Position numbers and translations under genes: made by a program. The notes beneath the pieces are model-generated. The model had not been told where the DNA came from, did not search any database, and saw only the letters and a program-made list of their open reading frames with translations. Below, piece by piece: positions 1-64,000 of a stretch of DNA of 64,000 nucleotides (positions within the stretch are counted from its first letter, which is position 1; the number at the start of each line of letters is the position of its first letter). Source of the stretch: Pseudomonas fluorescens (lineage in GTDB: Bacteria; Pseudomonadota; Gammaproteobacteria; Pseudomonadales; Pseudomonadaceae); the NCBI RefSeq assembly GCF_001623525.1, contig NZ_CP015225.1:1488001-1552000 (forward strand), read 5' to 3'.

Positions 1-2207
1 CCCTTCGCGGAACGCGGCCACGAATCGCAGCCGGTTGGACGGTACTGTTCCAGGGTACGTAGAATCTCCTTTACCGGGGCGGTAACTCCGTGCGGACGCG
101 CCTCGACCAGTTCCACTACGGCAGCAGCTACCGGGCTAGCGTCAATGGTGCGAGCCAGACTTTCCTGCCGACTGGAATTGAACTCGTGCAGGAAATCCTT
201 GGGCTCATGTCCCGCTGCGGCGGCGACAGCCATACCCAGGCGAGCGAATTCAACCAGCCGCGGACGCTCGTCAGCGGGGATGTGCATCTGCGGAACTAAC
301 TCCAGCGCCTTGGCGAAAATATCCAGCAGCGCCCCCAGCAAACACGGACGCTCGGCTTCGTGTTCCCGCCAAAGGTCTGTCACTTCCAGCCGCTCGCTGA
401 TAACCGGCGTCTCGATAGTGATCGTTCTGTCCACCAGATCTTGCGCCGTGACTGCCGCTGATATTCCATTCAGCACGACAGGGCGCTTCACGCTGATAAC
501 ACTTTCGTCGGCATCCGAGTACAGCTTGCGCTTGGCAAAGCCGCCTCCGGTTGCCAATACGCACATGGCATCCTGAGTTGCTGCGGGCAAGTGCGAGACG
601 TTCTCCAGGCTCACTACCGCACACACACCAGCAGAAACGAATAGGTCTTCCGACGACTTCGGTGCACTGCGCAATGGGCAGGAGTTCGGATCAATGAGCT
701 GGCGCAGTGCTGTTTGTGTCGTGCTCTTCGCACTCCCCTGCTCGCCCAGCAGCTCTAGCACTGGATAAGGCGTATCAGGACGCAGGCATTCGATCAGCCA
801 AGCCAGGGCAAGCAGACGGGAGCCGCGCGGGATGTTCGCCACGTGCCAAAGTTGCTCGATCGATCCACCCGGAGCGGGAGCCGGAATCGGCTGCATGGAT
901 TCAGGTCGAACGAACATGGCCTCGGGTGACTCGGCGATCTCCCACTTACCCGGCCGGATGTGAACCGCTCGACTACTGCCTGGTACAGCCAGGTCGAGAA
1001 AGTAATCACCAGCGGCACCGGCAGTGCGCAGGTGTACCTCCTGACAGTCTCCATGGAATCGGCCGAGGCCGGCCAGGGTGCCCAGCGCCTCCCGGACCGA
1101 TTGATCTCGGGGCGCCTTTCCACTGTCGGAGTAAAAGCCGGCGACCAGTGCATCTCGGAACTGGCGCGCGGCTAGATTACGCACTTCGCCCGTCGTGCGA
1201 TCCTTGGCGAAGACGTCCTTGTTTTGATCGTGGAACAGCTCGAAGCGTTGCTCCACGAACTTGACCAGCAGAGAAGCCTGGCTCTGTTTTTCGTCAGCAT
1301 CATCACCGGGCTCGAAGTGTTCCTCGTCTGACTGCTGATCGTCGTCTTCGAACTGCTGTTTACCGGGAGCGTCCACCATTTGCAGGAGTTGCTCGCCGGT
1401 GCCGCCCGCGTCCAGCCAGTCGGATACATCGCCCTTCGGCAGCAGCCCAGGAAGGCAGAGCACGCGAACTCCGGCCTCTGCCAGACTTAGAGCCCGACAA
1501 ACCTTGGCGGCGTGCTTATGTCCCGGTTCATCGTTATCAGCCAGAATCACTACGCGGCGACACGCGAAGAATTCGTTGAGCGCATCAGGCCACTTGCCAG
1601 CGCCGCCGGCGTTGCAGGTTGCGACCAGCCCCAGCGATTCCAAGCGCAGTACGTCCTTCTCGCCCTCCACGACAAACACTGGCTTACCCAAGGGTGCGTG
1701 CAGCAACTGCGGCAGACGGTAGGGAACCTGACGCACACCCTTCACAGACCACACCCAGCCGCCTTTTCCGTCCGAGCGGCGCTGGCGAAAGTCCTTTGGC
1801 TCGTAGCGAACAACTTGAAACAGAAAGTTGCCGTCTTCGTCGGTGTAGTCATAACAAGCCGACATGCGACGGCTGGCCGGTAGGACATTAGGACTTTCAG
1901 GACAGGGCGCCGGCTGCTTTTCTTTTAAGCCGTGCTGCTCAAGCCAGCCCATTTGCTCAGCCCGACTTGTGATGCCGGTTTTCCAGGCAATCAAATCCAA
2001 TACGCCGCCACCGCGCCCGTCTTCGTGCGAGTGCCATACCCCCTTTTCCAGATCGACGGATAAAGAGCCATGCGCTCCGAATCGAAACTCGGTCGGCTTG
2101 CTCATTGCGGCATTTGGCTCGCCAAGAAGGTACCGGGCTACTGGCCCAATCATGGATTTCAGCCAAGCCGATCCCGCCGGCGCATGGGCGCCGTTTTGAC
2201 TTTTCAT
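1..2207 (-). CDS. TOPRIM/ATPase primase-helicase-like replication protein (C-terminus beyond window)
   Basis: This frame is open from ATG 2207 to the window edge, about 735 residues, with no stop. Residues about 45-75 resemble the N-terminus of phage and plasmid primases (WHSHEDGRGGGVLDL). A TOPRIM signature follows at about 176-260: VFVVEGEKD, then VVILADNDEPG, with the conserved Glu and the DxD-like acidic pair. A Walker A motif, GEQGSAKST, sits near residue 488, in the second half. This combination is typical of island-encoded primase/helicases that start replication of the excised element. A stop codon lies two codons upstream of ATG 2207, in the same frame as the preceding 40-aa ORF, which fixes the start and suggests coupled translation. 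The exact family is uncertain because the C-terminus is missing. Confidence 0.82.
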   Translation of the reverse strand, partial: MKSQNGAHAPAGSAWLKSMIGPVARYLLGEPNAAMSKPTEFRFGAHGSLSVDLEKGVWHSHEDGRGGGVLDLIAWKTGITSRAEQMGWLEQHGLKEKQPAPCPESPNVLPASRRMSACYDYTDEDGNFLFQVVRYEPKDFRQRRSDGKGGWVWSVKGVRQVPYRLPQLLHAPLGKPVFVVEGEKDVLRLESLGLVATCNAGGAGKWPDALNEFFACRRVVILADNDEPGHKHAAKVCRALSLAEAGVRVLCLPGLLPKGDVSDWLDAGGTGEQLLQMVDAPGKQQFEDDDQQSDEEHFEPGDDADEKQSQASLLVKFVEQRFELFHDQNKDVFAKDRTTGEVRNLAARQFRDALVAGFYSDSGKAPRDQSVREALGTLAGLGRFHGDCQEVHLRTAGAAGDYFLDLAVPGSSRAVHIRPGKWEIAESPEAMFVRPESMQPIPAPAPGGSIEQLWHVANIPRGSRLLALAWLIECLRPDTPYPVLELLGEQGSAKSTTQTALRQLIDPNSCPLRSAPKSSEDLFVSAGVCAVVSLENVSHLPAATQDAMCVLATGGGFAKRKLYSDADESVISVKRPVVLNGISAAVTAQDLVDRTITIETPVISERLEVTDLWREHEAERPCLLGALLDIFAKALELVPQMHIPADERPRLVEFARLGMAVAAAAGHEPKDFLHEFNSSRQESLARTIDASPVAAAVVELVEARPHGVTAPVKEILRTLEQYRPTGCDSWPRSAK

Positions 2208-2210
2208 GGG

Positions 2211-2333
2211 TTACACCCCGCGCTGCTTGGCTTTGCGCCAGGACCAATTAGAAGGAGACGGGAAGAAATCAACGTGCAGGGCGGCCATTACGCGAAGCTT
2301 CCAGGAAGCTGTAAGCGATGATGAATGGCTCAT
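2211..2333 (-). CDS. 40-aa microORF coupled to AlpA-like gene
   Basis: The ATG at 2333 overlaps the stop of the AlpA-like gene by four bases (ATGA), and its own stop at 2211 lies three bases before the primase start. The product begins MSHSSSLTASWK and ends RKAKQRGV; it is basic and has no membrane segment or known motif. I do not recognise it. Tight coupling on both sides is the main evidence that it is translated. Its role may be only to carry ribosomes from the regulator to the primase. Confidence 0.5.
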   Translation of the reverse strand: MSHSSSLTASWKLRVMAALHVDFFPSPSNWSWRKAKQRGV

Positions 2334-2551
2334 ACTGCGTCTCTCGCTTCAATCTTGGTCCGTAACCAAGCCTCCACCTCAGCCAAGACGTAATAAGCCG
2401 CGGCTTGTCGGCTTTCGTTGGCCTTAATTGGCTTCGGGAACGTCGGGTCTTTCTTGCGGAGTTTGTCTAGGCCAGAGCGGGACAGGTCCAGCCATAGACA
2501 GAGCGCTGGCTGACGGATGAGAGCTTTCGGGGGAATTGTTGCTGGCTGCAT
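2330..2551 (-). CDS. AlpA-family phage regulatory / excisionase-like protein
   Basis: A 73-residue protein containing a winged-helix/MerR-like DNA-binding segment. The core reads ALCLWLDLSRSGLDKLRKKDPTFPKPIK, here split as ALCLWLDLSRSGLDKLRK and DPTFPKPIK, and is followed by YYVLAEVEAWLRTKIEARD. This is the usual layout of AlpA/Xis-type regulators in P4-like islands, which activate excision or control the integrase. A near-perfect inverted repeat sits just upstream of the start at 2558-2580 and is a good candidate operator. The gene lies between the unknown 219-aa gene and the primase on the same strand, so it may be co-transcribed with both. Confidence 0.8.
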   Translation of the reverse strand: MQPATIPPKALIRQPALCLWLDLSRSGLDKLRKKDPTFPKPIKANESRQAAAYYVLAEVEAWLRTKIEARDAV

Positions 2552-2557
2552 TTGAGT

Positions 2558-2580
2558 GACTCCGTATCGGGTACAGAGTC
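2558..2580 (-). promoter_or_regulatory. Candidate operator upstream of the AlpA-like gene
   Basis: Arms GACTCCGTA (2558-2566) and TACAGAGTC (2572-2580) match at 8 of 9 positions around a 5-base spacer. The repeat ends 6 bases from the AlpA-like start codon. A binding site for the AlpA-like protein or an island repressor is inferred, not shown. Confidence 0.45.
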
Positions 2581-2628
2581 ATTTTTGTTGAACCCCCGAT
2601 TGCTGTCGCAGTGCTCAAAAGAGATTAG

Positions 2629-3288
2629 TTAGAGGCTTATTTCCCCCCTTTTTGCACGTCGGATCAATTTTTCATATTCGACAATGTCCGCTGGCACCTC
2701 GACTCCTGCAGCAACGAGAAGCTCTCGGGCGAGCTCTGCTGCTTTGCGTTTGGTCATCTTCGCTAAGGAAGACTGCCGTAGCTTGTCCGCGGTATCAGCC
2801 AACAAATCATCTCGCGGATACTTCGGCTTCACGCCACGAATAGTTGGAGCCGCCTCCAACTTCTGCTCGGTAATGTCCAACACATCGGACACCATGGCGG
2901 CCTTCGCCATAAGGTCAGAAAGCAAGCCACCGCTGAAAAAGCACCCATGGCTTCGCCAGCAGGCGTCGTTGATGTAACCCTCGGCGAAAGGAGGGAGATT
3001 GTTTAGCCCCCGTAACGTTTCCTGAAGATGCAGTTGCACCTGCCGCACATGGCGAAGTTCTTCGTGGCGCGCGGGGCCTTTTTCCGTTTCGCGGATGACC
3101 GCTCTGTAGGACCCAAGCCTTTCCTTGAACCATTCCTGAAGATCGCCGTCGTGATGTCCGGCCAAGTCAGCGATAATTGCCCGCGCAGCATCAGACAGGC
3201 TTTCATCGACCAAATCACCTGTACCCCATTCGGGTTGATTGTCGAATACTGGAAGTGCCTTTGATCGCTTGCCCCTTTTTATTTCCAT
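2629..3288 (-). CDS. Unknown island protein, 219 aa
   Basis: I do not recognise this protein. It is soluble, charged and mostly helical by composition, with a Lys/Arg-rich start (MEIKRGKRSKALPVF), no signal peptide and no membrane segment. The C-terminal third (MTKRKAAELARELLVAAG, then EYEKLIRRAKRGEI) looks like a basic helical region. Its start overlaps the 3' end of the integrase by 10 bases, so the two are probably translated from one message. Island genes placed between integrase and AlpA are often accessory or regulatory, but nothing visible supports a specific job. Confidence 0.65.
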   Translation of the reverse strand: MEIKRGKRSKALPVFDNQPEWGTGDLVDESLSDAARAIIADLAGHHDGDLQEWFKERLGSYRAVIRETEKGPARHEELRHVRQVQLHLQETLRGLNNLPPFAEGYINDACWRSHGCFFSGGLLSDLMAKAAMVSDVLDITEQKLEAAPTIRGVKPKYPRDDLLADTADKLRQSSLAKMTKRKAAELARELLVAAGVEVPADIVEYEKLIRRAKRGEISL

Positions 3289-4598
3289 GCTTGTAGCCCC
3301 CTCTCCACGCTCACCACATCAGTGTTCCGGTGTGCAAAATCATAGGGCGTGATGTGCTTTTCCCGGTTGGCGTCCAGGTAGTCAGCCCACCACGTCATCA
3401 TCAGCCGACGCTCTTCCAGGTGCTCAGCCTTGTGGATATAGGCCGCGCGCACGCCGTTGCGCTCTTGGTGGCTCATTTGCCGTTCAACCGCGTCACGCGA
3501 CCATAGGCCGGACTCGACCAACGCGGAACAGGCCATAGTGCGGAAACCGTGCCCGCAAACCTCTATCTTGGTGTCGTACCCCATACGGCGCAGTGACTTG
3601 TTTACGGTGTTCTCCGACATTGGCCGCCAGTAGTAGTGATCGCCAGGCAACACCAGATCAAAACGCCCGCTTAGCCGGCGTATCTGCTCTAGCACTTCAA
3701 GCGTCTGGCGTGACAACGGGACAAGGTGCGGAGTCCCCATCTTGGCTCCTCGGTGCGACCTCTTGACGCCCTCGATTGGTGCCCGTTCGCCGGGAATCGT
3801 CCACATGCTCCGGGTAAAGTCGAACTCCGACCAGCGAGCAAAACGCAGCTCACTAGAACGAATGAACACCAGTAAAGCGAGGCTTACAGCAAGACAGGTA
3901 AGCGGTCGTCCGGTGTCAGCCTCGCAGCGTTGCAACAACTCCGGCAACCGCTCAAGGGGCAAGGCCGGGCGGTGTTTGGTCTTGCGGGTGGCAGTCCCCC
4001 CCACCAGATCAAGCGCCGGGTTGTATACGATGAAGTTGCGCTGAACGGCGATTCGCATGATTCCGGCGATGCGCTGACGCAGTCGCCCAACCACATCAAG
4101 CGCGCCGCGCTTCTCTACCGTCTTCAGACAGGCCAGCAGGTCGCGGGTTTTCAAGTCGGATACGGGACGTTTGCCCAGCATGGGGAAAAGATCAACCTCA
4201 ATCTCTTTCAGCACCCTGACCGCGTGATCCTTCGACCATTTGCCGGCCATGCTGGCGTGCCATTCCAGGGCCAGCGCCTCAAAGGTGTTCCCCGCCTCAT
4301 TGGCCGCCTCGATCTTTGCTTGCTTAGCGCTCTCGATGGGGTCTTGGCCATGCGCCAGCAACTCGAGTGCATCGGCTCGACGCGCGCGGGCGGCTTTCAG
4401 ACCGAGAGCCGGGTAGTTGCCGAACGTTGCCAGACCAGGCTTACCGCTTGGCTTTTTATACTTGAAGCGCCAGACCTTGGTGCCGGTGGCCCTTACAAGC
4501 AAAAAAAGCCCTTGCCCGTCGAACAGGGTGTAGTCCTTTGCGCGGGGTTTGGCGGCCTCGCATTTGGGGTCAGTAAGGGGGGTTACGGTGCGCGCCAT
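3279..4598 (-). CDS. P4-type tyrosine recombinase (integrase)
   Basis: At 439 residues this is the usual length for P4-like integrases. The N-terminus (LTDPKCEAAKPRAKDYTLFDGQ) is the DUF4102 arm-binding domain. It is followed by a SAM-like core-binding domain and a catalytic domain. The first catalytic Arg is in SSELRFARW (about residue 250), the HxxR box is HGFR (about 350), and the nucleophile Tyr is in RAAYIHKAEHLEERR (about 388). The reading frame is intact, so the enzyme is probably active. It lies 160 bp from the 3' end of tRNA-Leu, its likely integration target. The start codon overlaps one of three TATACCTA-type repeats that may be Int-binding or autoregulatory sites. Confidence 0.93.
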   Translation of the reverse strand: MARTVTPLTDPKCEAAKPRAKDYTLFDGQGLFLLVRATGTKVWRFKYKKPSGKPGLATFGNYPALGLKAARARRADALELLAHGQDPIESAKQAKIEAANEAGNTFEALALEWHASMAGKWSKDHAVRVLKEIEVDLFPMLGKRPVSDLKTRDLLACLKTVEKRGALDVVGRLRQRIAGIMRIAVQRNFIVYNPALDLVGGTATRKTKHRPALPLERLPELLQRCEADTGRPLTCLAVSLALLVFIRSSELRFARWSEFDFTRSMWTIPGERAPIEGVKRSHRGAKMGTPHLVPLSRQTLEVLEQIRRLSGRFDLVLPGDHYYWRPMSENTVNKSLRRMGYDTKIEVCGHGFRTMACSALVESGLWSRDAVERQMSHQERNGVRAAYIHKAEHLEERRLMMTWWADYLDANREKHITPYDFAHRNTDVVSVERGLQAWK

Positions 4599-4648
4599 AG
4601 GTATACGCCTCGATATCGAACCGATATATACCTAAACGTATACCTAAA
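4598..4648. promoter_or_regulatory. TATACCTAAA repeats at the integrase start
   Basis: Two direct copies of TATACCTAAA lie at 4627-4636 and 4639-4648 (12-bp period), and an inverted TAGGTATA lies at 4598-4605 over the int start codon. Closely spaced copies beside att are typical of arm-type integrase sites or an autorepression region. Function is inferred. Confidence 0.4.
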
Positions 4649-4689
4649 TCGTGGGGCTGTACAGGAACATACGGGGATATTCAGACACA

Positions 4690-4714
4690 AAAAAACCGGC
4701 TACAAGGCCGGTTT
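4690..4714 (-). terminator. Rho-independent terminator downstream of tRNA-Leu
   Basis: On the minus strand AAACCGGC and GCCGGTTT pair around a short loop and are followed by a run of seven T. It would end transcripts from tRNA-Leu before the integrase. It lies on the island side of the att site, so the island appears to supply this terminator. Confidence 0.75.
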
Positions 4715-4721
4715 CTCTAGG

Positions 4722-4749
4722 TTTCAGATGTTTACGGGAACATCTGAAA
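4722..4749. repeat. Perfect 11-bp stem-loop beside the tRNA 3' end
   Basis: TTTCAGATGTT and AACATCTGAAA face each other around a 6-base loop, 10 bp from the tRNA CCA end and inside island DNA. There is no T tract, so it is not a simple terminator. It may be an RNA 3'-end processing structure or part of the att region. Confidence 0.5.
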
Positions 4750-4758
4750 TCATACTAT

Positions 4759-4845
4759 TGGTGCCCGAAGCCGGAATCGAACCGGCACGCCCTTACGAGC
4801 GGGGGATTTTAAGTCCCATGCGTCTACCAGTTTCGCCATTCGGGC
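4759..4845 (-). tRNA. tRNA-Leu: tRNA-Leu (anticodon UAA)
   Basis: An 87-nt type II tRNA with encoded CCA. The acceptor arms are GCCCGAA and TTCGGGC, the T arm contains GGTTCGATTCC, and the anticodon loop reads ACTTAAAAT, giving anticodon UAA. The long variable arm (CGCTCGTAAGGGCG) is as expected for tRNA-Leu. Its 3' end abuts the island, so it is the likely attB. The tRNA is complete, so integration restored it. A weak promoter-like pair (TTGCTT, 17 bp, TATATT on the minus strand) lies about 75 bp upstream. Confidence 0.96.
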
Positions 4846-4995
4846 GGTAGCGCGGTTAGCCATGGAAATATCGGCAAAATCCAATGGCCGATGTTCTGGC
4901 TGGTGCAGCAAGAGGGGGAATATATACATCCCTCCCCCGCGAAGCAAGGCAGCTCATGTCCTTTTCAATACAAAAGCTTTCAATGCTTCGAAATA

Positions 4996-5032
4996 AAAAA
5001 GCTCCGTAAATCATAGATCTACAGAGCTTTTT
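4996..5032 (-). terminator. Terminator between tRNA-Cys and tRNA-Leu
   Basis: AAAAAGCTC (4996-5004) pairs with GAGCTTTTT (5024-5032). The T runs on both strands make it bidirectional in form. It would end or attenuate the tRNA-Cys transcript six bases after its CCA end, implying that tRNA-Leu has its own promoter or relies on read-through. Confidence 0.65.
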
Positions 5033-5037
5033 AAAAG

Positions 5038-5111
5038 TGGAGGCCGAAGTCGGAATCGAACCGGCGTAGGTGGATTTGCAATCCACTGCATAACCATTTT
5101 GCTATTCGGCC
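5038..5111 (-). tRNA. tRNA-Cys: tRNA-Cys (anticodon GCA)
   Basis: A 74-nt tRNA with encoded CCA. The acceptor arms are GGCCGAA and TTCGGCC with discriminator U, as expected for tRNA-Cys. The anticodon loop reads GATTGCAAAT, giving GCA, and the T loop contains GGTTCGATTCC. It is transcribed toward tRNA-Leu from a strong promoter at 5241-5269. No tRNA-Gly is found upstream, although Gly-Cys-Leu clusters are common in pseudomonads. Confidence 0.96.
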
Positions 5112-5504
5112 TCAGAACGCTTGATGCGATGCTGCCACATCAACCGCAGTACAAACTGATCAGGAAACAAGCCACTTACTCAGCGCTATCTCCTTGAAAA
5201 CATTGAGATTTTTTACGTCTCAGTGCGTTCGATGGGCGCAATTATGTACTCATTTGCCTAGGCTGGCAACCCCTTGATTTCAAAAAAAAATCGTCCAGCG
5301 GTCTCGGTGTGCCAGGCAGATATCAGAAGCCTTTTGGGACGGCTGCGCAGCCCTGGGTGGGCAAGCTCCCTCGCCACGGGCGATTTGCGGGGTTGTGAGG
5401 TCTACGGTGCACCGCCCAACCGGCTGTCGCAGCCCTGCACCATTATGGGTAACATACCGCCCTTCCCCGCAGCCCTTCTGCGACCTGCTAAATAAGCCTA
5501 TTCC
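5112..5504. other. Intergenic region: tRNA promoter and a half REP element
   Basis: No protein gene is supported here. The tRNA promoter is at 5241-5269. A single degraded REP half (GCAAGCTCCCTCGCCAC, ending at 5377) lies between it and the permease gene. No clear promoter for the permease was recognised. Confidence 0.6.
5241..5269 (-). promoter_or_regulatory. Sigma-70 promoter of tRNA-Cys
   Basis: On the minus strand a -35 box TTGCCA (5 of 6) and a -10 box CATAAT (5 of 6) are separated by 17 bp and followed by a GC-rich discriminator (TGCGCCC), the pattern of stringently controlled stable-RNA promoters. The leader to tRNA-Cys is about 120 nt. Confidence 0.7.
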
Positions 5505-6284
5505 ATGCCTTTTGAACTCAGCGTTGACCTCTCTACCCTCGCTATTCTTGCTGTTGTCGCATTCATTGCCGGTTTCATCGATGCCATTGCCGGTGGCGGT
5601 GGGTTGCTGACCACGCCAGCCCTGCTGACGGCAGGCTTGCCGCCTCATCTGGTCCTGGGGACCAACAAACTCAGTTCGACCTTCGGCTCGGCGACGGCCA
5701 GCTTCACCTTCTACAAGCGCAAGCTGTTCCACCCAAGGCAGTGGACTCATGCCCTCGTCGGCACTCTGGTCGGGGCCCTGACCGGCGCCATCGTCGCCCA
5801 TTACTTGCCCGCCGAGTGGCTGAACAAGATGCTGCCGGTGATCGTCTTCGCCTGCGGCCTGTATCTGTTGTTCGGCGGCACGCCCAAGGCACCGCTGGAC
5901 AGCGATGCACCGATCAAGAAGACATGGCAGTCGCCCCAGGGCTTCAGCCTGGGTTTCTATGACGGTGTGGCCGGGCCGGGTACGGGGGCGTTCTGGACTG
6001 TGAGCAGCCTGCTGCTCTACCCCATCGACCTGGTCAAGGCCAGTGGCGTGGCCCGTAGCATGAACTTCGTCAGCAACATCGCGGCACTGTCGGTGTTCAT
6101 CTTTTCCGGGCAAGTGGATTGGGTCATCGGCCTGAGCATGGGCCTGTCGGTGATGATCGGCGCGTTCTTCGGCGCTCGCACCGCCATCAGCGGCGGTGCG
6201 AAGTTCATCCGACCGGTGTTCATCACCGTGGTGCTGGGCTTGACCGTGCGCCTAGCCTGGCAGCACTGGTTCAGCGTGGCCTAA
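5505..6284 (+). CDS. TSUP-family (TauE/SafE) membrane permease
   Basis: A 259-residue polytopic membrane protein with about eight hydrophobic segments. The N-terminus shows the TSUP signature: [20 protein letters not shown], then [19 protein letters not shown] second half-repeat follows ([16 protein letters not shown]). Relatives move sulfur-containing or other organic anions, or sulfite, across the inner membrane, but the substrate cannot be read from sequence. The last 33 bases overlap the 3' end of the convergent nudC gene. Confidence 0.88.
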
Positions 6285-7082
6285 GCGCCGCGCCACATAC
6301 AGATCGATCAGGTAGCGGGCGATGGAGCGCGAGGCCGGCAATGGTGGCAAGTCATGGACGTTGAACCACTGGGCGTCCTCGATTTCATCTTCCTGGGGCA
6401 CAATGTCGCCACCAGCATATTCAGCGTGGAAACCGAGCATCATCGAATGGGGGAACGGCCAGCACTGGCTGCCCATGTACTGGATGTTCTTCACCTCGAT
6501 ACTGACTTCCTCGCGAACCTCGCGCACCAGGCAATCCTCGGCCGATTCGCCAGGCTCGGCAAACCCCGCCAGGGTGCTGTAGACGCCCGGGACGAAACGC
6601 GGCGAACGGGCCAGCAGGACTTCATCGCCGCGAGTAATCAACACGATCATGCTCGGTGATATCCGCGGATAGTGCCGCAGCTCACAGGCATCGCAATACA
6701 TGGCTCGTTCCAACGGAATCTGACCCATGCGCTTGCCGCAACTGCCACAGAAACGATGTTCGCGGGCCCAGGTGCCGATCTGCGCGGCATAGCCCAACAC
6801 TTTGTACAGCGTGTGGTCATCCTCGAGCATGAACGCCCGCAGGCCTTTCCAGTTACAGCCTGGGATGTCCAGCGAGCTGTGCAATTCCAGCAGGTAGACC
6901 GGCTCGCCATCCAGGTGACCGATGCCGTGCTCGGCGAGGACCGACAGGTCTTGGCGCTTGAGCCATTCGCGGGGAAACAGCGCGCCGTTGTCATCGAACA
7001 GAAAGCCCTCAGGGCTGCGGGCGACGGCCCAGCCGCCAGCAAGAGCGGTATCGAGTACTGCGGTGGTCCAGCGTGAAATCAT
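6252..7082 (-). CDS. nudC: NAD+ diphosphatase / NAD-cap hydrolase NudC
   Basis: A 276-residue protein with the full NudC layout: an N-terminal domain, a zinc ribbon (CGSCGKRM near residue 105, then [12 protein letters not shown]), and a Nudix domain. The Nudix box is intact ([20 protein letters not shown], the Gx5Ex7REUxEE pattern), and the NudC-specific tail reads SQCWPFPHS, with Cys in place of the usual Pro. NudC splits NAD(H) to NMN and AMP and removes NAD caps from RNA. I chose ATG 7082 rather than the upstream TTG because an AGGA box precedes it by about 10 bases. The crotonase gene ends 6 bp upstream, so the two form an operon. Confidence 0.93.
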
Positions 7083-7088
7083 GGTCAA

Positions 7089-7901
7089 TCAATCCTGAAA
7101 ATCAGGTTTCTGTTTGCTCATATGGGCGGCCATGGCCACGCGCAGGTCGGTCGATTGCAACATGGCGGCGTTCCAGGTGGCGACGTATTCCAAGCCGTCG
7201 TCGATGCGGTGGTCGCGCATGTAGCTGATCATTTCCTTGGTGCCGGTCACGGCAATCGGCGACTTGACGGCGATTTCCCGGGCGATGCCCATCACACCGT
7301 CGAGCAGGCTGGCGGTGTCACTGTAGACACGATTGACCAGGCCGATGCTGCGCGCTTCGTCGGCTCCGAAGGTGCGCCCCGTATAAGCGAGTTCACGCAG
7401 CATGCCGTCCCCGATGATCCGGGGCAAGCGTTGCAGTGTGCCAACATCGGCGGCCATGCCGATATCGATCTCCTTGATGGAGAACTGGGCGTCCTCGGCC
7501 GCGTAACGCATGTCGCAGGCGGCAATCAGGTCGATGGCCCCGCCCAGGCAGTAGCCCTGGATCGCGGCGAGCACGGGTTTGCGGCAGTTGTCCACGGCGT
7601 TGAACGAGGCTTGCAGTTGCAGGATCTTGCGCCGCAGCAGGCGTGCATTGCGCCCTACGTCCTTGCCCAATTCGTTGGCCACGCCCGCCAGCATCATCAG
7701 GTCTATCCCCGAGGAGAAATGCTTGCCGGCGCCGCTCAGCACCACCACCCGTGCGGCATCGGTGTCGTCGATCCATTGGAAGATCTCGATGATCTCGCTC
7801 CAGAACGCGGCGTTCATCGAGTTGATCTTTTCCGGGCGATTGATCTGCACATGGGCAATGTTGTCTACAAGTTCGACGTTGAACGCTTGGTATTGCGACA
7901 T
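7089..7901 (-). CDS. Enoyl-CoA hydratase/isomerase family, probably delta3,5-delta2,4-dienoyl-CoA isomerase
   Basis: A 270-residue crotonase-fold enzyme. The oxyanion-hole segments HFSSGIDL and QGYCLGGAIDL are present. Acidic residues typical of dienoyl-CoA isomerases (rat ECH1) are conserved: Asp in GGAID, Glu in IKEIDIG, and Asp in AADVGTLQRLP. This supports a role in beta-oxidation of odd-position polyunsaturated fatty acids, shifting 3,5-dienoyl-CoA to 2,4-dienoyl-CoA. The start has an AAGGA box 9 bases upstream. It is immediately followed by nudC. The substrate is inferred from motif similarity. Confidence 0.87.
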   Translation of the reverse strand: MSQYQAFNVELVDNIAHVQINRPEKINSMNAAFWSEIIEIFQWIDDTDAARVVVLSGAGKHFSSGIDLMMLAGVANELGKDVGRNARLLRRKILQLQASFNAVDNCRKPVLAAIQGYCLGGAIDLIAACDMRYAAEDAQFSIKEIDIGMAADVGTLQRLPRIIGDGMLRELAYTGRTFGADEARSIGLVNRVYSDTASLLDGVMGIAREIAVKSPIAVTGTKEMISYMRDHRIDDGLEYVATWNAAMLQSTDLRVAMAAHMSKQKPDFQD

Positions 7902-8017
7902 GGCAGTGATCCTTTACCGGCTGAAAAGAGGCTTGAACTATAACAAGCCAGCGCGACAGGACGTAGGCAGTGCATCGGCCAAAAGCGGGACTGCTCGCCT
8001 TTCATGAAGATCGACCC

Positions 8018-8147
8018 GTGGCGAGGGAGCTTGCTCCCGCTGGGGCGCGCAGCGGCCCTAGAACCCGGCGACACGGTGGATCAGGTTGATTGAGTGAGCA
8101 TGAGAGGGGCTGCTGCGCAGCCCAGCGGGAGCAAGCTCCCTCGCCAC
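8018..8147. repeat. REPIN, family A (copy 1)
   Basis: Two inverted REP units with cores GTGGCGAGGGAGCTTGCTCC (left) and GGAGCAAGCTCCCTCGCCAC (right), separated by about 85 bp. It lies between the crotonase gene and the 3' end of opmB. These two cores define family A below. Confidence 0.93.
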
Positions 8148-8195
8148 AAAAGCATCCCGGTTCTTAATACCGTGCAGCGTTACCGGCTCGACGGA

Positions 8196-9671
8196 TTACT
8201 CATCCGTCTCTAGCTGCCCATCCCAACCACCCCCCAATGCCGCAATCAACTGCACGCTGGCGATCAACCGGCTCTGTTGCAGGCTCAGCACGCTGCGTTC
8301 GTTGCTCAGGGCGGTAGCCTGGACGGTCACCACATCGAGGTAGGCAATCAACCCGGCCCTGTACTGGTTCTGCGTCAAGCGCAGGGATTCGCGGGCGGCG
8401 TCGAGGGCTTCCTGGCGCACGCGGGCTTCGTCTTCCAGCACTTTGAGCTGGATCATGTAATTTTCCACCTCGCGCAAGCCGTCGAGCACGGTCTGGCGAT
8501 AGGTGGCGACGGTCTGATCGTAGGCCGCGACAGTACGGTCGACCTCTGCCGAACGCTGGCCGCCATCGAACAGCGTCATCGCCAGTTGTGGCCCTACCGA
8601 CCAGAACCGGTTCGGCACGCTCACCCAGTTGTCGTAGGTACTGCTGCTGTAGCCGCCACTGAGGCTCAGGGTCAGGTCCGGGTAATACGCGGCCTTGGCG
8701 ACCCCGATGTTGGCGTTGGCGGCCATCACCGAACGTTCCGCCGAGGCGATATCCGGCCGGCGTTCGAGCAGTTGCGACGGCAGGGCCACCGGGATCTGCG
8801 GCAGCGACGGAATGTCCTGGGTCTCGGCCAGGTTGAACTCGGCCGGCGGCAGGCCGACCAGTACGGCAATGGCGTTTTCAAACTGGGCCCGTTGCCAGAT
8901 CAGGTCGATCAGGTCGCCCTGGGTGGTCTTGAGCTGGTTTTGCGCCTGAGCCACCGCGTCCTTGCCGGACACCCCGGCGCGGTACTGGTTTTCGGTCATT
9001 TTCAGGGAGCGCTGATAGTTGTCGACGGTGGTCTGCAACAGGCGCTTCTGTTCATCGATCACCCGCAACTGCAGGTAGTTCTGTACCAGTTCCGATTGCT
9101 GGCTCAGGCGCATCGCCGTCAGGTCGGCAAAACTGGCTTGGGCGCTTGCCTCGTCGGCTTCCAGGGTGCGGCGCAACTTGCCCCATACGTCCGCCTCCCA
9201 ACTGACGCCGGCCTGGGCGCTATAGGTGTCGCGAATGCCGCTGGACGAACTGCTCAGGCTCGAACTGCTGCTACCCGTGCCCTGACTGGAGCGGGTCTTG
9301 CCGACGGTCAGGTCCACGGTGGGGAAAAATGCGCCACGGGCGTTGCGCACCAGCGCCCGGGCCTGCCGGTATTGGGCGTCGGCCTGGGCCACGGTCTGGT
9401 TGGACGCATTGAGCTGGTCTACCAGAGCATTGAGTTGCACATCGCCATACAGCTCCCACCAGGCGCCCCTGGCCATCGCATCGCTGGGGTTGGCCTGGCG
9501 CCAACCCTGGGCCTCCTTGTATTGCACCGGCTCGGCAGCCTGGGGACGTTGATAATCCGGGCCGACGGCGCAGGCACTGAGCATCGCCACGCACAGCACC
9601 AGGCTCAGCACCCGCGAACCACGGGCGGTGGCCAGCGTTGCGGCAAGATTGAAAGGCGAACGGTCGGTCAT
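8196..9671 (-). CDS. opmB: Outer-membrane efflux lipoprotein OpmB (OprM/NodT family)
   Basis: A 491-residue protein with a lipoprotein signal (VLSLVLCVAMLSAC; lipobox Cys about residue 34) followed by PDYQRP, the typical OprM-family mature start. Two outer-membrane efflux protein repeats follow, rich in long helices. It forms the TolC-like duct for the MuxABC pump. The start overlaps the muxC stop by four bases (ATGA), so translation is coupled. A Ser-rich stretch near residues 140-150 is an unusual low-complexity patch. The order matches P. aeruginosa muxABC-opmB. Confidence 0.92.
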   Translation of the reverse strand: MTDRSPFNLAATLATARGSRVLSLVLCVAMLSACAVGPDYQRPQAAEPVQYKEAQGWRQANPSDAMARGAWWELYGDVQLNALVDQLNASNQTVAQADAQYRQARALVRNARGAFFPTVDLTVGKTRSSQGTGSSSSSLSSSSSGIRDTYSAQAGVSWEADVWGKLRRTLEADEASAQASFADLTAMRLSQQSELVQNYLQLRVIDEQKRLLQTTVDNYQRSLKMTENQYRAGVSGKDAVAQAQNQLKTTQGDLIDLIWQRAQFENAIAVLVGLPPAEFNLAETQDIPSLPQIPVALPSQLLERRPDIASAERSVMAANANIGVAKAAYYPDLTLSLSGGYSSSTYDNWVSVPNRFWSVGPQLAMTLFDGGQRSAEVDRTVAAYDQTVATYRQTVLDGLREVENYMIQLKVLEDEARVRQEALDAARESLRLTQNQYRAGLIAYLDVVTVQATALSNERSVLSLQQSRLIASVQLIAALGGGWDGQLETDE

Positions 9672-12600
9672 AGCGGAGTTTCCAGGGCAGCATCAGTGCG
9701 CACACCGCGCCAGCGATTGAAGCGATGGCGCAGCTTGTCGAGATAAAGGTAAACCACCGGGGTGGTGTAGAGCGTCAGTACCTGGCTGAACACCAACCCA
9801 CCGATGATGGTCAGGCCCAATGGCTGGCGCATTTCCGAGCCTTCGGCGGCGCCGAGCAACAGAGGCAAGGCACCCAGGATCGCCGCCAGCGTGGTCATCA
9901 AGATCGGCCGCAACCGCAGCAGGCAAGCGCTGCGGATCGACTCCAGTGGCGTCTGCCCGGCACGTTCGAGTTGCAGCGCCAGATCGATCATCAGGATGGC
10001 GTTTTTCTTCACCACGCCGATCAGCAGGAACAGCCCCAACAGCGAGATCAGGCTGAACTCGCCACCCAGCGCGTAGATCGACAGTAACGCGCCGACCCCG
10101 GCCGATGGCAACGTAGACAGGATGGTCAACGGATGGATGTAGCTTTCATAGAGCACACCCAACACCAGGTACACCGCCAGCAACGCCCCGAGGATCATGA
10201 ACGGTTGGCTTTTCTGGGTGGCGGCGAACGCATCGGCGGTGCCGGCCATTTTCACGATGACATCCTCGGGCAACCCGAGCTTGGCAAGTGCCCGTTCGAT
10301 GGCCGCGGTGCCCTGCTCCACCGTGACACCTTCGGCCATGTCGAAGGAGATGCCCTCGGACGCGAACTGACCTTCATGGCTGACCCGATCGTCCTCCAGG
10401 CTGTTCTCGTAGTGGGCAATGGCCGACAGCGGTACGCGCGCGCCATCGGCGGTGATCACCTGGACCTGCTCGAGGGTACTCGGATCCTGGGCATACTTGG
10501 GATTGACCTCCATCACTACCTGGTACTGGTTGAGGCTGTCGTAGATGGTCGAGATCTGCCGCTGGCTGTAGGCGTTGTTGAGCACCGCGGTGACCATGTC
10601 CATGTCGATGCCCAGGCGCTTGGCCTGGTCGCGGTCCACCACCAGCGTCACCTGCTGCGCCCCGCCGCCGTCACGAGCGTCGATGGCGGTCAGCTCCGGC
10701 AAGGCCCTGAAGGCCGCCACGACCTTGGGGTACCACGCGCGCAGCGACGCCAGGTCGGCGCTTTGCAGGATGTAGGAATACTGCGAGGTGGTCTGCTCGC
10801 GACCGCCACCGAACTGCAGGTCCTGGTCGGCCATCAACATCAACTGAGCGCCGGGGACCTTGGGCATTTCTTTACGAAGGCGCTCGATGACCTTTTGTGC
10901 AGAAATATTACGCTCCTTGATCGGCTTGAGGCGCACCAGCATGAAGGCGTTGTTGGTGCCGTTGTTGCCACCGATGAAACCGGCGACGCTTTGCACCGCC
11001 TCGTCCTTGAGTACGGCGCGGCGGAAGATTTCCATCTTCGGCTGCATCACGTTGAACGACAGCCCGTCATCGCCACGCACGAAACCGATCAACTGGCCGG
11101 TGTCCTGCTGCGGCATGAAGGTTTTCGGCACCACCACATACAACGCGACGTTCACGCCAATGGTCACCAGCAGGCTCAACAAGGTCAGGCGCCGATGGCG
11201 CAGCACCCAGTCTAGGCTGGTGGCGTAACCACGGACCATCCGCTCATTGAGCCGCAGGCTCCAGCGCTGCAAGCGATTCTCCTGCCCCGGCACGTGAGGC
11301 TTGAGCCAGCGGGCGCAGAGCATCGGTGTGAGGGTCAGCGAGACCACCAGCGAGACCACGATGGACGCCGCCAGGGTGATGGAAAACTCACGGAACAGGC
11401 TCTCGATGATCCCGCCCATGAACAGGATCGACAGGAACACCGCCACCAGCGAGACGTTCATCGACAGCAAGGTGAAACCCACCTCTTCGGCCCCCCTGTA
11501 TGCCGCCGTCATTGGGGGAACACCTTCGTCGATATGCCGGGAAATGTTCTCCAGCACCACGATGGCATCGTCCACCACCAACCCGGTCGCGAGGATCAAC
11601 GCCATCAAGGACAGGTTGTTCAGGGAGAAACCGTACAGGTACATCACCGCAAACGTACCCACCAGCGACACCGGAACCGCCAGCGTCGGGATCAACGAGG
11701 CGCGGAAGTTGCCGAGGAACAGGAACACCACCAGCACCACCAGGGCCACGGCGATCAGCAAGGTCATTTCCGCTTCATGCAGGGTGGCCTTGATCACCGG
11801 CGAGCGGTCCATCGCCAGGTTCAGCTTGACGCTGGCCGGCAGCACGGCCTGTAACGCCGGCAGTTGCGCCTTGATTTCGTTGACCGTCTCGATGATGTTG
11901 GCCCCGGCCTGGCGGTTGATCACCAGCAACACGGCCGCATCGTTGTTGAAAAAACCGCTGTTGTAGCGATCCTCGACGCTGTCGGTGACTTTCGCCACGT
12001 CCTTGAGTCGCAGTACCGAGCCATCCTGATAACGGATGATCAGCGTTTCGTAGTCCTTGGCCTTCTCCAGTTGATCGTTGGCCTGGACCTGCCACATGCG
12101 CCGATCGTCCTCCACCGAGCCCTTGGGCCGGCGCACGTTGCTATCGGCAACGGCAGTGCGCACATCATCGAGGGCCACGCCGTACTGGTTGAGCAGATGC
12201 GGCTCGAGTTCGATGCGCACCGCCGGCAACGAGCTGCCGCCGATCTGTACCTCGCCGACGCCCGATACCTGGGACAGGCTCTGGGACAGGATGGTCGAAG
12301 CCAGGTCGTAGAGCTGGCCTTTTTTCAACACATCCGAGGTCAGCGACAGCACCATGATCGGCGCCTGGGACGGGTTGACCTTCTTATAGGTCGGCATACT
12401 GCGCATGCCGCTGGGCAACAGGTTGCGCGACGCATTGATGGCCGCCTGCACTTCCCGGGCGGCACCGTTGATGTCACGGTCCAGGTCGAATTGCAGAATG
12501 ACGCGGGTAGAACCCTGGCTGGAACGGCTGCTCATGGTGTTGACCCCGGCGATGGCGCCGAAGGAACGCTCCAGGGGCGTAGCCACCGTCGAAGCCATCA

Positions 12601-12772
12601 CCTCGGGGCTGGCCCCTGGCAAGTTGGCCTGGACCACGATCACCGGGAAATCCATCTGTGGCAGCGGTGAAACCGGCAACAGCCCGAAGCACACGCCGCC
12701 GAGCAACGTGATGGCGAAGCTCAGGAGCATGGTCGCGACGGGGCGGCGGATGAAGGGGCCGGAGAGATTCAT
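9668..12772 (-). CDS. muxC: RND multidrug efflux transporter MuxC
   Basis: A 1034-residue inner-membrane RND transporter with the canonical start MNLSGPFIRRPVATMLL, the periplasmic porter segment LPGASPEVMASTVATPLER, and membrane segment 4 GLVVDDAIVVLENISRH with the proton-relay Asp pair. It is closest in style to MdtC/MuxC, the second transporter of the heteromeric MuxB-MuxC pair, driven by proton influx. GGAG precedes the ATG by 9 bases. Unlike the other junctions in this operon, a 190-bp gap holding a REPIN and a 15-bp tandem repeat separates it from muxB. Confidence 0.94.
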   Translation of the reverse strand: MNLSGPFIRRPVATMLLSFAITLLGGVCFGLLPVSPLPQMDFPVIVVQANLPGASPEVMASTVATPLERSFGAIAGVNTMSSRSSQGSTRVILQFDLDRDINGAAREVQAAINASRNLLPSGMRSMPTYKKVNPSQAPIMVLSLTSDVLKKGQLYDLASTILSQSLSQVSGVGEVQIGGSSLPAVRIELEPHLLNQYGVALDDVRTAVADSNVRRPKGSVEDDRRMWQVQANDQLEKAKDYETLIIRYQDGSVLRLKDVAKVTDSVEDRYNSGFFNNDAAVLLVINRQAGANIIETVNEIKAQLPALQAVLPASVKLNLAMDRSPVIKATLHEAEMTLLIAVALVVLVVFLFLGNFRASLIPTLAVPVSLVGTFAVMYLYGFSLNNLSLMALILATGLVVDDAIVVLENISRHIDEGVPPMTAAYRGAEEVGFTLLSMNVSLVAVFLSILFMGGIIESLFREFSITLAASIVVSLVVSLTLTPMLCARWLKPHVPGQENRLQRWSLRLNERMVRGYATSLDWVLRHRRLTLLSLLVTIGVNVALYVVVPKTFMPQQDTGQLIGFVRGDDGLSFNVMQPKMEIFRRAVLKDEAVQSVAGFIGGNNGTNNAFMLVRLKPIKERNISAQKVIERLRKEMPKVPGAQLMLMADQDLQFGGGREQTTSQYSYILQSADLASLRAWYPKVVAAFRALPELTAIDARDGGGAQQVTLVVDRDQAKRLGIDMDMVTAVLNNAYSQRQISTIYDSLNQYQVVMEVNPKYAQDPSTLEQVQVITADGARVPLSAIAHYENSLEDDRVSHEGQFASEGISFDMAEGVTVEQGTAAIERALAKLGLPEDVIVKMAGTADAFAATQKSQPFMILGALLAVYLVLGVLYESYIHPLTILSTLPSAGVGALLSIYALGGEFSLISLLGLFLLIGVVKKNAILMIDLALQLERAGQTPLESIRSACLLRLRPILMTTLAAILGALPLLLGAAEGSEMRQPLGLTIIGGLVFSQVLTLYTTPVVYLYLDKLRHRFNRWRGVRTDAALETPL

Positions 12773-12810
12773 GGGTGAGCGCTCCAGCCATCAGGCGTCA
12801 TGCAGCACAC

Positions 12811-12850
12811 ACTTTTGTGGCAGGCACTTTTGTGGCAGGCACTTTTGTGG
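12811..12850. repeat. 15-bp tandem repeat running into a REPIN
   Basis: Two full copies of ACTTTTGTGGCAGGC (12811-12825 and 12826-12840) and a third partial copy whose GTGGC is the start of the REP unit. It looks like local duplication of the REP edge by replication slippage. Confidence 0.9.
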
Positions 12851-12934
12851 CGAGGGAGCTTGCTCCCGCTGGGCTGCGCAGCAGACCTTTTTGTGAGTGC
12901 TGCGCACTCAAGCGGGAGCAAGCTCCCTCGCCAC
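12847..12934. repeat. REPIN, family A (copy 2), inside mux operon
   Basis: An 88-bp compact element between muxB and muxC. It is transcribed with the operon and could form a long hairpin in the mRNA, affecting decay or the MuxB:MuxC ratio. Confidence 0.92.
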
Positions 12935-12962
12935 AGGGTGTACGTCCGGCCCACGCTAAGCG

Positions 12963-15900
12963 TCATGCCCGCACCTCTTTCCCTTCTGGCTTGGCGAAGC
13001 GGCGTCCGAGGCGATCGAAATACAGGTAGATCACTGGCGTGGTGAACAACGTCAATACCTGGCTCACCAACAACCCACCCACCATCACCAAGCCCAGGGG
13101 TTGGCGCAGTTCAGCGCCGGAACCGGTGGCGAACATCAGAGGTATTGCGCCGAACAAGGCCGCCAGGGTGGTCATCAGGATCGGGCGGAAGCGCAGTAAT
13201 GCAGCCTGATAGATCGCCGTCTGCGGGTCGACACCTTGGTTGCGTTCGGCGTCGAGGGCGAAGTCGATCATCATGATCGCGTTTTTCTTGACGATGCCGA
13301 TCAGCAGGATGATGCCAATGATCGCGATCATGCCCAGGTCATTGCCGCTGAGGATCAAGGCCAGCAAGGCGCCGATGGCCGCCGAGGGCAAGGTGGAAAG
13401 GATGGTGATCGGGTGGATGTAGCTTTCGTACAACACGCCCAGCACTATATACATGGTCACCACCGCTGCCAGGATCAGCAGCAAGGTACTCGACAGCGAC
13501 GCCTGAAATGCTTGGGCTGCGCCCTGGAACTCGGTCTGCACGCCCACCGGCATGCCGATGTCCCGCTGGACCTTTTCGATCACGTCCACCGCATGCCCCA
13601 GGGCCACGCCCGGCGCAAGGTTGAACGACATCATCACCGCCGGAAACTGGCCAATGTGGGCAATCGCCAGTTGCGCCTGGCGTTCTTCGACCCGAGCCAG
13701 GCTCGACAGCCGTACCTGCCCACCGTCGGTGGTCTTGACGTGAATCTGGTCCAGCGCCTGGGGCCCGATCCGTTCCCCGGCCTGGGCCTGCAACACCACC
13801 CGGTACTGGCTGGCCTGGGTGTAGATGGTGGAAATCTGCCGCTGGCCGAAGGCGTCATAGAGCGCATCGGTGATGTTCGACACGGAGACGCCCAGGCGTG
13901 AGGCGGCGTCGCGGTCGATCACCAGGAAGACCTGCAAACCCTTGTCCTGCAGGTCGCTGGCCACATCGGTCAGCTCCGCCTGTTGGGCCAGGGCTTCGAC
14001 CAGGCGCCCGCTCCAGAGGCTGAGCAATTCGGCGTCCGGCGACGATAAGCTGAATTGGTACTGGGTCCGGCTGACCCGGTCTTCGATGGTCAGGTCCTGC
14101 ACTGGCTGCATGAACAGGCGAATGCCCACCAGCCGATCCAATTGCGGCTGCAAGCGGGCAATGATCTCGGTGGCACTGTCATCCCGTTCACTGTGGGGCT
14201 TGAGGTTGATCAGCAGGCGACCGCTGTTGAGCGTGGCGTTGTCGCCGTCCACACCGATGTAGGATGACAGACTCTCCACCGCCGGGTCCGCCAGGATCAC
14301 TTTCGCCAGTTGCTGCTGCCGCTCGCTCATGGCGGCAAAGGAGATCGATTGCGGTGCCTCGGAAATGCCTTGGATCACCCCGGTGTCCTGCACCGGAAAG
14401 AACCCCTTGGGCACGGCCAGGTACAGCACCACCGTCAGTACCAGGCTACCCACCGCCACCAGCAGGGTCAGCGGCTGGTGCCTGAGCACCCACTGCAATT
14501 TGCGCCCATAGGCGGCGATCAGCCAGTCGATCCAGGCGCCGCTGGCGCGGTAGAAGCGGCCCTGTTCCTCTTCCTTGGGCTCGCGCTTGAGCAAGCGGGC
14601 ACACATCATCGGCGTCAGGGTCAGGGAGACCACCAGGGAAATCAGGATCGCCACCGCCAGGGTGATGGCGAACTCGCGAAACAAGCGTCCGACCACGTCG
14701 GCCATGAACAGCAGCGGGATCAACACGGCGATCAGCGACAGCGTCAGGGAAATCAGCGTGAAGCCGATCTGCTTCGCGCCCTTGAGCGCGGCCTGCAGCG
14801 GGCTGTCGCCCTCCTCGATGAAACGCGCGATGTTCTCCAGCATGACGATGGCATCGTCCACCACGAAACCGGTGGCGATGGTCAGGGCCATCAAGGTCAG
14901 GTTATTGACGGAAAAACCGGCCAGGTACATCACGCCGAAGGTGCCGATCAACGACAACGGCACGGCCACCGACGGAATGATCGTAGCGCTGACGCGACGC
15001 AGGAACAGGAAGGTCACCATGACCACCAAGGCGATGGCGATCAGTAATTCATGCTGCACGTCGGTGACCGAAGCTCGGATGGTCTGGGTGCGGTCGGTCA
15101 GAACGGTGACATCCAGGCCGGCCGGCAAGTTGTCGGTGATGCTCGGCAGCAGGGCCTTGATCCGGTCCACCACTTCGATGACGTTGGCCCCCGGCTGGCG
15201 CTGGATGTTCAGCAGCACGGCCTGGTTTTCATTGGCCCAGGCGGCAAGGCGTTCGTTTTCGGCACCGTCGACGATCTGTGCCACGTCCTTGAGCCGCAAC
15301 GGCGCGCCATTGGCGTAGGCCAGGATCAGCTCGGCGTAGTCCTTGGGCGAGGTCAACTGGTCGTTGGCGTCGAGCATCGAGACCCGGGTCGGGCCATCGA
15401 AATTGCCCTTGGGCTGGTTGACGTTGGAGGCACCGATCAGCGTACGCACATCCGCCAGGTTCATGCCGTTGGCCGCCAGGGCCTCGGGGTTGACCTTGAT
15501 CCGCACGGCCTGGCGTTGGCCGCCGGCGATGGTGACCATGCCGACGCCGCTGATCTGGGCGATTTTCTGCGCCATGCGGGTGTCCACCAAGTCGTTGAGC
15601 TTGGGCAGCAGCATGGTCTTGGAGGTGATCGCCAAGGTCAGCACCGGGGTGTCGGCCGGGTTGACCTTGTTGTACACCGGCGGTGCCGGCAGGTCCTTGG
15701 GCAGCAGGTTGGTGGCCGCGTTGATCGCCGCCTGCACCTGCTGCTCGGCGACGTCCATGTTGATGTCGAGGTTGAAGCGCAGGGTAATCACCGACGCACC
15801 ACCGGAACTGGTGGAGGCCATCTGCGTCAGCCCCGGCATCTGCCCGAACTGGCGCTCCAGGGGCGCGGTCACCGCGCTGGTCATCACATCGGGACTGGCG

Positions 15901-16058
15901 CCCGGGTACAGGGTCATCACACGGATGGTCGGGTAATCGACCTGGGGCAAGGCCGACACCGGTAGCAGCCGATAGGCGATCAGGCCGGCCAGGATGATCG
16001 CCAGCATGCTCAGGGTGGTGGCGACCGGGCGAAGGATGAACAGCCGCGAGAGATTCAT
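12963..16058 (-). CDS. muxB: RND multidrug efflux transporter MuxB
   Basis: A 1031-residue RND transporter ([19 protein letters not shown]; porter motif [22 protein letters not shown]4 [17 protein letters not shown] with the two Asp of the proton relay). It resembles MdtB/MuxB and pairs with MuxC. Its ATG overlaps the muxA stop by four bases. The last residues (KPEGKEVRA) are followed after 28 bp by the intra-operon REPIN. Confidence 0.94.
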
Positions 16059-17371
16059 GCGCCGCCCTTTTTCGCCTTGTCGGCCGCAACTGGCTCTGCG
16101 GGCACCGCTGCGGACTTGCCCTGCAGGTGCTCGGTCGGCGTGGTGGGCACTTCCTGGCTGTCGCTGACCACTTCCACTTCACTGCCTTCCTTCAAGCGAT
16201 CGGTGCCTTCGAGCACCACCCGGTCACCGGCGGCCAGGCCTTCGGTGACCACAGTATTCGCACCGTCGCTGGCGCCGATCTTCAGCTTTTTGATGGTGAC
16301 CTTCTTGTCGCCCTCCAGGGCATAGACGAAGGTGCCATTGGTCCCGAACTGGATGGCCGCCGTCGGCGCCAGGGTCACGCCTTTGAGGGTGTCGGCCAGC
16401 AGGCGGACATTGACGAACTGGTTGGGAAACAGTGACTGGTCGCGGTTCTCGTAGCGGGCCTTGAACTTCAAGGTGCCAGTGGTGACATCGATCTGGTTGT
16501 CCAGGCTTTGCAGCACGCCGCTGGCCTGCAGCTTCACATCGCCCCGGTCCCAGGCCTCGACGGGCAGTTTCGCCCCGCTGCGATAACGGGCGAGCACCGT
16601 GTCGAGGTTGTTTTCCGGCAAGGTGAACACGACGCTGATGGGTTGGGTCTGGGTGATGACTGCCAGGGCCGTGGTGTCGTTGGCCGCCACCAGGTTGCCG
16701 ATATCCAGTTGCCGCAAACCGACCCGCCCGGAGATGGGCGCACGGATCTTGGTGAATTCGAGGTTGAGCTTGGCGTCGTTGACCGCCGCCTGGTTGGTCT
16801 TGACCGTGCCCTGGTACTGGCCCACCAGCGCCGCGGCGGTGTCGAGGGTTTGCTTGGCAATGCTGTCTTCGGCGTACAGGCCGCGATAGCGCTCAAAGTC
16901 TACCTGGGCATTTTTCAGTTGGGCCTGGTTCTGCAACAGCGTGCCTTCGGCCTGGAGCAAGGCGTTCTGGTACGGGCGTGGGTCGATCTCTGCCAGCAAG
17001 TCCCCAGCCTTGACCATTTGTCCCTCTTCGAAGGCGATCTTGACCAGTTCGCCCCCCACGCGGCTACGCACATTGATGGTGTTGAGGGCCGTGACCGTGC
17101 CCAGCGCCTTGAAGTACAGAGGGAAATCCCCGGTCACCGCCGGCGCCACCCGTACCGGAATCGGCCCCGTCGCCCCACCGAACCCTGGCCGCATGCCACC
17201 CGAGCGCCCCATGTGCCCCGCCGCGGCCTTATCCCCTGCCCCAGGCTTCTGCGCCGAGCCACTGGGCCAGAACTTCCAGGTCAGCGCCGCGACGACCAAT
17301 ACGATGAACAGGCCGAACAGCCAGCGACGGGAATTGCGGGAAACAGAGGATTGCATGGAGTGATCAACCAT
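16055..17371 (-). CDS. muxA: Periplasmic adaptor (membrane fusion) protein MuxA
   Basis: A 438-residue HlyD/AcrA-type adaptor. It has an N-terminal membrane anchor ([18 protein letters not shown]), a lipoyl/hairpin region ([40 protein letters not shown]), a beta-barrel and a membrane-proximal domain. It joins MuxBC to OpmB. Start choice is uncertain: ATG 17371 gives MVDHSMQSS, and an internal ATG six codons later is equally possible because neither has a clear ribosome site. It is the first gene of the operon; no local regulator is adjacent. Confidence 0.92.
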
Positions 17372-17495
17372 TGGACGCGTGGACTTCTTTTACGGGAGGC
17401 TGAACGATAAGCACTGGCGGGTGTTTAGCAAAGCGCCTTTACCGGCAATTTACGTTGGGCTTACCTGGCACATAGTCAGCTAACGCCTTGAAGCA

Positions 17496-17529
17496 CAAAA
17501 GAAAACGGCCTGGACAGGGCCAGGCCGTT
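17496..17529 (-). terminator. Terminator of tpx
   Basis: AACGGCCTGG and CCAGGCCGTT form a 10-bp stem around six bases, followed on the minus strand by TTTCTTTTG. It lies 19 bp after the tpx stop. Confidence 0.8.
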
Positions 17530-17548
17530 AACAATTGTAATAAATACC

Positions 17549-18049
17549 TTATTTCAGAACGGCCAGCGCAGCGTCGTAGTTCGGCTCTTCACCGATTTCC
17601 TTGACCAGCTCGCTGTGCAGCACGGTGTCGTTTTCGTCCAGCACCACCACGGCACGGGCGGTCAGGCCTTTCAGTGGGCCATCGGCGATCGCCACGCCGT
17701 AGTCCTGGATGAACTCGGTACCGCGCAGGGTCGACAGGTTCTGGACATTTTCCAGGCCTTCGGCGCCGCAGAAACGCGCCTGGGCGAACGGCAGATCGGC
17801 GGAGATGCAGAGCACCACAGTGTTGGTCAGGCCGTTGGCCTGGGCATTGAACTTGCGCACGGAGGTGGCGCAGGTCGGCGTGTCGACACTTGGGAAAATG
17901 TTCAGCACTTTACGCTTGCCGGCGAAGTCCTTCAGGGAAACGTCCGACAGATTGCCGGCAACCAGGGAAAAGGCTGGCGCCTTGCTACCGGCTTGTGGCA
18001 ACTGGCCGTTGACTTGGACCGGGTTGCCTTTGAGGGTGACTTGAGCCAT
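17549..18049 (-). CDS. tpx: Thiol peroxidase Tpx (atypical 2-Cys peroxiredoxin)
   Basis: A 166-residue protein of standard Tpx length. The peroxidatic Cys is in [14 protein letters not shown] (about residue 60), and the resolving Cys is in [11 protein letters not shown] (about residue 94). It reduces lipid and alkyl hydroperoxides using thioredoxin. An AAGGA box lies about 9 bases before the ATG. It appears monocistronic, with its own terminator downstream. Confidence 0.95.
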
Positions 18050-18176
18050 GAACGGATTCCTTCTGACAGGTTTGAAAAAGGTGAAGGCCGGAGTTAACCA
18101 CGAAATGCTTGCGCGACCTATGGTTGGACATAAAAAGTCGTGGTTTGGACGCCGGCGCGTGAGGTTGCGGCGGTGG

Positions 18177-18848
18177 CTATTCAGCCTTGAATTTCAGAAA
18201 CGACTGATGCAAATCCGACGCCCAGCCATCGATGACCCCTTTGACGTCATCGGGCTTCATCACCTGGGACTCGTTGGACAACGGCTTGCCCGTGCCTTTG
18301 CGCACCACCTGGGCGACCACCGCGTTGTTGCCACCGTCGAGAAAAACCGCTTCGGTGCCCAGGGTGGTTTCCTGGTCGCGAATGCCGCTTGCCGTGCTCA
18401 CAGCGGCCGCCACCAGCGCAATCGGGATCACCTCATACGGTTTCAAGCCTTCGGTCTTGCTGCCGACAGCCGTGATGGCCGCCCGCATCACCAATACACC
18501 CGGCCCAGGCGCTGTCGCCAGGGGCAAGGATTTTCCTGCTTCCCGCTTGAGGGCCTGATCGTAATAAGCGGTGATACCCGACAGCGTCGCCTGAGGGATC
18601 TTCTCGGTCGGCTGCGGCTTGGGGTAAAGCTGTGTCGGCTCGATATAGAGACTGGTGTACTTGCCTGGGTCGATCTTCGGATCGACCCAACGCATCACCT
18701 CGGCCCCCGACGGCGACTTTTCTTCCTTGAGCCGACTGTAATCCCCCAGGAACCCGGAGTACTCATCCGGCTGTGTGACTTTGCTGGAGCAACCCGCCAA
18801 GGCGAGCGAGGCAATGCAAACAGTGCCGATCATCGACGAAAACTTCAT
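18177..18848 (-). CDS. DUF3313-like lipoprotein
   Basis: From ATG 18848 the product is 223 residues with a lipoprotein signal ([17 protein letters not shown]; lipobox LAGC). The mature start ([15 protein letters not shown]) and later YFDQ-like and WVDPKIDP segments fit DUF3313 envelope lipoproteins. Function is unknown. An AGGAG box 7 bases upstream supports this start over the longer upstream extension. It is alone on the minus strand, 92 bp downstream of the next gene. Confidence 0.82.
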
Positions 18849-18940
18849 GCTGTCACTCCTGTAAGCCACACGAGGCGGGGCCGGAACTACAGGTATAGCC
18901 AATGGACAGGTTTTTGCCTGCTCTGAAAAGAATGCGTGAT

Positions 18941-19435
18941 TCAGCCGCGCTCGCGCGGTATCAGGCTCTGCAACTGTTGTGCGAGGAAGTTGGCATCGAA
19001 GGCAAACGTGTCGGGGTCCTTCAACCCGTTGGTCCGGCGCCATTGCCATTGCACCGATGGAGGTTGGCAAACCAGGGAAATACTGCCGTGACGGGTCGCG
19101 GCCAGGCCAATGATCGACAATGAAATCAACCCACCTACGCCCATCACCTCCGGTACGAATTCCACCGGCCTACCGGTAATGGTCAAGGTCAGTTTTTCAG
19201 TCTTGAAACCGGACGTCTCTACCGGCTCACTCGGCCCGTGCGCCACATACGTCTCACGGCTCAGTTCCAGCAGACCGAGCGCCATGACAGGCGCCAGCCA
19301 TTGCTCGATTTGCCCATACAACGCCTTGATCTGCTCTGCCCAAACCGTCGACTGGGCCTGGTGCAATTGTTTCTTGTGCGCTTCGCTGTCGGCGTAGTGA
19401 CGAAGCATCTCGCCCAATTGCTGTACATCGTCCAT
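18941..19435 (-). CDS. Unknown cytoplasmic protein, 164 aa
   Basis: I do not recognise this protein. The first 60 residues are helical and charged (MDDVQQLGEMLRHYADSEAH, then HQAQSTVWAEQIKALYG). The middle (VMGVGGLISLSIIGLA) is hydrophobic but too short to be a confident membrane segment. The end is Gln/Leu-rich. A GAGG box lies 8 bases before the ATG. The gene stands alone between the lipoprotein and the acetyltransferase, all on the minus strand. Confidence 0.7.
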   Translation of the reverse strand: MDDVQQLGEMLRHYADSEAHKKQLHQAQSTVWAEQIKALYGQIEQWLAPVMALGLLELSRETYVAHGPSEPVETSGFKTEKLTLTITGRPVEFVPEVMGVGGLISLSIIGLAATRHGSISLVCQPPSVQWQWRRTNGLKDPDTFAFDANFLAQQLQSLIPRERG

Positions 19436-19534
19436 GGGCCGGTCCTCGATTAAGGGAGTACTGCGAAGAGCGATGATGACAGGTTCAAGACGTTGGCGTA
19501 CGTAAAAGCCCTCTTTGCCTGCGAGCTGGGCCTT

Positions 19535-20032
19535 TCAGCGCAACCGTGCCATGGCCAGGGTGTCCACCCAGCGTCCGTCACGCACGGCGTAGTCGCGCAT
19601 CAGGCCTTCGGTTTCGAAGCCAAACTTGCGGTACAGCCCGATGGCCGCTTCGTTGTCGGCGTACACCGTCAACTCGACCCGCCGCAGGTTCATCCAGTTG
19701 TCCGCGACATCCAACGCGGCGGCCAGCAACATCGAGCCCACACCCTTGCCCTGCCAGGCGACCGCCACGCCCATGCCGAGGCTGCCGCAATGGGCACGAC
19801 GCACGCGGGAAAACTGCTCCAGCCCCAGGTTGCCGATGACTTCACCCTCGTGCAGGGCCACCAGTTTCAATAAACGCTCGTCGTCCATTGCCAGGCGCTT
19901 GCGCCAGACTTCGGTGGACTGGAAAGGCATCTGCAGCACCTGGCGAGTCACCGCCGGATCGTTGTAGAGCGCGGTGACACCGGCGATGTGGGTTTCAGTG
20001 AAGCGTACGAGGGTGATCGATGATTCGGACAT
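19535..20032 (-). CDS. GNAT N-acetyltransferase, YhhY/AaaT-like
   Basis: From ATG 20032 (GGGAGGAG box upstream) the product is 165 residues. The acetyl-CoA site is in GMGVAVAWQGKGVGSML, and the C-terminal signature RRVELTVYADNEAAIGLYRK plus FGFETEG closely follows E. coli YhhY, an amino-acid N-acetyltransferase. The early segment VTRQVLQMPFQSTEVW also matches that family. Acetylation of Phe/Met or related amino acids is plausible but inferred. Confidence 0.85.
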   Translation of the reverse strand: MSESSITLVRFTETHIAGVTALYNDPAVTRQVLQMPFQSTEVWRKRLAMDDERLLKLVALHEGEVIGNLGLEQFSRVRRAHCGSLGMGVAVAWQGKGVGSMLLAAALDVADNWMNLRRVELTVYADNEAAIGLYRKFGFETEGLMRDYAVRDGRWVDTLAMARLR

Positions 20033-20100
20033 GCGGCTCCTCCCTGGAGACGGTACAAGGCCGATCACTATAAGCCGCACCAGGCACTACGGGGAACCTG

Positions 20101-20155
20101 TGGGAGCGGTGGTTCAGTTGGACGCCGCTATCGCGAGCAAGCTCGCGCCCACAAG
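20101..20155. repeat. Degenerate REP pair, family B
   Basis: TGTGGGAGCG and CGCGAGCAAGCTCGCGCCCACA ends, here with a shortened middle. Family B cores are TGTGGGAGCGAGCTTGCTCG and its inverse, distinct from family A. Confidence 0.7.
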
Positions 20156-20175
20156 GGCGAGACACCTTTTTTCGA

Positions 20176-21156
20176 TTATGCCTGGAACCAATCCCGGCGC
20201 TCATCCAGCGTGTGATGGATCAGCTCACGAAGCATCTGCACCTCTGGCGAGCCTTCGGCCTGGACACTGACGGCCATCCACAAGTGCCGCTGCATCGACA
20301 AGCCGAACACTTGCGGCAACGCCACCAGGCCTCGGTCGAAACGGCTCATGTACTGCGGCAACAGGCCGATGCAGGCGCTGCAGCGAATCATTTCCAGCAT
20401 CAGTTCGTAGGATTGCACCTGCACCACACCGGCCCGGCGTTGTTCTATCAGGGCGTTCCACGGGGCGAAGCCGTCCACGTGTCGGTCCGCCTGCCATTGC
20501 ACCAGCATGTAATCGTTCAGGTCGTCCAGGCAGTCCGGGCGCGTGGCCGAGCGGGAGTAACGCTTGGCAATGTGCGGCACATAGTCCAGCCGCGCCAGGC
20601 GATCCGCAGGCAACGTGGCGAAACTCGGCCCCGGCCCCAACGTGTGGGCATCGCTCAACCACAGCACCAGGTCGGCGCTGACGGCTTGCAGCGCCAGGTC
20701 ACTGTCCAGGGTAATGATCTGCAGTCGCACGCGGGCATTGCGCCGTAGCAACGAGATCAAGTCGCGTCCCAGGATGTCATGCAGAATCGACTCGGCCACG
20801 GCGAGGCGAATCATGGGTTGTTCGTTCAACGGCGGCGCGCTTTCGTGGGCCAGAGTAATCAATCGCGCCTGCAACTGCCGGCCTTCGCGAGTGAGGGTCA
20901 AGGCGCTGCCCTGGAAGCTGAACAACGAGCGTTGCAGCCGCGTCTCCAACTGCGCCAACTGCTTGCGCAGAAAGGTTGCCTTGACGTTGAGGCTACGGGC
21001 CGCTTGCATGAAGCAGCCGCAACGGGCACTGACCAGGAAACACTGCGCCACCTGCGGTTCAATACCGCCGGCCAATGTCAGCCAGGGATCGGGGACACGC
21101 AACGGCGTGCGGTATGCGGTGACAGCCTGGCGTCCTGCGGGCTCGGTGAAGGTCAT
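20176..21156 (-). CDS. LysR-type transcriptional regulator
   Basis: From ATG 21156 (GGGAG box 7 bases upstream) the product is 326 residues. The N-terminal winged helix is recognisable (FLVSARCGCFMQAARSLNV, then LRKQLAQLETRLQRSLF), though divergent and preceded by about 35 extra residues. The C-terminal half is a periplasmic-binding-protein-like effector domain. It is separated from the ppiC-type gene by a REPIN but runs in the same direction. The P. aeruginosa pdt locus, as I recall it, also ends with a LysR gene, so it may regulate the envelope cluster. Confidence 0.82.
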   Translation of the reverse strand: MTFTEPAGRQAVTAYRTPLRVPDPWLTLAGGIEPQVAQCFLVSARCGCFMQAARSLNVKATFLRKQLAQLETRLQRSLFSFQGSALTLTREGRQLQARLITLAHESAPPLNEQPMIRLAVAESILHDILGRDLISLLRRNARVRLQIITLDSDLALQAVSADLVLWLSDAHTLGPGPSFATLPADRLARLDYVPHIAKRYSRSATRPDCLDDLNDYMLVQWQADRHVDGFAPWNALIEQRRAGVVQVQSYELMLEMIRCSACIGLLPQYMSRFDRGLVALPQVFGLSMQRHLWMAVSVQAEGSPEVQMLRELIHHTLDERRDWFQA

Positions 21157-21219
21157 GGGTGACTCCCTGTCGGTTGTACGAATACGTGGTGCTGCGCGAG
21201 TCTTCAGCACAAACACCCT

Positions 21220-21351
21220 GTGGCGAGGGAGCTTGCTCCCGCTGGGTTGCGCAGCAACCCCAAAAAGCTCTGCCGGGCTCTCACTGAAGGACTGCGGTCA
21301 GTTCGTGAGGGGGCTGCTGCGCAACCCAGCGGGAGCAAGCTCCCTCGCCAC
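21220..21351. repeat. REPIN, family A (copy 3)
   Basis: It lies between the LysR gene and the PpiC-type gene and separates the regulator from the envelope cluster. Confidence 0.92.
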
Positions 21352-21369
21352 AGGTCTGGTGTGAACGGT

Positions 21370-22314
21370 CTAAAGCCCCTCCTCCAGCACCTTGCTCAAC
21401 TGCGCGCCATCGATGCTCAATGTGGCCGTGTCGAGCATGCCGTCCAGGTAGGCCTTGGCGATCTGTTCCTGGCGCTGGGCGCGCAGGGCCTGGGTCAGGC
21501 GTTCGCGGACTTCGTCCAGGGTCGCTTCCCGGGCCGGCTGTTGATCGGTGAGCTTGATGACATGGAACCCTGCCGGGCTCTGCACCGGGTCCGATACCGC
21601 GCCGACCTTCAAGCGTGCCACCGCCTCACGCACCGGCGGGACCAGTTGCTGCAACGGCTGGTAACCGCTGTCACCGCCGCGTTCGGCACTGGTGCGGTCC
21701 TGGGAGAAACGGCTGGCCAGGGCGGCAAACTCGACAGGTGACGCCTGGGCCTTTTTACTCAGTTCCGACGCTTGCCGGCGCACCGCCTCTACGGTTTGCG
21801 GCTCGGTGGCTGCCAGGAAAATCTGGCTGACGCGGTACAACGCCGGTGCGGTCCAGTTGGCTTTCCCGGCGTCGTAAGCCTGCTTCAGTTCTTCGTCACT
21901 GGGATACCCGGCCGGCACCTGACTGACCGACTGCATGTAGTCGCGAAACACAATCTGCTCAGCCGCCGCTCGCGTCTGCCGCTGCACCTCGGGCCGCTCG
22001 CGCCAACCCTGGGCGTCGGCTTGCTCCAACACGGCCTTTTCCGCCAGGCGCGCACGGATCCAGCCTTCCAGTGCAGCGCGATTGCCACGCATTTGCTGGC
22101 GAACCTCCGGGGCCAGTGCGGCCAGCAAGGTCTTGAGCTCTTCGGGGCTGACCTGCTGGTTGCCCAGTCGGGCCAAACTCGGCGTGTCGGCCGAAACAAC
22201 GCTGGCGGTCTGTACCGCGGCGACCGGATCGCTGCCCGGCCGCAGGCCCAGCACCAGCGCCACGGCAATCAGCCCCAGTGCGGCGGCGCTGATGACGAAG
22301 GTCGGCTTTTTCAC
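21370..22314 (-). CDS. PpiC/parvulin-type peptidyl-prolyl isomerase, membrane-anchored
   Basis: A 314-residue protein with an N-terminal hydrophobic anchor (FVISAAALGLIAVALVLGL), a SurA_N-like helical segment (LARLGNQQVSPEELKTLLAA) and a parvulin domain at about 145-250 (YRVSQIFLAA; FAALASRFSQDRTSAERGGD; GAVSDPVQSPAGFHVIKL). It probably acts in the periplasm as a foldase for outer-membrane or secreted client proteins. Its ATG overlaps the YbjN-like stop by four bases, tying it to the tonB/tpsB cluster. Confidence 0.88.
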   Translation of the reverse strand: MKKPTFVISAAALGLIAVALVLGLRPGSDPVAAVQTASVVSADTPSLARLGNQQVSPEELKTLLAALAPEVRQQMRGNRAALEGWIRARLAEKAVLEQADAQGWRERPEVQRQTRAAAEQIVFRDYMQSVSQVPAGYPSDEELKQAYDAGKANWTAPALYRVSQIFLAATEPQTVEAVRRQASELSKKAQASPVEFAALASRFSQDRTSAERGGDSGYQPLQQLVPPVREAVARLKVGAVSDPVQSPAGFHVIKLTDQQPAREATLDEVRERLTQALRAQRQEQIAKAYLDGMLDTATLSIDGAQLSKVLEEGL

Positions 22315-22790
22315 GATGCGACGGCCTCCTCCGATGGCGCTTCGACGGGCTCGGCCGGGGTTTGCAGGTGCGCCGCGTTCTGGCTGTACTCACGCAGGTA
22401 GACAATGAACTCCTGCAACAGGCGGTCCCACAGCTCCAGGTGGCTGCGCAGATGATCGGCACTCACGCCCGCCGCAACCACGACGTCCATTTCCATCACC
22501 AGGAATTCGCCTTGCAGCGACAACCGGGCAAAGCGGCGCGAGGCGTTCCACAACGCTACCAACCCCACTGGCAACTCGCCCTGTACCCGCAAGGCACAAC
22601 TGAACGTGAAGTCCAGGTACTGGCCCGCTGTTGGCGCAGGATTACCCAAACGCACCGCGAAGCCGATGCCCTGGCTGGCACTGAGCAGCTGCACGATACC
22701 GTTCTGCTCGGTTTCATTGACCCGATAGCCCGCGGCCTGCAACCACTCGGTCAGGGATTTTGCACCAACGTATTCAATCATTGAGGTCAT
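22311..22790 (-). CDS. YbjN-like / type III secretion chaperone-fold protein
   Basis: From ATG 22790, preceded by AAGGAAG, the product is 159 residues. The fold resembles YbjN/Tir-chaperone proteins: LTEWLQAAGYRVNETEQNG, then LDFTFSCALRVQG, and a helical tail. Such proteins are small cytoplasmic chaperone-like or regulatory factors. The C-terminus is acidic and disordered (PAEPVEAPSEEAVAS). Its position between a periplasmic coiled-coil protein and a foldase suggests a role in the same assembly path; the client is unknown. Confidence 0.65.
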   Translation of the reverse strand: MTSMIEYVGAKSLTEWLQAAGYRVNETEQNGIVQLLSASQGIGFAVRLGNPAPTAGQYLDFTFSCALRVQGELPVGLVALWNASRRFARLSLQGEFLVMEMDVVVAAGVSADHLRSHLELWDRLLQEFIVYLREYSQNAAHLQTPAEPVEAPSEEAVAS

Positions 22791-22812
22791 GTTCGCTTCT
22801 TCCTTGTTCTGT

Positions 22813-23460
22813 TCAGTGAGTGATCGAGGCCTGGGGGGCATCGAAACGGTTCTTGTAGAGATCATCGCCGAACCCCTGGGCCAGCTCTTCGAAACGTACC
22901 CGGGCCTTGGCCGCGAACGGCTGGCGGATCTTCACGATGTCGGTCACATCAATGGTTTCGTAGGCATGCAGCAGCGCCTTGGCGACTTCGTACATTTGCT
23001 GATTCTTGACCGAACATTGCTGCACTTGTGTGTCACGCTCGGTCAATTGCGCCTCCAGGCGAGCGCGCTCGGTCTCTTTGCCGCGAGCCAGGACCAGCAG
23101 CTCGTCGTAGGCTTTCTTGAACTTGCCCATTTGCTCGTTGCTGGCCGCCACCTGGGCCTGGGCCTGGCTTTGCAGGTTTTGCTGATGCCCAGCCAGTTGC
23201 TCATTCAGGCCCTGGGCCTTGGTCAGTTGTGCGGTCAATTGCTTGATCTGCGCCTGGGCTTCTCTGGCCTGGCTCTCGGCAGCCTGGCGAGCGGCGCTGG
23301 CCTGGGCCTGCTCGCTTTGCAGGGCCTGCAACTGGGCGGTGGTGCTGCGCAGTTGTGCCCGCAGCCGCTCTTCCAGGCCTTCGCCATGAGCCACGCCACT
23401 GAGCAGCAGGCCCAGCACCAATAACGCGGCCGGGCATGGGTATTTGGCTCGCCTTTTCAT
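22813..23460 (-). CDS. Periplasmic coiled-coil protein of the tonB/tpsB cluster
   Basis: A 215-residue protein with a signal peptide (PAALLVLGLLLSGVAHG) and a long heptad region, about residues 30-140, very rich in Gln, Ala and Glu (LRAQLRSTTAQLQALQSEQA). It ends in a short globular tail containing KIRQPFAAKARVRFEELAQG. I know no function. Coiled coils of this type often span the periplasm or scaffold envelope complexes. It lies 15 bp downstream of the porin-like gene and 22 bp upstream of the YbjN-like gene, clearly in the same operon. Confidence 0.72.
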   Translation of the reverse strand: MKRRAKYPCPAALLVLGLLLSGVAHGEGLEERLRAQLRSTTAQLQALQSEQAQASAARQAAESQAREAQAQIKQLTAQLTKAQGLNEQLAGHQQNLQSQAQAQVAASNEQMGKFKKAYDELLVLARGKETERARLEAQLTERDTQVQQCSVKNQQMYEVAKALLHAYETIDVTDIVKIRQPFAAKARVRFEELAQGFGDDLYKNRFDAPQASITH

Positions 23461-23475
23461 GAGGCCTCCCTGCGC

Positions 23476-25173
23476 TTAGAAGCGCGTGTTGATTTCAAGC
23501 TGCAAGACATCGATGTCGTACGGCGCGCCGTACACCGCTTCGGAACTCAACCAGCGACCGGTGGCGAAGACGTTGCTCGCCAGGCCATAGTTGCCACCCA
23601 GGAAATAACCCTTGGCGTTGGTGCCCCCCAGATGGAATGACGAATCGTTGAAGCCGTCCGGCAAGGCATCGGGCTGGATGTACTTGTAGCCGGCGAACAG
23701 GTTCCAGTCGCCCTCGCGCTTGAGCTCCAGCGAGTTGCCAAGGGTGAACTGGAGCATCCAGGCGTTGGCGCCGCTTTCCACCTCGCCATTGCTGTCCAGG
23801 TTGTTGGCGAACTGCCCCGCGGAGCGCTTGCGCATCTCGCCTTCGTCGTAGCCCAAGTTGTGGACGTAGTGGGCCTGGCTGCGCAGTTTCAGGTCTTCGG
23901 GAAGATCGGTGTCCAAGGCCAGATTCAGGTCCAGCAGGTTGAATTCCGAGGCCAGGCCGACGTATTGCGGCTGTGGCGTGGTGGACGGGTTGAGGGGATT
24001 GGGCGTGATGTCGCGCAACAGGAACACGGTGTTGCCCTTTTGCATGAACGCAACGCGTGAACCGTCGCTGTCGCAGCCTGGATCACCGACCCAAGGCTGG
24101 CACGGCGAAGAGCGCTGGCCTTCGATGTCGTCGAAGCGGTAATAGGCCATGGCCCCCTTGATCCGGTTACTGTCGTTGATGGCCCAGTTGGCCCCCAGTT
24201 GCGCGCCGTACAGCCACTTGTTGTCGCTCTCTTCCTTGTCGCTGCCATTGCTGGTGCTGGTGTCGTTGGTGTACTCCACCGGGAACGCGCCAACAGTACC
24301 GAACACGCCCCAATCCTGATTGAGCTTGTGGTTGAAGTTCGCCGCCACACCGTCGAAGTTCAGGTCACCGGAATACAACAGGTCGGTGGAGAAGAACGGG
24401 TTGGCGAAACGCCCGCCGGTGAGGGTCAATTCGTCCGAAGGCTTCCAGGTCAGGTAGCCCTGGTCGAGCCAGATGTCTTTCTTGCCAAAGCCACCACCGA
24501 GGGTCTGAGTGGTGGACACCGGGTTGTTGTCCGAGCCGGTGCCGATGCGGATACCCGCCGTCCATTGCGGGGCAATCACGGCCTTCATGCCCAGGCGTGC
24601 GCGCAGGCGGAACAGGTTCTCGCGGTCTTCACGGGTATTGAGCAACGGCGGCAGGCTGGAGCTGCTGTTGGGGTTGACGTCGTAGGGCCCCTTGTCATTG
24701 AGCCGGGCGAAGTCGACGATTTCGTTGCTGTTGGTGCCCGAGTAATAGCGCGACTCATCCCGCAGGCGAATGTCGCCGTCAAAACTGATGCGCGAAACCC
24801 AGTCCGGGAAAGTATTGGGTTGGGCCCAGTTTTCCTGCTTGGCGGTGGCCATGACTTCAGCCTTGACCTGGTCGCGGATCTGCTCACGCACGATGTTCGG
24901 CACGTATTGCACCCGCACGTCCCCCGGCGCACCGGCCGGCGCTGCGGCAACCGCCGTGGCCGCCTGGCGGGCCTGCACGGCTTCCCGTTCGGCCTGGGCA
25001 ATCAGGCCGTCGGCCTGCTCCTGCTTCAATACGCCCTGCTGCACCAGCAGGCGGATCAGATTGATCGTGGCGTTTTCCGAAGGCGCCGGGGCGGCCAACG
25101 AGTGCCCGGACAGGCCCAGAACGATCAGGCCGACTGCCCACGACAATCGATTCACATTGGAAATCATCTGCAC
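23476..25173 (-). CDS. Putative outer-membrane porin
   Basis: A 565-residue protein with a signal peptide (LIVLGLSGHSLAAPAPSE), a short helical segment (LLVQQGVLKQEQADGLIAQA) and then a beta-rich barrel with alternating aromatic strands, ending NTRF with the C-terminal Phe typical of outer-membrane proteins. Annotated relatives are called putative porins. Cargo is unknown. It follows tonB by 33 bp. It lacks TonB-dependent-receptor plug features, so it is unlikely to be gated by TonB in the usual way. Confidence 0.8.
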   Translation of the reverse strand: MQMISNVNRLSWAVGLIVLGLSGHSLAAPAPSENATINLIRLLVQQGVLKQEQADGLIAQAEREAVQARQAATAVAAAPAGAPGDVRVQYVPNIVREQIRDQVKAEVMATAKQENWAQPNTFPDWVSRISFDGDIRLRDESRYYSGTNSNEIVDFARLNDKGPYDVNPNSSSSLPPLLNTREDRENLFRLRARLGMKAVIAPQWTAGIRIGTGSDNNPVSTTQTLGGGFGKKDIWLDQGYLTWKPSDELTLTGGRFANPFFSTDLLYSGDLNFDGVAANFNHKLNQDWGVFGTVGAFPVEYTNDTSTSNGSDKEESDNKWLYGAQLGANWAINDSNRIKGAMAYYRFDDIEGQRSSPCQPWVGDPGCDSDGSRVAFMQKGNTVFLLRDITPNPLNPSTTPQPQYVGLASEFNLLDLNLALDTDLPEDLKLRSQAHYVHNLGYDEGEMRKRSAGQFANNLDSNGEVESGANAWMLQFTLGNSLELKREGDWNLFAGYKYIQPDALPDGFNDSSFHLGGTNAKGYFLGGNYGLASNVFATGRWLSSEAVYGAPYDIDVLQLEINTRF

Positions 25174-25206
25174 ACAACTCCTGTTGGCAAACTTTCAAAT
25201 AGTCGG

Positions 25207-25911
25207 TTAACCCGGCCGCCGTCCCTGCAAGGACAGGCGCACGGGTAAAGTCAGGGAGGCCGGTGGCCGTTCACTCAAATGGGGTGCGGCACGCAGGGCG
25301 GAAATCACTTGTTCGTCCACCTGCGGGTTGCCGCTGGACTTGACCAGCTCGACCCGGGTGATTTCGCCCACGGCACTGAGCCAGACATCGGCCTGCAGCG
25401 AGAACGCCAGGCTGCGCAGGTCAGGGTTTTCCCGCAGCAAGCGCTGGAAGGTGAACGCCAGGAACTGGCTGTAAGTGCCATTGCCGAGGCGTCCGCCCCC
25501 TGCCCCGGCCATGCCACCGCCCTTGCCGGCACCGATGTTGAAGGCGTCATTGCCGGACTGGGCATCGCCGTCCATCTGCATCGGATTCGCCAGGTCATCG
25601 ACTGGCGACGGCGGTGCCTCTTCCTCGGGCTTGACCTCTTCGGGCTCCGGGGTCGGTTCTGGCTCGACCACCTTCTCCTCGACCTGAGGCTCCGGCTCCT
25701 TGGGTTTCTCCGGCGGTGGTGGGGGCGGAGGCGGCAACGGGATGATGGTCGGCACCTTCGGTGCTTCACGGCGCACGCCACTCATGTCGTTGGCCCACTG
25801 CCACAGCAGCCAGGCCGCGACGGCGCCCAGCAGCAGGCCGGCGGCCCACTTGAGCAGGCGCAGCGGCGAAGTCTTCACCGGGGGCGGATCGATGGGAAGT
25901 CTGGCGGTCAT
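25207..25911 (-). CDS. tonB: Energy transducer TonB
   Basis: A 234-residue protein with an N-terminal membrane anchor (LLKWAAGLLLGAVAAWLLW), a Pro/Glu-rich spacer (PLPPPPPPPPEKPKEPEPQ, then EEKVVEPEPTPEPE) and a C-terminal TonB domain (AVGEITRVELVKSSGNPQVD, then VISALRAAP). It carries proton-motive energy from ExbBD to the outer membrane. Its ATG lies two bases after the exbD stop. As a dedicated TonB next to a TpsB transporter, it may serve this cluster instead of iron uptake. Confidence 0.93.
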   Translation of the reverse strand: MTARLPIDPPPVKTSPLRLLKWAAGLLLGAVAAWLLWQWANDMSGVRREAPKVPTIIPLPPPPPPPPEKPKEPEPQVEEKVVEPEPTPEPEEVKPEEEAPPSPVDDLANPMQMDGDAQSGNDAFNIGAGKGGGMAGAGGGRLGNGTYSQFLAFTFQRLLRENPDLRSLAFSLQADVWLSAVGEITRVELVKSSGNPQVDEQVISALRAAPHLSERPPASLTLPVRLSLQGRRPG

Positions 25912-25913
25912 GA

Positions 25914-26339
25914 TCAGCCCCGGCTCGGTTTGCCGGTCACCAGACCGACCTGGGACAGTTCCAGGCGCCGCAAGAGGTCTAGCACTTCAATGACTTTCTG
26001 GTACTGCACCGTCGCGTCGCCGCGCACGATCACCGGGAAGTCCGGGCTCTGGGCCTTTTCGATGCGCAGGCGCTCTTCCAACTCGACCAGGGTCACCGGA
26101 TAGGCATCGAGGAAAACCTGCCCGCCGTCGTTCACCGAAATCGCCTTGGTCTTGGCTTCGGACAACGACACCGAGGCACTGGCCTTGGGCAGGTTGATCT
26201 GGATACCCGACACCTGAGCCGTGGCGGTGAGGATGAACATCACCAGCACCACCATGAGCACATCCACCAGCGGTGTGATGTTGATGCTGTCGACTGCGGC
26301 ATCATCGTCGTCATCATGTGAGGCGTTTACGCTAGCCAT
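25914..26339 (-). CDS. exbD: ExbD-family biopolymer transport protein
   Basis: From ATG 26339 (GAGGAAA box) the product is 141 residues with one N-terminal membrane helix (NITPLVDVLMVVLVMFILTA) bearing the essential Asp in PLVDV. A periplasmic domain follows (GGQVFLDAYPVTLVELEERL; VIVRGDATVQYQKVIEVLD). It forms the proton channel with ExbB. An Asp-rich stretch (SHDDDDDAAVD) precedes the membrane helix. It starts about 10 bp after the ExbB-fusion stop. Confidence 0.93.
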   Translation of the reverse strand: MASVNASHDDDDDAAVDSINITPLVDVLMVVLVMFILTATAQVSGIQINLPKASASVSLSEAKTKAISVNDGGQVFLDAYPVTLVELEERLRIEKAQSPDFPVIVRGDATVQYQKVIEVLDLLRRLELSQVGLVTGKPSRG

Positions 26340-26349
26340 GGCGATTTCC

Positions 26350-28149
26350 TCAGGCCGGAACGGACGATGGGGCGTGATGATTGCGCCGATGCGCCGCTTC
26401 ACCGGACTGGCCTTCGCCGTGCATCTCCGCCAGGCGCGTGATGAACTCGTCGACGAACACGCGCATGTCGGCGCTGACTTCCTTGTTACGGGTGATCAGG
26501 CGGTTGTAGCCAAACAGTGCAGGGATCGCGACGAACAGCCCCATCGCAGTGGCGAGCAATGCCGCGGCCATGCCCGGGGCAATGGCGTTGATGTTCACGT
26601 CACCGGCCATGGCCGTGCCGAGGAACACCACCATAATCCCCAGCACGGTGCCAAGCAGGCCGATGTACGGGCCGCCGGCAATGGCGTTGGACAGGGTCGA
26701 GAGCTTCGAGCTGAGCTGCTGGTTTTCCCGGGTACGCACGCCGTCCATGGAACAGCGGATCGCTTCGATGGTGGCCGCCGACACCGACGAAGTGTCGGCG
26801 CCTTGCTCGCGACGGGTGCGGATTTCCTTGACGGCCACCAGGTATAAGCGCCACAGCGATGAATGTTGCAGGCGCTGGGCGAGGTCCTGGTCGTCGGCGA
26901 ACATTTCCAGGCGCGTGCCGATCCTGGCGAATTGTTCACGGAAGGCTTCGTTGGCCGCGCTGAGACGGCTGACCATGCGGTTCTTGCGGATCATGATGAT
27001 CCACGACTGGAACATCATCAGCACCAGCACCCCGATGATCACCCAGGCGTCCATCGGCACGGCGTTGAGCAGGAAACCCAGGCTGCCGAAACCGAAGCCG
27101 GACTGCTCTTCATCGACGCCGTAGGCCACCAGTTTCGATTCGGCGCCCTGGGCATTGGCGTCAGCCAACAACAGTGGCGCCGGGCGGGCGACCTTGGACA
27201 GGCGCGCTTCGTCCATGGCCCCACCAAATGGCGCGAAGGCACCGGCGGACACGTCTGCGCCCAAGGCCATCGGCGAGTTGAACGCGGGCATCGCCACCGC
27301 CAGGCTCGCGGTTTCACGCCCGTTGACGTAGAGCACGACCCGGTCGCCCGAGGCGGTCAACGCCAGGTGCTGCCACTGGCCAGGATTCAGCGGCTGGGTC
27401 GAGACCGCACGCTGGTCATTGATCGCAACGAACGGCACACCCTGGTTCACGCCAATCAACAGGCTGGTGGTGGCTTCGCGACGGGCCAGGATGATCTGTT
27501 CGCCACTGGCCTGGTCCTGACGCAGCCAGGTACTGAAGGTGAACGCCGCACCGGCACTGTGTTGCAACGAAGGGCTGGCGGGCAACAGTAGCGGCTGGCC
27601 GTTGAACTGCAAGGCACGCCCGATCACGCCGTCGATGCTGACACCGGCTGCGCCCTGGGCATTGTTGCCGTAGGCCGTGGTATCCCGGGGCGGTACACCG
27701 GTGGCGCCTTCAAAGTGATACAACGCGGTGTAGTCCGGGTCGAAGGTCAACTGGCCGCTGCCTGTGGCCGGCGCCTTCTGGTTGCCGTAATACATCCACA
27801 TGTCCTGACGCTGACCGCCCTCCACATTGGGCACATCGACCCAGATCAGCGCCATGCCCATCAGCGGGTCGAAGCTTTCGATCTGGTGATTGAGCACGGT
27901 CTTGTCGTCGGCACTGACGAAGCGCAGGTCCGAGCCGTCTTCCTTGACCCCGTCGAAGGTGAAGTTGCCGGTGTGCAGGCGCACCAGCAACGCCGTGCGT
28001 CCCAAAGCCTGGGCGATGGCGGCGCCCTGGGGGGTGGTGTCCACCGAAATCTGTTTGCGATAGTGCCAATCGTCCTGCCACCAGGCATTGGCGGTCGCCG
28101 GAAGCACCAGCCCCAGGCAGATAAACAGGGATAACAGTAAGCGTTGCAT
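26350..28149 (-). CDS. exbB: DUF2341-LamG-ExbB/TolQ fusion protein
   Basis: From ATG 28149 (AGGAG 8 bases upstream; a second ATG lies two codons earlier) the product is 599 residues. It has a signal peptide (LLLSLFICLGLVLPATANA), a DUF2341 domain (WWQDDWHYRKQISVDTTPQG; MWMYYGNQKA), a LamG/concanavalin-like domain at about 180-340 (TFSTWLRQDQASGEQII; VVLYVNGRETASLAV), a membrane helix near 370, and a MotA/TolQ/ExbB core at about 430-580 (YIGLLGTVLGIMVVFLGTA). The result is an ExbB with a large periplasmic, possibly glycan-binding, front end. Ordinary ExbB is about 240 residues. Confidence 0.88.
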   Translation of the reverse strand: MQRLLLSLFICLGLVLPATANAWWQDDWHYRKQISVDTTPQGAAIAQALGRTALLVRLHTGNFTFDGVKEDGSDLRFVSADDKTVLNHQIESFDPLMGMALIWVDVPNVEGGQRQDMWMYYGNQKAPATGSGQLTFDPDYTALYHFEGATGVPPRDTTAYGNNAQGAAGVSIDGVIGRALQFNGQPLLLPASPSLQHSAGAAFTFSTWLRQDQASGEQIILARREATTSLLIGVNQGVPFVAINDQRAVSTQPLNPGQWQHLALTASGDRVVLYVNGRETASLAVAMPAFNSPMALGADVSAGAFAPFGGAMDEARLSKVARPAPLLLADANAQGAESKLVAYGVDEEQSGFGFGSLGFLLNAVPMDAWVIIGVLVLMMFQSWIIMIRKNRMVSRLSAANEAFREQFARIGTRLEMFADDQDLAQRLQHSSLWRLYLVAVKEIRTRREQGADTSSVSAATIEAIRCSMDGVRTRENQQLSSKLSTLSNAIAGGPYIGLLGTVLGIMVVFLGTAMAGDVNINAIAPGMAAALLATAMGLFVAIPALFGYNRLITRNKEVSADMRVFVDEFITRLAEMHGEGQSGEAAHRRNHHAPSSVPA

Positions 28150-28166
28150 GGACATGACTCCTGGGT

Positions 28167-29801
28167 TCAAAACGTCGCTTGCAGGTTGAAGTGCAGGCGC
28201 GATTCCTGTTTCGAGGTGTTCGGCCCTTCGAGCAGCGGATAGCCCCAATCGAGGCTGCCGGACAGCCATTTGCTCAGGCTCGCGCGGGTGCCGAGGCCGA
28301 CGCTGGCGAGGCTGTAGTCGGCTTCCTGATCGGGCAGTTCGTCGCGCAGGTACAACTGCGCGCCTTCGGCGAAGGCATAGAAACGCCACTCCTGGACGTA
28401 GCTGCCGAGGAATTTGGCGAGGGACGGTGTGCGCAGCTCCTGGGACAGCAGGTAACCGTCATCACCGGTGCGCTCGGCGGCCAGGTAGCCACGTACCGAG
28501 GTCGCGCCACCGGCAGAGAATTGTTCGTTGGAAACCAGTGGCCCGGAGGCGAGTTGGAAGGCGGCCTTGGAGGCGGTCTGCCAATCATTGGCGAAGGTGA
28601 AGGTGTAATTGCCGTCGCCCTTGAGTACGGCGAAGCTGGGGCTGGCGCGATAGCGCTTGTAGTCGAATTCTTCGTCGGAGCTGCCGTAGCCCAGCAGACT
28701 GCGGGTACCCGCCACCAGGCTCAGGCCGAGGCCCAACTGGCTGGTTTCGGTGTAGCGAAAGCCGTTGTAGGCGAAGGTGAATGGCGCGTACTTGAGCGGT
28801 GCCTTGTCGCTGGCGCCGCCGAGGTTGAGCTCCTCCTCGAAATCCTTGAAATCGACTCCGACGGAAAAGGTGTTGGCCCAGGTGCCGCTGGACGGCAGGG
28901 TGTAGATCGCCGAGACACCATAGGAATGACCTTTGCCCAACACATTGCTACCGCCCACCGTTGCCACGTTACTGTCGGATTGGTAACCCGAGAACTGCAC
29001 GCTCCAGCGTTCGCTCAGCGGCGCGGTGTAGGAGCCCGACCAGACCTTGGCATTCTCGGTGTCCTGGGGCGCGGTGAAGAAGGTCAGCGAAACGCTGTGG
29101 CCCAGTTGCCAGAGGTTGTTGTAGCCCAGGCTGGCGACGGTGCGCAGCTTCTCGGTGTCGGCGCTGTAGTCGTTGTTCACCCCCAGGCTGGCCTGCCAGG
29201 GGTCCTGGTCTTCGACTTGCAAATCCACGTCCATGGTGCCGGAGCGCTGGCCTTCGCGCACCAGCGGCATGACCTGGCGCCCCGGGGTTTTGTTAAGCAG
29301 CGCTAGTTCTGCCTGGACCTGGGCGAAATCGGGCACCTCGCCTTCCTTGAGCGCTGGCACGTCATCACGAATTTCGACGGGGGAATAATGCTTGGCCCCC
29401 ACCACCCGCACCCGGCCAATCTTGGTCTCGCTGACTTGCAGGTAGACGATGCCGTCTTCGACTTTCTGCTCTGGCAGTTCGACGAACACCGATTGATAAC
29501 CCCGGGCCTGATAGGCCTTCTGCAAGGCCTCCCGGGCACCTTCGATGTCGCTCAAGGCCTTTTGCGGGCCGAGGAACGGGTACACCGCTTCCTCGATGGC
29601 CCGGGCATCGAGCACGGTGTTGCCCCGCACGAAATACTCGTTCACGTCCACCAGGCGCGTCGGTGCCGCTTCGGCCTCCTGCCCTCCTTCTGCAGCGATT
29701 GCCGACGGCCCCCCGACCGCCAGCAGCAACCAGCCCCACAGCGCCGGCCGCGATTTGAAGAAATGCTCCACACCACCCCCTGAATTCAAAGTACGGCTCA
29801 A
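28167..29801 (-). CDS. pdtB: TpsB-type outer-membrane transporter (ShlB/FhaC/HecB family), PdtB-like
   Basis: A 544-residue protein with a signal peptide, POTRA-like periplasmic region (NEYFVRGNTVLDARAIEEAV; GYQSVFVELPEQKVEDGIVY) and a 16-strand Omp85/ShlB barrel with the conserved VRGY lid-loop motif near residue 433. TpsB proteins export one large TpsA exoprotein to the cell surface. No TpsA gene is in this window. The gene order (phdA-like, tpsB, exbB, exbD, tonB, ppi, LysR) matches the P. aeruginosa PA0690-PA0701 pdt locus as I recall it. Its start overlaps the upstream gene's stop by four bases. Confidence 0.85.
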   Translation of the reverse strand: MSRTLNSGGGVEHFFKSRPALWGWLLLAVGGPSAIAAEGGQEAEAAPTRLVDVNEYFVRGNTVLDARAIEEAVYPFLGPQKALSDIEGAREALQKAYQARGYQSVFVELPEQKVEDGIVYLQVSETKIGRVRVVGAKHYSPVEIRDDVPALKEGEVPDFAQVQAELALLNKTPGRQVMPLVREGQRSGTMDVDLQVEDQDPWQASLGVNNDYSADTEKLRTVASLGYNNLWQLGHSVSLTFFTAPQDTENAKVWSGSYTAPLSERWSVQFSGYQSDSNVATVGGSNVLGKGHSYGVSAIYTLPSSGTWANTFSVGVDFKDFEEELNLGGASDKAPLKYAPFTFAYNGFRYTETSQLGLGLSLVAGTRSLLGYGSSDEEFDYKRYRASPSFAVLKGDGNYTFTFANDWQTASKAAFQLASGPLVSNEQFSAGGATSVRGYLAAERTGDDGYLLSQELRTPSLAKFLGSYVQEWRFYAFAEGAQLYLRDELPDQEADYSLASVGLGTRASLSKWLSGSLDWGYPLLEGPNTSKQESRLHFNLQATF

Positions 29802-30409
29802 TTGCTTGCGGTCGATGTCGTGGCGTGCCGGGCCAGCCAGGTGTGCAAAAGCGCGAAGTTCAAGGAGAACTCCGGCATTTGCAGCAAGGCGCCACAGAAC
29901 ACTTCACCGATGATTTTCTGGATGAGCCGCACTGCCCGCGCGTCGCCCAGCAGTGTGGCGAGGTCTTTGCTCAGGACGTTGAAGCTCCAGACCTTCTGGT
30001 TCAGGTCCAGGCCGACGAACCAGCGAAACAGCAGGTTGTAGTTGAGTTGTTCGTAGAGTTGCTGCTCGCTGGGCACTGAATAGAGCAGTTGTAGCAAGAG
30101 GATATGCATGGCGGTTTGCGGTGCGATCAGCATCTGGGCGCCGGCATTCAGCCCCTGCAACACATCGCGATGGTCATCCAGCAGGTCGTCGATCTGCGGG
30201 CGTAGCAAAACCAGTGAATGGCCTTGCGGAATGTAGCTGGACACTTCCTTGAGCGCGACCTGCCAGTCATCCTGGGAAACAATCCAGACCCACGGCGCGC
30301 CGTAGCGATACACCGAGACCGGCTGCTTGCGCGCCGCCTCGACGATCTTCGACAGCCGCTGGTCAAGCTCCTGCATGCCCACTTTCGAATAACGTTCCAT
30401 AGTCCCCAT
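29798..30409 (-). CDS. phdA: PhdA-like protein: Phd-type N-terminus with transposase (DUF772-like) C-terminal domain
   Basis: From ATG 30409 (GGGAG box) the product is 203 residues. The first ~70 residues (ERYSKVGMQELDQRLSKIVE; VYRYGAPWVWIVSQDDW) resemble Phd/YefM antitoxins, minus the usual toxin-binding tail. Residues about 95-165 (LLLQLLYSVPSEQQLYEQ; NYNLLFRWFVGLDLNQKVW) match the N-terminal domain of IS5-type transposases, with no catalytic DDE part following. No terminal repeats or toxin gene flank it. It is the first gene of the cluster. In P. aeruginosa, PhdA (PA0691) is reported to limit phage-mediated lysis in biofilms; equivalence is inferred from position and domains. Confidence 0.75.
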   Translation of the reverse strand: MGTMERYSKVGMQELDQRLSKIVEAARKQPVSVYRYGAPWVWIVSQDDWQVALKEVSSYIPQGHSLVLLRPQIDDLLDDHRDVLQGLNAGAQMLIAPQTAMHILLLQLLYSVPSEQQLYEQLNYNLLFRWFVGLDLNQKVWSFNVLSKDLATLLGDARAVRLIQKIIGEVFCGALLQMPEFSLNFALLHTWLARHATTSTASN

Positions 30410-30856
30410 CGCCTCACTCCCGGCTTCGCGCCCCGGCTCCAAAACGACCTGAAAGGTCCCCTTGAACACGTCACACAGGCATGACGGGAATGGCGATGTG
30501 CTACCGAACTTTTGTCATGAAAGCTTCATTTTGGAGGGCAAGGAGGGGTGGGATCTTGTGGGAGTGTTCAACCAAGTGATGGGCGACACCGAACCCTGTG
30601 GCGAGGGAGCTTGCTCCCGTTGGGGCGCGACGCGGCCCCGGGACCTGCCGACGCGGTGTGTCAGGAAAATCCCTTGGGGGCCGCTGCGCAGCCCAGCGGG
30701 AGCAAGCTCCCTCGCCACGGGGCAATGAGTACCGGCCCTATCGCGACCAGGTCGCTCCCACAACAGATTCTCGGGTGTTCACGACAATGACGTCCACCGT
30801 CAATCTCCTAGTGTGGAAGCGAGCCTGCTCGCGATGAGGCCGCCAGGTTCCGCGGG
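30410..30856. other. Promoter region of the phdA/pdtB cluster with REPs
   Basis: No gene is supported in this stretch. It holds family-A REPIN copy 4 (30598-30718), single family-B REP halves near 30738-30763 and 30811-30838, and a weak Pho-box-like sequence (TTGTCAT, GAAA, GCTTCAT on the plus strand, 30512-30529). The space that holds pdtA in P. aeruginosa is empty of coding sequence. Confidence 0.6.
30598..30718. repeat. REPIN, family A (copy 4)
   Basis: It lies between the phdA-like gene and the transglutaminase gene, with a longer middle containing GCCGCTGCGCAGCCC as its inner arm. Confidence 0.92.
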
Positions 30857-31654
30857 CTATTGGTGCTGCACCTGCACCATTGAACTCACCTGCACCCGCG
30901 CCTGCATCTGTTCCGCCCCGCCCCCCCGGCGCATGCCGCGTACCGGGCAGGCGTCGAGGTAGTCCAGGCCGACTGCCAGTTTCAGGTGGCGGTCTGGAAG
31001 GGTCAGGCGGTTGGTCACGTCGAAGCTGTACCAGCCATCATCCAGCCAGGCCTCCGCCCAGGCGTGGCTCGCCAGGTGGCTTTCATCCTCGGTGCACAAA
31101 TACCCGGAAACATAGCGCGCAGGAATGCCCAGGCTGCGAGCGCAGGCCAGGAACGCGTGGGTATGGTCCTGGCAAACCCCCGTCCCACCGGCAAACGCCT
31201 CGGCGGCCGTGCTGTTGACCGCCGTCGTGCCGGGGCTGTAGGGCATCCGCGCCGCCAAACCGTTCATCAGATCGGTCAAGGCCGAACGATCACGCCGGCC
31301 GGCGCATTGCTCGACGGCGAAGGCGCTGAGGGTCTCATCCGCCTGGGTCAGGCGACTGGTGCGCAGAAAAGGCAGCGGCGACTGGTTGTCCGGTTCCATC
31401 TCGATGGACTGATGGATTTCCACCTCGCCATAAGCTGTCAGGATCAAGGCACCATGGGGCTCGTCCATGGTCATCACATGCAAGATGTTGCCATAGGGAT
31501 CAAGCTGGCTGCGGACCAGTCGCGGCAGTTCCAGGTGCCATTGCAGGATACGCTGGCGCTGAGTGTCCCGGGGCGTCAGGCGCAGGAACTGGATGCTGGT
31601 GCAGACTTCATCGGCATAGCTGTAGGTCGTGTCGTGGCGTATGGACAGTTTCAT
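30857..31654 (-). CDS. Transglutaminase-like cysteine peptidase family protein
   Basis: A 265-residue protein with an N-terminal beta domain (bacterial transglutaminase-like N-terminal) and a transglutaminase core. The catalytic triad is visible: Cys in GVCQDHTHAFLACARS, His in ASHAWAEAWL, Asp in WYSFDVTN. It is the last gene of a three-gene operon with an alpha-E protein and an ATP-grasp protein, a set found in many bacteria and suspected of making or hydrolysing an amide-linked peptide. Its ATG overlaps the alpha-E stop by four bases. Confidence 0.92.
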   Translation of the reverse strand: MKLSIRHDTTYSYADEVCTSIQFLRLTPRDTQRQRILQWHLELPRLVRSQLDPYGNILHVMTMDEPHGALILTAYGEVEIHQSIEMEPDNQSPLPFLRTSRLTQADETLSAFAVEQCAGRRDRSALTDLMNGLAARMPYSPGTTAVNSTAAEAFAGGTGVCQDHTHAFLACARSLGIPARYVSGYLCTEDESHLASHAWAEAWLDDGWYSFDVTNRLTLPDRHLKLAVGLDYLDACPVRGMRRGGGAEQMQARVQVSSMVQVQHQ

Positions 31655-32601
31655 ACGACCTCCAGGTAAGACTCATGGACGGTCTGGCCCAAGTGGCGGA
31701 TCTGCCCGATCAAGTCGGTCAACCATTGATGCAGGCCCGACGCCAGGATCTCATCGATCCCCGAATAACGCAGGCGTGCATTCAGTTCGGCGGCCAGGCG
31801 TTGCGCTGGCCGGCCGTTGTTGCCCGGCAGGCTGGCGAGAATGTGGTCCAGCTCCTCGATGCAGGCATGCAGCGAGCGCGGGACGTCAGCGCGCAGCAGC
31901 AACATCTCGGAAACCTGCTCGGCATTGGGCGCATTGCGGTAGATCTCGTTGAACGCCTCGAACGAAGACAACGCGCGCAACAAGGCACTCCACTGGTAGT
32001 AACCACGGGCCGAGTTGTCGCTGACCTCCTCCGATTCCTCGCCGAACATTTCATAGCGCGCATCCAGTAGGCGCAGGGTGTTGTCGGCCCGTTCGATAAA
32101 GGTCCCCAGGCGAATGAAGCAGTAGGCATCGTTGCGCATGATGGTGCCCGACGTCGCGCCACGAAACAGGTGCGAACGCTCCTTGACCCACTCGCAGAAA
32201 TGGCTGATGCCGTAGCGCCCCAGGCCGTTGCTGGCGATGTTGCGCATCTCCAGCCAAGTGGCGTTGATGTTTTCCCACATGTCGGCGGTGATGCGCCCGC
32301 GCACGGCATGGGCATTGGTCCGCGCAGCTCGCAGGCAGCTGTAGATACTGCCGGGGTTGGTTTCGTCCAAGGCGAAGAAATGCAGCATGCGCTCGGTGTT
32401 GAGCGCGTCATAACGGGCGTTGTAGTCGTCCAGCGTACCGGCCGCCAGCAGCGACATCGCCAGTTCCGCATGGCCATCGCTGCGCCCGGCCTGGGGCATC
32501 AGCGACAGCGAATAGCTGACTTCAAGCATGCGCGCCAGGTTCTCGGCGCGCTCCAGGTAGCGGGACATCCAATAGAGGTCCGAAGCAGTTCTTGAAAGCA
32601 T
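31651..32601 (-). CDS. Alpha-E domain-containing protein
   Basis: A 316-residue, almost fully helical protein starting MLSRTASDLYWMSRYLERAE, the alpha-E hallmark. The Glu/Arg-rich helix pairs (SRYLERAENLARMLEV; FIERADNTLRLLDARYE) are conserved in the family, and its members always occur beside an ATP-grasp and a transglutaminase gene. Its exact chemistry is unknown. It starts 3 bp after the ATP-grasp stop. Confidence 0.93.
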   Translation of the reverse strand: MLSRTASDLYWMSRYLERAENLARMLEVSYSLSLMPQAGRSDGHAELAMSLLAAGTLDDYNARYDALNTERMLHFFALDETNPGSIYSCLRAARTNAHAVRGRITADMWENINATWLEMRNIASNGLGRYGISHFCEWVKERSHLFRGATSGTIMRNDAYCFIRLGTFIERADNTLRLLDARYEMFGEESEEVSDNSARGYYQWSALLRALSSFEAFNEIYRNAPNAEQVSEMLLLRADVPRSLHACIEELDHILASLPGNNGRPAQRLAAELNARLRYSGIDEILASGLHQWLTDLIGQIRHLGQTVHESYLEVV

Positions 32602-32604
32602 GTC

Positions 32605-34020
32605 TTAGTCCTCCACTACCCAAGTGTCTTTGGTGCCACCGCCCTGGGACGAGTTCACCACCAGCGAGCCTTCGCGCAGCGCCACGCGGGTCAGCCCGCC
32701 AGGCACCAGGCGCGTTTCCTTGCCCGACAGCACGAACGGACGCAGGTCGATGTGGCGCGGTGCGATGCCGCTCTCGACAAAGGTTGGACACGTGGACAGA
32801 CTCAAGGTGGGCTGGGCGATGTAGGCTTCAGGCCGAGCCTTGAGGCGCGCGCGGAAATCTTCGATCTCCGCCGCGCTGGCGGCCGGCCCGACCAGCATGC
32901 CGTAGCCGCCGGAGCCCTGGGTTTCCTTGACTACCAGATCCGGCAGGTTGGCCAGCACATGGGACAGGTCCTGGGGCTTGCGACACTGCCAGGTGGGCAC
33001 ATTCTTCAGGATCGGTTCTTCGGTGAGGTAGAAGCGGATCATTTCGTCGACGTAGGGGTAGATCGACTTGTCGTCGGCCACGCCGGTGCCGACCGCGTTC
33101 GCCAGCACCACATTGCCCGCGCGGTACACGGCGATCAGCCCGGGCACGCCCAACATCGAATCGGGGTTGAACGACAGCGGGTCGAGGTAGGCATCGTCAA
33201 GGCGACGATAAATCACGTCCACCTGTCGTGGGCCGGCGGTGGTGCGCATGTACACGTGGTCGTCACGCACGAACAGGTCAGCGCCCTCCACCAGTTCCAC
33301 GCCCATTTCACGGGCCAGGAACGCGTGCTCGAAATAGGCACTGTTGAAGCGCCCCGGGGTCAGCACCACGGCGGTGGGGTTCTCGAGGGGGCTTGAGCTC
33401 TTGAGGGTGTCGAGCAGCAGGTTCGGGTAATGATCGATGGGGGCCACGCGCTGGGCGGCGAAGAGCTCGGGGAACAGGCGCATCATCATCTTGCGGTCTT
33501 CGAGCATGTAGCTCACGCCGCTGGGGGTACGCAGGTTGTCCTCCAGCACGTAGTAGCTGCCGTCACCGTCGCGAACCAGGTCGACACCGGCGATATGGGC
33601 GTAGATGCCCCGGTGCAGGTTCAGTCCCTGCATCGCGATCTGGTAGCCCTCGTTGGCGAGCACCTGCTCGGGCGGGATGATGCCCTCCTTGAGGATGTGC
33701 TGCCCATGGTAGATGTCGGCCAGGAACATGTTCAGGGCCTGGACCCGCTGAATGCAGCCACGCTCGACCATCTGCCATTCGCTGGCCTTGATGCTGCGGG
33801 GAATGATATCGAAGGGGATCAGGCGCTCGGTGCCCTGCTCGTCCCCATAGAGGGTGAAGGTGATACCGGCTCGATGGAACAGCAGGTCGGCTTCGCGGCG
33901 GCGTTGTTCAAGCAGTTCAAGCGGGGTGTCCGCCAGCCAGCGCGAGAAGGCTTGGTAATGCGGGCGGCAGTCACCCTTTGCGTCGTACATTTCATTAAAA
34001 AAAGCGTGGGGCATAGCCAA
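32605..34020 (-). CDS. Circularly permuted ATP-grasp type 2 protein
   Basis: A 471-residue protein beginning FFNEMYDAKGDCRPHYQAF, with the family signatures SYMLEDRKMMMRLFPELF, PGRFNSAYFEHAFLAREMGV, VVKETQGSGGYGMLVG and QPTLSLSTCPTF. It is a carboxylate-amine ligase of the DUF404/DUF407 type and probably makes a peptide-like bond. It is the first gene of the operon; the upstream region is long and noncoding, and its promoter was not located. Confidence 0.92.
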   Translation of the reverse strand: MAMPHAFFNEMYDAKGDCRPHYQAFSRWLADTPLELLEQRRREADLLFHRAGITFTLYGDEQGTERLIPFDIIPRSIKASEWQMVERGCIQRVQALNMFLADIYHGQHILKEGIIPPEQVLANEGYQIAMQGLNLHRGIYAHIAGVDLVRDGDGSYYVLEDNLRTPSGVSYMLEDRKMMMRLFPELFAAQRVAPIDHYPNLLLDTLKSSSPLENPTAVVLTPGRFNSAYFEHAFLAREMGVELVEGADLFVRDDHVYMRTTAGPRQVDVIYRRLDDAYLDPLSFNPDSMLGVPGLIAVYRAGNVVLANAVGTGVADDKSIYPYVDEMIRFYLTEEPILKNVPTWQCRKPQDLSHVLANLPDLVVKETQGSGGYGMLVGPAASAAEIEDFRARLKARPEAYIAQPTLSLSTCPTFVESGIAPRHIDLRPFVLSGKETRLVPGGLTRVALREGSLVVNSSQGGGTKDTWVVED

Positions 34021-34512
34021 CTCCCAGCCGCGTTCTACACGGCATTTCTTATCACTTCGTCATTCCAATGGTCTGGCCTTGCTTTGTTTTAATGAACCCT
34101 GTTTCTCCGTGATACCTCGATAGCAGTGGTCTCTGATCTGGCCTTTGCGTCTGGATGACGTGCGCCCCCTGATTAAATCTGCGTGGTCACTCCTGTACTG
34201 AATCCAACGGTTCGGTGGTTTCGCTGTTGAGGTCTAGCAAAGGCTGTGCCTAAGCGCGATGCCTCAAGACTGCGCTAGAAAAACCATCGCAAAGTTGTTT
34301 AAAAGCGAAATTTGTTTTCATTTATACGACAAAACACCGTAAGAAGGCTGAAACGTTTATTTCAGCCTTCTCCAGCGAACCCTGGAACGGGTCGAATAGG
34401 TGCAAAAAGGCAGGTGCCAGGGATTCAATGCCCTGAAAGGGGGAAATTTTTACTCACAGCTGATGCCAAACGCTTGGTTCCTGCGGGGAGCGCCTTCTAG
34501 ATCATGCTTGGA

Positions 34513-34678
34513 TGTTGTTTTTGGGGGCTCAGAATTTGTATGCGCCACAAATCCCTTGTGGCGAGGGAGCTTGCTCCCGCCGGCGTGCGAAGCAGGTCCC
34601 GGCGGTTCTTCAGGGCGACCGTATCAGCCGGTTTTGCGACTGCTGCGCAGCCGAGCGGGAGCAAGCTCCCTCGCCACG
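34513..34678 (+). repeat. Left copy of ~165-bp inverted duplication (REPIN plus flank)
   Basis: This segment is repeated in inverted orientation at 39080-39248 with only about half a dozen differences. It includes the unique-looking flank GCTCAGAATTTGTATGCGCC plus REPIN copy 5 (34558-34677), so the similarity extends well beyond the REP cores. Confidence 0.88.
34558..34677. repeat. REPIN, family A (copy 5)
   Basis: The core element inside the left copy of the inverted duplication. Its middle contains ATCAGCCGGTTTTGCGACTG, also found inverted in copy 6. Confidence 0.92.
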
Positions 34679-34827
34679 GGCAAGCTCACCGGTCCAGGCC
34701 AGCAAGGCTGCCAGCAGGAAAAAACTGCCGCAAGCCGACTCTACCTTCTGCTCCCCAGTGGAGCAGATTCGGTAGCAATGACTGGAAGACGTCCGCAAGT
34801 CATCCGGGCACTCTTATTGAGATGTCC

Positions 34828-36948
34828 TCAGAAGGTCACGCTGGCACTCAAACGGGCGGTACGCGGCTCGCCGACATTAACCTGCAACTGGCTGCCAGTG
34901 GACGAGGGGTAGTACTGCTTGTCGAACAGGTTGTCGACGTTCAATTGAAGCGACGTCTTGTGCCCGAACATTGGAGCGTCCCAGCGCAGGAAGGCGTCGG
35001 CGACGGTGTAGCTGCTCAGCCAGAAATCGTTGGCGTTGTTGGCGGCGCGTTCGCCGACGTAACGAGCGCCGGCCCCCGCATGCCAGGCACCGAATTCGGC
35101 GGGTACGTTCAGGTGGTGGGACAGGTAGAGGCTGGCGGTGTGTTTAGGCGCGTCGGAGAGACGATGACCCTCGTCGTCCGGATCGTCCAATATTTCTGTG
35201 TGGGTGTAGGCGTAAGTGCCGATCAAGTCCCAACGCTCGGCCAGGCGGCCGGTGATGTCGAGCTCCAGGCCTTGGGAGCCGACTTTGCCGGCGGCTTCGG
35301 AGACTTCATCAACGGTGGTCACGACGTTCTTCTTGACGATGTCGAACAGGGCAAGATTGATATTCAGCCCCGGCAGCGGATCGTACTTGGCGCCGACCTC
35401 ATAGCTGCGCCCTTCCTCCGGTTTGAAGGTACGACTGTCCTTGTCGACGACGTCGTTGGGCTTGAATGACCGGCTGTAGTTACCGTACAGCGACAGGGCG
35501 TCGGTAACTTTGTAGACCAGCCCGAGGAACGGAACAAACGCATCGCCATTGTCGTCGCGAACCGGCGGTGCCGGGACCAGTCCCTGCGTGGTGTATTGAT
35601 CGTAATGTTGGTAGCGGCCACCCACGACCAGAATCCAACGATCATCAAGGTGCCAGTTGTCCTTCAGGTACACCGAGCTGGAAGTCAGTTGGTTGCTCAA
35701 GTTGCTTTGGGTCGGGTTTATTACGCTGGGTTCTGCCAGGCTACCATATACCGGAGCGGTAATATCGATGCGCCCTTGTGTCGTCCCACGGTAGGTCTTG
35801 CCACGGTATTGATCGGACACCTGGTTATCAACGCCAACCAGCAGGTCATGACGCTGGCCAAACAATTGCTGCTTACCCATGAAATCCCAGCTCGCGTAGC
35901 GGGTTTCATCATCGTAATGAGCGCCGTTGGCCCTTCGGCTCAACATATTTCCGGTCAGGGTGCCAGGCTGCGCAATCGAAAGACTGTACCGATCATTGTT
36001 CCAGCCATAGGTGACCCGCGTCTTCCACGCCTCGCTCAGTTCATACTCAAACCGCGCGGTGGCCGTTTCACGAATTCCCACGCTCTTGGCCCATGGCTCG
36101 TCGAGGCGCTTGTCGTAGTCGATGTCCGCCGGATGCCCGTTGCGGAACACCGTCCCACGATCGAATGGATTGGAATATTCGTTGTACTCATAGCTGAGAT
36201 TCAACGAAGCCCGCTCCCCCGTCCAAGCCAGGGACGGCGCGACCAGCGTGCTCTCGTTGACCCCGTAGTTGCGCCAGTAATCCTCGTGACCACGCTCGGC
36301 AATCAAGCGATAGGCCAGGCCGGTGTCTCCCAATGGCCCGGTCGTGTCCAAGGCCATGGTGCCGCCGCCTTCGCTGTAGGCCGAGCCGCTCAGCGTGGTG
36401 CTTTGCGTGTATTCCGGTTTCTTGCTGATGACGTTGACCAGGCCGCCGGGCTCCAGCGCGCCGTACAACATCGAGGCCGGGCCCTTGAGCACTTCGACGC
36501 GGTCGGTGGTGGCGCTGAAGTTGTGGCCCAGGTTCGAACGCACGCCGTCGCGCAGGATCGAGCCGTCGTCGTTGGTGCCGAACCCGCGCTTGACCAGCGA
36601 ATCCCTCGAGCCGCCCAGGGTGTTGCCCTGGCTGACGCCGCTGACGAACTTCATTGCATCGGCCAGCGAGCGCACCTGATAGTCGGCCAGGGTCTGCTGG
36701 GTCACCACGTTGATCGATTGCGCTTCTTCCTTGATCGGTACATCGCTCTTGCTCGCCGTGCTGGCTTGCGACGTCGTATAGCCCTCGTCCTGAGTGACGC
36801 GACTGCCCTGGATGTCCGTGGCCGGGAGTTCGAGAGCGTCCTGCGCCCACAATGGGCTCGCTATGAAACAGCAGGACAGCGTTGGTAACACACACTTGAT
36901 AAAGACGTTGCGATTAGCGAGGGGGGTGGAACGTTTCAAGACGCGCAC
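34828..36948 (-). CDS. TonB-dependent siderophore receptor
   Basis: A 706-residue protein with a signal peptide (CFIASPLWAQDA), a plug domain (SINVVTQQTLADYQVRSLAD; VEVLKGPASMLYGALEPGGL; VNVISKKP) and a 22-strand barrel ending ARLSASVTF. There is no N-terminal signalling domain, so it is not of the FecA/FpvA surface-signalling class. The plug sequence follows the ferric hydroxamate/xenosiderophore receptor style. A Fur-box-like site lies 34 bp upstream, consistent with iron repression. No siderophore synthesis or sigma/anti-sigma genes are adjacent, so import of a foreign siderophore is likely. Confidence 0.92.
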   Translation of the reverse strand: MRVLKRSTPLANRNVFIKCVLPTLSCCFIASPLWAQDALELPATDIQGSRVTQDEGYTTSQASTASKSDVPIKEEAQSINVVTQQTLADYQVRSLADAMKFVSGVSQGNTLGGSRDSLVKRGFGTNDDGSILRDGVRSNLGHNFSATTDRVEVLKGPASMLYGALEPGGLVNVISKKPEYTQSTTLSGSAYSEGGGTMALDTTGPLGDTGLAYRLIAERGHEDYWRNYGVNESTLVAPSLAWTGERASLNLSYEYNEYSNPFDRGTVFRNGHPADIDYDKRLDEPWAKSVGIRETATARFEYELSEAWKTRVTYGWNNDRYSLSIAQPGTLTGNMLSRRANGAHYDDETRYASWDFMGKQQLFGQRHDLLVGVDNQVSDQYRGKTYRGTTQGRIDITAPVYGSLAEPSVINPTQSNLSNQLTSSSVYLKDNWHLDDRWILVVGGRYQHYDQYTTQGLVPAPPVRDDNGDAFVPFLGLVYKVTDALSLYGNYSRSFKPNDVVDKDSRTFKPEEGRSYEVGAKYDPLPGLNINLALFDIVKKNVVTTVDEVSEAAGKVGSQGLELDITGRLAERWDLIGTYAYTHTEILDDPDDEGHRLSDAPKHTASLYLSHHLNVPAEFGAWHAGAGARYVGERAANNANDFWLSSYTVADAFLRWDAPMFGHKTSLQLNVDNLFDKQYYPSSTGSQLQVNVGEPRTARLSASVTF

Positions 36949-36981
36949 TCATTGAAGGGACGTTAATGAGAGCAAATATAC

Positions 36982-36999
36982 TTTGAGAATCATTCCCAG
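36982..36999 (-). promoter_or_regulatory. Fur box of the siderophore receptor gene
   Basis: TTTGAGAATCATTCCCAG resembles the Pseudomonas Fur consensus core (GAGAATCATT). It lies 34-51 bp upstream of the receptor ATG, in an A/T-rich segment suited to a promoter. Confidence 0.7.
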
Positions 37000-37037
37000 T
37001 AAATCTTTTGTATCAAATGATGATTGCCGCAAACCCT

Positions 37038-37126
37038 TGTAGGAGTGGGCTTGCTCACGATAGCGGCGGTACTTCCAACATCAATGCAGCAGACCCATCG
37101 CCATCGCGAGCAAGCTCGCTCCCACA
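37038..37126. repeat. REP pair, family B
   Basis: A slightly diverged pair (TGTAGGAGTGGGCTTGCTCA and GCGAGCAAGCTCGCTCCCACA) in the divergent region between the receptor and chemoreceptor genes. Confidence 0.85.
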
Positions 37127-37229
37127 GATTTCGCGAACGGTGATATCAAATCGCCCTATCACCCTAAAGCTTTGGCGTGCGCGGTCGAATGTATTCCATT
37201 GAGAGATTTTTTTGCCCAGGAGCAGCGGC

Positions 37230-39026
37230 ATGCAGACGTTAAAGGCCTTGTACGAGTCTATCGAGATGCAGTTTTTCGATACCCTCACCAAAAAACTCTC
37301 GAGCCTTTTCCTGTTGGTGCTGGTCAGTGGCTTGCTGTACTGGGTGGCCCTCAGCGCCCGCGCCCAGATCGTGCTGCAGTTGCGCAATGCGCAGTTGGAC
37401 GGCGCCTTGCTTGGGCAGATCGAAGGTCGGCTCGACAGCCTCACCCATGCCCTGCTCTTCGGCGCGTTCCTCACGCTGTGCATGATCAGCTTCATGGTCT
37501 GGTATTTCCGTCACCTCATCGTGCGCCCCGTCACCGCCATGACCAAAGCCCTGGAAGAGATCGCCAACGGCGAAGGCGACCTGTCCAGAGACCTGCCGCT
37601 GGTGACTCACGACGAAATCCGCGTGCTGGCCGGCACTTGCAACCGTTTCCTGGCCAAGCAGCGGGAGATCATCAGCAACGTCCAGGCACTGACCGTGCAC
37701 ATCGCCGTCGAATCGGCCCGCTCATTGAAGAACATCAGCGACTCCAGCGACAGTGCCACCCACCAGGCTCGCTTCGCCAAGGAAGTCATGGACCAAAGCA
37801 ACACCGCCGTGGGCCGTATCGAAGAAGTCTCGCGCCAGACCCAGGGCATTTCCAGCACTACTGCCCAAAACCTGAGCATGGCCCGCGACTCCTACGCCGA
37901 GCTGCTGGAAGTGACTGGCAACATCAGCGAAATATCCAGCAGCCTCGGTGAATTTGCCACGCTGGTGAGCGCCTTGAACCAGCGTTCCTCAAGCATCAAG
38001 TCGATCGTCGGGTTGATCCAGCAGATCTCTGCCCAGACCAACCTGCTGGCCCTCAATGCCGCCATCGAAGCCGCCCGGGCCGGCGAAAGCGGTCGGGGCT
38101 TCGCGGTGGTCGCCGATGAAGTGCGGACCCTGGCACAAAACGTCAGCCGGGCCACCGATGACATCTCACGCAACATCGACGCCATGCTCGAGGAAGTCAG
38201 CTCCACCCACGAACAGACCACCCAGATCAGCCATAGCGCCCGGGAAACCCAGAAAGTGGTGGAGCGCGCCTCCGGCCATTTTGAGAGCATGATCGGCGAT
38301 TTCGAATCCACCAACGGCAAGCTGGCGGACATCGCGACCCATATCCAGCAGTTCGCCGACAGCAACACGGGGATCAACGACCGAGTCACTCAGATCCACG
38401 CCGACAGCCAGTTGATCGACCAGCGCATGCAGCATTCGGCAACGGCCACCCGCGACCTGTCCGGCGTGGCCGAAAAGGTCCAGGCGCTGCTGGGTCGCTT
38501 CGTGCTCGGCCACGGCAAGCTGGACGCCGCCATCACCCGGGCCAGCGAGTGCCGCGACACGCTTCAGGTTCGCCTGGAGGCGCTGCAAGGTGAAGGCCTG
38601 AACCTGTTCGATCAGAATTACCAACCGATTCCCGGCACCGACCCCAAGCAGTACATGACCAGCTACACCGAACGCTTTGCCCAGGTCTGCCAGGAAGAAT
38701 GCGACAAACTCACCCGCAGCACGCCGGGTGGCAAGGTTTCGTTCATTGTCGACAGCAAGGGCTACTGCCCGGTGAACAACAGCTGGGTCTCGAAGCCGCC
38801 AACCGGCGACCGCGCGGTGGATTTGCCGGTGTGCCGCAACAAGCGAATCTTCAACGACCCGATCGGCCTGCGTGCGGCGGGCAACGTCCAGCGTTTCCTG
38901 CTGCAGACCTACCTGCGCGATACCGGGGAAATCATGACCGAGATCGACGTACCGTTCTTCTTCGGCGGCCGTCATTGGGGCAATTTGCGGGTGGGCTTCG
39001 ATGCGGCGGTGTTGTTGGCGGAGTGA
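37230..39026 (+). CDS. Methyl-accepting chemotaxis protein with a C-terminal Cys-rich domain
   Basis: From ATG 37230 (AGGAG box 7 bases upstream) the product is 598 residues. Two membrane helices (about 24-42 and 72-92) enclose only about 30 periplasmic residues, so no periplasmic ligand domain exists. A HAMP domain follows, then a signalling tip at about 268-302 ([20 protein letters not shown]). After the signalling domain, about 170 residues form an extra cytoplasmic domain with five Cys ([28 protein letters not shown]) and the end [20 protein letters not shown]. It probably senses a cytoplasmic or redox-type signal. Confidence 0.9.
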
Positions 39027-39079
39027 TCAACAGCGCAATCAAGCCAGACAACTAACCATGTCCCCGGACCAAACACTAC

Positions 39080-39248
39080 CCTGTGGCGAGGGAGCTTGCT
39101 CCCGCTCGGCTGCGCAGCAGTCGCAAAACCGGCTGATACGGTCGGCCTGAAGGACCGCCGGGGCCTGCTTCGCACGCCAGCGGGAGCAAGCTCCCTCGCC
39201 ACAAGGGATTTGTGGCGCATACAAATTCTGAGCGCCCCAAAAACAACT
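39080..39248 (-). repeat. Right copy of ~165-bp inverted duplication
   Basis: Near-identical inverse of 34513-34678. The pair encloses the receptor and chemoreceptor genes (about 4.4 kb). It contains REPIN copy 6 and the flank ending in GCGCATACAAATTCTGAGC. Confidence 0.88.
39083..39202. repeat. REPIN, family A (copy 6)
   Basis: The core element inside the right copy of the inverted duplication, downstream of the chemoreceptor gene. Confidence 0.92.
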
Positions 39249-39336
39249 GTGGGAGCGAGCTTGCTCGCGATGGCGGAGTGTCAGTCAACATGATCGTAAC
39301 TGACCCACCGCCATCGCGGGCAAGCCCGCTCCCACA
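39248..39336. repeat. REP pair, family B
   Basis: A well-preserved pair (TGTGGGAGCGAGCTTGCTCG at the left, GGGCAAGCCCGCTCCCACA at the right) directly abutting the inverted duplication. It fills the rest of the space before ybdD. Confidence 0.9.
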
Positions 39337-39358
39337 TGGGGTTTGAGGCGACCTCAAC

Positions 39359-39556
39359 TCAACAGCACTTGGGCCCACCCTTGCCACCGTAACGGGCCTC
39401 CTGGCGTTCGCGGAAGAACGCCTCGTAGTCCATCAACGGTTTGTCCGGGTGCTTGGTTTGCATGTGCTCGACGTAGTTGTCGTAGTCGGGCATGCCGACC
39501 ATCAGGCGCGCGGCCTGACCGAGGTATTTACCGAGGCGACTCAAGTCATTGAACAT
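39359..39556 (-). CDS. YbdD/YjiX-family small protein
   Basis: A 65-residue protein with the family signature [19 protein letters not shown], then [18 protein letters not shown] and a final CC. YbdD-type proteins are almost always encoded just after cstA or btsT and are thought to support these pyruvate/peptide transporters; YbdD is needed with CstA for pyruvate uptake in E. coli. It starts 15 bp after the cstA stop. Confidence 0.93.
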
Positions 39557-39571
39557 CGTTGCAATCCTCTA

Positions 39572-41632
39572 TCATGCGTCCGGCACGGCCTGGAATGGCG
39601 CTTCCTTGTCCGTGCGTTCCTTGGTGCCCCAGGCGGCGATGCCGACCTTGAGGGCGTAGAACAGGATGCTGAAGACCACGAACAGGAATAACACCGTCAG
39701 CGTTGCGTTGGTGTAGGCGTTGAACACCACGTGCTGCATCTGCTCGATGCTCTTGGCCGGGGCCAGGACCTGGCCGGCGGCCAGGGCATCGTTGTATTTG
39801 CGCGCCAGGGCCAAAAAGCCGATCGCCGGGTTGGCGTCGAACAGCTTGATCAGGCCCGCGGTGGTGGTGCAGATCAGCAACCAGCTCGCCGGCAGCAGCG
39901 TGACCCAGACGTAGCGCTGGCGCTTCATCTTGATCAGTACCACGGTGGCGAGCATCAGGGCGATACCGGCCAGCATCTGGTTGGAGATGCCGAACAGCGG
40001 CCACAAGGTGTTGATGCCGCCCAGCGGATCGATCACGCCCTGGTACAGCAGGTAACCCCACAGCGCCACGCAGCCGGCGGTGGCGATCAGGTTGGCGGTC
40101 CAGGATTCGGTACGCTTGAGGGCCGGCACGAACGAGCCGAGCAAGTCCTGCAGCATGAAGCGCCCGGCACGGGTGCCGGCGTCCACCGCAGTGAGGATGA
40201 ACAGCGCTTCGAACAGGATCGCGAAGTGGTACCAGAACGCCATGGTGTTCTCACCCGGCAGCACCGAGTGCAGGATCTGCGCGATACCGACCGCCAGGGT
40301 CGGTGCACCGCCGGCACGGGCCAGCACGGTGGTCTCGCCGATGTCCTTGGCCACCGCTTGCAGGGCCTCGGGGGTGATTGCAAAACCCCAGCTGCTGACG
40401 GTTTGCGCCACGGCCACCACGTCACCGCCGACGATCGCCGCCGGGCTGTTCATGGCGAAGTACACGCCCGGCTCGATCACCGACGCCGCGACCATGGCCA
40501 TGATCGCCACGAAGGACTCCATCAGCATGCCGCCGTAACCGATGTAGCGAGCGTTGGTTTCGTTATCCAGCAACTTGGGCGTGGTGCCCGAGGAGATCAG
40601 CGCATGGAAACCCGAGACCGCGCCGCAGGCGATGGTGATGAACAGGAACGGGAACAGACCGCCCTTCCACACCGGGCCCGTGCCGTCGGTGAACTGGGTC
40701 AGCGCCGGCATTTTCAGCTCGGGCATGGTGACCAGGATGCCGATCGCCAGGGCGACGATGGTGCCGATCTTGAGGAACGTCGACAGGTAGTCCCGCGGTG
40801 CCAGGATCAGCCACACCGGCAGCACCGCCGCGACAAAACCGTAGCCGATCAGCATCCAGGTGATCTGGATTCCGGTGAAGGTAAAGGCCTTGGCCCAGAC
40901 CGGATCGGCAGCGATCTGCCCGCCCAGCCAGATAGAGCCCAGCAGCAACAGCACGCCAATCACCGAGATTTCACCGATGCGGCCCGGGCGGATATAGCGC
41001 ATGTAAATGCCCATGAACATCGCGATCGGGATGGTCGCCATCACCGTGAAGATGCCCCACGGGCTCTCGGCCAGGGCCTTGACCACGATCAGCGCCAACA
41101 CCGCGAGGATGATGATCATGATCAGGAAGCAGCCGAACAGCGCGATGGTGCCGGGGATACGGCCCATTTCTTCCCGGACCATGTCGCCCAGGGAGCGCCC
41201 GTTGCGGCGGGTGGACAGGAACAGGACCATGAAGTCCTGCACCGCACCGGCCAGCACCACGCCGGCGATCAGCCACAGCGTGCCGGGCAGGTAGCCCATC
41301 TGCGCCGCCAGCACCGGCCCGACCAGCGGCCCCGCGCCGGCAATGGCCGCGAAGTGGTGACCGAAGAGAATGTGTTTGTTGGTCGGGACGTAGTCCAGGC
41401 CATCGTTGTTGAGCACGGCGGGGGTGGCCCGGCGCGCATCGAGTTGCATCACGTTGTTGGCGATGAAGAGGCTGTAGTAGCGGTAGGCGACCAGGTAGAT
41501 GGCCACGGCTGCGACGACGATCCAGAGGGCGTTGATGGGTTCGCCGCGGCGCAAGGCCACGACACTCAACGCACAGCCCCCCAGAACGGCGACGGCAAAC
41601 CAGGCGAGGTGTTTAACCAGACGGGTTGTCAT
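39572..41632 (-). CDS. cstA: Carbon starvation protein CstA (pyruvate/peptide transporter)
   Basis: From ATG 41632 (GGAGA box upstream) the product is 686 residues with about 16-18 membrane helices and the CstA landmarks FGHHFAAIAGAGPLVGPVLA, STRRNGRSLGDMVREEMG and AISSGTTPKLL-like ISSGTTPKLLDNE. It takes up pyruvate and possibly peptides. The gene runs divergently from a Cache histidine kinase/NarL regulator pair, an arrangement that suggests control by that pair, as BtsSR controls the related BtsT in E. coli. Confidence 0.93.
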   Translation of the reverse strand: MTTRLVKHLAWFAVAVLGGCALSVVALRRGEPINALWIVVAAVAIYLVAYRYYSLFIANNVMQLDARRATPAVLNNDGLDYVPTNKHILFGHHFAAIAGAGPLVGPVLAAQMGYLPGTLWLIAGVVLAGAVQDFMVLFLSTRRNGRSLGDMVREEMGRIPGTIALFGCFLIMIIILAVLALIVVKALAESPWGIFTVMATIPIAMFMGIYMRYIRPGRIGEISVIGVLLLLGSIWLGGQIAADPVWAKAFTFTGIQITWMLIGYGFVAAVLPVWLILAPRDYLSTFLKIGTIVALAIGILVTMPELKMPALTQFTDGTGPVWKGGLFPFLFITIACGAVSGFHALISSGTTPKLLDNETNARYIGYGGMLMESFVAIMAMVAASVIEPGVYFAMNSPAAIVGGDVVAVAQTVSSWGFAITPEALQAVAKDIGETTVLARAGGAPTLAVGIAQILHSVLPGENTMAFWYHFAILFEALFILTAVDAGTRAGRFMLQDLLGSFVPALKRTESWTANLIATAGCVALWGYLLYQGVIDPLGGINTLWPLFGISNQMLAGIALMLATVVLIKMKRQRYVWVTLLPASWLLICTTTAGLIKLFDANPAIGFLALARKYNDALAAGQVLAPAKSIEQMQHVVFNAYTNATLTVLFLFVVFSILFYALKVGIAAWGTKERTDKEAPFQAVPDA

Positions 41633-41740
41633 TGCGTGTCTCCTGCCGATATCCAGTGGATTGCGGCGATTGTTTTTATAGTGTGCCCCGGCTATTCGGA
41701 GCCGGCCCAATATCCCTGCAACGGGTCAATAAATAAATCC

Positions 41741-41750
41741 GTAGTACTAC
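41741..41750. promoter_or_regulatory. Perfect palindrome in the cstA / sensor kinase divergent region
   Basis: GTAGTACTAC is a perfect 10-bp palindrome 109 bp upstream of the cstA ATG, in an A/T-rich stretch. A site for the adjacent NarL-type regulator is a plausible but unproven reading. Confidence 0.4.
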
Positions 41751-41769
41751 GTAGAACCCCAATTCCCCC

Positions 41770-41856
41770 TGTGGGAGCAAGGCTTGCCCGCGAGAGAGTC
41801 AATACGGTCTTTCATACACCGCGGCGCCAGCGTCGCGAGCAAGCTTTGCTCCCACA
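41770..41856. repeat. REP pair, family B
   Basis: A diverged pair (TGTGGGAGCAAGGCTTGCCC and GCGAGCAAGCTTTGCTCCCA) between the cstA promoter and the sensor kinase gene. Apart from it and the palindrome, the 41633-41946 gap holds nothing recognised. Confidence 0.85.
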
Positions 41857-41946
41857 TGTCTTGCGCCACAGGTTTTATGCCTCATCCATGGGTTTGGCAT
41901 ATGATGCCGCCATTCGCCTCCCCGCCGAGTCCGGACAGGAGTACAG

Positions 41947-43308
41947 ATGCTGCTCAAACACAAAATCGTCGCCCTCGGGATTTTGCCGCTGGTCCTGGCC
42001 ATCGCGGTCATCTGTGCCCTGGTGATCTCGCTCAATCGCCAGTTGGGCGATCAACAGGCGCAACTGATCGAAGACAGCATCCTGGCGAGCAAGCGCGCGG
42101 AGCTGAAGAATTATGTCGAGATGGCGCAGAGCCTGATCGCCCCGCTGTATGACAACGGCCGGGGAGACGAGCGCGCGCAACAGCAGGTCCTGGAAGAACT
42201 GCGCAAGCTCAGCTTCGGCATAAACGGTTATTTTTTCGTGTATGACCGCCAGGGCCGCAGCCTCATGCATGCCCGCCAGTCGGAACTGGTGGGGCAATAC
42301 CTCTGGGATATGAAGGATCCCCACGGCCTGCCGGTCATCCAGGCATTGCTCAAGAGTGCCGAGTCAGGCGAAGGGTTCCAGCGCTACGCCTGGAACAAGC
42401 CCTCCTCCGGCCAGGTGACCGACAAGCTGGCCTATGTCGTGATGCTCGATCAATGGGGCTGGATGCTCGGTACCGGGATTTACCTGGAGGATGTCGAACG
42501 CGCCACCCAGCAAGCCCGCGACGAAGTTGCCCATGGCATCCACAGCACCATGCAAGCCATCGCCGCGATCGCCTTGGTGGCGGTCCTGCTGGTATTTGCC
42601 GGCGGCATGACCCTCAACGTCAGCGAACATCGCCTGGCCGATAAAAAGCTGCAGCGACTGAACCAGCGTATCGTCAGCTTGCAGGAAGAAGAACGCTCGC
42701 GGGTCTCGCGCGAGTTGCACGACGGCATCAGCCAACTGCTGGTGTCGATAAAATTCCAGTTTGAACTGGCCAGCCATGTGTTGGAAAACGGCCAGGAAAA
42801 CGGCCTGGGCATCCTCAAGAATGCGACCGACCGGCTGGGCGAAGCCATCGGCGAGATCCGTAGCATCTCCCACGACTTGCGCTCGTCCCTGCTCGACACC
42901 CTGGGCCTGCCCGCCGCCATCGGCCAGCTCGCGACCGAGTTCCAGCAGCGCAGCGGGCTTGAGGTGTCCTACCGAAGCAACGAATTCGATTGCCGCCTGG
43001 AAAATGGCGCCCCTGTCTCGCTGTTCCGCATCGCCCAGGAAGCCCTGACCAATATCGAGCGCCATGCCGGGGCGAAAAGTGTCGGCATCACCCTGTTCGG
43101 CTCCAGCCAGTCCTTGCGTCTGACGGTCGTGGATGACGGGATGGGCTTCAACGTCCCGCAAGTAGAACGCGGCCACGCCGGCATCGGCCTGCGCAATATC
43201 CGGGAACGGGTCGAGCATTTCGGCGGACGCCTGGAAGTGACCTCGGCACCGGGACGAAGCGAACTGGATATCCTGCTGCCCATGAACCTCTCGGTAACGG
43301 AAAACTGA
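41947..43308 (+). CDS. NarL-type sensor histidine kinase with periplasmic single-Cache domain
   Basis: A 453-residue protein with an N-terminal membrane helix (ALGILPLVLAIAVICALVI), a periplasmic Cache-type sensor (YFFVYDRQGRSLMHARQSEL; YVVMLDQWGWMLGTGIYLED), a second membrane helix near 200, a HisKA_3 dimerisation domain with the phospho-His in SRELHDGISQLLVSIKF, and a HATPase domain (ALTNIERHAGAK; DDGMGFNV; GIGLRNIRERVEHFGG). Cache domains of this class bind small organic acids or amino acids. It is followed 31 bp later by its response regulator and lies divergent to cstA. Confidence 0.9.
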   Translation: MLLKHKIVALGILPLVLAIAVICALVISLNRQLGDQQAQLIEDSILASKRAELKNYVEMAQSLIAPLYDNGRGDERAQQQVLEELRKLSFGINGYFFVYDRQGRSLMHARQSELVGQYLWDMKDPHGLPVIQALLKSAESGEGFQRYAWNKPSSGQVTDKLAYVVMLDQWGWMLGTGIYLEDVERATQQARDEVAHGIHSTMQAIAAIALVAVLLVFAGGMTLNVSEHRLADKKLQRLNQRIVSLQEEERSRVSRELHDGISQLLVSIKFQFELASHVLENGQENGLGILKNATDRLGEAIGEIRSISHDLRSSLLDTLGLPAAIGQLATEFQQRSGLEVSYRSNEFDCRLENGAPVSLFRIAQEALTNIERHAGAKSVGITLFGSSQSLRLTVVDDGMGFNVPQVERGHAGIGLRNIRERVEHFGGRLEVTSAPGRSELDILLPMNLSVTEN

Positions 43309-43339
43309 TGCGCACCCCTTCCAACAAGAGCACCTGCCG

Positions 43340-43972
43340 ATGAACCTGCCTCCAGTGATTCGTGTCGCGCTGGTCGATGATCATTCCCTGGTCCGCGACG
43401 GCATCAAGGCGCTGCTGTCCGTAATGCCCCGACTGGACGTGGTGGGCGAAGCCGAGAACGGCGCGCAAGCGATCGAAATGGTCGGTCGCAGCCAACCGGA
43501 CCTGCTGCTGATGGACATCAGCCTCAAGGACATGAACGGGCTCGAGTTGACCCGGCTGCTGGGCAAGCAATACCCCAGCCTCAAGATCCTCATCCTCAGC
43601 ATGTATGACAATTACGAGTACGTGAGCGAATCCGTGCGCTCCGGCGCCAGCGGCTACGTACTCAAGAACGCGCCGTCGCGGGAAATCGTCGCGGCCATCG
43701 AAGCCATCATCAGCGGCGGCACGTTCTACAGTGCTGAGATCGCCCAGCGGCTCGCCACCGACCCGCACACCGATAACGAGCTGACGCCGCGCGAGAGCCA
43801 GGTGTTGTCCAAAATGGTCCAGGGCCTGAACAACAAGGAAATGGCCCGTGAACTGGACATCAGCGTACGCACCGTCGAAACCCATCGCCTGAGCATTCGC
43901 CGCAAGCTGAACATCGACAAGCCCGCAGCCCTGGTGAAATACGCGATCGACCACGGGATCATTTCGCGCTAA
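43340..43972 (+). CDS. NarL/FixJ-type response regulator
   Basis: A 210-residue protein. The receiver domain has the acidic pair VDDH, the phospho-acceptor Asp in DLLLMDISL and the Lys in YVLKNAP. The C-terminal LuxR-type helix-turn-helix reads LTPRESQVLSKMVQGLNNKE, then SVRTVETHRLSIRRKL. It is partnered with the kinase just upstream. Probable targets are cstA-ybdD or other carbon-uptake genes, inferred from gene position. Confidence 0.92.
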   Translation: MNLPPVIRVALVDDHSLVRDGIKALLSVMPRLDVVGEAENGAQAIEMVGRSQPDLLLMDISLKDMNGLELTRLLGKQYPSLKILILSMYDNYEYVSESVRSGASGYVLKNAPSREIVAAIEAIISGGTFYSAEIAQRLATDPHTDNELTPRESQVLSKMVQGLNNKEMARELDISVRTVETHRLSIRRKLNIDKPAALVKYAIDHGIISR

Positions 43973-43978
43973 GCCTTT

Positions 43979-44070
43979 GTGGCGAGGGAGCTTGCTCCCG
44001 CTCGGTTGCGCAGCGACCGTAAAATATCGGGGTCGCTGCGCAACCCAGCGGGAGCAAGCTCCCTCGCCAC
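43979..44070. repeat. REPIN, family A (copy 7)
   Basis: A compact element between the convergent response-regulator and epimerase-like genes. Its inner arms GTTGCGCAGCGACC and GGTCGCTGCGCAAC are fully complementary, making an almost uninterrupted hairpin. Confidence 0.93.
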
Positions 44071-44082
44071 AGATCGTTCATT

Positions 44083-44952
44083 TCAATCGGCGTGGTAATA
44101 GCCTGGTTGGTCAAGATCATCCAACAACCCCGGGCCGCTTGGCATCCAGCCCAGCAAGGCACGGGTGTACGCGCTGGACACTGCCATGTTCGCGCCCGCC
44201 ATGTGGGCGAACCAGCCGAAATGCTCGCGCTCGCGGGATTCGACCGGCAACCCCAGGCCACGACCGATCGCCTGGGCAATGTCCTTGAACGGCACGGCCT
44301 CGTCGGCGACGGCGTGGTAGACGGATTGCGTCACGCCCTGCTCCAGCGCCAGCCGATAGACCCGTGCGGCGTCCAGTCGATGCACGCCCGACCAGCAATG
44401 GACGCCGTCCCCGAGATAGGCCGAAACGCCCGTCTCCCGGGCCAGGCGAATCAGGATCGGCACGAACCCATGGTCGCCGAGGCCATGGACCGAGGGCGCC
44501 AGTCGCACCGTCGCCACACGCACCCCACGCTCGGCCAGGTCCCGGGCGGCGGCTTCGGACTTGCGGGGCGAGGCCGGGCTCACCACTTCCAGTTCACTCG
44601 CACCCCGCGTCAATCCAAACAGGCCCGACGTCACCAGCAACGGCCGGTCGGAGCCTCGCAACGCGTCGCCCAACGTTTCGATGGCGCGGCGGTCCTGCTG
44701 GGCATTTTCGGCAAATCGCGAGAAGTCATGATTGAACGCCGTGTGAATCACCGCGTCCGCCGCCGAGGCTGCGCCGTGCAAGATCTCAAGATCATCCAAA
44801 GTGCCTGAAATCACCTTCGCGCCTGTCGCAGCCAGTGTTGCGCCTTTTTCTTCGCATCGGGCCAGGCCCGTGACCCGATGCCCGGCGGCGATCAGGTCCT
44901 GTACCACGGACGCCCCAACCCAGCCCGTGGCACCGGTAACGAATACGTGCAT
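44083..44952 (-). CDS. NAD(P)-dependent epimerase/dehydratase-like SDR protein
   Basis: From ATG 44952 (AGGAG box 8 bases upstream) the product is 289 residues. The N-terminal Rossmann motif VFVTGATGWVGASVVQDLI is intact. The family is extended/atypical SDR, of the type annotated as NAD-dependent epimerase or SDR family oxidoreductase. A Tyr/Lys catalytic pair is not obvious, so it may be a reductase of unknown substrate or an NmrA-like sensor. It lies 60 bp after the end of the MFS gene, on the same strand. Confidence 0.8.
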   Translation of the reverse strand: MHVFVTGATGWVGASVVQDLIAAGHRVTGLARCEEKGATLAATGAKVISGTLDDLEILHGAASAADAVIHTAFNHDFSRFAENAQQDRRAIETLGDALRGSDRPLLVTSGLFGLTRGASELEVVSPASPRKSEAAARDLAERGVRVATVRLAPSVHGLGDHGFVPILIRLARETGVSAYLGDGVHCWSGVHRLDAARVYRLALEQGVTQSVYHAVADEAVPFKDIAQAIGRGLGLPVESREREHFGWFAHMAGANMAVSSAYTRALLGWMPSGPGLLDDLDQPGYYHAD

Positions 44953-45012
44953 ATGCAACGCTCCTGTTCTAAAAAAACCAAGACCGAAAATCTTCTATAA
45001 CCCATCGAAGAC

Positions 45013-46242
45013 TCAGAATTTGTATTGAACTTGTGCATGCCGTCCTCTCAGCAACATCAGGGCCACCCCGAAAGACAGCCCAACGGCAATGGCGCCGCCC
45101 AGGTAAACCGCACCAATACCCCAGCCACTCGCCAACAAACCGGCCAGCGGACTGGTGATGCCCAGGGAAATATCAAGAAACGCGACGTAGGCCCCCATGG
45201 CGAGACCGCGTGCCTGCGGTGGCGCACGCCGTACCGCTTCCACGCCGAAGCCGGGAAACGCCAGGGAATAACCGAAGCCAGTGAAAGCCGCCCCCAAATA
45301 AGCCATGGTCGCGGTGTCGGCGCTCCAGATCAGCAGCAACCCAACGGTTTCGATCAATACGCAGACCAGCGCGACGCGAGCGCCGCCAATCTTGTCCGGA
45401 AGGTGCCCGAAAAGCAGGCGAGCAGCGATGAAAGCCACACCGAACGCCGTGAACGCCAAGGAAGCGTTGCCCCAATCCCTGGCCGCGAATAACAGGGCAA
45501 TGAACGCCGTGACGACACCAAAGCCGACGCTGCAGAACGCCAACCCCATGCCGGGAACCCATACAGCACCGAGCATCGTGTAGAACGGTGTACGCCGGGT
45601 CGCCGTAGGGGCGACAGCGCGCACGCCCGCGACAATCGCCATGGCCAACAGAGGAATGAACATCGAGGCCATGGCAATGCCCGTGAATCCCCAGCCGCCA
45701 TTCAACGCCACGCCAAGCGGAGCGCCCAGGGCATAGGCGCCGTACATGGCGATGCCATTCCAGGCCATGACCTTGCCGGCATGCTGCGCCCCCACCAGGC
45801 CGATGCCCCACCCCAGCGCACCGGTGACAATGAGGCTTTCGCCAATTGCCAGCAGCACCCGACCGCCAGACAAAAGCCAGACCGACGTGACTGGCGCAGC
45901 AACGAACGCCAGGGAAAGCAGATAGACCAGCCCTGAAACCGCGGCTGTCACCAGCCCGGTCATGACGGCGCGTTTCCCACCGCGCATGTCAGCAAAGTTG
46001 CCGGCCCAGGCCCGTGACAACAGCGCAGCGGCGAACTGCGCCCCGACCACCAGGCCAATCACCAGCGTGCCCATGCCCAGCGCGTCGTGCAGATGGAGGG
46101 GCAAGACAGGCAACTGCATGCCGATCGTGAGGAAGCCGATGAATACGGTCAGAGTGAGCGGCGACAGCTTGAGTGCCGGATTGGCCTCGACGGCTGCCTT
46201 AGGCGCCGAAGAAGCGCCGAGATGAATATTGTCTTGTGTCAT
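45013..46242 (-). CDS. MFS transporter, YfcJ/YhhS-like
   Basis: From ATG 46242 the product is 409 residues with 12 membrane segments and family landmarks RAWAGNFADMRGGKRAVMTG, GGRVLLAIGESLIVTGALGW and FAFPGFGVEAVRR-like LAFPGFGVEAVRRAPP. YhhS/YfcJ relatives export arabinose, glyphosate and other small molecules. It is divergent from a TetR regulator with a palindromic operator between them. A GTG four codons upstream is the alternative start. Confidence 0.88.
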   Translation of the reverse strand: MTQDNIHLGASSAPKAAVEANPALKLSPLTLTVFIGFLTIGMQLPVLPLHLHDALGMGTLVIGLVVGAQFAAALLSRAWAGNFADMRGGKRAVMTGLVTAAVSGLVYLLSLAFVAAPVTSVWLLSGGRVLLAIGESLIVTGALGWGIGLVGAQHAGKVMAWNGIAMYGAYALGAPLGVALNGGWGFTGIAMASMFIPLLAMAIVAGVRAVAPTATRRTPFYTMLGAVWVPGMGLAFCSVGFGVVTAFIALLFAARDWGNASLAFTAFGVAFIAARLLFGHLPDKIGGARVALVCVLIETVGLLLIWSADTATMAYLGAAFTGFGYSLAFPGFGVEAVRRAPPQARGLAMGAYVAFLDISLGITSPLAGLLASGWGIGAVYLGGAIAVGLSFGVALMLLRGRHAQVQYKF

Positions 46243-46300
46243 AACCCTACCCACGGAAAGGATGCGATATGACGTTGAACGCTGCCGGTGGAGCCGACTA

Positions 46301-46348
46301 GAATGCGATCAATTCGTCGCATTCAAGATACGAACAATCCGTCGCATT
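46301..46348. promoter_or_regulatory. Candidate TetR operator between MFS and regulator genes
   Basis: A perfect inverted repeat GAATGCGA (46301-46308) and TCGCATTC (46317-46324) is followed by another CGTCGCATT half-site at 46340-46348. This is the kind of site a TetR repressor of both divergent genes would use. Confidence 0.5.
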
Positions 46349-46383
46349 TCCTATTCGCATTCCCTGCCGAGGTTCATGCCCAC

Positions 46384-47019
46384 ATGTCCGAACGCTCAAG
46401 CCCGCAGATTTCCTCGCGTAAACAGCCGCAACAGGCACGCTCCACCGAGCTTGTCGCCGCGGTTCTGGAAGCGGCTGTTCAGGTTCTGGCGACCCAGGGC
46501 GCGGCACGTTTCACGGTGGCCCGGGTTGCCGAGCGAGCTGGCGTGAGCGTCGGCTCGGTGTACCAGTACTTCCCGAACAAAGCGGCGATCCTGTTCCGCC
46601 TGCAAAGTGATGAATGGCGACAAACCAGCGATATGCTGCGCGAGATCCTTGAAGACAACCTCAAGCCGCCCTTCGAGCGCCTGCGTACCCTGGTGCAGGC
46701 GTTCATCCAGTCCGAATGTGACGAAGCCCAGATACGCGTCGCCCTCAACGACGCCGCCCCGCTCTACCGCGACGCGCCCGAGCACCAGGCCGCGCGGATG
46801 TCGGTGCAGCAGTCGGTGGATGCTTTCATGCTGCAAGCATTGCCAGACGCCCCGGCACAAACCCGCAACCTGGCAGGTGACCTGGTCATCAGCACGCTCA
46901 GTGCCGTGGGTAAGCGCTTCTCATCAGCGCCCCGCTCTCCTGCGGACGTTGCCATCTACAGCGATGCCATGGCCGATATGTTCTGCGCCTACCTTGCAAG
47001 CTTGCAGCGCCCCCTTTGA
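46384..47019 (+). CDS. TetR-family transcriptional regulator
   Basis: From ATG 46384 the product is 211 residues. The N-terminal helix-turn-helix (ILEAAVQVLATQG-like VLEAAVQVLATQGAARFTVA; RAGVSVGSVYQYFPNKAAIL) is classic TetR, and the C-terminal region is a helical ligand domain. It probably represses the divergent MFS pump and itself through the palindromes in the shared promoter region. A 7-bp stem (GCTGACG/CGTCAGC, 47031-47047) follows the stop and could be a weak terminator. Confidence 0.9.
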   Translation: MSERSSPQISSRKQPQQARSTELVAAVLEAAVQVLATQGAARFTVARVAERAGVSVGSVYQYFPNKAAILFRLQSDEWRQTSDMLREILEDNLKPPFERLRTLVQAFIQSECDEAQIRVALNDAAPLYRDAPEHQAARMSVQQSVDAFMLQALPDAPAQTRNLAGDLVISTLSAVGKRFSSAPRSPADVAIYSDAMADMFCAYLASLQRPL

Positions 47020-47127
47020 GACCGCTGCCTGCTGACGGTTCGTCAGCCATGCTCCAGTGACAGCCTGCCAACACTTTTACTACACTCCCTGATCTTGTTT
47101 CCCTCCGCTACGAGACGTCCCCTCACG

Positions 47128-47919
47128 ATGAAAACCATAACAAGCTCGATGACGTTCTGTGGCCTGTTGGCGCTCTCTTGCGGCGCCTTGGCCGAACCGA
47201 CACCTTCGCTACTGGACCAGGTCCTGCAACGCGGCGAACTGAAGGTGTGCACCACCGGCGACTACAAGCCCTATACCTTTAAAACCGCAACCGGCGAATA
47301 CGAAGGCATCGACATCGACATGGCGCGCTCGCTGGCCGCCAGCCTGGGCGTCAAGGTGCAATGGGTACAGACCACCTGGAAAACCCTGATGCCGGATATG
47401 GTTGCCGGTCAATGCGACATCGGCATGGGTGGGATTTCGGTGACGCTGGAGCGCCAGAAGAAAGCCTATTTCAGTGACACCCTGGACGTGGATGGCAAGA
47501 TCCCGCTGGTGCGTTGCGAAGACAAGGAGCGTTACCAGACCCTCGAGCAGATGAACCAGCCTTCGGTGCGCCTTGTCGAACCGGCCGGCGGCACCAACGA
47601 AGCCTTCGTCCGGGCGTTCCTGCCCAACGGCCAGTTGAACTTCCACGACAACGTGACCATCTTCCAGCAACTGCTGGACAAGAAGGCCGACGTGATGATT
47701 ACCGACGCGTCAGAAGCGCTCTACCAGCAAAAACTCAAGCCCGGCCTGTGCGCGGTCAACCCGACCCGCTACCTGCAATATGGCGAGAAGGCCTACCTGC
47801 TGCCTCGGGATGACAACACCTGGAAGATGTACGTCGATCAGTGGCTGCACTTGAGCAAGGCCAATGGCAGCTACCAGAAAGTGATTGGGCAGTGGTTGGC
47901 CGTTCCTGCCGCCCAATGA
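47128..47919 (+). CDS. PheC-like periplasmic cyclohexadienyl dehydratase / family 3 solute-binding protein
   Basis: From ATG 47128 the product is 263 residues with a signal peptide (FCGLLALSCGALA). The fold is that of amino-acid-binding proteins (CTTGDYKPYTFKTATGEYEG, GISVTLERQKKAYFSD). Several segments follow P. aeruginosa PheC closely (VEPAGGTNEAFVRAF, NVTIFQQLLDKKADVMITDA, EKAYLLPRDDNTWKMYVDQW), including the Glu after MITDAS that matches the catalytic Glu of PheC. It may convert prephenate or arogenate to phenylpyruvate or phenylalanine in the periplasm. A plain binding protein is the alternative, but no ABC genes adjoin it. Confidence 0.75.
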   Translation: MKTITSSMTFCGLLALSCGALAEPTPSLLDQVLQRGELKVCTTGDYKPYTFKTATGEYEGIDIDMARSLAASLGVKVQWVQTTWKTLMPDMVAGQCDIGMGGISVTLERQKKAYFSDTLDVDGKIPLVRCEDKERYQTLEQMNQPSVRLVEPAGGTNEAFVRAFLPNGQLNFHDNVTIFQQLLDKKADVMITDASEALYQQKLKPGLCAVNPTRYLQYGEKAYLLPRDDNTWKMYVDQWLHLSKANGSYQKVIGQWLAVPAAQ

Positions 47920-47945
47920 CCGTTCGCTGAGAAAACAAAAAAACC

Positions 47946-48034
47946 TGTGGGAGCGAGCTCGCTCGCGATGGCGTCAGGTCAGCCGCATTGATGTCGACTG
48001 ACACACTGCAATCGCGAGCAAGCTCGCTCCCACA
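47946..48034. repeat. REP pair, family B
   Basis: TGTGGGAGCGAGCTCGCTCG and CGCGAGCAAGCTCGCTCCCA, between the PheC-like gene and the convergent TRAP operon. Confidence 0.9.
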
Positions 48035-48076
48035 GGGGACCTGTGACGGGGTCTGCTCCGGACAGGCCCATTCGCC

Positions 48077-49096
48077 TCACTGTGCCGCGCGCACCTTGGC
48101 GATTTCCTCATACATCGTCTTCACCAGGTCGGCATCCAAGGATTTGGCGAACTTGTCGACTACCGGTTTCACCCGCTCACGAAAGCGATCTTTCTCCGCC
48201 GGGGTGACTTCGTTCACGGTCATGGCGCCGGCCAACGTCACCTTGGCCTTGTCCATGCTCGCCGCCGTGACTTCACGCTGGAACTTCTGTGCCTCAGTGG
48301 CAGCCGAGCGAATCATCGCCTTCTCATCGTCGTTGAGGCGGTTCCAGGTTTTCTGGCTGATGATCAACGACTGCGGGTTGAAGATGTGGCCCGTGACGGA
48401 GAGATACTTCTGCACCTCGTAGAACTTGTTGCCCTCAATCACGGTGAACGGGTTTTCCTGACCGTCGATGGTGTGCTGCTCAAGGCCCGTGTAGACCTCG
48501 GGGAACGCCATCGGCACCGGGTTGGCACCCAGGGCGGAGAAGGTCTCCAGGTAGATCGGCGACTGGATGACGCGAATCTTCAAGCCCTGCATGTCTTCAA
48601 GCTTGGTCACCGGGTGCTTACTGTTGGTCAGGTTACGAAAACCCAGGTCCCAATAACCCAGCGCGACCAGCCCTTTGCTGTCCAGTTGCACGGCCAGTTT
48701 CTGTCCGACCGGCCCATCGATGACCGCATGGGCTTCCTCGACGTTGTTGAACAGGAACGGGAAATCGAGCATGGCATAATCCGGTGCCTGGGCGGCCAGG
48801 ATGCCGGAGTTGAGCACGGTGATGTCCAGCGTGCCGCCCTGCAACGCCGACACCGTTTGCACATCACCGCCCAGCGTACCGCCTGGGAACAGGCGGACCT
48901 TGATCTTGCCACCACTCTTCTCGCTGAGCAGGTCGGCGAACTTCTGCGCGCCCTGGCCTTGCGGATGCTCCTTGACGTTCTGGAAGGCGAATCGCAAGGT
49001 GCGTTCGCGGATTTCATCTGCGTGACTGACCACGCTACCCAGCAGCAGTCCCGTTGCGCAAGCCCCGGCCAACAGGGTTTTCATCAGTTGTCCCAT
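48077..49096 (-). CDS. dctP: TRAP transporter substrate-binding protein (DctP family)
   Basis: A 339-residue protein with a signal peptide (LLAGACATGLLLGSVVSHA), GAQKFADLLSEKSGGKIKVR, DIQGLKIRVIQSP-like DMQGLKIRVIQSPIYLETF, and VYTGLEQHTIDGQENP, the DctP ligand-clamp region with the conserved Arg (KIRVIQ). It binds an organic acid in the periplasm and delivers it to DctQM. A GGAGAG box precedes the ATG by six bases. It is the last gene of a dctQ-dctM-dctP operon, 50 bp after dctM. Which organic acid it binds is not readable. Confidence 0.92.
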   Translation of the reverse strand: MGQLMKTLLAGACATGLLLGSVVSHADEIRERTLRFAFQNVKEHPQGQGAQKFADLLSEKSGGKIKVRLFPGGTLGGDVQTVSALQGGTLDITVLNSGILAAQAPDYAMLDFPFLFNNVEEAHAVIDGPVGQKLAVQLDSKGLVALGYWDLGFRNLTNSKHPVTKLEDMQGLKIRVIQSPIYLETFSALGANPVPMAFPEVYTGLEQHTIDGQENPFTVIEGNKFYEVQKYLSVTGHIFNPQSLIISQKTWNRLNDDEKAMIRSAATEAQKFQREVTAASMDKAKVTLAGAMTVNEVTPAEKDRFRERVKPVVDKFAKSLDADLVKTMYEEIAKVRAAQ

Positions 49097-49146
49097 GTCA
49101 CTCTCCGATCATTATTGTTTTAAGGTCGAGCTAGCCAGCACCGGTG

Positions 49147-50427
49147 TTATCCGGTGAAGAATTTCAACGGTCCCAGGACCAATTGCGGAAACAGGACCAA
49201 CAAGAACAGCACCACAAACTGCGCAAACATGAACGGCCACACCCCACGCACGATTTCCTCGAAGTCCAGCTTCGCCACCCCGCAGACCACGTTGAGCACC
49301 GTGCCCACGGGAGGCGTGATCAGGCCGATGGCTGTGTTGATCAGGAACAGCACGCCGAAGTACACCGGGTCGATCCCCGCCTGGATGACCGCCGGCATCA
49401 GCACCGGGGTGAGGATGAGGATGGTCGGGGTCATGTCCATCACCGTTCCCACCAGGATGATCAGCGTCATCATCACCAGCAACAGAAGGGTCTGGTTGTC
49501 CATGAAGGGCGCCAGCATTTCCGCCAACTGGCCCGGCAGATCGGCGATGGTCACCAGCCACGATGAAACCATGGCCGCCGCCACCAGCAGCATCACCACC
49601 GAGGTGGTCTTGGCCGAGGACAGAATCACTTCGTACAACTGGCTGACTTTCATTTCCCGGTAGATCACCAAGGACACGAACAGCGAATAGACTGCCGCGA
49701 CCACGGCGGCTTCCGTGGGGGTAAAGATGCCGAACTTGAGGCCCAGGATGATGATCAAGGGCAGGCCCATCGCCCAACTGCCGTCGAGCAACGTGCGCAG
49801 CACTTCGGCACGGGAACGCTTGGGCGGCGTCTCGACGTTCTCGCTGCGGGAGATGTACCACCAGGCAACAGCCAGCGAAGCCCCCAGCATCAGGCCCGGC
49901 ACAATACCGGCCAGGAACAGCTTGGAAATCGACACCCCGGACGCCACACCAAAGACGATGAAACCAATGCTCGGCGGAATGACCGGTGCGATGATGCTAC
50001 CGGCGGCGATCAGCCCGGCCGAGCGCCCTCGGTTGTGCCCGGCCAGCACCATCATCGGCACCAACAAAGCCGCCAGCGCCGCCGCATCGGCCACGGCCGA
50101 ACCGGAGAGCGAAGCCAACAGGCAGGAAGCGATGATCGCCACGTAACCCAGGCCTCCGCGCTTATGCCCCACCAGCGCCATGGCGATATTGACAATGCGT
50201 TTGGACAGGCCGCCGACGTTCATGATTTCGCCGGCCAACATGAAGAACGGCACGGCCATCAGCGGAAAGCTGTCCGCGCCGTTGAGCAGGTTCTGGGCGA
50301 TGATTTGCGCGTCGAACAGATCCAGGTAGAACATCAACGCCACACTGACCACCAGCAAGGCAAACGCGATGGGCATGCCCAGTGCCATGCTGCCCACCAG
50401 AGACCCGAGGAAAATAACCAGCGTCAT
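49147..50427 (-). CDS. dctM: TRAP transporter large permease (DctM family)
   Basis: A 426-residue polytopic membrane protein with about 12 helices and DctM landmarks: AGEIMNVGGLSKRIVNIAMA, LLASLSGSAVADAAALAALL, PVIPPSIGFIVFGVASGVSI, and NTAIGLITPPVGTVLNVVCG. It is the ion-coupled (sodium) channel subunit that works with DctQ. Its start overlaps the dctQ stop by four bases. Confidence 0.94.
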   Translation of the reverse strand: MTLVIFLGSLVGSMALGMPIAFALLVVSVALMFYLDLFDAQIIAQNLLNGADSFPLMAVPFFMLAGEIMNVGGLSKRIVNIAMALVGHKRGGLGYVAIIASCLLASLSGSAVADAAALAALLVPMMVLAGHNRGRSAGLIAAGSIIAPVIPPSIGFIVFGVASGVSISKLFLAGIVPGLMLGASLAVAWWYISRSENVETPPKRSRAEVLRTLLDGSWAMGLPLIIILGLKFGIFTPTEAAVVAAVYSLFVSLVIYREMKVSQLYEVILSSAKTTSVVMLLVAAAMVSSWLVTIADLPGQLAEMLAPFMDNQTLLLLVMMTLIILVGTVMDMTPTILILTPVLMPAVIQAGIDPVYFGVLFLINTAIGLITPPVGTVLNVVCGVAKLDFEEIVRGVWPFMFAQFVVLFLLVLFPQLVLGPLKFFTG

Positions 50428-50984
50428 GGGCGGGTACTCTTTGTAGGGTTATGGGTAATGGGGTCATGGGTGAGCACCTCGGCATCGTTGTCCTTGACCA
50501 TCACCAACTCGTCATCCCCAAGCTTGCCGAACAGCGCCAGGTAGAGTTCGTAAAGCAGGATCGCTGCGGCACTGGCGCCAAACACCAGGCCGGCACCATA
50601 AAACAGCGCCATGGACAATCCTGACGCCGGAGCAACGACATTCAGGTTGATCGCAGCCTGTTGCCAACTGCCACTGAAAATCAGCCAGCAGATGTACAAC
50701 ATCAAAAGATGACTGATGACCAGGCAGATACGCTTGCCTGTCGGCGGCAAGCGCTTGACCAGGCTGTCCATGCCCAGGTGAGCACGGTCCTTGAGCGCCA
50801 CCAGGGCACCGAGAAAAATCATCCAGACGAAGAACCAGCGCGACAGCTCCTCCGACACACTGATGCCCGAGTTGAAGGCATAGCGCAGCACCACATTGCC
50901 GAACACCAGCAAGATCATCGCGACCATGCATAGCACGATCAGCAGCTTGAGCAGCTTGAAATACAGATTCACCACTTTTGTCAT
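50424..50984 (-). CDS. dctQ: TRAP transporter small permease (DctQ family)
   Basis: From ATG 50984 (GAGG box 8 bases upstream) the product is 186 residues with four membrane helices (LIVLCMVAMILLVFGNVVLR, WFFVWMIFLGALVAL, ICLVISHLLMLYICWLIF, FYGAGLVFGASAAAILLYEL) and the DctQ motif SVSEELSRWFFVW. It is the first gene of the operon. Its likely role is to scaffold DctM. The C-terminal tail is charged. Confidence 0.92.
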   Translation of the reverse strand: MTKVVNLYFKLLKLLIVLCMVAMILLVFGNVVLRYAFNSGISVSEELSRWFFVWMIFLGALVALKDRAHLGMDSLVKRLPPTGKRICLVISHLLMLYICWLIFSGSWQQAAINLNVVAPASGLSMALFYGAGLVFGASAAAILLYELYLALFGKLGDDELVMVKDNDAEVLTHDPITHNPTKSTRP

Positions 50985-51473
50985 CTTGAAGGCCTCAGAG
51001 GCTTGTCGAGCGCCCACACTCTACTGGCGCGATAAAACCGCAACAGCATGGGGTCGCTATAGGATCGAACCTGGGAGACTGGAAGATGCGCTGCAAAGAC
51101 AGATCAAGGAGAAAGCTTGCGGTGCTCGGGTAGGCATGGGTGTTCCTCTATTTTTATTATGGTCTTTGCCTCGTCGGGCGAGACAGCTGTCGCTAAAATG
51201 TACCACCCGGTTAGTTTGGTCAATATCCCAGGCTGGCGCACACTGCAAAGCGTGCGATTATCGACCAGACAATTGGCGTTTTTCATCGCATTGAGCTGCC
51301 ACACCAACAAGATTTGTATCGGTTTGTATAGGAAACGCGGCCTGATACGAAATGATGGATTTCGTCCCTTCTTGGCACACATCGTCGATACATCTGCGCG
51401 TTTAACTGTGATCACCGGACAGCAACACGTTCGTTGCCACCGGCCCACTCAATCAAGCGCAAGGAGAATCACC
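50985..51473. other. Intergenic region between TRAP operon and small repeat protein
   Basis: No protein gene is supported; a longer open frame that runs into the small protein gene is an upstream extension without a ribosome site. The promoters of dctQ (minus) and the small protein (plus) must lie here. No clear regulator site or structured RNA was recognised. Confidence 0.45.
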
Positions 51474-51722
51474 ATGTTCAACTTCTCGAAACTTTCGTCT
51501 CTTGCAATCGCCCTGACACTGGTTGGCGGCGTCGGCCTGTCGAACGTTGCCTCGGCAAAGAGCGCCCCGGCCCAGGCTGCGCATCAACTGGCTGAAGGCG
51601 GGTCTGATCGTTTGATCCAGAATCATGTGGCCGAGGGCGGCTCCGATCGCTTGATCGAGAATCGCGTGGCTGAAGGCGGGGCTGATCGGTTGCAGGAGTT
51701 GCGTGAACGTAGCGCGGTGTGA
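51474..51722 (+). CDS. Small exported protein with three AEGGSDRL repeats
   Basis: An 82-residue product with an AAGGAGAATCACC ribosome site directly upstream. It has a signal peptide (SLAIALTLVGGVGLSNVASA) followed by a short linker and three imperfect 13-residue tandem repeats: LAEGGSDRLIQNH, VAEGGSDRLIENR, VAEGGADRLQELR. The DNA copies differ by synonymous changes, so the peptide is under selection. Similar small Pseudomonas proteins are sometimes annotated as phage infection proteins; I do not know a proven function. The repeats suggest a periplasmic or processed peptide. Confidence 0.75.
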   Translation: MFNFSKLSSLAIALTLVGGVGLSNVASAKSAPAQAAHQLAEGGSDRLIQNHVAEGGSDRLIENRVAEGGADRLQELRERSAV

Positions 51723-51731
51723 AGCGATTTT

Positions 51732-51856
51732 GTGGCGAGGGAGCTTGCTCCCGTTGGGCTGCGTAGCAGCCCCCTGCCCCCTCCCACTCGTTTAGTCACC
51801 GGTCGGCTGGTTTTGCGACTGCTTCGCAGTCGAACGGGAGCAAGCTCCCTCGCCAC
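51732..51856. repeat. REPIN, family A (copy 8)
   Basis: It lies 9 bp after the small repeat-protein stop, between it and the convergent hpaR gene. Confidence 0.92.
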
Positions 51857-51893
51857 AGAAGCGGATGGCGACTCATGGCTTGTGGCTCAAACC

Positions 51894-52316
51894 TCAGGGT
51901 TTGATGTTCTTCAGCTCATTGAGCAATCCGAGCAACTGCTCCATCTTTTCCTCGCCAAACTGCTCTTCGATCCGTCGATAGTTGCCTTCCATGCCCTCGC
52001 TCATGGACACGAAGCACTGCTGGCCGCGCTCGGTCAGCCCGACAAAGACCCGCCGCTGATCCTGGCTGGACTTCTGCCGCCGCACCAGACCGTCACGCTC
52101 CAGGCGACTGAGTACACCGGTCATGCTCGGTTTGAGGATGCACGCCTGGTGGGCGAGCTGATGGCTTTCCAGCTCCCCTTGCTGATGCAGGATGCGGATC
52201 ACCCGCCATTGTTGTTCCGTGAGGTCATGCTGGTTCAGCGCAGGTCGAAAAAAAGCCATCGCCGCTTCGCGGGCTTGCAACAGCGTCAGGGTCAATGAGG
52301 GTCTGGGGTTGGCCAT
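51894..52316 (-). CDS. hpaR: HpaR-like MarR repressor of the homoprotocatechuate operon (copy 1)
   Basis: A 140-residue MarR protein that follows HpaR closely: LTLTLLQAREAAMAFFRPAL, TEQQWRVIRILHQQGELESH, ACILKPSMTGVLSRLERDGL, DQRRVFVGLTERGQ. HpaR represses the meta-cleavage operon until a homoprotocatechuate-type aromatic binds. It is the second gene of an hpaA-hpaR pair (62 bp gap). No obvious GTTAAC site lies directly upstream, so it probably depends on the hpaA promoter. Translation start 52316 lacks a strong ribosome site. Confidence 0.9.
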   Translation of the reverse strand: MANPRPSLTLTLLQAREAAMAFFRPALNQHDLTEQQWRVIRILHQQGELESHQLAHQACILKPSMTGVLSRLERDGLVRRQKSSQDQRRVFVGLTERGQQCFVSMSEGMEGNYRRIEEQFGEEKMEQLLGLLNELKNIKP

Positions 52317-52378
52317 GTTCGAACTGTGTGGATGGGCGAGTCGGCAGCTTAGTGTCGCTATCACAGGGCTGCAAGCGC

Positions 52379-53287
52379 TCAGCGCAACCCTGATTGCCGC
52401 TGGCGATACTCCCCCGGCGTGAGTTGGGCGTAACGCTGGAAAAACCGACTGAAATACGCCGGGTCCTTGAACCCGAGCTGGTAGCAGATTTCATTGGCCG
52501 AGCTGCCGGTGAACAGCAACAGGCGCTTGGCCTCCTGCATCAGCCGCTCCATGATCAGGCGCTTGGAAGGCAGGTCGGCGATGCGTCGGCACACGTCATT
52601 GAGGCGCGCCTCGGTCACGCCGATGCCTTCGGCGTAGCGCGATAACGGCCAATGCTGCAGGTAGTGGGCCTCGATCAACTCGTTGAAGCGGTGAAAGATC
52701 TTCAGATCTTCATGCCGGGCCGGCCTGGCCTCCAGGGAGTTGGAACATAACCGCAGCAGGCTGATCATGATCAGCCGCGTCAACGCGTCCAGTGTTGCGC
52801 TGCGCCCCGGGCGCCCGGCCGTCACCTCCTCACTCAACTCCTCGAACAGGTACTCCAACCGCCGCACCTCCCCCGCCTGCCCAGGCCCCAGTTGCGCCAG
52901 CGCTACGCAGGCCGCCGGCATTTGCACGCCCGCCGGCGCCAGGCCTGGGTCGGCGTCGATCAACTGCCACACCAATTGCTGGCGCACCGTCAGCACATGC
53001 CCGTCACTGTCGGCCTCGGTCACGAAGGAATGGGGAATGGTCGGTGGCGTGAGGAAGAACATCGGCCCGGATTCGACGTACTGCTGGTCATCGAGATATA
53101 CGCGCACGGTGCCGCTCTTGACGTAGTGCACCTGGAAGAACCGGTCGTGACGATGAACCGGCATGTTGCGACCAAAAAAATCCGCCAGGTTGGCGAGTCG
53201 GTCGTAATGCACTTCGGCATCGCTGTAGCGCTGGTCGTACACCTGACCAATGTTGATGTTGGGGATCGGCTGACGGTCAGTCATCAC
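52379..53287 (-). CDS. hpaA: AraC-family activator HpaA
   Basis: A 302-residue AraC-type regulator. The N-terminal cupin (MPVHRHDRFFQVHYVKSGTV, YVESGPMFFLTPPTIPHSFV) resembles the HpaA effector domain for 4-hydroxyphenylacetate. The C-terminal double helix-turn-helix has YAEGIGVTEARLNDVCRRIA and EICYQLGFKDPAYFSRFFQR. In enterobacteria HpaA activates the hydroxylase genes. Here these would be the C2/C1 pair 10 kb away. It runs divergently from hpaG1. Confidence 0.9.
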   Translation of the reverse strand: MMTDRQPIPNINIGQVYDQRYSDAEVHYDRLANLADFFGRNMPVHRHDRFFQVHYVKSGTVRVYLDDQQYVESGPMFFLTPPTIPHSFVTEADSDGHVLTVRQQLVWQLIDADPGLAPAGVQMPAACVALAQLGPGQAGEVRRLEYLFEELSEEVTAGRPGRSATLDALTRLIMISLLRLCSNSLEARPARHEDLKIFHRFNELIEAHYLQHWPLSRYAEGIGVTEARLNDVCRRIADLPSKRLIMERLMQEAKRLLLFTGSSANEICYQLGFKDPAYFSRFFQRYAQLTPGEYRQRQSGLR

Positions 53288-53382
53288 GCAGTACTCATTT
53301 TCTTATTCTGGTCCAGATACCTGCCGCATTCATCCTGCACCGAATCCGGCAAGGCAACCAGTGCCCGCTCATTCTGTCACGC

Positions 53383-53411
53383 TTGACGATAGTTAACATC
53401 TTAATTATAAC
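53383..53411 (+). promoter_or_regulatory. Promoter of the hpaG1G2EDFXHI operon
   Basis: TTGACG (53383-53388) and TATAAC (53406-53411) are separated by 17 bp, each matching 5 of 6 consensus positions. The spacer contains a GTTAAC half-site, so repressor binding here would block RNA polymerase. Confidence 0.7.
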
Positions 53412-53426
53412 TGTTAACACATTAAC
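53391..53426. promoter_or_regulatory. HpaR operator at the hpaG1 promoter
   Basis: AGTTAAC (53391-53397) and GTTAAC (53413-53418), with ATTAAC at 53421-53426, overlap the -10/-35 spacer and the transcription start. The same TTAAC-type half-sites appear in the palindrome of the second hpaR gene. Confidence 0.55.
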
Positions 53427-53470
53427 AATAACCGCAGAGCCCTCACCCTCTGCATCGCCAGGAGACAAGC

Positions 53471-54148
53471 ATGAGCCGTGCCCTGCATGACGTCGCGACC
53501 GGCACCCTGTTCGGGGTCGCGCTGAACTACCAGGGGCTGCTGAAACAGCGCCTCGCCGAGTTCGAGCAACCGCCCTACCAAAAACCGCCGCTCAAGCCCG
53601 TGCTGTTCATCAAGACCCCCAACACCCGCAACCGGCACGGTGCCGAGGTGGTTCACCCCGGTCGCAGCGAAACACTGCAACCAGGGCCGGCGCTTGGCGT
53701 GGTCATGGGCAAGTCAGCCAGTCGCGTCAGCGCCGCCGAAGCCCTGGACTACGTGGCCGGCTACACCCTCATCAATGAATTCAGCCTCCCGGAAGACAGC
53801 TATTACCGCCCCGTCGTCAAGGCCAAGTGCCGGGACGGCTTCTGCGCCATGGGCCCGGAGCTGGTGCCCACCACTCAGGTGTCCGACCCTCACAGCCTGG
53901 CGATCACGCTGTACGTCAACGGCGAGGTTCGCCAGCAGAACAGCACCGCCAACTTCGTTCGCAACATTCCCCAACTAATCGCCGAGATCAGCGAGTTCAT
54001 GACCTTGCATGCTGGCGACGTGCTGATCACCGGCACGCCTGAAGGCCGGGTCGACGTACTGCCCGGTGACCGCGTCGAAGTAGACATCAGCGGCCTGGGG
54101 CGTCTGGTCAATATCATCGTGGCCGAGGAAACAGGAGCAGGTTCATGA
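53471..54148 (+). CDS. hpaG1: HpaG1 subunit of 2-hydroxyhepta-2,4-diene-1,7-dioate isomerase/decarboxylase
   Basis: A 225-residue protein of the fumarylacetoacetate hydrolase fold (LFIKTPNTRNRHGAEVVHPG, YVAGYTLINEFSLPEDSYYR, VLITGTPEGRVDVLPGDRVE). It corresponds to the N-terminal half of E. coli HpaG. It lacks the ExE-D metal triad; the equivalent position reads GVVMG. Together with HpaG2 it acts on the ring-opened intermediate. It is the first gene of the operon, and its stop overlaps hpaG2 by four bases. Confidence 0.92.
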   Translation: MSRALHDVATGTLFGVALNYQGLLKQRLAEFEQPPYQKPPLKPVLFIKTPNTRNRHGAEVVHPGRSETLQPGPALGVVMGKSASRVSAAEALDYVAGYTLINEFSLPEDSYYRPVVKAKCRDGFCAMGPELVPTTQVSDPHSLAITLYVNGEVRQQNSTANFVRNIPQLIAEISEFMTLHAGDVLITGTPEGRVDVLPGDRVEVDISGLGRLVNIIVAEETGAGS

Positions 54149-54915
54149 AACACGCGCGCATTCGTTTTGAAGGCCAGGATCAAGCCGTCACCGTTGAAGC
54201 TCACAACGCGGTACGCCTGGCGGACGGCCGGCTGCTGGCCGAGGACCAGGTCCAGTGGCTGCCACCGGCCACCGGCAGCATGTTCGCCCTGGGCCTGAAT
54301 TATGCCGATCACGCCGCCGAGCTGGCGTTCAAGCCGCCGACCGAGCCCCTGGCATTCATCAAGTCCCCCGGCACCTACACCGGCCACAACCAGGCGACCT
54401 GGCGTCCCGACAACGTCGCCTACATGCACTACGAGTGCGAGCTCGTGGCGGTCATCGGCAAAGCGGCGCGCAACGTCAAGCGCGAGGATGCGTTGGAATA
54501 CCTGGCCGGCTACACCGTGTGCAACGACTACGCGATCCGCGATTACCTGGAAAACTACTACCGCCCCAACCTGCGGGTGAAGAACCGTGACGCGACAACG
54601 CCCGTCGGCCCATGGATTGTCGACGTGGCCGATGTGCCGGACCCGAGCAACCTGAAGCTGCGCACCTGGATCAACGGCCAGTTGCGCCAGGAAGGCAGCA
54701 CGAAGGACATGATTTTCGATATCCCGTACCTGATCGAATACCTGTCCAGCTTCATGACCTTGCAGCCCGGCGACATGATCGCCACTGGCACGCCGGAAGG
54801 CCTGGCGGACGTGGTGCCCGGTGATGAAGTGGTGGTGGAAGTGGAAGGCGTCGGTCGCCTGGTCAATCGAATTGTCAGCGAAGCCGAGTTCTTCGCATCC
54901 CGTAAAGAGGCTTGA
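54145..54915 (+). CDS. hpaG2: HpaG2 subunit of 2-hydroxyhepta-2,4-diene-1,7-dioate isomerase/decarboxylase
   Basis: A 256-residue fumarylacetoacetate-hydrolase-fold protein and the metal-binding half of HpaG. The ExE is in YECELVAVIGKAARNVKRED, the Asp in VCNDYAIRDYLENYYRPNLR, with DMIATGTPEGLADVVPGDEV at the end. It carries the decarboxylase/isomerase chemistry with a divalent metal. In E. coli both halves are fused; here they are separate coupled genes. Confidence 0.93.
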   Translation: MKHARIRFEGQDQAVTVEAHNAVRLADGRLLAEDQVQWLPPATGSMFALGLNYADHAAELAFKPPTEPLAFIKSPGTYTGHNQATWRPDNVAYMHYECELVAVIGKAARNVKREDALEYLAGYTVCNDYAIRDYLENYYRPNLRVKNRDATTPVGPWIVDVADVPDPSNLKLRTWINGQLRQEGSTKDMIFDIPYLIEYLSSFMTLQPGDMIATGTPEGLADVVPGDEVVVEVEGVGRLVNRIVSEAEFFASRKEA

Positions 54916-54920
54916 GCAGC

Positions 54921-56381
54921 ATGATCAAACACTGGATCGACGGCCGTGAGGTCGAAAGCAAAGACGTCTTCGTCAACTACAACCCCGCCACCGGCGAGGC
55001 CATCGGCGAAGTCGCCAGCGGCGGCGCCGAGGAAGTGGCCCAAGCGGTCGCGGCAGCCAAGGAAGCGTTTCCGAAATGGGCCAATACCCCGGCCAAGGAA
55101 CGCGCCCGGCTGATGCGCAAGCTCGGTGAACTGATCGAGCAGAACGTGCCGCAACTGGCCGAACTGGAAACCCTCGACACGGGCTTGCCGATCCACCAGA
55201 CCAAGAACGTGCTGATCCCGCGGGCCTCCCACAACTTCGATTTCTTTGCCGAAGTCTGCACGCGAATGGACGGTCACACCTATCCGGTCGACGACCAGAT
55301 GCTCAACTACACCCTGTACCAACCGGTGGGTGTCTGCGCGCTGGTATCGCCCTGGAACGTACCGTTCATGACCGCGACCTGGAAAACGGCACCGTGCCTG
55401 GCCCTGGGCAACACGGCCGTGCTGAAGATGTCCGAACTGTCGCCGTTGACCGCCAACGAGCTGGGGCGCCTGGCCGTCGAGGCCGGCATTCCCAATGGCG
55501 TATTGAACGTGATCCAGGGTTACGGCGCCACCGCCGGCGATGCGCTGGTGCGCCACCCGGATGTACGGGCGATCTCCTTCACTGGGGGCACCGCCACCGG
55601 CAAGAAAATCATGCAGACCGCCGGGTTGAAAAAGTACTCGATGGAACTGGGCGGCAAGTCGCCGGTACTGATTTTCGAAGACGCCGACCTGGAACGCGCC
55701 CTCGACGCCGCGCTGTTCACGATTTTTTCCCTCAACGGCGAACGCTGCACCGCCGGCAGCCGGATCTTCATCCAGGAAAGCGTCTACCCGCAGTTCGTGG
55801 CCGAGTTCGCCGCCCGCGCCAAGCGCCTGATCGTCGGTGATCCGCAGGACCCGAAAACCCAGGTCGGTTCGATGATCACCCAGGCCCATTACGACAAGGT
55901 CACTGGCTACATCAAGATCGGCCTCGAAGAAGGCGCCACCCTCCTGGCCGGTGGCCTGGAGCGTCCGGCCAATTTGCCTGCCCATCTGAGCCGCGGCCAG
56001 TTCATCCAGCCGACGGTGTTCGCCGACGTCAACAACAAGATGCGCATCGCCCAGGAAGAAATCTTCGGCCCGGTGGTGTGCCTGATCCCGTTCAAGGATG
56101 AAGCCGAGGCCCTGCATCTGGCCAACGACACCGAATATGGCCTGGCTTCGTACATCTGGACCCAGGACATTGGCAAGGCCCATCGCCTGGCCCATGGCAT
56201 CGAGGCCGGCATGGTGTTCATCAACAGCCAGAACGTGCGCGACCTGCGCCAGCCTTTCGGCGGCGTGAAGGGTTCCGGAACCGGCCGCGAAGGCGGACAG
56301 TACAGCTTTGAAGTGTTTGCCGAGATCAAGAACGTTTGCATCTCCATGGGCAGTCATCACATACCGCGATGGGGTGTTTAA
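54921..56381 (+). CDS. hpaE: 5-carboxymethyl-2-hydroxymuconate semialdehyde dehydrogenase HpaE
   Basis: From ATG 54921 the product is 486 residues, matching HpaE. It is an NAD-dependent aldehyde dehydrogenase: Rossmann motif SFTGGTATGKKIMQTAGLKK, general-base Glu in MELGGKSPV, nucleophile Cys in NGERCTAGSRIF. It oxidises the semialdehyde formed by HpaD. A TTG three codons earlier overlaps the hpaG2 stop and is a less likely start. Downstream comes a REPIN, then hpaD. Confidence 0.95.
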   Translation: MIKHWIDGREVESKDVFVNYNPATGEAIGEVASGGAEEVAQAVAAAKEAFPKWANTPAKERARLMRKLGELIEQNVPQLAELETLDTGLPIHQTKNVLIPRASHNFDFFAEVCTRMDGHTYPVDDQMLNYTLYQPVGVCALVSPWNVPFMTATWKTAPCLALGNTAVLKMSELSPLTANELGRLAVEAGIPNGVLNVIQGYGATAGDALVRHPDVRAISFTGGTATGKKIMQTAGLKKYSMELGGKSPVLIFEDADLERALDAALFTIFSLNGERCTAGSRIFIQESVYPQFVAEFAARAKRLIVGDPQDPKTQVGSMITQAHYDKVTGYIKIGLEEGATLLAGGLERPANLPAHLSRGQFIQPTVFADVNNKMRIAQEEIFGPVVCLIPFKDEAEALHLANDTEYGLASYIWTQDIGKAHRLAHGIEAGMVFINSQNVRDLRQPFGGVKGSGTGREGGQYSFEVFAEIKNVCISMGSHHIPRWGV

Positions 56382-56403
56382 CCCAAGGTAAGTGATGAAC
56401 CCT

Positions 56404-56497
56404 GTGGCGAGGGAGCTTGCTCCCGCTGGGCTGCGAAGCAGCCCCGCTTTTCCTGACGATTGCTGCGCAATCGAGCGGGAGCAAGCTCCCTCGCCAC
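56404..56497. repeat. REPIN, family A (copy 9), inside the hpa operon
   Basis: Between hpaE and hpaD. The hpaD frame stays open back through it, so ARELAPAG-like residues would be read if translation began upstream, but the hpaD ribosome site is further down at 56558-56563. Confidence 0.92.
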
Positions 56498-56568
56498 AAC
56501 TCATCATCAAGACCCGATTCACCGATTATCCAAGATCCAACAAGAACAATCTTTTCAGGAGAATCATC

Positions 56569-57426
56569 ATGGGCGAAGTCGTCCTGGCTGCGAAAATCTG
56601 CCACGTTCCCTCGATGTACCTGTCGGAGCTGCCCGGCAAGCACCACGGTTGCCGCGCCGCCGCGATTGCCGGCCACAAGGAAATCGGCCGTCGCGCCCGT
56701 GAGCTGGGGGCCGACACCGCCGTGGTGTTCGACGTGCACTGGCTGGTCAACAGCGCCTATCACGTCAACAGCGGCGCGCACTTCAAGGGCATCTACACCA
56801 GCAACGAGCTGCCGCACTTCATCAAGAACATGGAGTACGAATACTCAGGCGCCCCGGAACTGGGCGAGCTGATCGCCGCCGAGGCCAATGCCGCCGATGT
56901 GCGCACCCTGGCCCACAACATCCCAAGCCTTGAACTGGAATACGGCACGCTGGTGCCGATGCGCTACATGCACATGGACGTCCCTCAGGAACAGAAATTC
57001 GACGTCGTATCGATTGCTGCCTGGTGCGCCTGGCACCGCCTGCAAGACAGCTTCACCTTCGGCGCCGCCGTGCGCCGGGCCATCGAAAAAAGCGACCGCA
57101 AGGTCCTGGTGCTCGCGTCCGGCTCGCTGTCGCACCGTTTCTCCGACGATCGCAACGCTGAAGCCAACATCCACAACTGGACGCGGGAGTTCGACAAGCA
57201 GGTCGACCTGCACGTCGTCGAGATGTGGCGCCAGGGCCGCTGGAAAGAGTTCTGCGCCATGCTCCCGGACTACGCCGAACACTGCTTCGGCGAAGGCAAG
57301 ATGCATGACACGGCGATGCTGCTGGGGTTGCTCGGCGGGCCGGACTACGACAAGCCTGCCGAAATCATCACCGAGCCTTTCGGCAGCTCCGGCACCGGAC
57401 AGATCAACGCCATTTTTCCAGTCTGA
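56569..57426 (+). CDS. hpaD: 3,4-dihydroxyphenylacetate 2,3-dioxygenase HpaD (extradiol, LigB type)
   Basis: From ATG 56569 (CAGGAGAATCATC ribosome site) the product is 285 residues. The sequence matches E. coli HpaD: AKICHVPSMYLSELPGKHHG, FDVHWLVNSAYHVN, YTSNELPHFIKNMEYEY, ASGSLSHRFSDDRNAE, AMLLGLLGG. The two N-terminal His and a Glu bind the iron. It cleaves the ring of homoprotocatechuate in the meta position, making 5-carboxymethyl-2-hydroxymuconate semialdehyde, the substrate of HpaE. Confidence 0.95.
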   Translation: MGEVVLAAKICHVPSMYLSELPGKHHGCRAAAIAGHKEIGRRARELGADTAVVFDVHWLVNSAYHVNSGAHFKGIYTSNELPHFIKNMEYEYSGAPELGELIAAEANAADVRTLAHNIPSLELEYGTLVPMRYMHMDVPQEQKFDVVSIAAWCAWHRLQDSFTFGAAVRRAIEKSDRKVLVLASGSLSHRFSDDRNAEANIHNWTREFDKQVDLHVVEMWRQGRWKEFCAMLPDYAEHCFGEGKMHDTAMLLGLLGGPDYDKPAEIITEPFGSSGTGQINAIFPV

Positions 57427-57429
57427 ACA

Positions 57430-57485
57430 GCAGCTGCAAGCCGCAAGCTAAAAGCTGATCGCTTGCAACTTGTCGCTTGTAGCTC
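57430..57485. repeat. Imperfect stem-loop repeat between hpaD and hpaF
   Basis: AGCTGCAAGCCGCAAGCT and TTGCAACTTGTCGCTTGTAG read as an imperfect inverted repeat of AAGC/GCTT-rich units. It is unlike REP families A and B and fills the gap before hpaF. Confidence 0.6.
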
Positions 57486-57517
57486 TCCACTCAAAGCTGC
57501 CGACGCAGGAGGCCCCC

Positions 57518-57910
57518 ATGCCGCATTTCATCGCCGAATACACCGACAACATCGAACAACAAGCCGACCTGCCCGGCCTGTTTGAAAAGGTCCACGCCTT
57601 GCTGGGCGACAGCGGCGTGTTCCCCCAGGGCGGCATCCGCAGCCGGGGCGTGCGCCTGGACACCTGGCGCATGGCCGACGGCAAGCACGACTACGCCTTC
57701 GTACACATGACCTTGAAAGTCGGCCACGGCCGCGACCTGGCCACGCGCCAGAAAGTCGCGGAAAAACTCTTCGAGGTGATCACCGCGCACTTTGCCGAGC
57801 TCCAGGCCCAGCGCCTGCTGGCCCTGTCGTTCGAGATGATCGAGCTGCACGAACAGCTCAATTTCAAGGCCAACAACGTCCACGCCTTCCTCAAGGGCCA
57901 GGCCACCTGA
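57518..57910 (+). CDS. hpaF: 5-carboxymethyl-2-hydroxymuconate delta-isomerase HpaF
   Basis: From ATG 57518 (AGGAGGCCCCC ribosome site) the product is 130 residues, the size of HpaF. The N-terminal Pro after Met (MPHFIAEYTDNIEQQADLPG) is the catalytic base, as in tautomerase-fold CHMI. It shifts the double bond of the HpaE product for decarboxylation by HpaG. It is followed 52 bp later by hpaX. Confidence 0.95.
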   Translation: MPHFIAEYTDNIEQQADLPGLFEKVHALLGDSGVFPQGGIRSRGVRLDTWRMADGKHDYAFVHMTLKVGHGRDLATRQKVAEKLFEVITAHFAELQAQRLLALSFEMIELHEQLNFKANNVHAFLKGQAT

Positions 57911-57962
57911 ATCCGTCTGCCTCGCGTTCCCCATCGGCCTCTCTGACAAAAAGTACAAGATC

Positions 57963-59267
57963 ATGAGCACAGCCCATACCGCCAACACCGCCGGCACCGT
58001 CGCGCACGACCGCACCCATGCCACCATCACCTGGCGGCTGATGCCGCTGCTGCTGGTCTGTTACCTCTTTGCCCACCTGGATCGCATCAACATCGGCTTC
58101 GCGAAGATGCAGATGAGCGCCGACCTGCAGTTCAGCGACACCGTCTACGGCTTCGGCGCGGGGCTGTTCTTCATCGCCTATGCGCTGTTTGGGGTGCCCA
58201 GCAACATGGCCCTGGACCGGGTCGGTCCGCGGCGCTGGATCGCCACGCTGATGGTGGTCTGGGGCGCTTTGTCCAGCGGCATGTTCCTTATCGACAGCGC
58301 CGCCGGTTTCTACGTGTTGCGCTTTCTGCTGGGCGTGGCCGAGGCCGGTTTCTTTCCTGGCATCCTGGTCTTTCTCAACCGTTGGTATCCGGCCCGGCGC
58401 CGGGCCCAGGTGACCGCGTTGTTCGCCATCGCCGTGCCGATGGCCGGGGTGATTGGCGGGCCTTTGTCCGGCGGCATTCTCGAGCACTTCCATGATGTTG
58501 GCGGTTTGCGTGGCTGGCAGTGGATGTTCGTCATCGAAGGGCTGCCGGTGATCCTGCTCGGCCTTGTTGTGCTCAAGTGCCTGCCGGACGATTTCGAGAC
58601 GGTCAAGTGGCTCACACCGCACGCCAAGCAGCAGCTGCGCGAACAACTGAGCCTTGAAGAACAGCGCAAATCCATTACCTCGTTTTCGGCGATTCTCAAC
58701 AATCCGCAGGTCTGGTTGTTGGTGGCGGTGTACTTTGCCGTGATGTTGGCGGTGAATACCCTGGCCTTCTGGATGCCCACCCTGATCCATGGCGCCGGCA
58801 TCGGCAGCGACGGCAAGGTCGGGCTGCTCAGCGCGGTGCCCTACCTGGCCGGCTGTTTCTTCATGATCGGCTGCGGGCGCTCCTCCGACCGCCATCGCGA
58901 ACGTCGCTGGCACCTGTGCGTACCGCTGTTGATGGCCGCGCTGGGCATTGCGGTCACCGGGCTCTCACCCGGCAATCCAATCCTGGTGCTCAGCGGCCTG
59001 ATTGTCGCCGGCATGGGCGCCAGTGCGGCGTTGCCGATGTTCTGGCAACTGCCGCCAGCCTTCCTGTCCAACGGCACCCAGGCCGCCGGTATCGCGCTGA
59101 TCAGCTCCTTCGGCAGCATCGCCTCATTCTTCGCGCCCTACCTGATCGGCTGGATGCGCGACACCACCCAGAGCGCCAGTCTCGCCTTGTATGCGCTCGC
59201 CCTGCTCATCGCCCTTGGTGGCTTGCTGGTGCTGCGCACACATGCCGCCATCGTCAACCCTCAATAA
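57963..59267 (+). CDS. hpaX: 4-hydroxyphenylacetate permease HpaX (MFS)
   Basis: A 434-residue MFS transporter with 12 membrane segments of the anion:cation symporter family (YLFAHLDRINIGFAKMQM, RFLLGVAEAGFFPGILVFLN, RWYPARRRAQVTALFAIAVP). In this location it is expected to import 4-hydroxyphenylacetate with protons. Only a weak ribosome site precedes the ATG, so coupling to hpaF is possible. Confidence 0.9.
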   Translation: MSTAHTANTAGTVAHDRTHATITWRLMPLLLVCYLFAHLDRINIGFAKMQMSADLQFSDTVYGFGAGLFFIAYALFGVPSNMALDRVGPRRWIATLMVVWGALSSGMFLIDSAAGFYVLRFLLGVAEAGFFPGILVFLNRWYPARRRAQVTALFAIAVPMAGVIGGPLSGGILEHFHDVGGLRGWQWMFVIEGLPVILLGLVVLKCLPDDFETVKWLTPHAKQQLREQLSLEEQRKSITSFSAILNNPQVWLLVAVYFAVMLAVNTLAFWMPTLIHGAGIGSDGKVGLLSAVPYLAGCFFMIGCGRSSDRHRERRWHLCVPLLMAALGIAVTGLSPGNPILVLSGLIVAGMGASAALPMFWQLPPAFLSNGTQAAGIALISSFGSIASFFAPYLIGWMRDTTQSASLALYALALLIALGGLLVLRTHAAIVNPQ

Positions 59268-59279
59268 GAGACCCTTGCC

Positions 59280-60083
59280 ATGCTTGACCAGAACCTCATC
59301 CAACAAGCCGCCGCCCGCCTCGACCATGCCGAACGCTCCCGCGAGCAGGTGCGGCAGTTTTCCCTCGATCACCCGGACATCACGATCGAGGATGCCTACG
59401 CCATTCAGCGCGCCTGGGTCGCGCAGAAAATCAAGGACGGGCGCAAGCTGGTCGGCCACAAGATCGGCCTGACCTCCCGGGCCATGCAGGTGTCGTCGAA
59501 CATCACCGAGCCGGACTACGGCGCGCTGCTGGACGACATGTTCTTCGACGAAGGCACCGATATTCCGTTCGAGCGTTTCATCGTGCCGCGGGTGGAAGTG
59601 GAGCTGGCGTTCATCCTCGGCAAGCCATTGAAAGGCCCGAACGTGACGGTTTTCGACGTGCTCGACGCCACCGAATGGGTGATTCCGGCGCTGGAAATCA
59701 TCGATGCGCGCATCCAGCAGATCGACCCGCAGACCAAGGCGACCCGCAAGGTGTTCGACACCATTTCCGACAACGCCGCCAATGCCGGCGTGGTCATGGG
59801 CGGTCGCGCCGTACGCCCGACCGAGATCGACCTGCGCAAGGTGCCGGCGGTGCTGTACCGCAACGGTGTGATCGAGGAGTCTGGCGTCTCGGCGGCGGTG
59901 CTCAATCACCCGGCCAAAGGTGTGGCCTGGCTGGCGAACAAGCTGGCGGCCTATGACGTCACCCTGCAACCGGGACAGATCATCCTCGGTGGTTCCTTCA
60001 CCCGCCCCGTGGCAGCCAACCCCGGCGATACCTTCCATGTCGACTACGACATGCTCGGCGCCATCGCCTGCCGTTTCGTCTGA
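59280..60083 (+). CDS. hpaH: 2-oxo-hept-4-ene-1,7-dioate hydratase HpaH
   Basis: A 267-residue hydratase of the HpaH/MhpD family: [68 protein letters not shown]. The Glu pair in EVELAF binds Mg and the Lys in GHKIGLTS contributes to catalysis. It adds water to the HpaG product before aldol cleavage by HpaI. It starts 12 bp after hpaX and ends 14 bp before hpaI. Confidence 0.95.
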
Positions 60084-60097
60084 TCGGAGACCGTTTC

Positions 60098-60895
60098 ATG
60101 GACATGCCCATCAATACCTTCAAGCAACGCCTGCGCAGCGGCGAGGCGCAGATCGGCCTGTGGCTGGGGTTGGCCGATGCCTACTGTGCGGAACTGGCGG
60201 CCAACGCCGGCTTCGACTGGCTGCTGATCGACGGTGAACACGCGCCCAACGACTTGCGCACCTTGCTCGGCCAGCTCCAGGCCGTGGCCCCCTACCCCAG
60301 CCAGCCGGTGATACGCCCAGTGATCGGTGACACGGCGCTGATCAAGCAAGTGCTCGATATTGGCGTGCAGACCCTGCTGGTGCCGATGGTGGAAAGCGCC
60401 GACCAGGCGCGCGAACTGGTGCGCGCCATCCACTACCCGCCCCATGGCGTACGTGGTGTCGGCAGCGCACTGGCCCGGGCGTCACGCTGGAACAGCATCC
60501 CCGGTTACCTCGACAAAGCCGACGAACAGATGTGTCTGCTGGTGCAGATCGAAAGTCGCGAAGGCCTGGCCAACCTGGACGCCATTGCCGCGGTGGACGG
60601 TGTCGATGGAGTCTTTATCGGCCCGGCGGACCTGAGCGCGTCCATGGGTTTTCGCGGCAACCCCGGCCACCCGCAGGTACAAGCGGCCATCGAAGACGCC
60701 ATCGCCCGCATCCGTCAGGCCGGCAAGGCAGCCGGGATTCTCAGTGCCGATGAAAAACTGGCCCGGCGCTATATCGAACTCGGCGCGGCGTTTGTCGCGG
60801 TGGGCGTGGATACGACGGTGTTGATGCGGGGCTTGCAGACATTGGCGGCGACGTTCAAGGACACACCAAAGCCTGCGGCTGGCGGTGTGTACTGA
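60098..60895 (+). CDS. hpaI: 4-hydroxy-2-oxoheptanedioate aldolase HpaI
   Basis: A 265-residue class II (metal) aldolase of the HpcH/HpaI family: [63 protein letters not shown]. The base His, substrate-binding Arg, and the metal-binding Glu and Asp positions of HpaI are all present. It produces pyruvate and succinic semialdehyde. It is the last gene of the operon, ahead of REPIN copy 10. Confidence 0.95.
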
Positions 60896-60911
60896 CAGCA
60901 CCACAAACCCC

Positions 60912-61024
60912 GTGGCGAGGGAGCTTGCTCCCGCTGGGTCGCGAAGCGGCCCCTTGATTCCGACAGTGAATTCAAGACTTTTGGGCCTGCTGCGCAGTCC
61001 AGCGGGAGCAAGCTCCCTCGCCAC
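60912..61024. repeat. REPIN, family A (copy 10)
   Basis: It sits between the convergent ends of hpaI and the second hpaR gene, a position where a hairpin can help end both transcripts. Confidence 0.92.
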
Positions 61025-61039
61025 AAAAGCAGACCAGCC

Positions 61040-61462
61040 TCAGCGCCTGATCGCCTTCAGGTCATTGAGTAACCCCAGCAACGTCTGCAATTTTTCCTCC
61101 CCTAACTTGTCCTGCAGACGCTGATAGTTCGCTTCCATGCTCTGGCTCATCGAATCGAAGCTCGCCTGCCCTTGCGGCGCCAGGCGCACCAGCACCCGGC
61201 GCTGATCCTGTTCAGCCTTGCGCCGCACCACCATGCCTGCCGCCTCCATGCGCACCAGCACGCCGGTCATGCTGGGCTTGAGGATGCAGGCCAATTCGGC
61301 CAGGCGATTGATCTCCAGCTCATCGTGCTGGCTAAGAATGCGGATGACTCGCCATTGCTGCTCGGTCAAGCCATGTTGATTGAGGGAAGGCCGGAAAAAG
61401 CCCATGGCCGCTTCACGGGCCTGGAGCAGGGTCAGGGTCAAGGATTGGCGCAGCTTGGGCAT
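61040..61462 (-). CDS. HpaR-like MarR repressor (copy 2)
   Basis: A 140-residue MarR protein clearly paralogous to the hpaR at 51894-52316 (LTLTLLQAREAAMGFFRPSL, TEQQWRVIRILSQHDELEIN, ACILKPSMTGVLVRMEAAGM, DQRRVLVRLAPQGQ). The main differences lie in the recognition-helix surroundings and the C-terminal ligand half. A perfect palindrome, TTAGTTAATGAGTTAACTAA, lies 23 bp before its start and is a good autoregulatory operator. Having two repressors of one family at the two ends of the hpa genes is unusual. Confidence 0.9.
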   Translation of the reverse strand: MPKLRQSLTLTLLQAREAAMGFFRPSLNQHGLTEQQWRVIRILSQHDELEINRLAELACILKPSMTGVLVRMEAAGMVVRRKAEQDQRRVLVRLAPQGQASFDSMSQSMEANYQRLQDKLGEEKLQTLLGLLNDLKAIRR

Positions 61463-61484
61463 GGGTGGGGTTCGCGAGAAGAGT

Positions 61485-61504
61485 TAGTTAATGAGTTAAC
61501 TAAA
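61485..61504. promoter_or_regulatory. Palindromic operator of the second hpaR gene
   Basis: TTAGTTAA (61485-61492) and TTAACTAA (61497-61504) are perfect inverse copies around TGAG. The TTAAC core is shared with the hpaG1 promoter. Confidence 0.65.
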
Positions 61505-61568
61505 TCTTAACAGCTTCCAACCCATGTCGGACCATCCGTTCACAGAATCTGGATCAAGCGAGGCCTCT

Positions 61569-61698
61569 GTGGCGAGGGAGCTTGCTCCCGCTGGGCTGCG
61601 CAGCAGCCCCTGGATCAGTCGCAGCGGAGTGTCAGGCAATCTGAGCTTGGAGTGTTGGGGCCGCTTCGCGGCCCAGCGGGAGCAAGCTCCCTCGCCAC
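61569..61698. repeat. REPIN, family A (copy 11)
   Basis: Between the second hpaR operator and the 3' end of the flavin reductase gene. Confidence 0.92.
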
Positions 61699-61714
61699 AC
61701 GTATCGATGCGAGT

Positions 61715-62656
61715 TCAAGCGCCCTTGATCACACCCTTGAGCACCGCTTTGAAATGCTCCACCTGGGCCTCGCCGAACTGGCCGAACACCTTGTCCTGCT
61801 GTTCCTTGGCGATGCCCCAGAGCCCTTCGGTCTCATCGATGCCCTTGGCGGTCAGGCGTACCCGTTCGCCTTCATCGGTCACCAGGCCCTTGCGCTTGAG
61901 GTTGGCTACGGCTTCTTCGATCTCGCGCGCCGGCATCGCCACTTCCCGCTGCAAGTCACACAGGTTCAGCCCGGCGTCGTTCTCCAGCACCATCAGCATT
62001 CGTGCCTCACTGGTGCGCAAGCCAGTGGACAACTGACGCGGCTGGTAGCTGGCCTGGTAAGCCCGCAGCGCCTGAGTCATCAGGTAATACAGATTGTGAC
62101 TCAAGCGCCCCTGGAAGTGACTGCTGGGGGACTGGCCCTCTTCCCGTCTGGTCATGCGAGTGTGGGGCAGCACCATCGAGTAGGCGCCCTGGTGATAGAG
62201 CAATGGAGAGCGTCCAAAATCATCAAACGCCACGACCTTGCCGATCATGATCCAGTGATCGCCGCCATCGACCTGCTGGAATTTTTCACAGTGAAAACGC
62301 GCCGAGCAATCGACAAACACCGGGGCGCCGCCTTCGCCGGTTTCGAATTCGATTTCGGCGAAGCGGTCCTCCTTGGGTCGTGCGAAGTTGTTCGACAGGT
62401 CGATCTGGTCGGCGGCCAGCACGTTCACCGCAAAATGGCTGGCGGCTTCGAACACACCATGGCTGCTCGAACGCTTGTCGATGCTCCACAAGATCAATGG
62501 CGGGTCCAGGGACACCGAGTTGAAACTGTTGGCTGTCACACCGACCTTGCGGCCATCTTCAGTGGCAGCGGTGACCACGGTCACGCCGGTGGCGAAGTTA
62601 CCCAGGGCCCGGCGGAATGCGCGGGTATCGAAAGCGGTATCACAAAGACTGGACAT
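61715..62656 (-). CDS. 4-hydroxyphenylacetate 3-hydroxylase reductase (C1 type), with MarR-like C-terminal domain
   Basis: A 313-residue protein. Residues about 1-170 are a flavin reductase domain (ALGNFATGVTVVTAATEDGR, GVTANSFNSVSLDPPLILWS, GDHWIMIGKVVAF). Residues about 190-313 form a MarR-like helix-turn-helix (TSEARMLMVLENDAGLNLCD, NLKRKGLVTDEGERVRLT). This matches the C1 reductase of the Acinetobacter C1-C2 hydroxylase, whose C-terminal domain senses 4-hydroxyphenylacetate and stimulates flavin reduction. It supplies reduced flavin to C2. A GGGAG box is 6 bases upstream; the C2 gene ends 66 bp before it. Confidence 0.88.
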   Translation of the reverse strand: MSSLCDTAFDTRAFRRALGNFATGVTVVTAATEDGRKVGVTANSFNSVSLDPPLILWSIDKRSSSHGVFEAASHFAVNVLAADQIDLSNNFARPKEDRFAEIEFETGEGGAPVFVDCSARFHCEKFQQVDGGDHWIMIGKVVAFDDFGRSPLLYHQGAYSMVLPHTRMTRREEGQSPSSHFQGRLSHNLYYLMTQALRAYQASYQPRQLSTGLRTSEARMLMVLENDAGLNLCDLQREVAMPAREIEEAVANLKRKGLVTDEGERVRLTAKGIDETEGLWGIAKEQQDKVFGQFGEAQVEHFKAVLKGVIKGA

Positions 62657-62722
62657 GCAAGACTCCCGGCCGCCTCGAGCGACGGCCTCGATTATTGTTC
62701 TAGGGGTACAACGAACAGGCGG

Positions 62723-63892
62723 TCAAACCATGGACGGATCAGGCTCAAGGCCCATCAACTCACGACCGAGAATCTGCGCACAAACGTCGTAGTCGGTATA
62801 GGCATGGGCGCCGGTCAGGTGGGCGTCGCGGAACAGCCGTTGCAACTCGTTGTTCTCGAACCAGGCGCCGCCGCCAGCCGCCTCCATCAAGCGGTCGACA
62901 GCCTGTATGCACATTTTGGTGGCATAGCCCTGGTTGGTCCGCCAGAACGCCAGGGTTTCCCGGCTGGGGTATTCGTGGCGCTCACCGTATTCGGCGTGCT
63001 CCTGCCAGGTTTTCTCCAGAAAGGCACGGGCCGCGGCCACCTGATGGGTCGACTCGGCCAGGCGCATCAACGCCGGGGTAGCGGCACCGACTGCCGCACC
63101 GGTGTAGGCCCGCACGCGGTTGCGGGTCTTCTCGCGAAAGACCTCCAGCATGCGTTCGGCCACGCCCAGGCTGACCGTGGAAAAACCACTGGCGAAGTAA
63201 GGGCGGTATGGCGAGTAGAAGATCTTGCTATCGGGGTACAGGCCGAATCCGCCGGACTTGCCCTCCATCATGTCCTTGGCTTTCTGGATCCGGTGTTCCG
63301 GCACGAAAGCGTTGTCGATGATCAACGTCTTGCTGCCACTGCCGCGCATGCCCACCGCGAACCAGTCATCGCGAATCTCATAGTCGCTGCGCGGCAGCAC
63401 CGCAAAGCAATAGTCCTGGACGCCTTCGGCGTTTTTACGGCGAAACCCAACGATCGCCCATTCGGCATGATCGCAGCCGCTGCTCCAGCCCATTTCACCG
63501 CTGAACGTCACACCGCCCTCGACTTCCTCGGTGCGGCCAAACGGCGCGATACTGCTGCTGGCAGTGGCATCGGGATCATCGCCCCAGATTTCCTGCTGGG
63601 CCCTGGCCGGGAACATTGCCAACTGATGGCTGTGGGTGCACAACAGGCTCATGGCCCAGGCCGTGCTGGCGCAGGCGCCGGCCAGCAGCGCGATGCAATC
63701 GGCGAACTGCGGCAGGGAAATCTCCAGGCCACCGTAGGGTTTCGGCTGGAAGGCCCGGTGCATGCCGATGCTTTTGAGCAAGGCGATATTCTCGGCAGGG
63801 ACGCTACGGTCCTTCTCCGCCTGGAAGGCATTGGCGGCAATGACCGGCAGGAGGGGCTTGAGGTCTTCGAGCAGCGGGTTTGGCTTTTTCAT
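62723..63892 (-). CDS. 4-hydroxyphenylacetate 3-hydroxylase oxygenase (C2 type), acyl-CoA dehydrogenase fold
   Basis: A 389-residue flavin-dependent monooxygenase with the acyl-CoA dehydrogenase fold (GMHRAFQPKPYGGLEISLPQ, AGACASTAWAMSLLCTHSHQ, GFSTVSLGVAERMLEVFREK). It belongs with the C2/HsaA class, using free reduced flavin from C1 to hydroxylate 4-hydroxyphenylacetate to homoprotocatechuate. It replaces HpaB here; no HpaB/HpaC is seen. The right end of the window starts just upstream, so any further hydroxylase gene is not visible. Confidence 0.85.
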   Translation of the reverse strand: MKKPNPLLEDLKPLLPVIAANAFQAEKDRSVPAENIALLKSIGMHRAFQPKPYGGLEISLPQFADCIALLAGACASTAWAMSLLCTHSHQLAMFPARAQQEIWGDDPDATASSSIAPFGRTEEVEGGVTFSGEMGWSSGCDHAEWAIVGFRRKNAEGVQDYCFAVLPRSDYEIRDDWFAVGMRGSGSKTLIIDNAFVPEHRIQKAKDMMEGKSGGFGLYPDSKIFYSPYRPYFASGFSTVSLGVAERMLEVFREKTRNRVRAYTGAAVGAATPALMRLAESTHQVAAARAFLEKTWQEHAEYGERHEYPSRETLAFWRTNQGYATKMCIQAVDRLMEAAGGGAWFENNELQRLFRDAHLTGAHAYTDYDVCAQILGRELMGLEPDPSMV

Positions 63893-63910
63893 GGACAGGC
63901 TCTTTTATTA

Positions 63911-63954
63911 TTGGCATCTGCCAATCCCGTCTCTGCCCGGCAACCTGAGGTTGC
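63911..63954 (-). promoter_or_regulatory. Two palindromes upstream of the C2 oxygenase gene
   Basis: TTGGCA-TC-TGCCAA (63911-63924) and GCAACC-TGA-GGTTGC (63940-63954) are both perfect palindromes in the promoter region, 19-62 bp before the start. They differ from the HpaR TTAAC sites and may bind HpaA or another activator/repressor. Confidence 0.5.
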
Positions 63955-64000
63955 ACAAACAGCGGGATCAGTGATTAAGGCCGGTCCAGTATGGGCAATC

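What the first reader, a model, noticed from the sequence alone, without database searches (positions are those of the whole stretch)
20176..30409. pdt-like TPS/TonB cluster that lacks its exoprotein gene
Ten co-directional genes encode a TpsB outer-membrane transporter, its own ExbB-ExbD-TonB motor, a porin-like protein, a coiled-coil protein, a YbjN-like protein, a foldase, a LysR regulator, and a PhdA-like head gene, mostly with 4-base overlaps or gaps under 35 bp. TpsB export normally needs no TonB, and each TpsB has a TpsA partner. As I recall, P. aeruginosa has pdtA (TpsA) at the head of the matching locus. Here the space upstream of the phdA-like gene (30410-30856) contains only REP repeats. 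Either the TpsA is elsewhere, or the machine exports something else. This is the strongest candidate in the window for an undescribed system.
Basis: partly seen in the sequence, partly recalled or inferred. Interest (0 to 1): 0.75.

Follow-up and report, generated by a model that had tools for sequence, protein, structure and literature searches.

The report
Split secretion locus with proton motor
The secretion cluster does have its giant exported protein, encoded far away in the same genome behind a matching promoter-like motif, and that protein's tail carries a conserved tag that may plug it into the cluster's own proton-driven motor.

Summary
The ten-gene cluster is real and matches the published P. 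aeruginosa order phdA-pdtB-exbB2-exbD2-tonB4-PA0696..PA0701. Its exoprotein is not missing. The genome has five TpsAs and five TpsBs; four pair locally, leaving this TpsB and a 4208-aa PdtA-like TpsA 0.77 Mb away, beside vreA/vreR- and hxc-like genes. In 149 genus genomes both orthologs occur in the same 48. A promoter-like motif derived from the pdtA and phdA upstream regions has no other exact copy in 6.9 Mb.

The ExbB is a DUF2341-LamG-ExbB fusion; of the 80 best relatives, 74 lie within about 10 kb of a TpsB or TpsA-like gene. TpsAs of such loci end in DUF3739, a variable linker and a strand-like tag, [VIFL][LI][TS]V[EQD]V[LI]G[FLY]G, not found in 53 other TpsA tails; in five genomes with an unlinked motor, exactly one readable TpsA carries it. 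My preferred, untested reading: the tag keeps the tail in the periplasm and docks it on TonB, so the motor acts on the exoprotein. The TPS/ExbBD association was noted in 2009; ten searches of an open-access library showed me neither the tag nor the motor's role. New variant of a known kind.

The parts
30503..30529 (-). promoter-like motif ATGAANNTTTCATGACANNNGTTCGGT upstream of phdA, only other exact copy upstream of pdtA (pho box / sigma-VreI type by analogy with PAO1)
   Evidence: PAO1 promoter analysis in passages of PMC4971064
29798..30409 (-). phdA-like gene (DUF772 transposase-type domain, weak Phd_YefM match below cut-off)
28167..29801 (-). tpsB / pdtB ortholog: POTRA_2 + ShlB barrel; no H1 plug-helix segment by eye in the alignment
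26350..28149 (-). exbB fusion: signal peptide, DUF2341, LamG-like domain, MotA/TolQ/ExbB channel
25914..26339 (-). exbD
25207..25911 (-). tonB (TonB_2 C-terminal domain, Pro-rich spacer)
23476..25173 (-). Porin_5 gene: predicted 16-strand barrel without plug domain, N-terminal helices of low confidence with a conserved YVPE-type motif
22813..23460 (-). coiled-coil-like periplasmic protein (PA0697-like by position)
22311..22790 (-). YbjN-family gene
21370..22314 (-). PpiC-type peptidyl-prolyl isomerase (foldase)
20176..21216 (-). LysR-type regulator

Best explanation
This is the transporter-and-motor half of a split Pdt two-partner secretion system. Its exoprotein is the 4208-aa PdtA ortholog at genome 746485-759111, 0.77 Mb away, next to vreA/vreR- and hxc-like genes. 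Shown by computation: partner identity by elimination, co-occurrence without exception in the genus sample, a shared promoter-like motif found only at the two sites, and a recurrent link between DUF2341-LamG-ExbB motors and TPS genes. Inferred: PdtB threads PdtA outward N-terminus first; DUF3739 and a variable linker reach the pore; the C-terminal strand tag stays in the periplasm and pairs, like a TonB box, with the TonB C-terminal domain, so that the ExbB-ExbD-TonB motor pulls on, holds or releases the surface-anchored exoprotein. PpiC would assist periplasmic handling, and Porin_5 would be an outer-membrane anchor or a second TonB contact. My confidence by step: partner identity about 0.95; motor belongs to the TPS machine about 0.9; tag docks on the motor about 0.4. 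The stated confidence is for the whole.
For: Five TpsA and five TpsB in the genome, four local pairs, one leftover of each. The leftover TpsA follows STN and FecR (VreA/VreR-like) and T2SS genes. 48 of 149 genus genomes have the TpsB ortholog and the same 48 the PdtA ortholog; 17 pairs within 25 kb on one strand, 18 farther apart on one contig, 13 on different contigs. The motif, derived from the two sites, has no third exact copy in 6.9 Mb and none for the pattern read backwards. Of the 80 best DUF2341-ExbB loci (of 338 candidates in a capped scan), 46 have TpsB and 28 more a TpsA-like ORF in the flank, 6 neither; 16 of those 34 loci without a flanking TpsB were followed up and all 16 genomes have a TpsB. 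Tag: 38 non-redundant of 49 tails of motor-locus TpsAs, total 932 bits against 375-413 in six shuffled sets; leave-one-out score 10 or more in 35 of 38; 21 other TpsA tails at most 2.3. Out of sample: 20 of 25 further TpsAs readable to the C-terminus, 8 tagged (11.6-32.4), 12 not (at most 3.5); exactly one readable tagged TpsA in each of five genomes whose motor locus had no linked TPS gene. 0 of 20 tails from 19 genomes without a detected motor (at most 4.9). Of the five own TpsAs only PdtA is tagged. By eye, 13 motor-locus TpsB N-termini carry no conserved TonB-box-like motif.
Against: No interaction was measured or modelled; the likeness of the tag to a TonB box is by pattern and recalled. 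Tagged TpsAs probably form one DUF3739 lineage (not tested by a tree), so tag and motor may go together by descent. Porin_5 also has a conserved periplasmic motif and is a rival TonB partner. Three of 38 training tails score below 10 in leave-one-out (-1.1, 1.0, 5.6). The motif search was restricted to the part after the end of DUF3739, because a first run found DUF3739 itself. One control protein scores 11.8 far inside, 1229 residues from its end, and motor TpsAs up to 14.1 outside the tail, so the score alone is not specific within 2500-4000 residues. Of the five test genomes, G412, G543 and G544 have a single TpsA, so 'exactly one' is a real choice only in G542 and G545, where 1 and 2 further TpsAs were unreadable. 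In P. aeruginosa, transposon mutants in PA0690, PA0692, PA0695 and PA0696 were as virulent in zebrafish as wild type under VreI overexpression (PMC2729926), so no role of the TonB homologue is shown there. Some genomes have more tagged TpsAs than motors found (G345: three).
Confidence: 0.6

Rival explanations
1. The Ton motor serves Porin_5 rather than the exoprotein: PdtA captures a phosphorus source outside and the porin imports it with TonB energy under phosphate starvation, functionally like HxuA/HxuB/HxuC of Haemophilus.
Confidence: 0.2
2. The motor energises TpsB itself (gating or pulling through POTRA), the tag being only a stop signal that halts PdtA in the pore.
For: tpsB directly before exbB in 9 of 12 loci outside the genus; PdtB-type TpsBs lack the H1 plug segment (by eye).
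Against: No conserved TonB-box-like motif in 13 motor-locus TpsB N-termini (by eye), and relatives without a motor (G139, G115, G022) lack H1 too; TPS export is otherwise TonB-independent (established knowledge).
Confidence: 0.2
3. The motor is a neighbour by co-regulation only and does cell-envelope or adhesion work unrelated to export.
For: The PUMA3 regulon also holds hxc genes; the exbB2-exbD2-tonB4 system is called uncharacterised (PMC7035377 passage).
Against: Linkage recurs across phyla.
Confidence: 0.1

Closest known systems
PdtA/PdtB-PhdA-ExbB2-ExbD2-TonB4-PA0696..PA0701 of P. aeruginosa (PUMA3/sigma-VreI regulon)
   Same: Same gene content and order from phdA to lysR; pdtA beside vreAIR and hxc; both promoters carry a pho box and VreI elements in PAO1 (passages).
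   Different: In the window's genome the locus is split 0.77 Mb apart. That the ExbB is a DUF2341-LamG fusion and that PdtA carries a C-terminal tag is not stated in the passages I saw; the 2014 PdtA paper (Faure et al.) was not available and is known to me only from reference lists.
HxuCBA of Haemophilus influenzae
   Same: TPS pair working with a TonB-dependent transporter (passage of PMC5422565).
   Different: HxuC is a true TonB-dependent transporter; no dedicated motor in the operon; here no plugged receptor in the cluster.
Oar/PopC of Myxococcus xanthus
   Same: TonB-linked protein export across the outer membrane (start of abstract of PMC6434023).
   Different: Oar is a TonB-dependent transporter; here the transporter is an Omp85-type TpsB.
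FhaB/FhaC of Bordetella
   Same: TpsA whose C-terminal prodomain matters (start of abstract of PMC8263021; periplasmic retention recalled).
   Different: Prodomain and proteolysis; no Ton motor that I know of (recalled).
OmpM1 of Veillonella
   Different: 17-18 % identity; no SLH domain reported by Pfam here.
TolQR / ExbBD motors with extra domains
   Same: ExbB part closest to TolQ; DUF2341 named as an unexplained appendage (PMC12505986 passages).
   Different: Linked here to two-partner secretion, a term that paper does not use (0 occurrences).

Membership tests
Two-partner secretion (type Vb) | TpsB with POTRA_2 and ShlB-type barrel | tested here: met
   PF08479 62.9 bits, PF03865 80.3 bits, both over cut-off
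Two-partner secretion (type Vb) | cognate TpsA with TPS domain | tested here: met
   PF05860 in the 4208-aa protein; both orthologs in the same 48 of 149 genomes
Two-partner secretion (type Vb) | export of the TpsA by this TpsB | not testable with these tools
   needs knockout and secretome
Pdt system of P. aeruginosa | gene order phdA-pdtB-exbB-exbD-tonB-porin-PA0697-YbjN-PpiC-LysR | tested here: met
   against gene lists in PMC7035377 and PMC2729926 (passages); no gene between ppiC and lysR was assigned here (PA0700 in PAO1)
Pdt system of P. aeruginosa | pdtA directly upstream of phdA | tested here: not met
   pdtA is 0.77 Mb away; within 25 kb in 17 of 48 genus genomes
PUMA3 / sigma-VreI regulon | same promoter-like elements upstream of pdtA and phdA | tested here: met
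   shared motif, two exact sites in the genome
PUMA3 / sigma-VreI regulon | transcription dependent on VreI and PhoB in this species | not testable with these tools
   shown in PAO1 only (passages)
Ton motor | ExbB-ExbD-TonB set | tested here: met
   PF01618, PF02472, PF13103 all over cut-off
TonB-dependent receptor | plugged barrel with TonB box as motor partner in the cluster | tested here: not met
   no TBDT family among the ten proteins; model of Porin_5: 16 strands, no plug
TonB-box-bearing protein (PdtA tail) | binding of the TonB C-terminal domain | not testable with these tools
   only the conserved tag was shown

The most novel reading that the evidence does not exclude
A class of two-partner secretion in which the exoprotein itself is the motor's substrate: giant DUF3739 TpsA proteins keep a C-terminal TonB-box-like strand in the periplasm, and a dedicated DUF2341-LamG-ExbB / ExbD / TonB motor pulls on, tensions or releases them through TpsB using the proton-motive force. 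The TonB-like domain of VreA could read the same tag to report unexported PdtA to the sigma factor, which would be the missing inducing signal of PUMA3.
Probability: 0.35. Interest if true: 0.88.

Novelty: new variant of a known kind. Interest (0 to 1): 0.62.

Why it matters
TPS export is taught as needing no energy source at the outer membrane. A recurrent proton-driven motor, tied to TPS genes from Pseudomonas to Verrucomicrobiota and matched by a tag on the exoprotein, makes it directly testable whether some giant surface proteins are mechanically held or moved by the cell. It also offers a context for the DUF2341 appendage on ExbB-like motors, a partner for the TonB4 system, and a candidate ligand for VreA.

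Tried and rejected
Rejected: 'exoprotein lost' and 'exports something else'. Rejected as motor-specific: absence of the TpsB H1 helix, since relatives without a motor lack it too (by eye). The first unsupervised motif run on the last 130 residues found the end of DUF3739, not the tag; the run was repeated on the part after it. The vreA count printed is inflated by cross-matches with TonB and is not used. The porin model from one sequence was useless (pLDDT 32); the alignment model replaced it. No solved structure matched Porin_5 by sequence (best E 0.48). The ten paper searches (open-access PMC papers only) gave nothing on the tag or on the motor's role; I saw listings and passages and read no paper whole. 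P. aeruginosa's own PdtA tail was not checked by name.

Limits of the searches: one search scored only two candidates per genome and its list is cut, so its fusion count is a lower bound and 'motor-less' means none detected there.

Rows dropped: L205 and L084 (longest frame was not the TpsA) before the count of 21; of those 21, 19 are non-redundant. The second L174 frame was left out of the motor set. 5 of 25 test pieces ran off the piece. Kept but doubtful: L241 (probably a wrong frame) and L221 (an ambiguous residue in the tail). In one search the linkage of TpsB 10.6-19 kb upstream in ten loci is inferred from coordinates; contig lengths confirm it only for L141 and L170.
Full report
Observation. 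Two corrections: the ExbB is a fusion with DUF2341 and a LamG-like domain, and the upstream gap is not only REP.

Where is the exoprotein? PF05860 finds five TpsAs in the genome, PF03865 five TpsBs. By coordinates four form local pairs (3.16, 3.72, 3.97, 5.81 Mb; frames of the 3.72 Mb pair). The leftovers are the window's TpsB and a TpsA at 746485-759111 of 4208 aa. Upstream of it lie an STN + TonB_2 protein (VreA-like), a FecR/DUF4880 protein (VreR-like), and secretin, ATPase and pseudopilin-like genes of a T2SS, as in the published PUMA3-hxc-pdtA arrangement (passages of PMC2729926 and PMC7035377). The sigma-factor frame between them was not tested.

Co-occurrence. Among 149 genus genomes the TpsB ortholog (bits 859 or more; next best 257) occurs in 48 and the PdtA ortholog (bits 470 or more; next best 60) in the same 48, none discordant; 17 pairs lie within 25 kb on one strand, 18 farther apart on one contig, 13 on different contigs, where linkage cannot be judged. 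Two pdtA copies look broken (G034, G108). So splitting is common in the genus and the exoprotein is kept.

Co-regulation. The upstream regions of phdA and pdtA share ATGAANNTTTCATGACANNNGTTCGGT. The pattern was derived from these two sites, so their match is by construction; that there is no third exact copy in 6.9 Mb, and none for the pattern read backwards, is the result. With up to 3 mismatches of the shorter core there are 14 more sites, the best with 2 mismatches at 721223-721242, against 4 in the reversed control. In PAO1 both promoters have a pho box and VreI -35/-10 elements (PMC4971064 passages).

The motor. Among 398 phylum genomes, DUF2341-type ExbB fusions were found in 13 besides the own one, one of them in the same genus and one cut off by a contig end (a lower bound, two candidates scored per genome). 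In 12 fetched loci outside the genus (11 genomes) exbD and tonB follow it, tpsB lies directly before it in 9, and in two more tpsB lies upstream of a TpsA gene that precedes exbB; the twelfth, G412, has its only TpsB and only TpsA on another contig. A capped search of named genomes with a 14-sequence alignment kept the best 80 of 338 relatives, Pseudomonas to Bradyrhizobium, Methylococcales and Verrucomicrobiota, many of them metagenome assemblies. Of the 80, 46 have TpsB in the flank, 28 more a TpsA-like ORF (some cut by contig ends or several kb from exbB), 6 neither, two of these cut off by the contig end; exbD in 79, tonB in 75, Porin_5 in 73. Of the 34 loci without a flanking TpsB, 16 were followed up: all 16 genomes have a TpsB. 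Full-length Porin_5 genes all lie in motor loci in a 249-genome sample (7 of 7; two further genomes have partial matches). The association of TPS with ExbBD and PA0696 was noted for several species in 2009; DUF2341 on ExbB-like motors was named as unexplained in 2025.

The tag. TpsAs of motor loci end in DUF3739 (found in the two C-terminal parts scanned), a variable linker, often Ala/Ser-rich, and a short strand-like motif 1-59 residues from the C-terminus. Numbers: 38 non-redundant tails of 49; 932 bits against 375-413 for six shuffled sets; leave-one-out 10 or more in 35 of 38; 21 other TpsA tails at most 2.3 in the last 100 residues, though one reaches 11.8 far inside. Test on 25 further TpsAs from 15 motor genomes, C-terminus readable in 20: 8 tagged, 12 not. 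In G412, G542, G543, G544 and G545, whose motor locus had no linked TPS gene and whose TpsAs lie on other contigs (contig lengths), exactly one readable TpsA is tagged. G412, G543 and G544 have only one TpsA; one further TpsA of G542 and two of G545 were unreadable. Twenty tails from 19 genomes without a detected motor: none, at most 4.9. The own PdtA has it at residues 4148-4157; the other four own TpsAs do not.

Limits. No protein-protein contact was tested. Tagged TpsAs are probably one lineage, so the correlation of tag and motor is not made of independent events. Some contig pairings are inferred. In P. aeruginosa single mutants in tpsA, tpsB, the tonB homologue and PA0696 showed no zebrafish phenotype, which neither supports nor excludes the model. 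Verdict: the 'missing exoprotein' is explained; the dedicated motor is real, recurrent and, in the passages I saw, without a shown function, and it now has a specific test.

Noticed in passing
window 29798-30409: The phdA-like protein matches the DUF772 transposase domain (over cut-off) and parts of IS1182/IS5 transposase models (below theirs) better than Phd_YefM, so the 'prevent-host-death' name may be misleading.
   Followed up: no
L011:1582-2280: VreA-like proteins join an STN domain to a TonB-type C-terminal domain in several taxa: 6 of 8 relatives scanned show both at E 0.01, 3 of 8 with both over the curated cut-off.
   Followed up: partly
genome 721223-721242 (-): A third, 2-mismatch copy of the pdtA/phdA promoter core about 10 kb before vreA.
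   Followed up: no
window, e.g. 30603 and 30698: 22 REP core palindromes in the window, two in the phdA upstream gap.
   Followed up: no
L143, L163, L166, L168-L171, L173, L174, L178, L179; L075: Two consecutive exbD-like genes in the motor locus of several betaproteobacterial relatives and of G504.
   Followed up: no
G345 (L093, L232, L234): Three tagged TpsAs with one motor locus found, suggesting that one motor may serve several exoproteins.
   Followed up: partly
L082, L083, L084: Second, small TpsB/TpsA pairs in Pseudomonas (TpsB about 33 % identical) without a motor nearby; two of the TpsAs end in Tyr-Cys-Asn.
   Followed up: no
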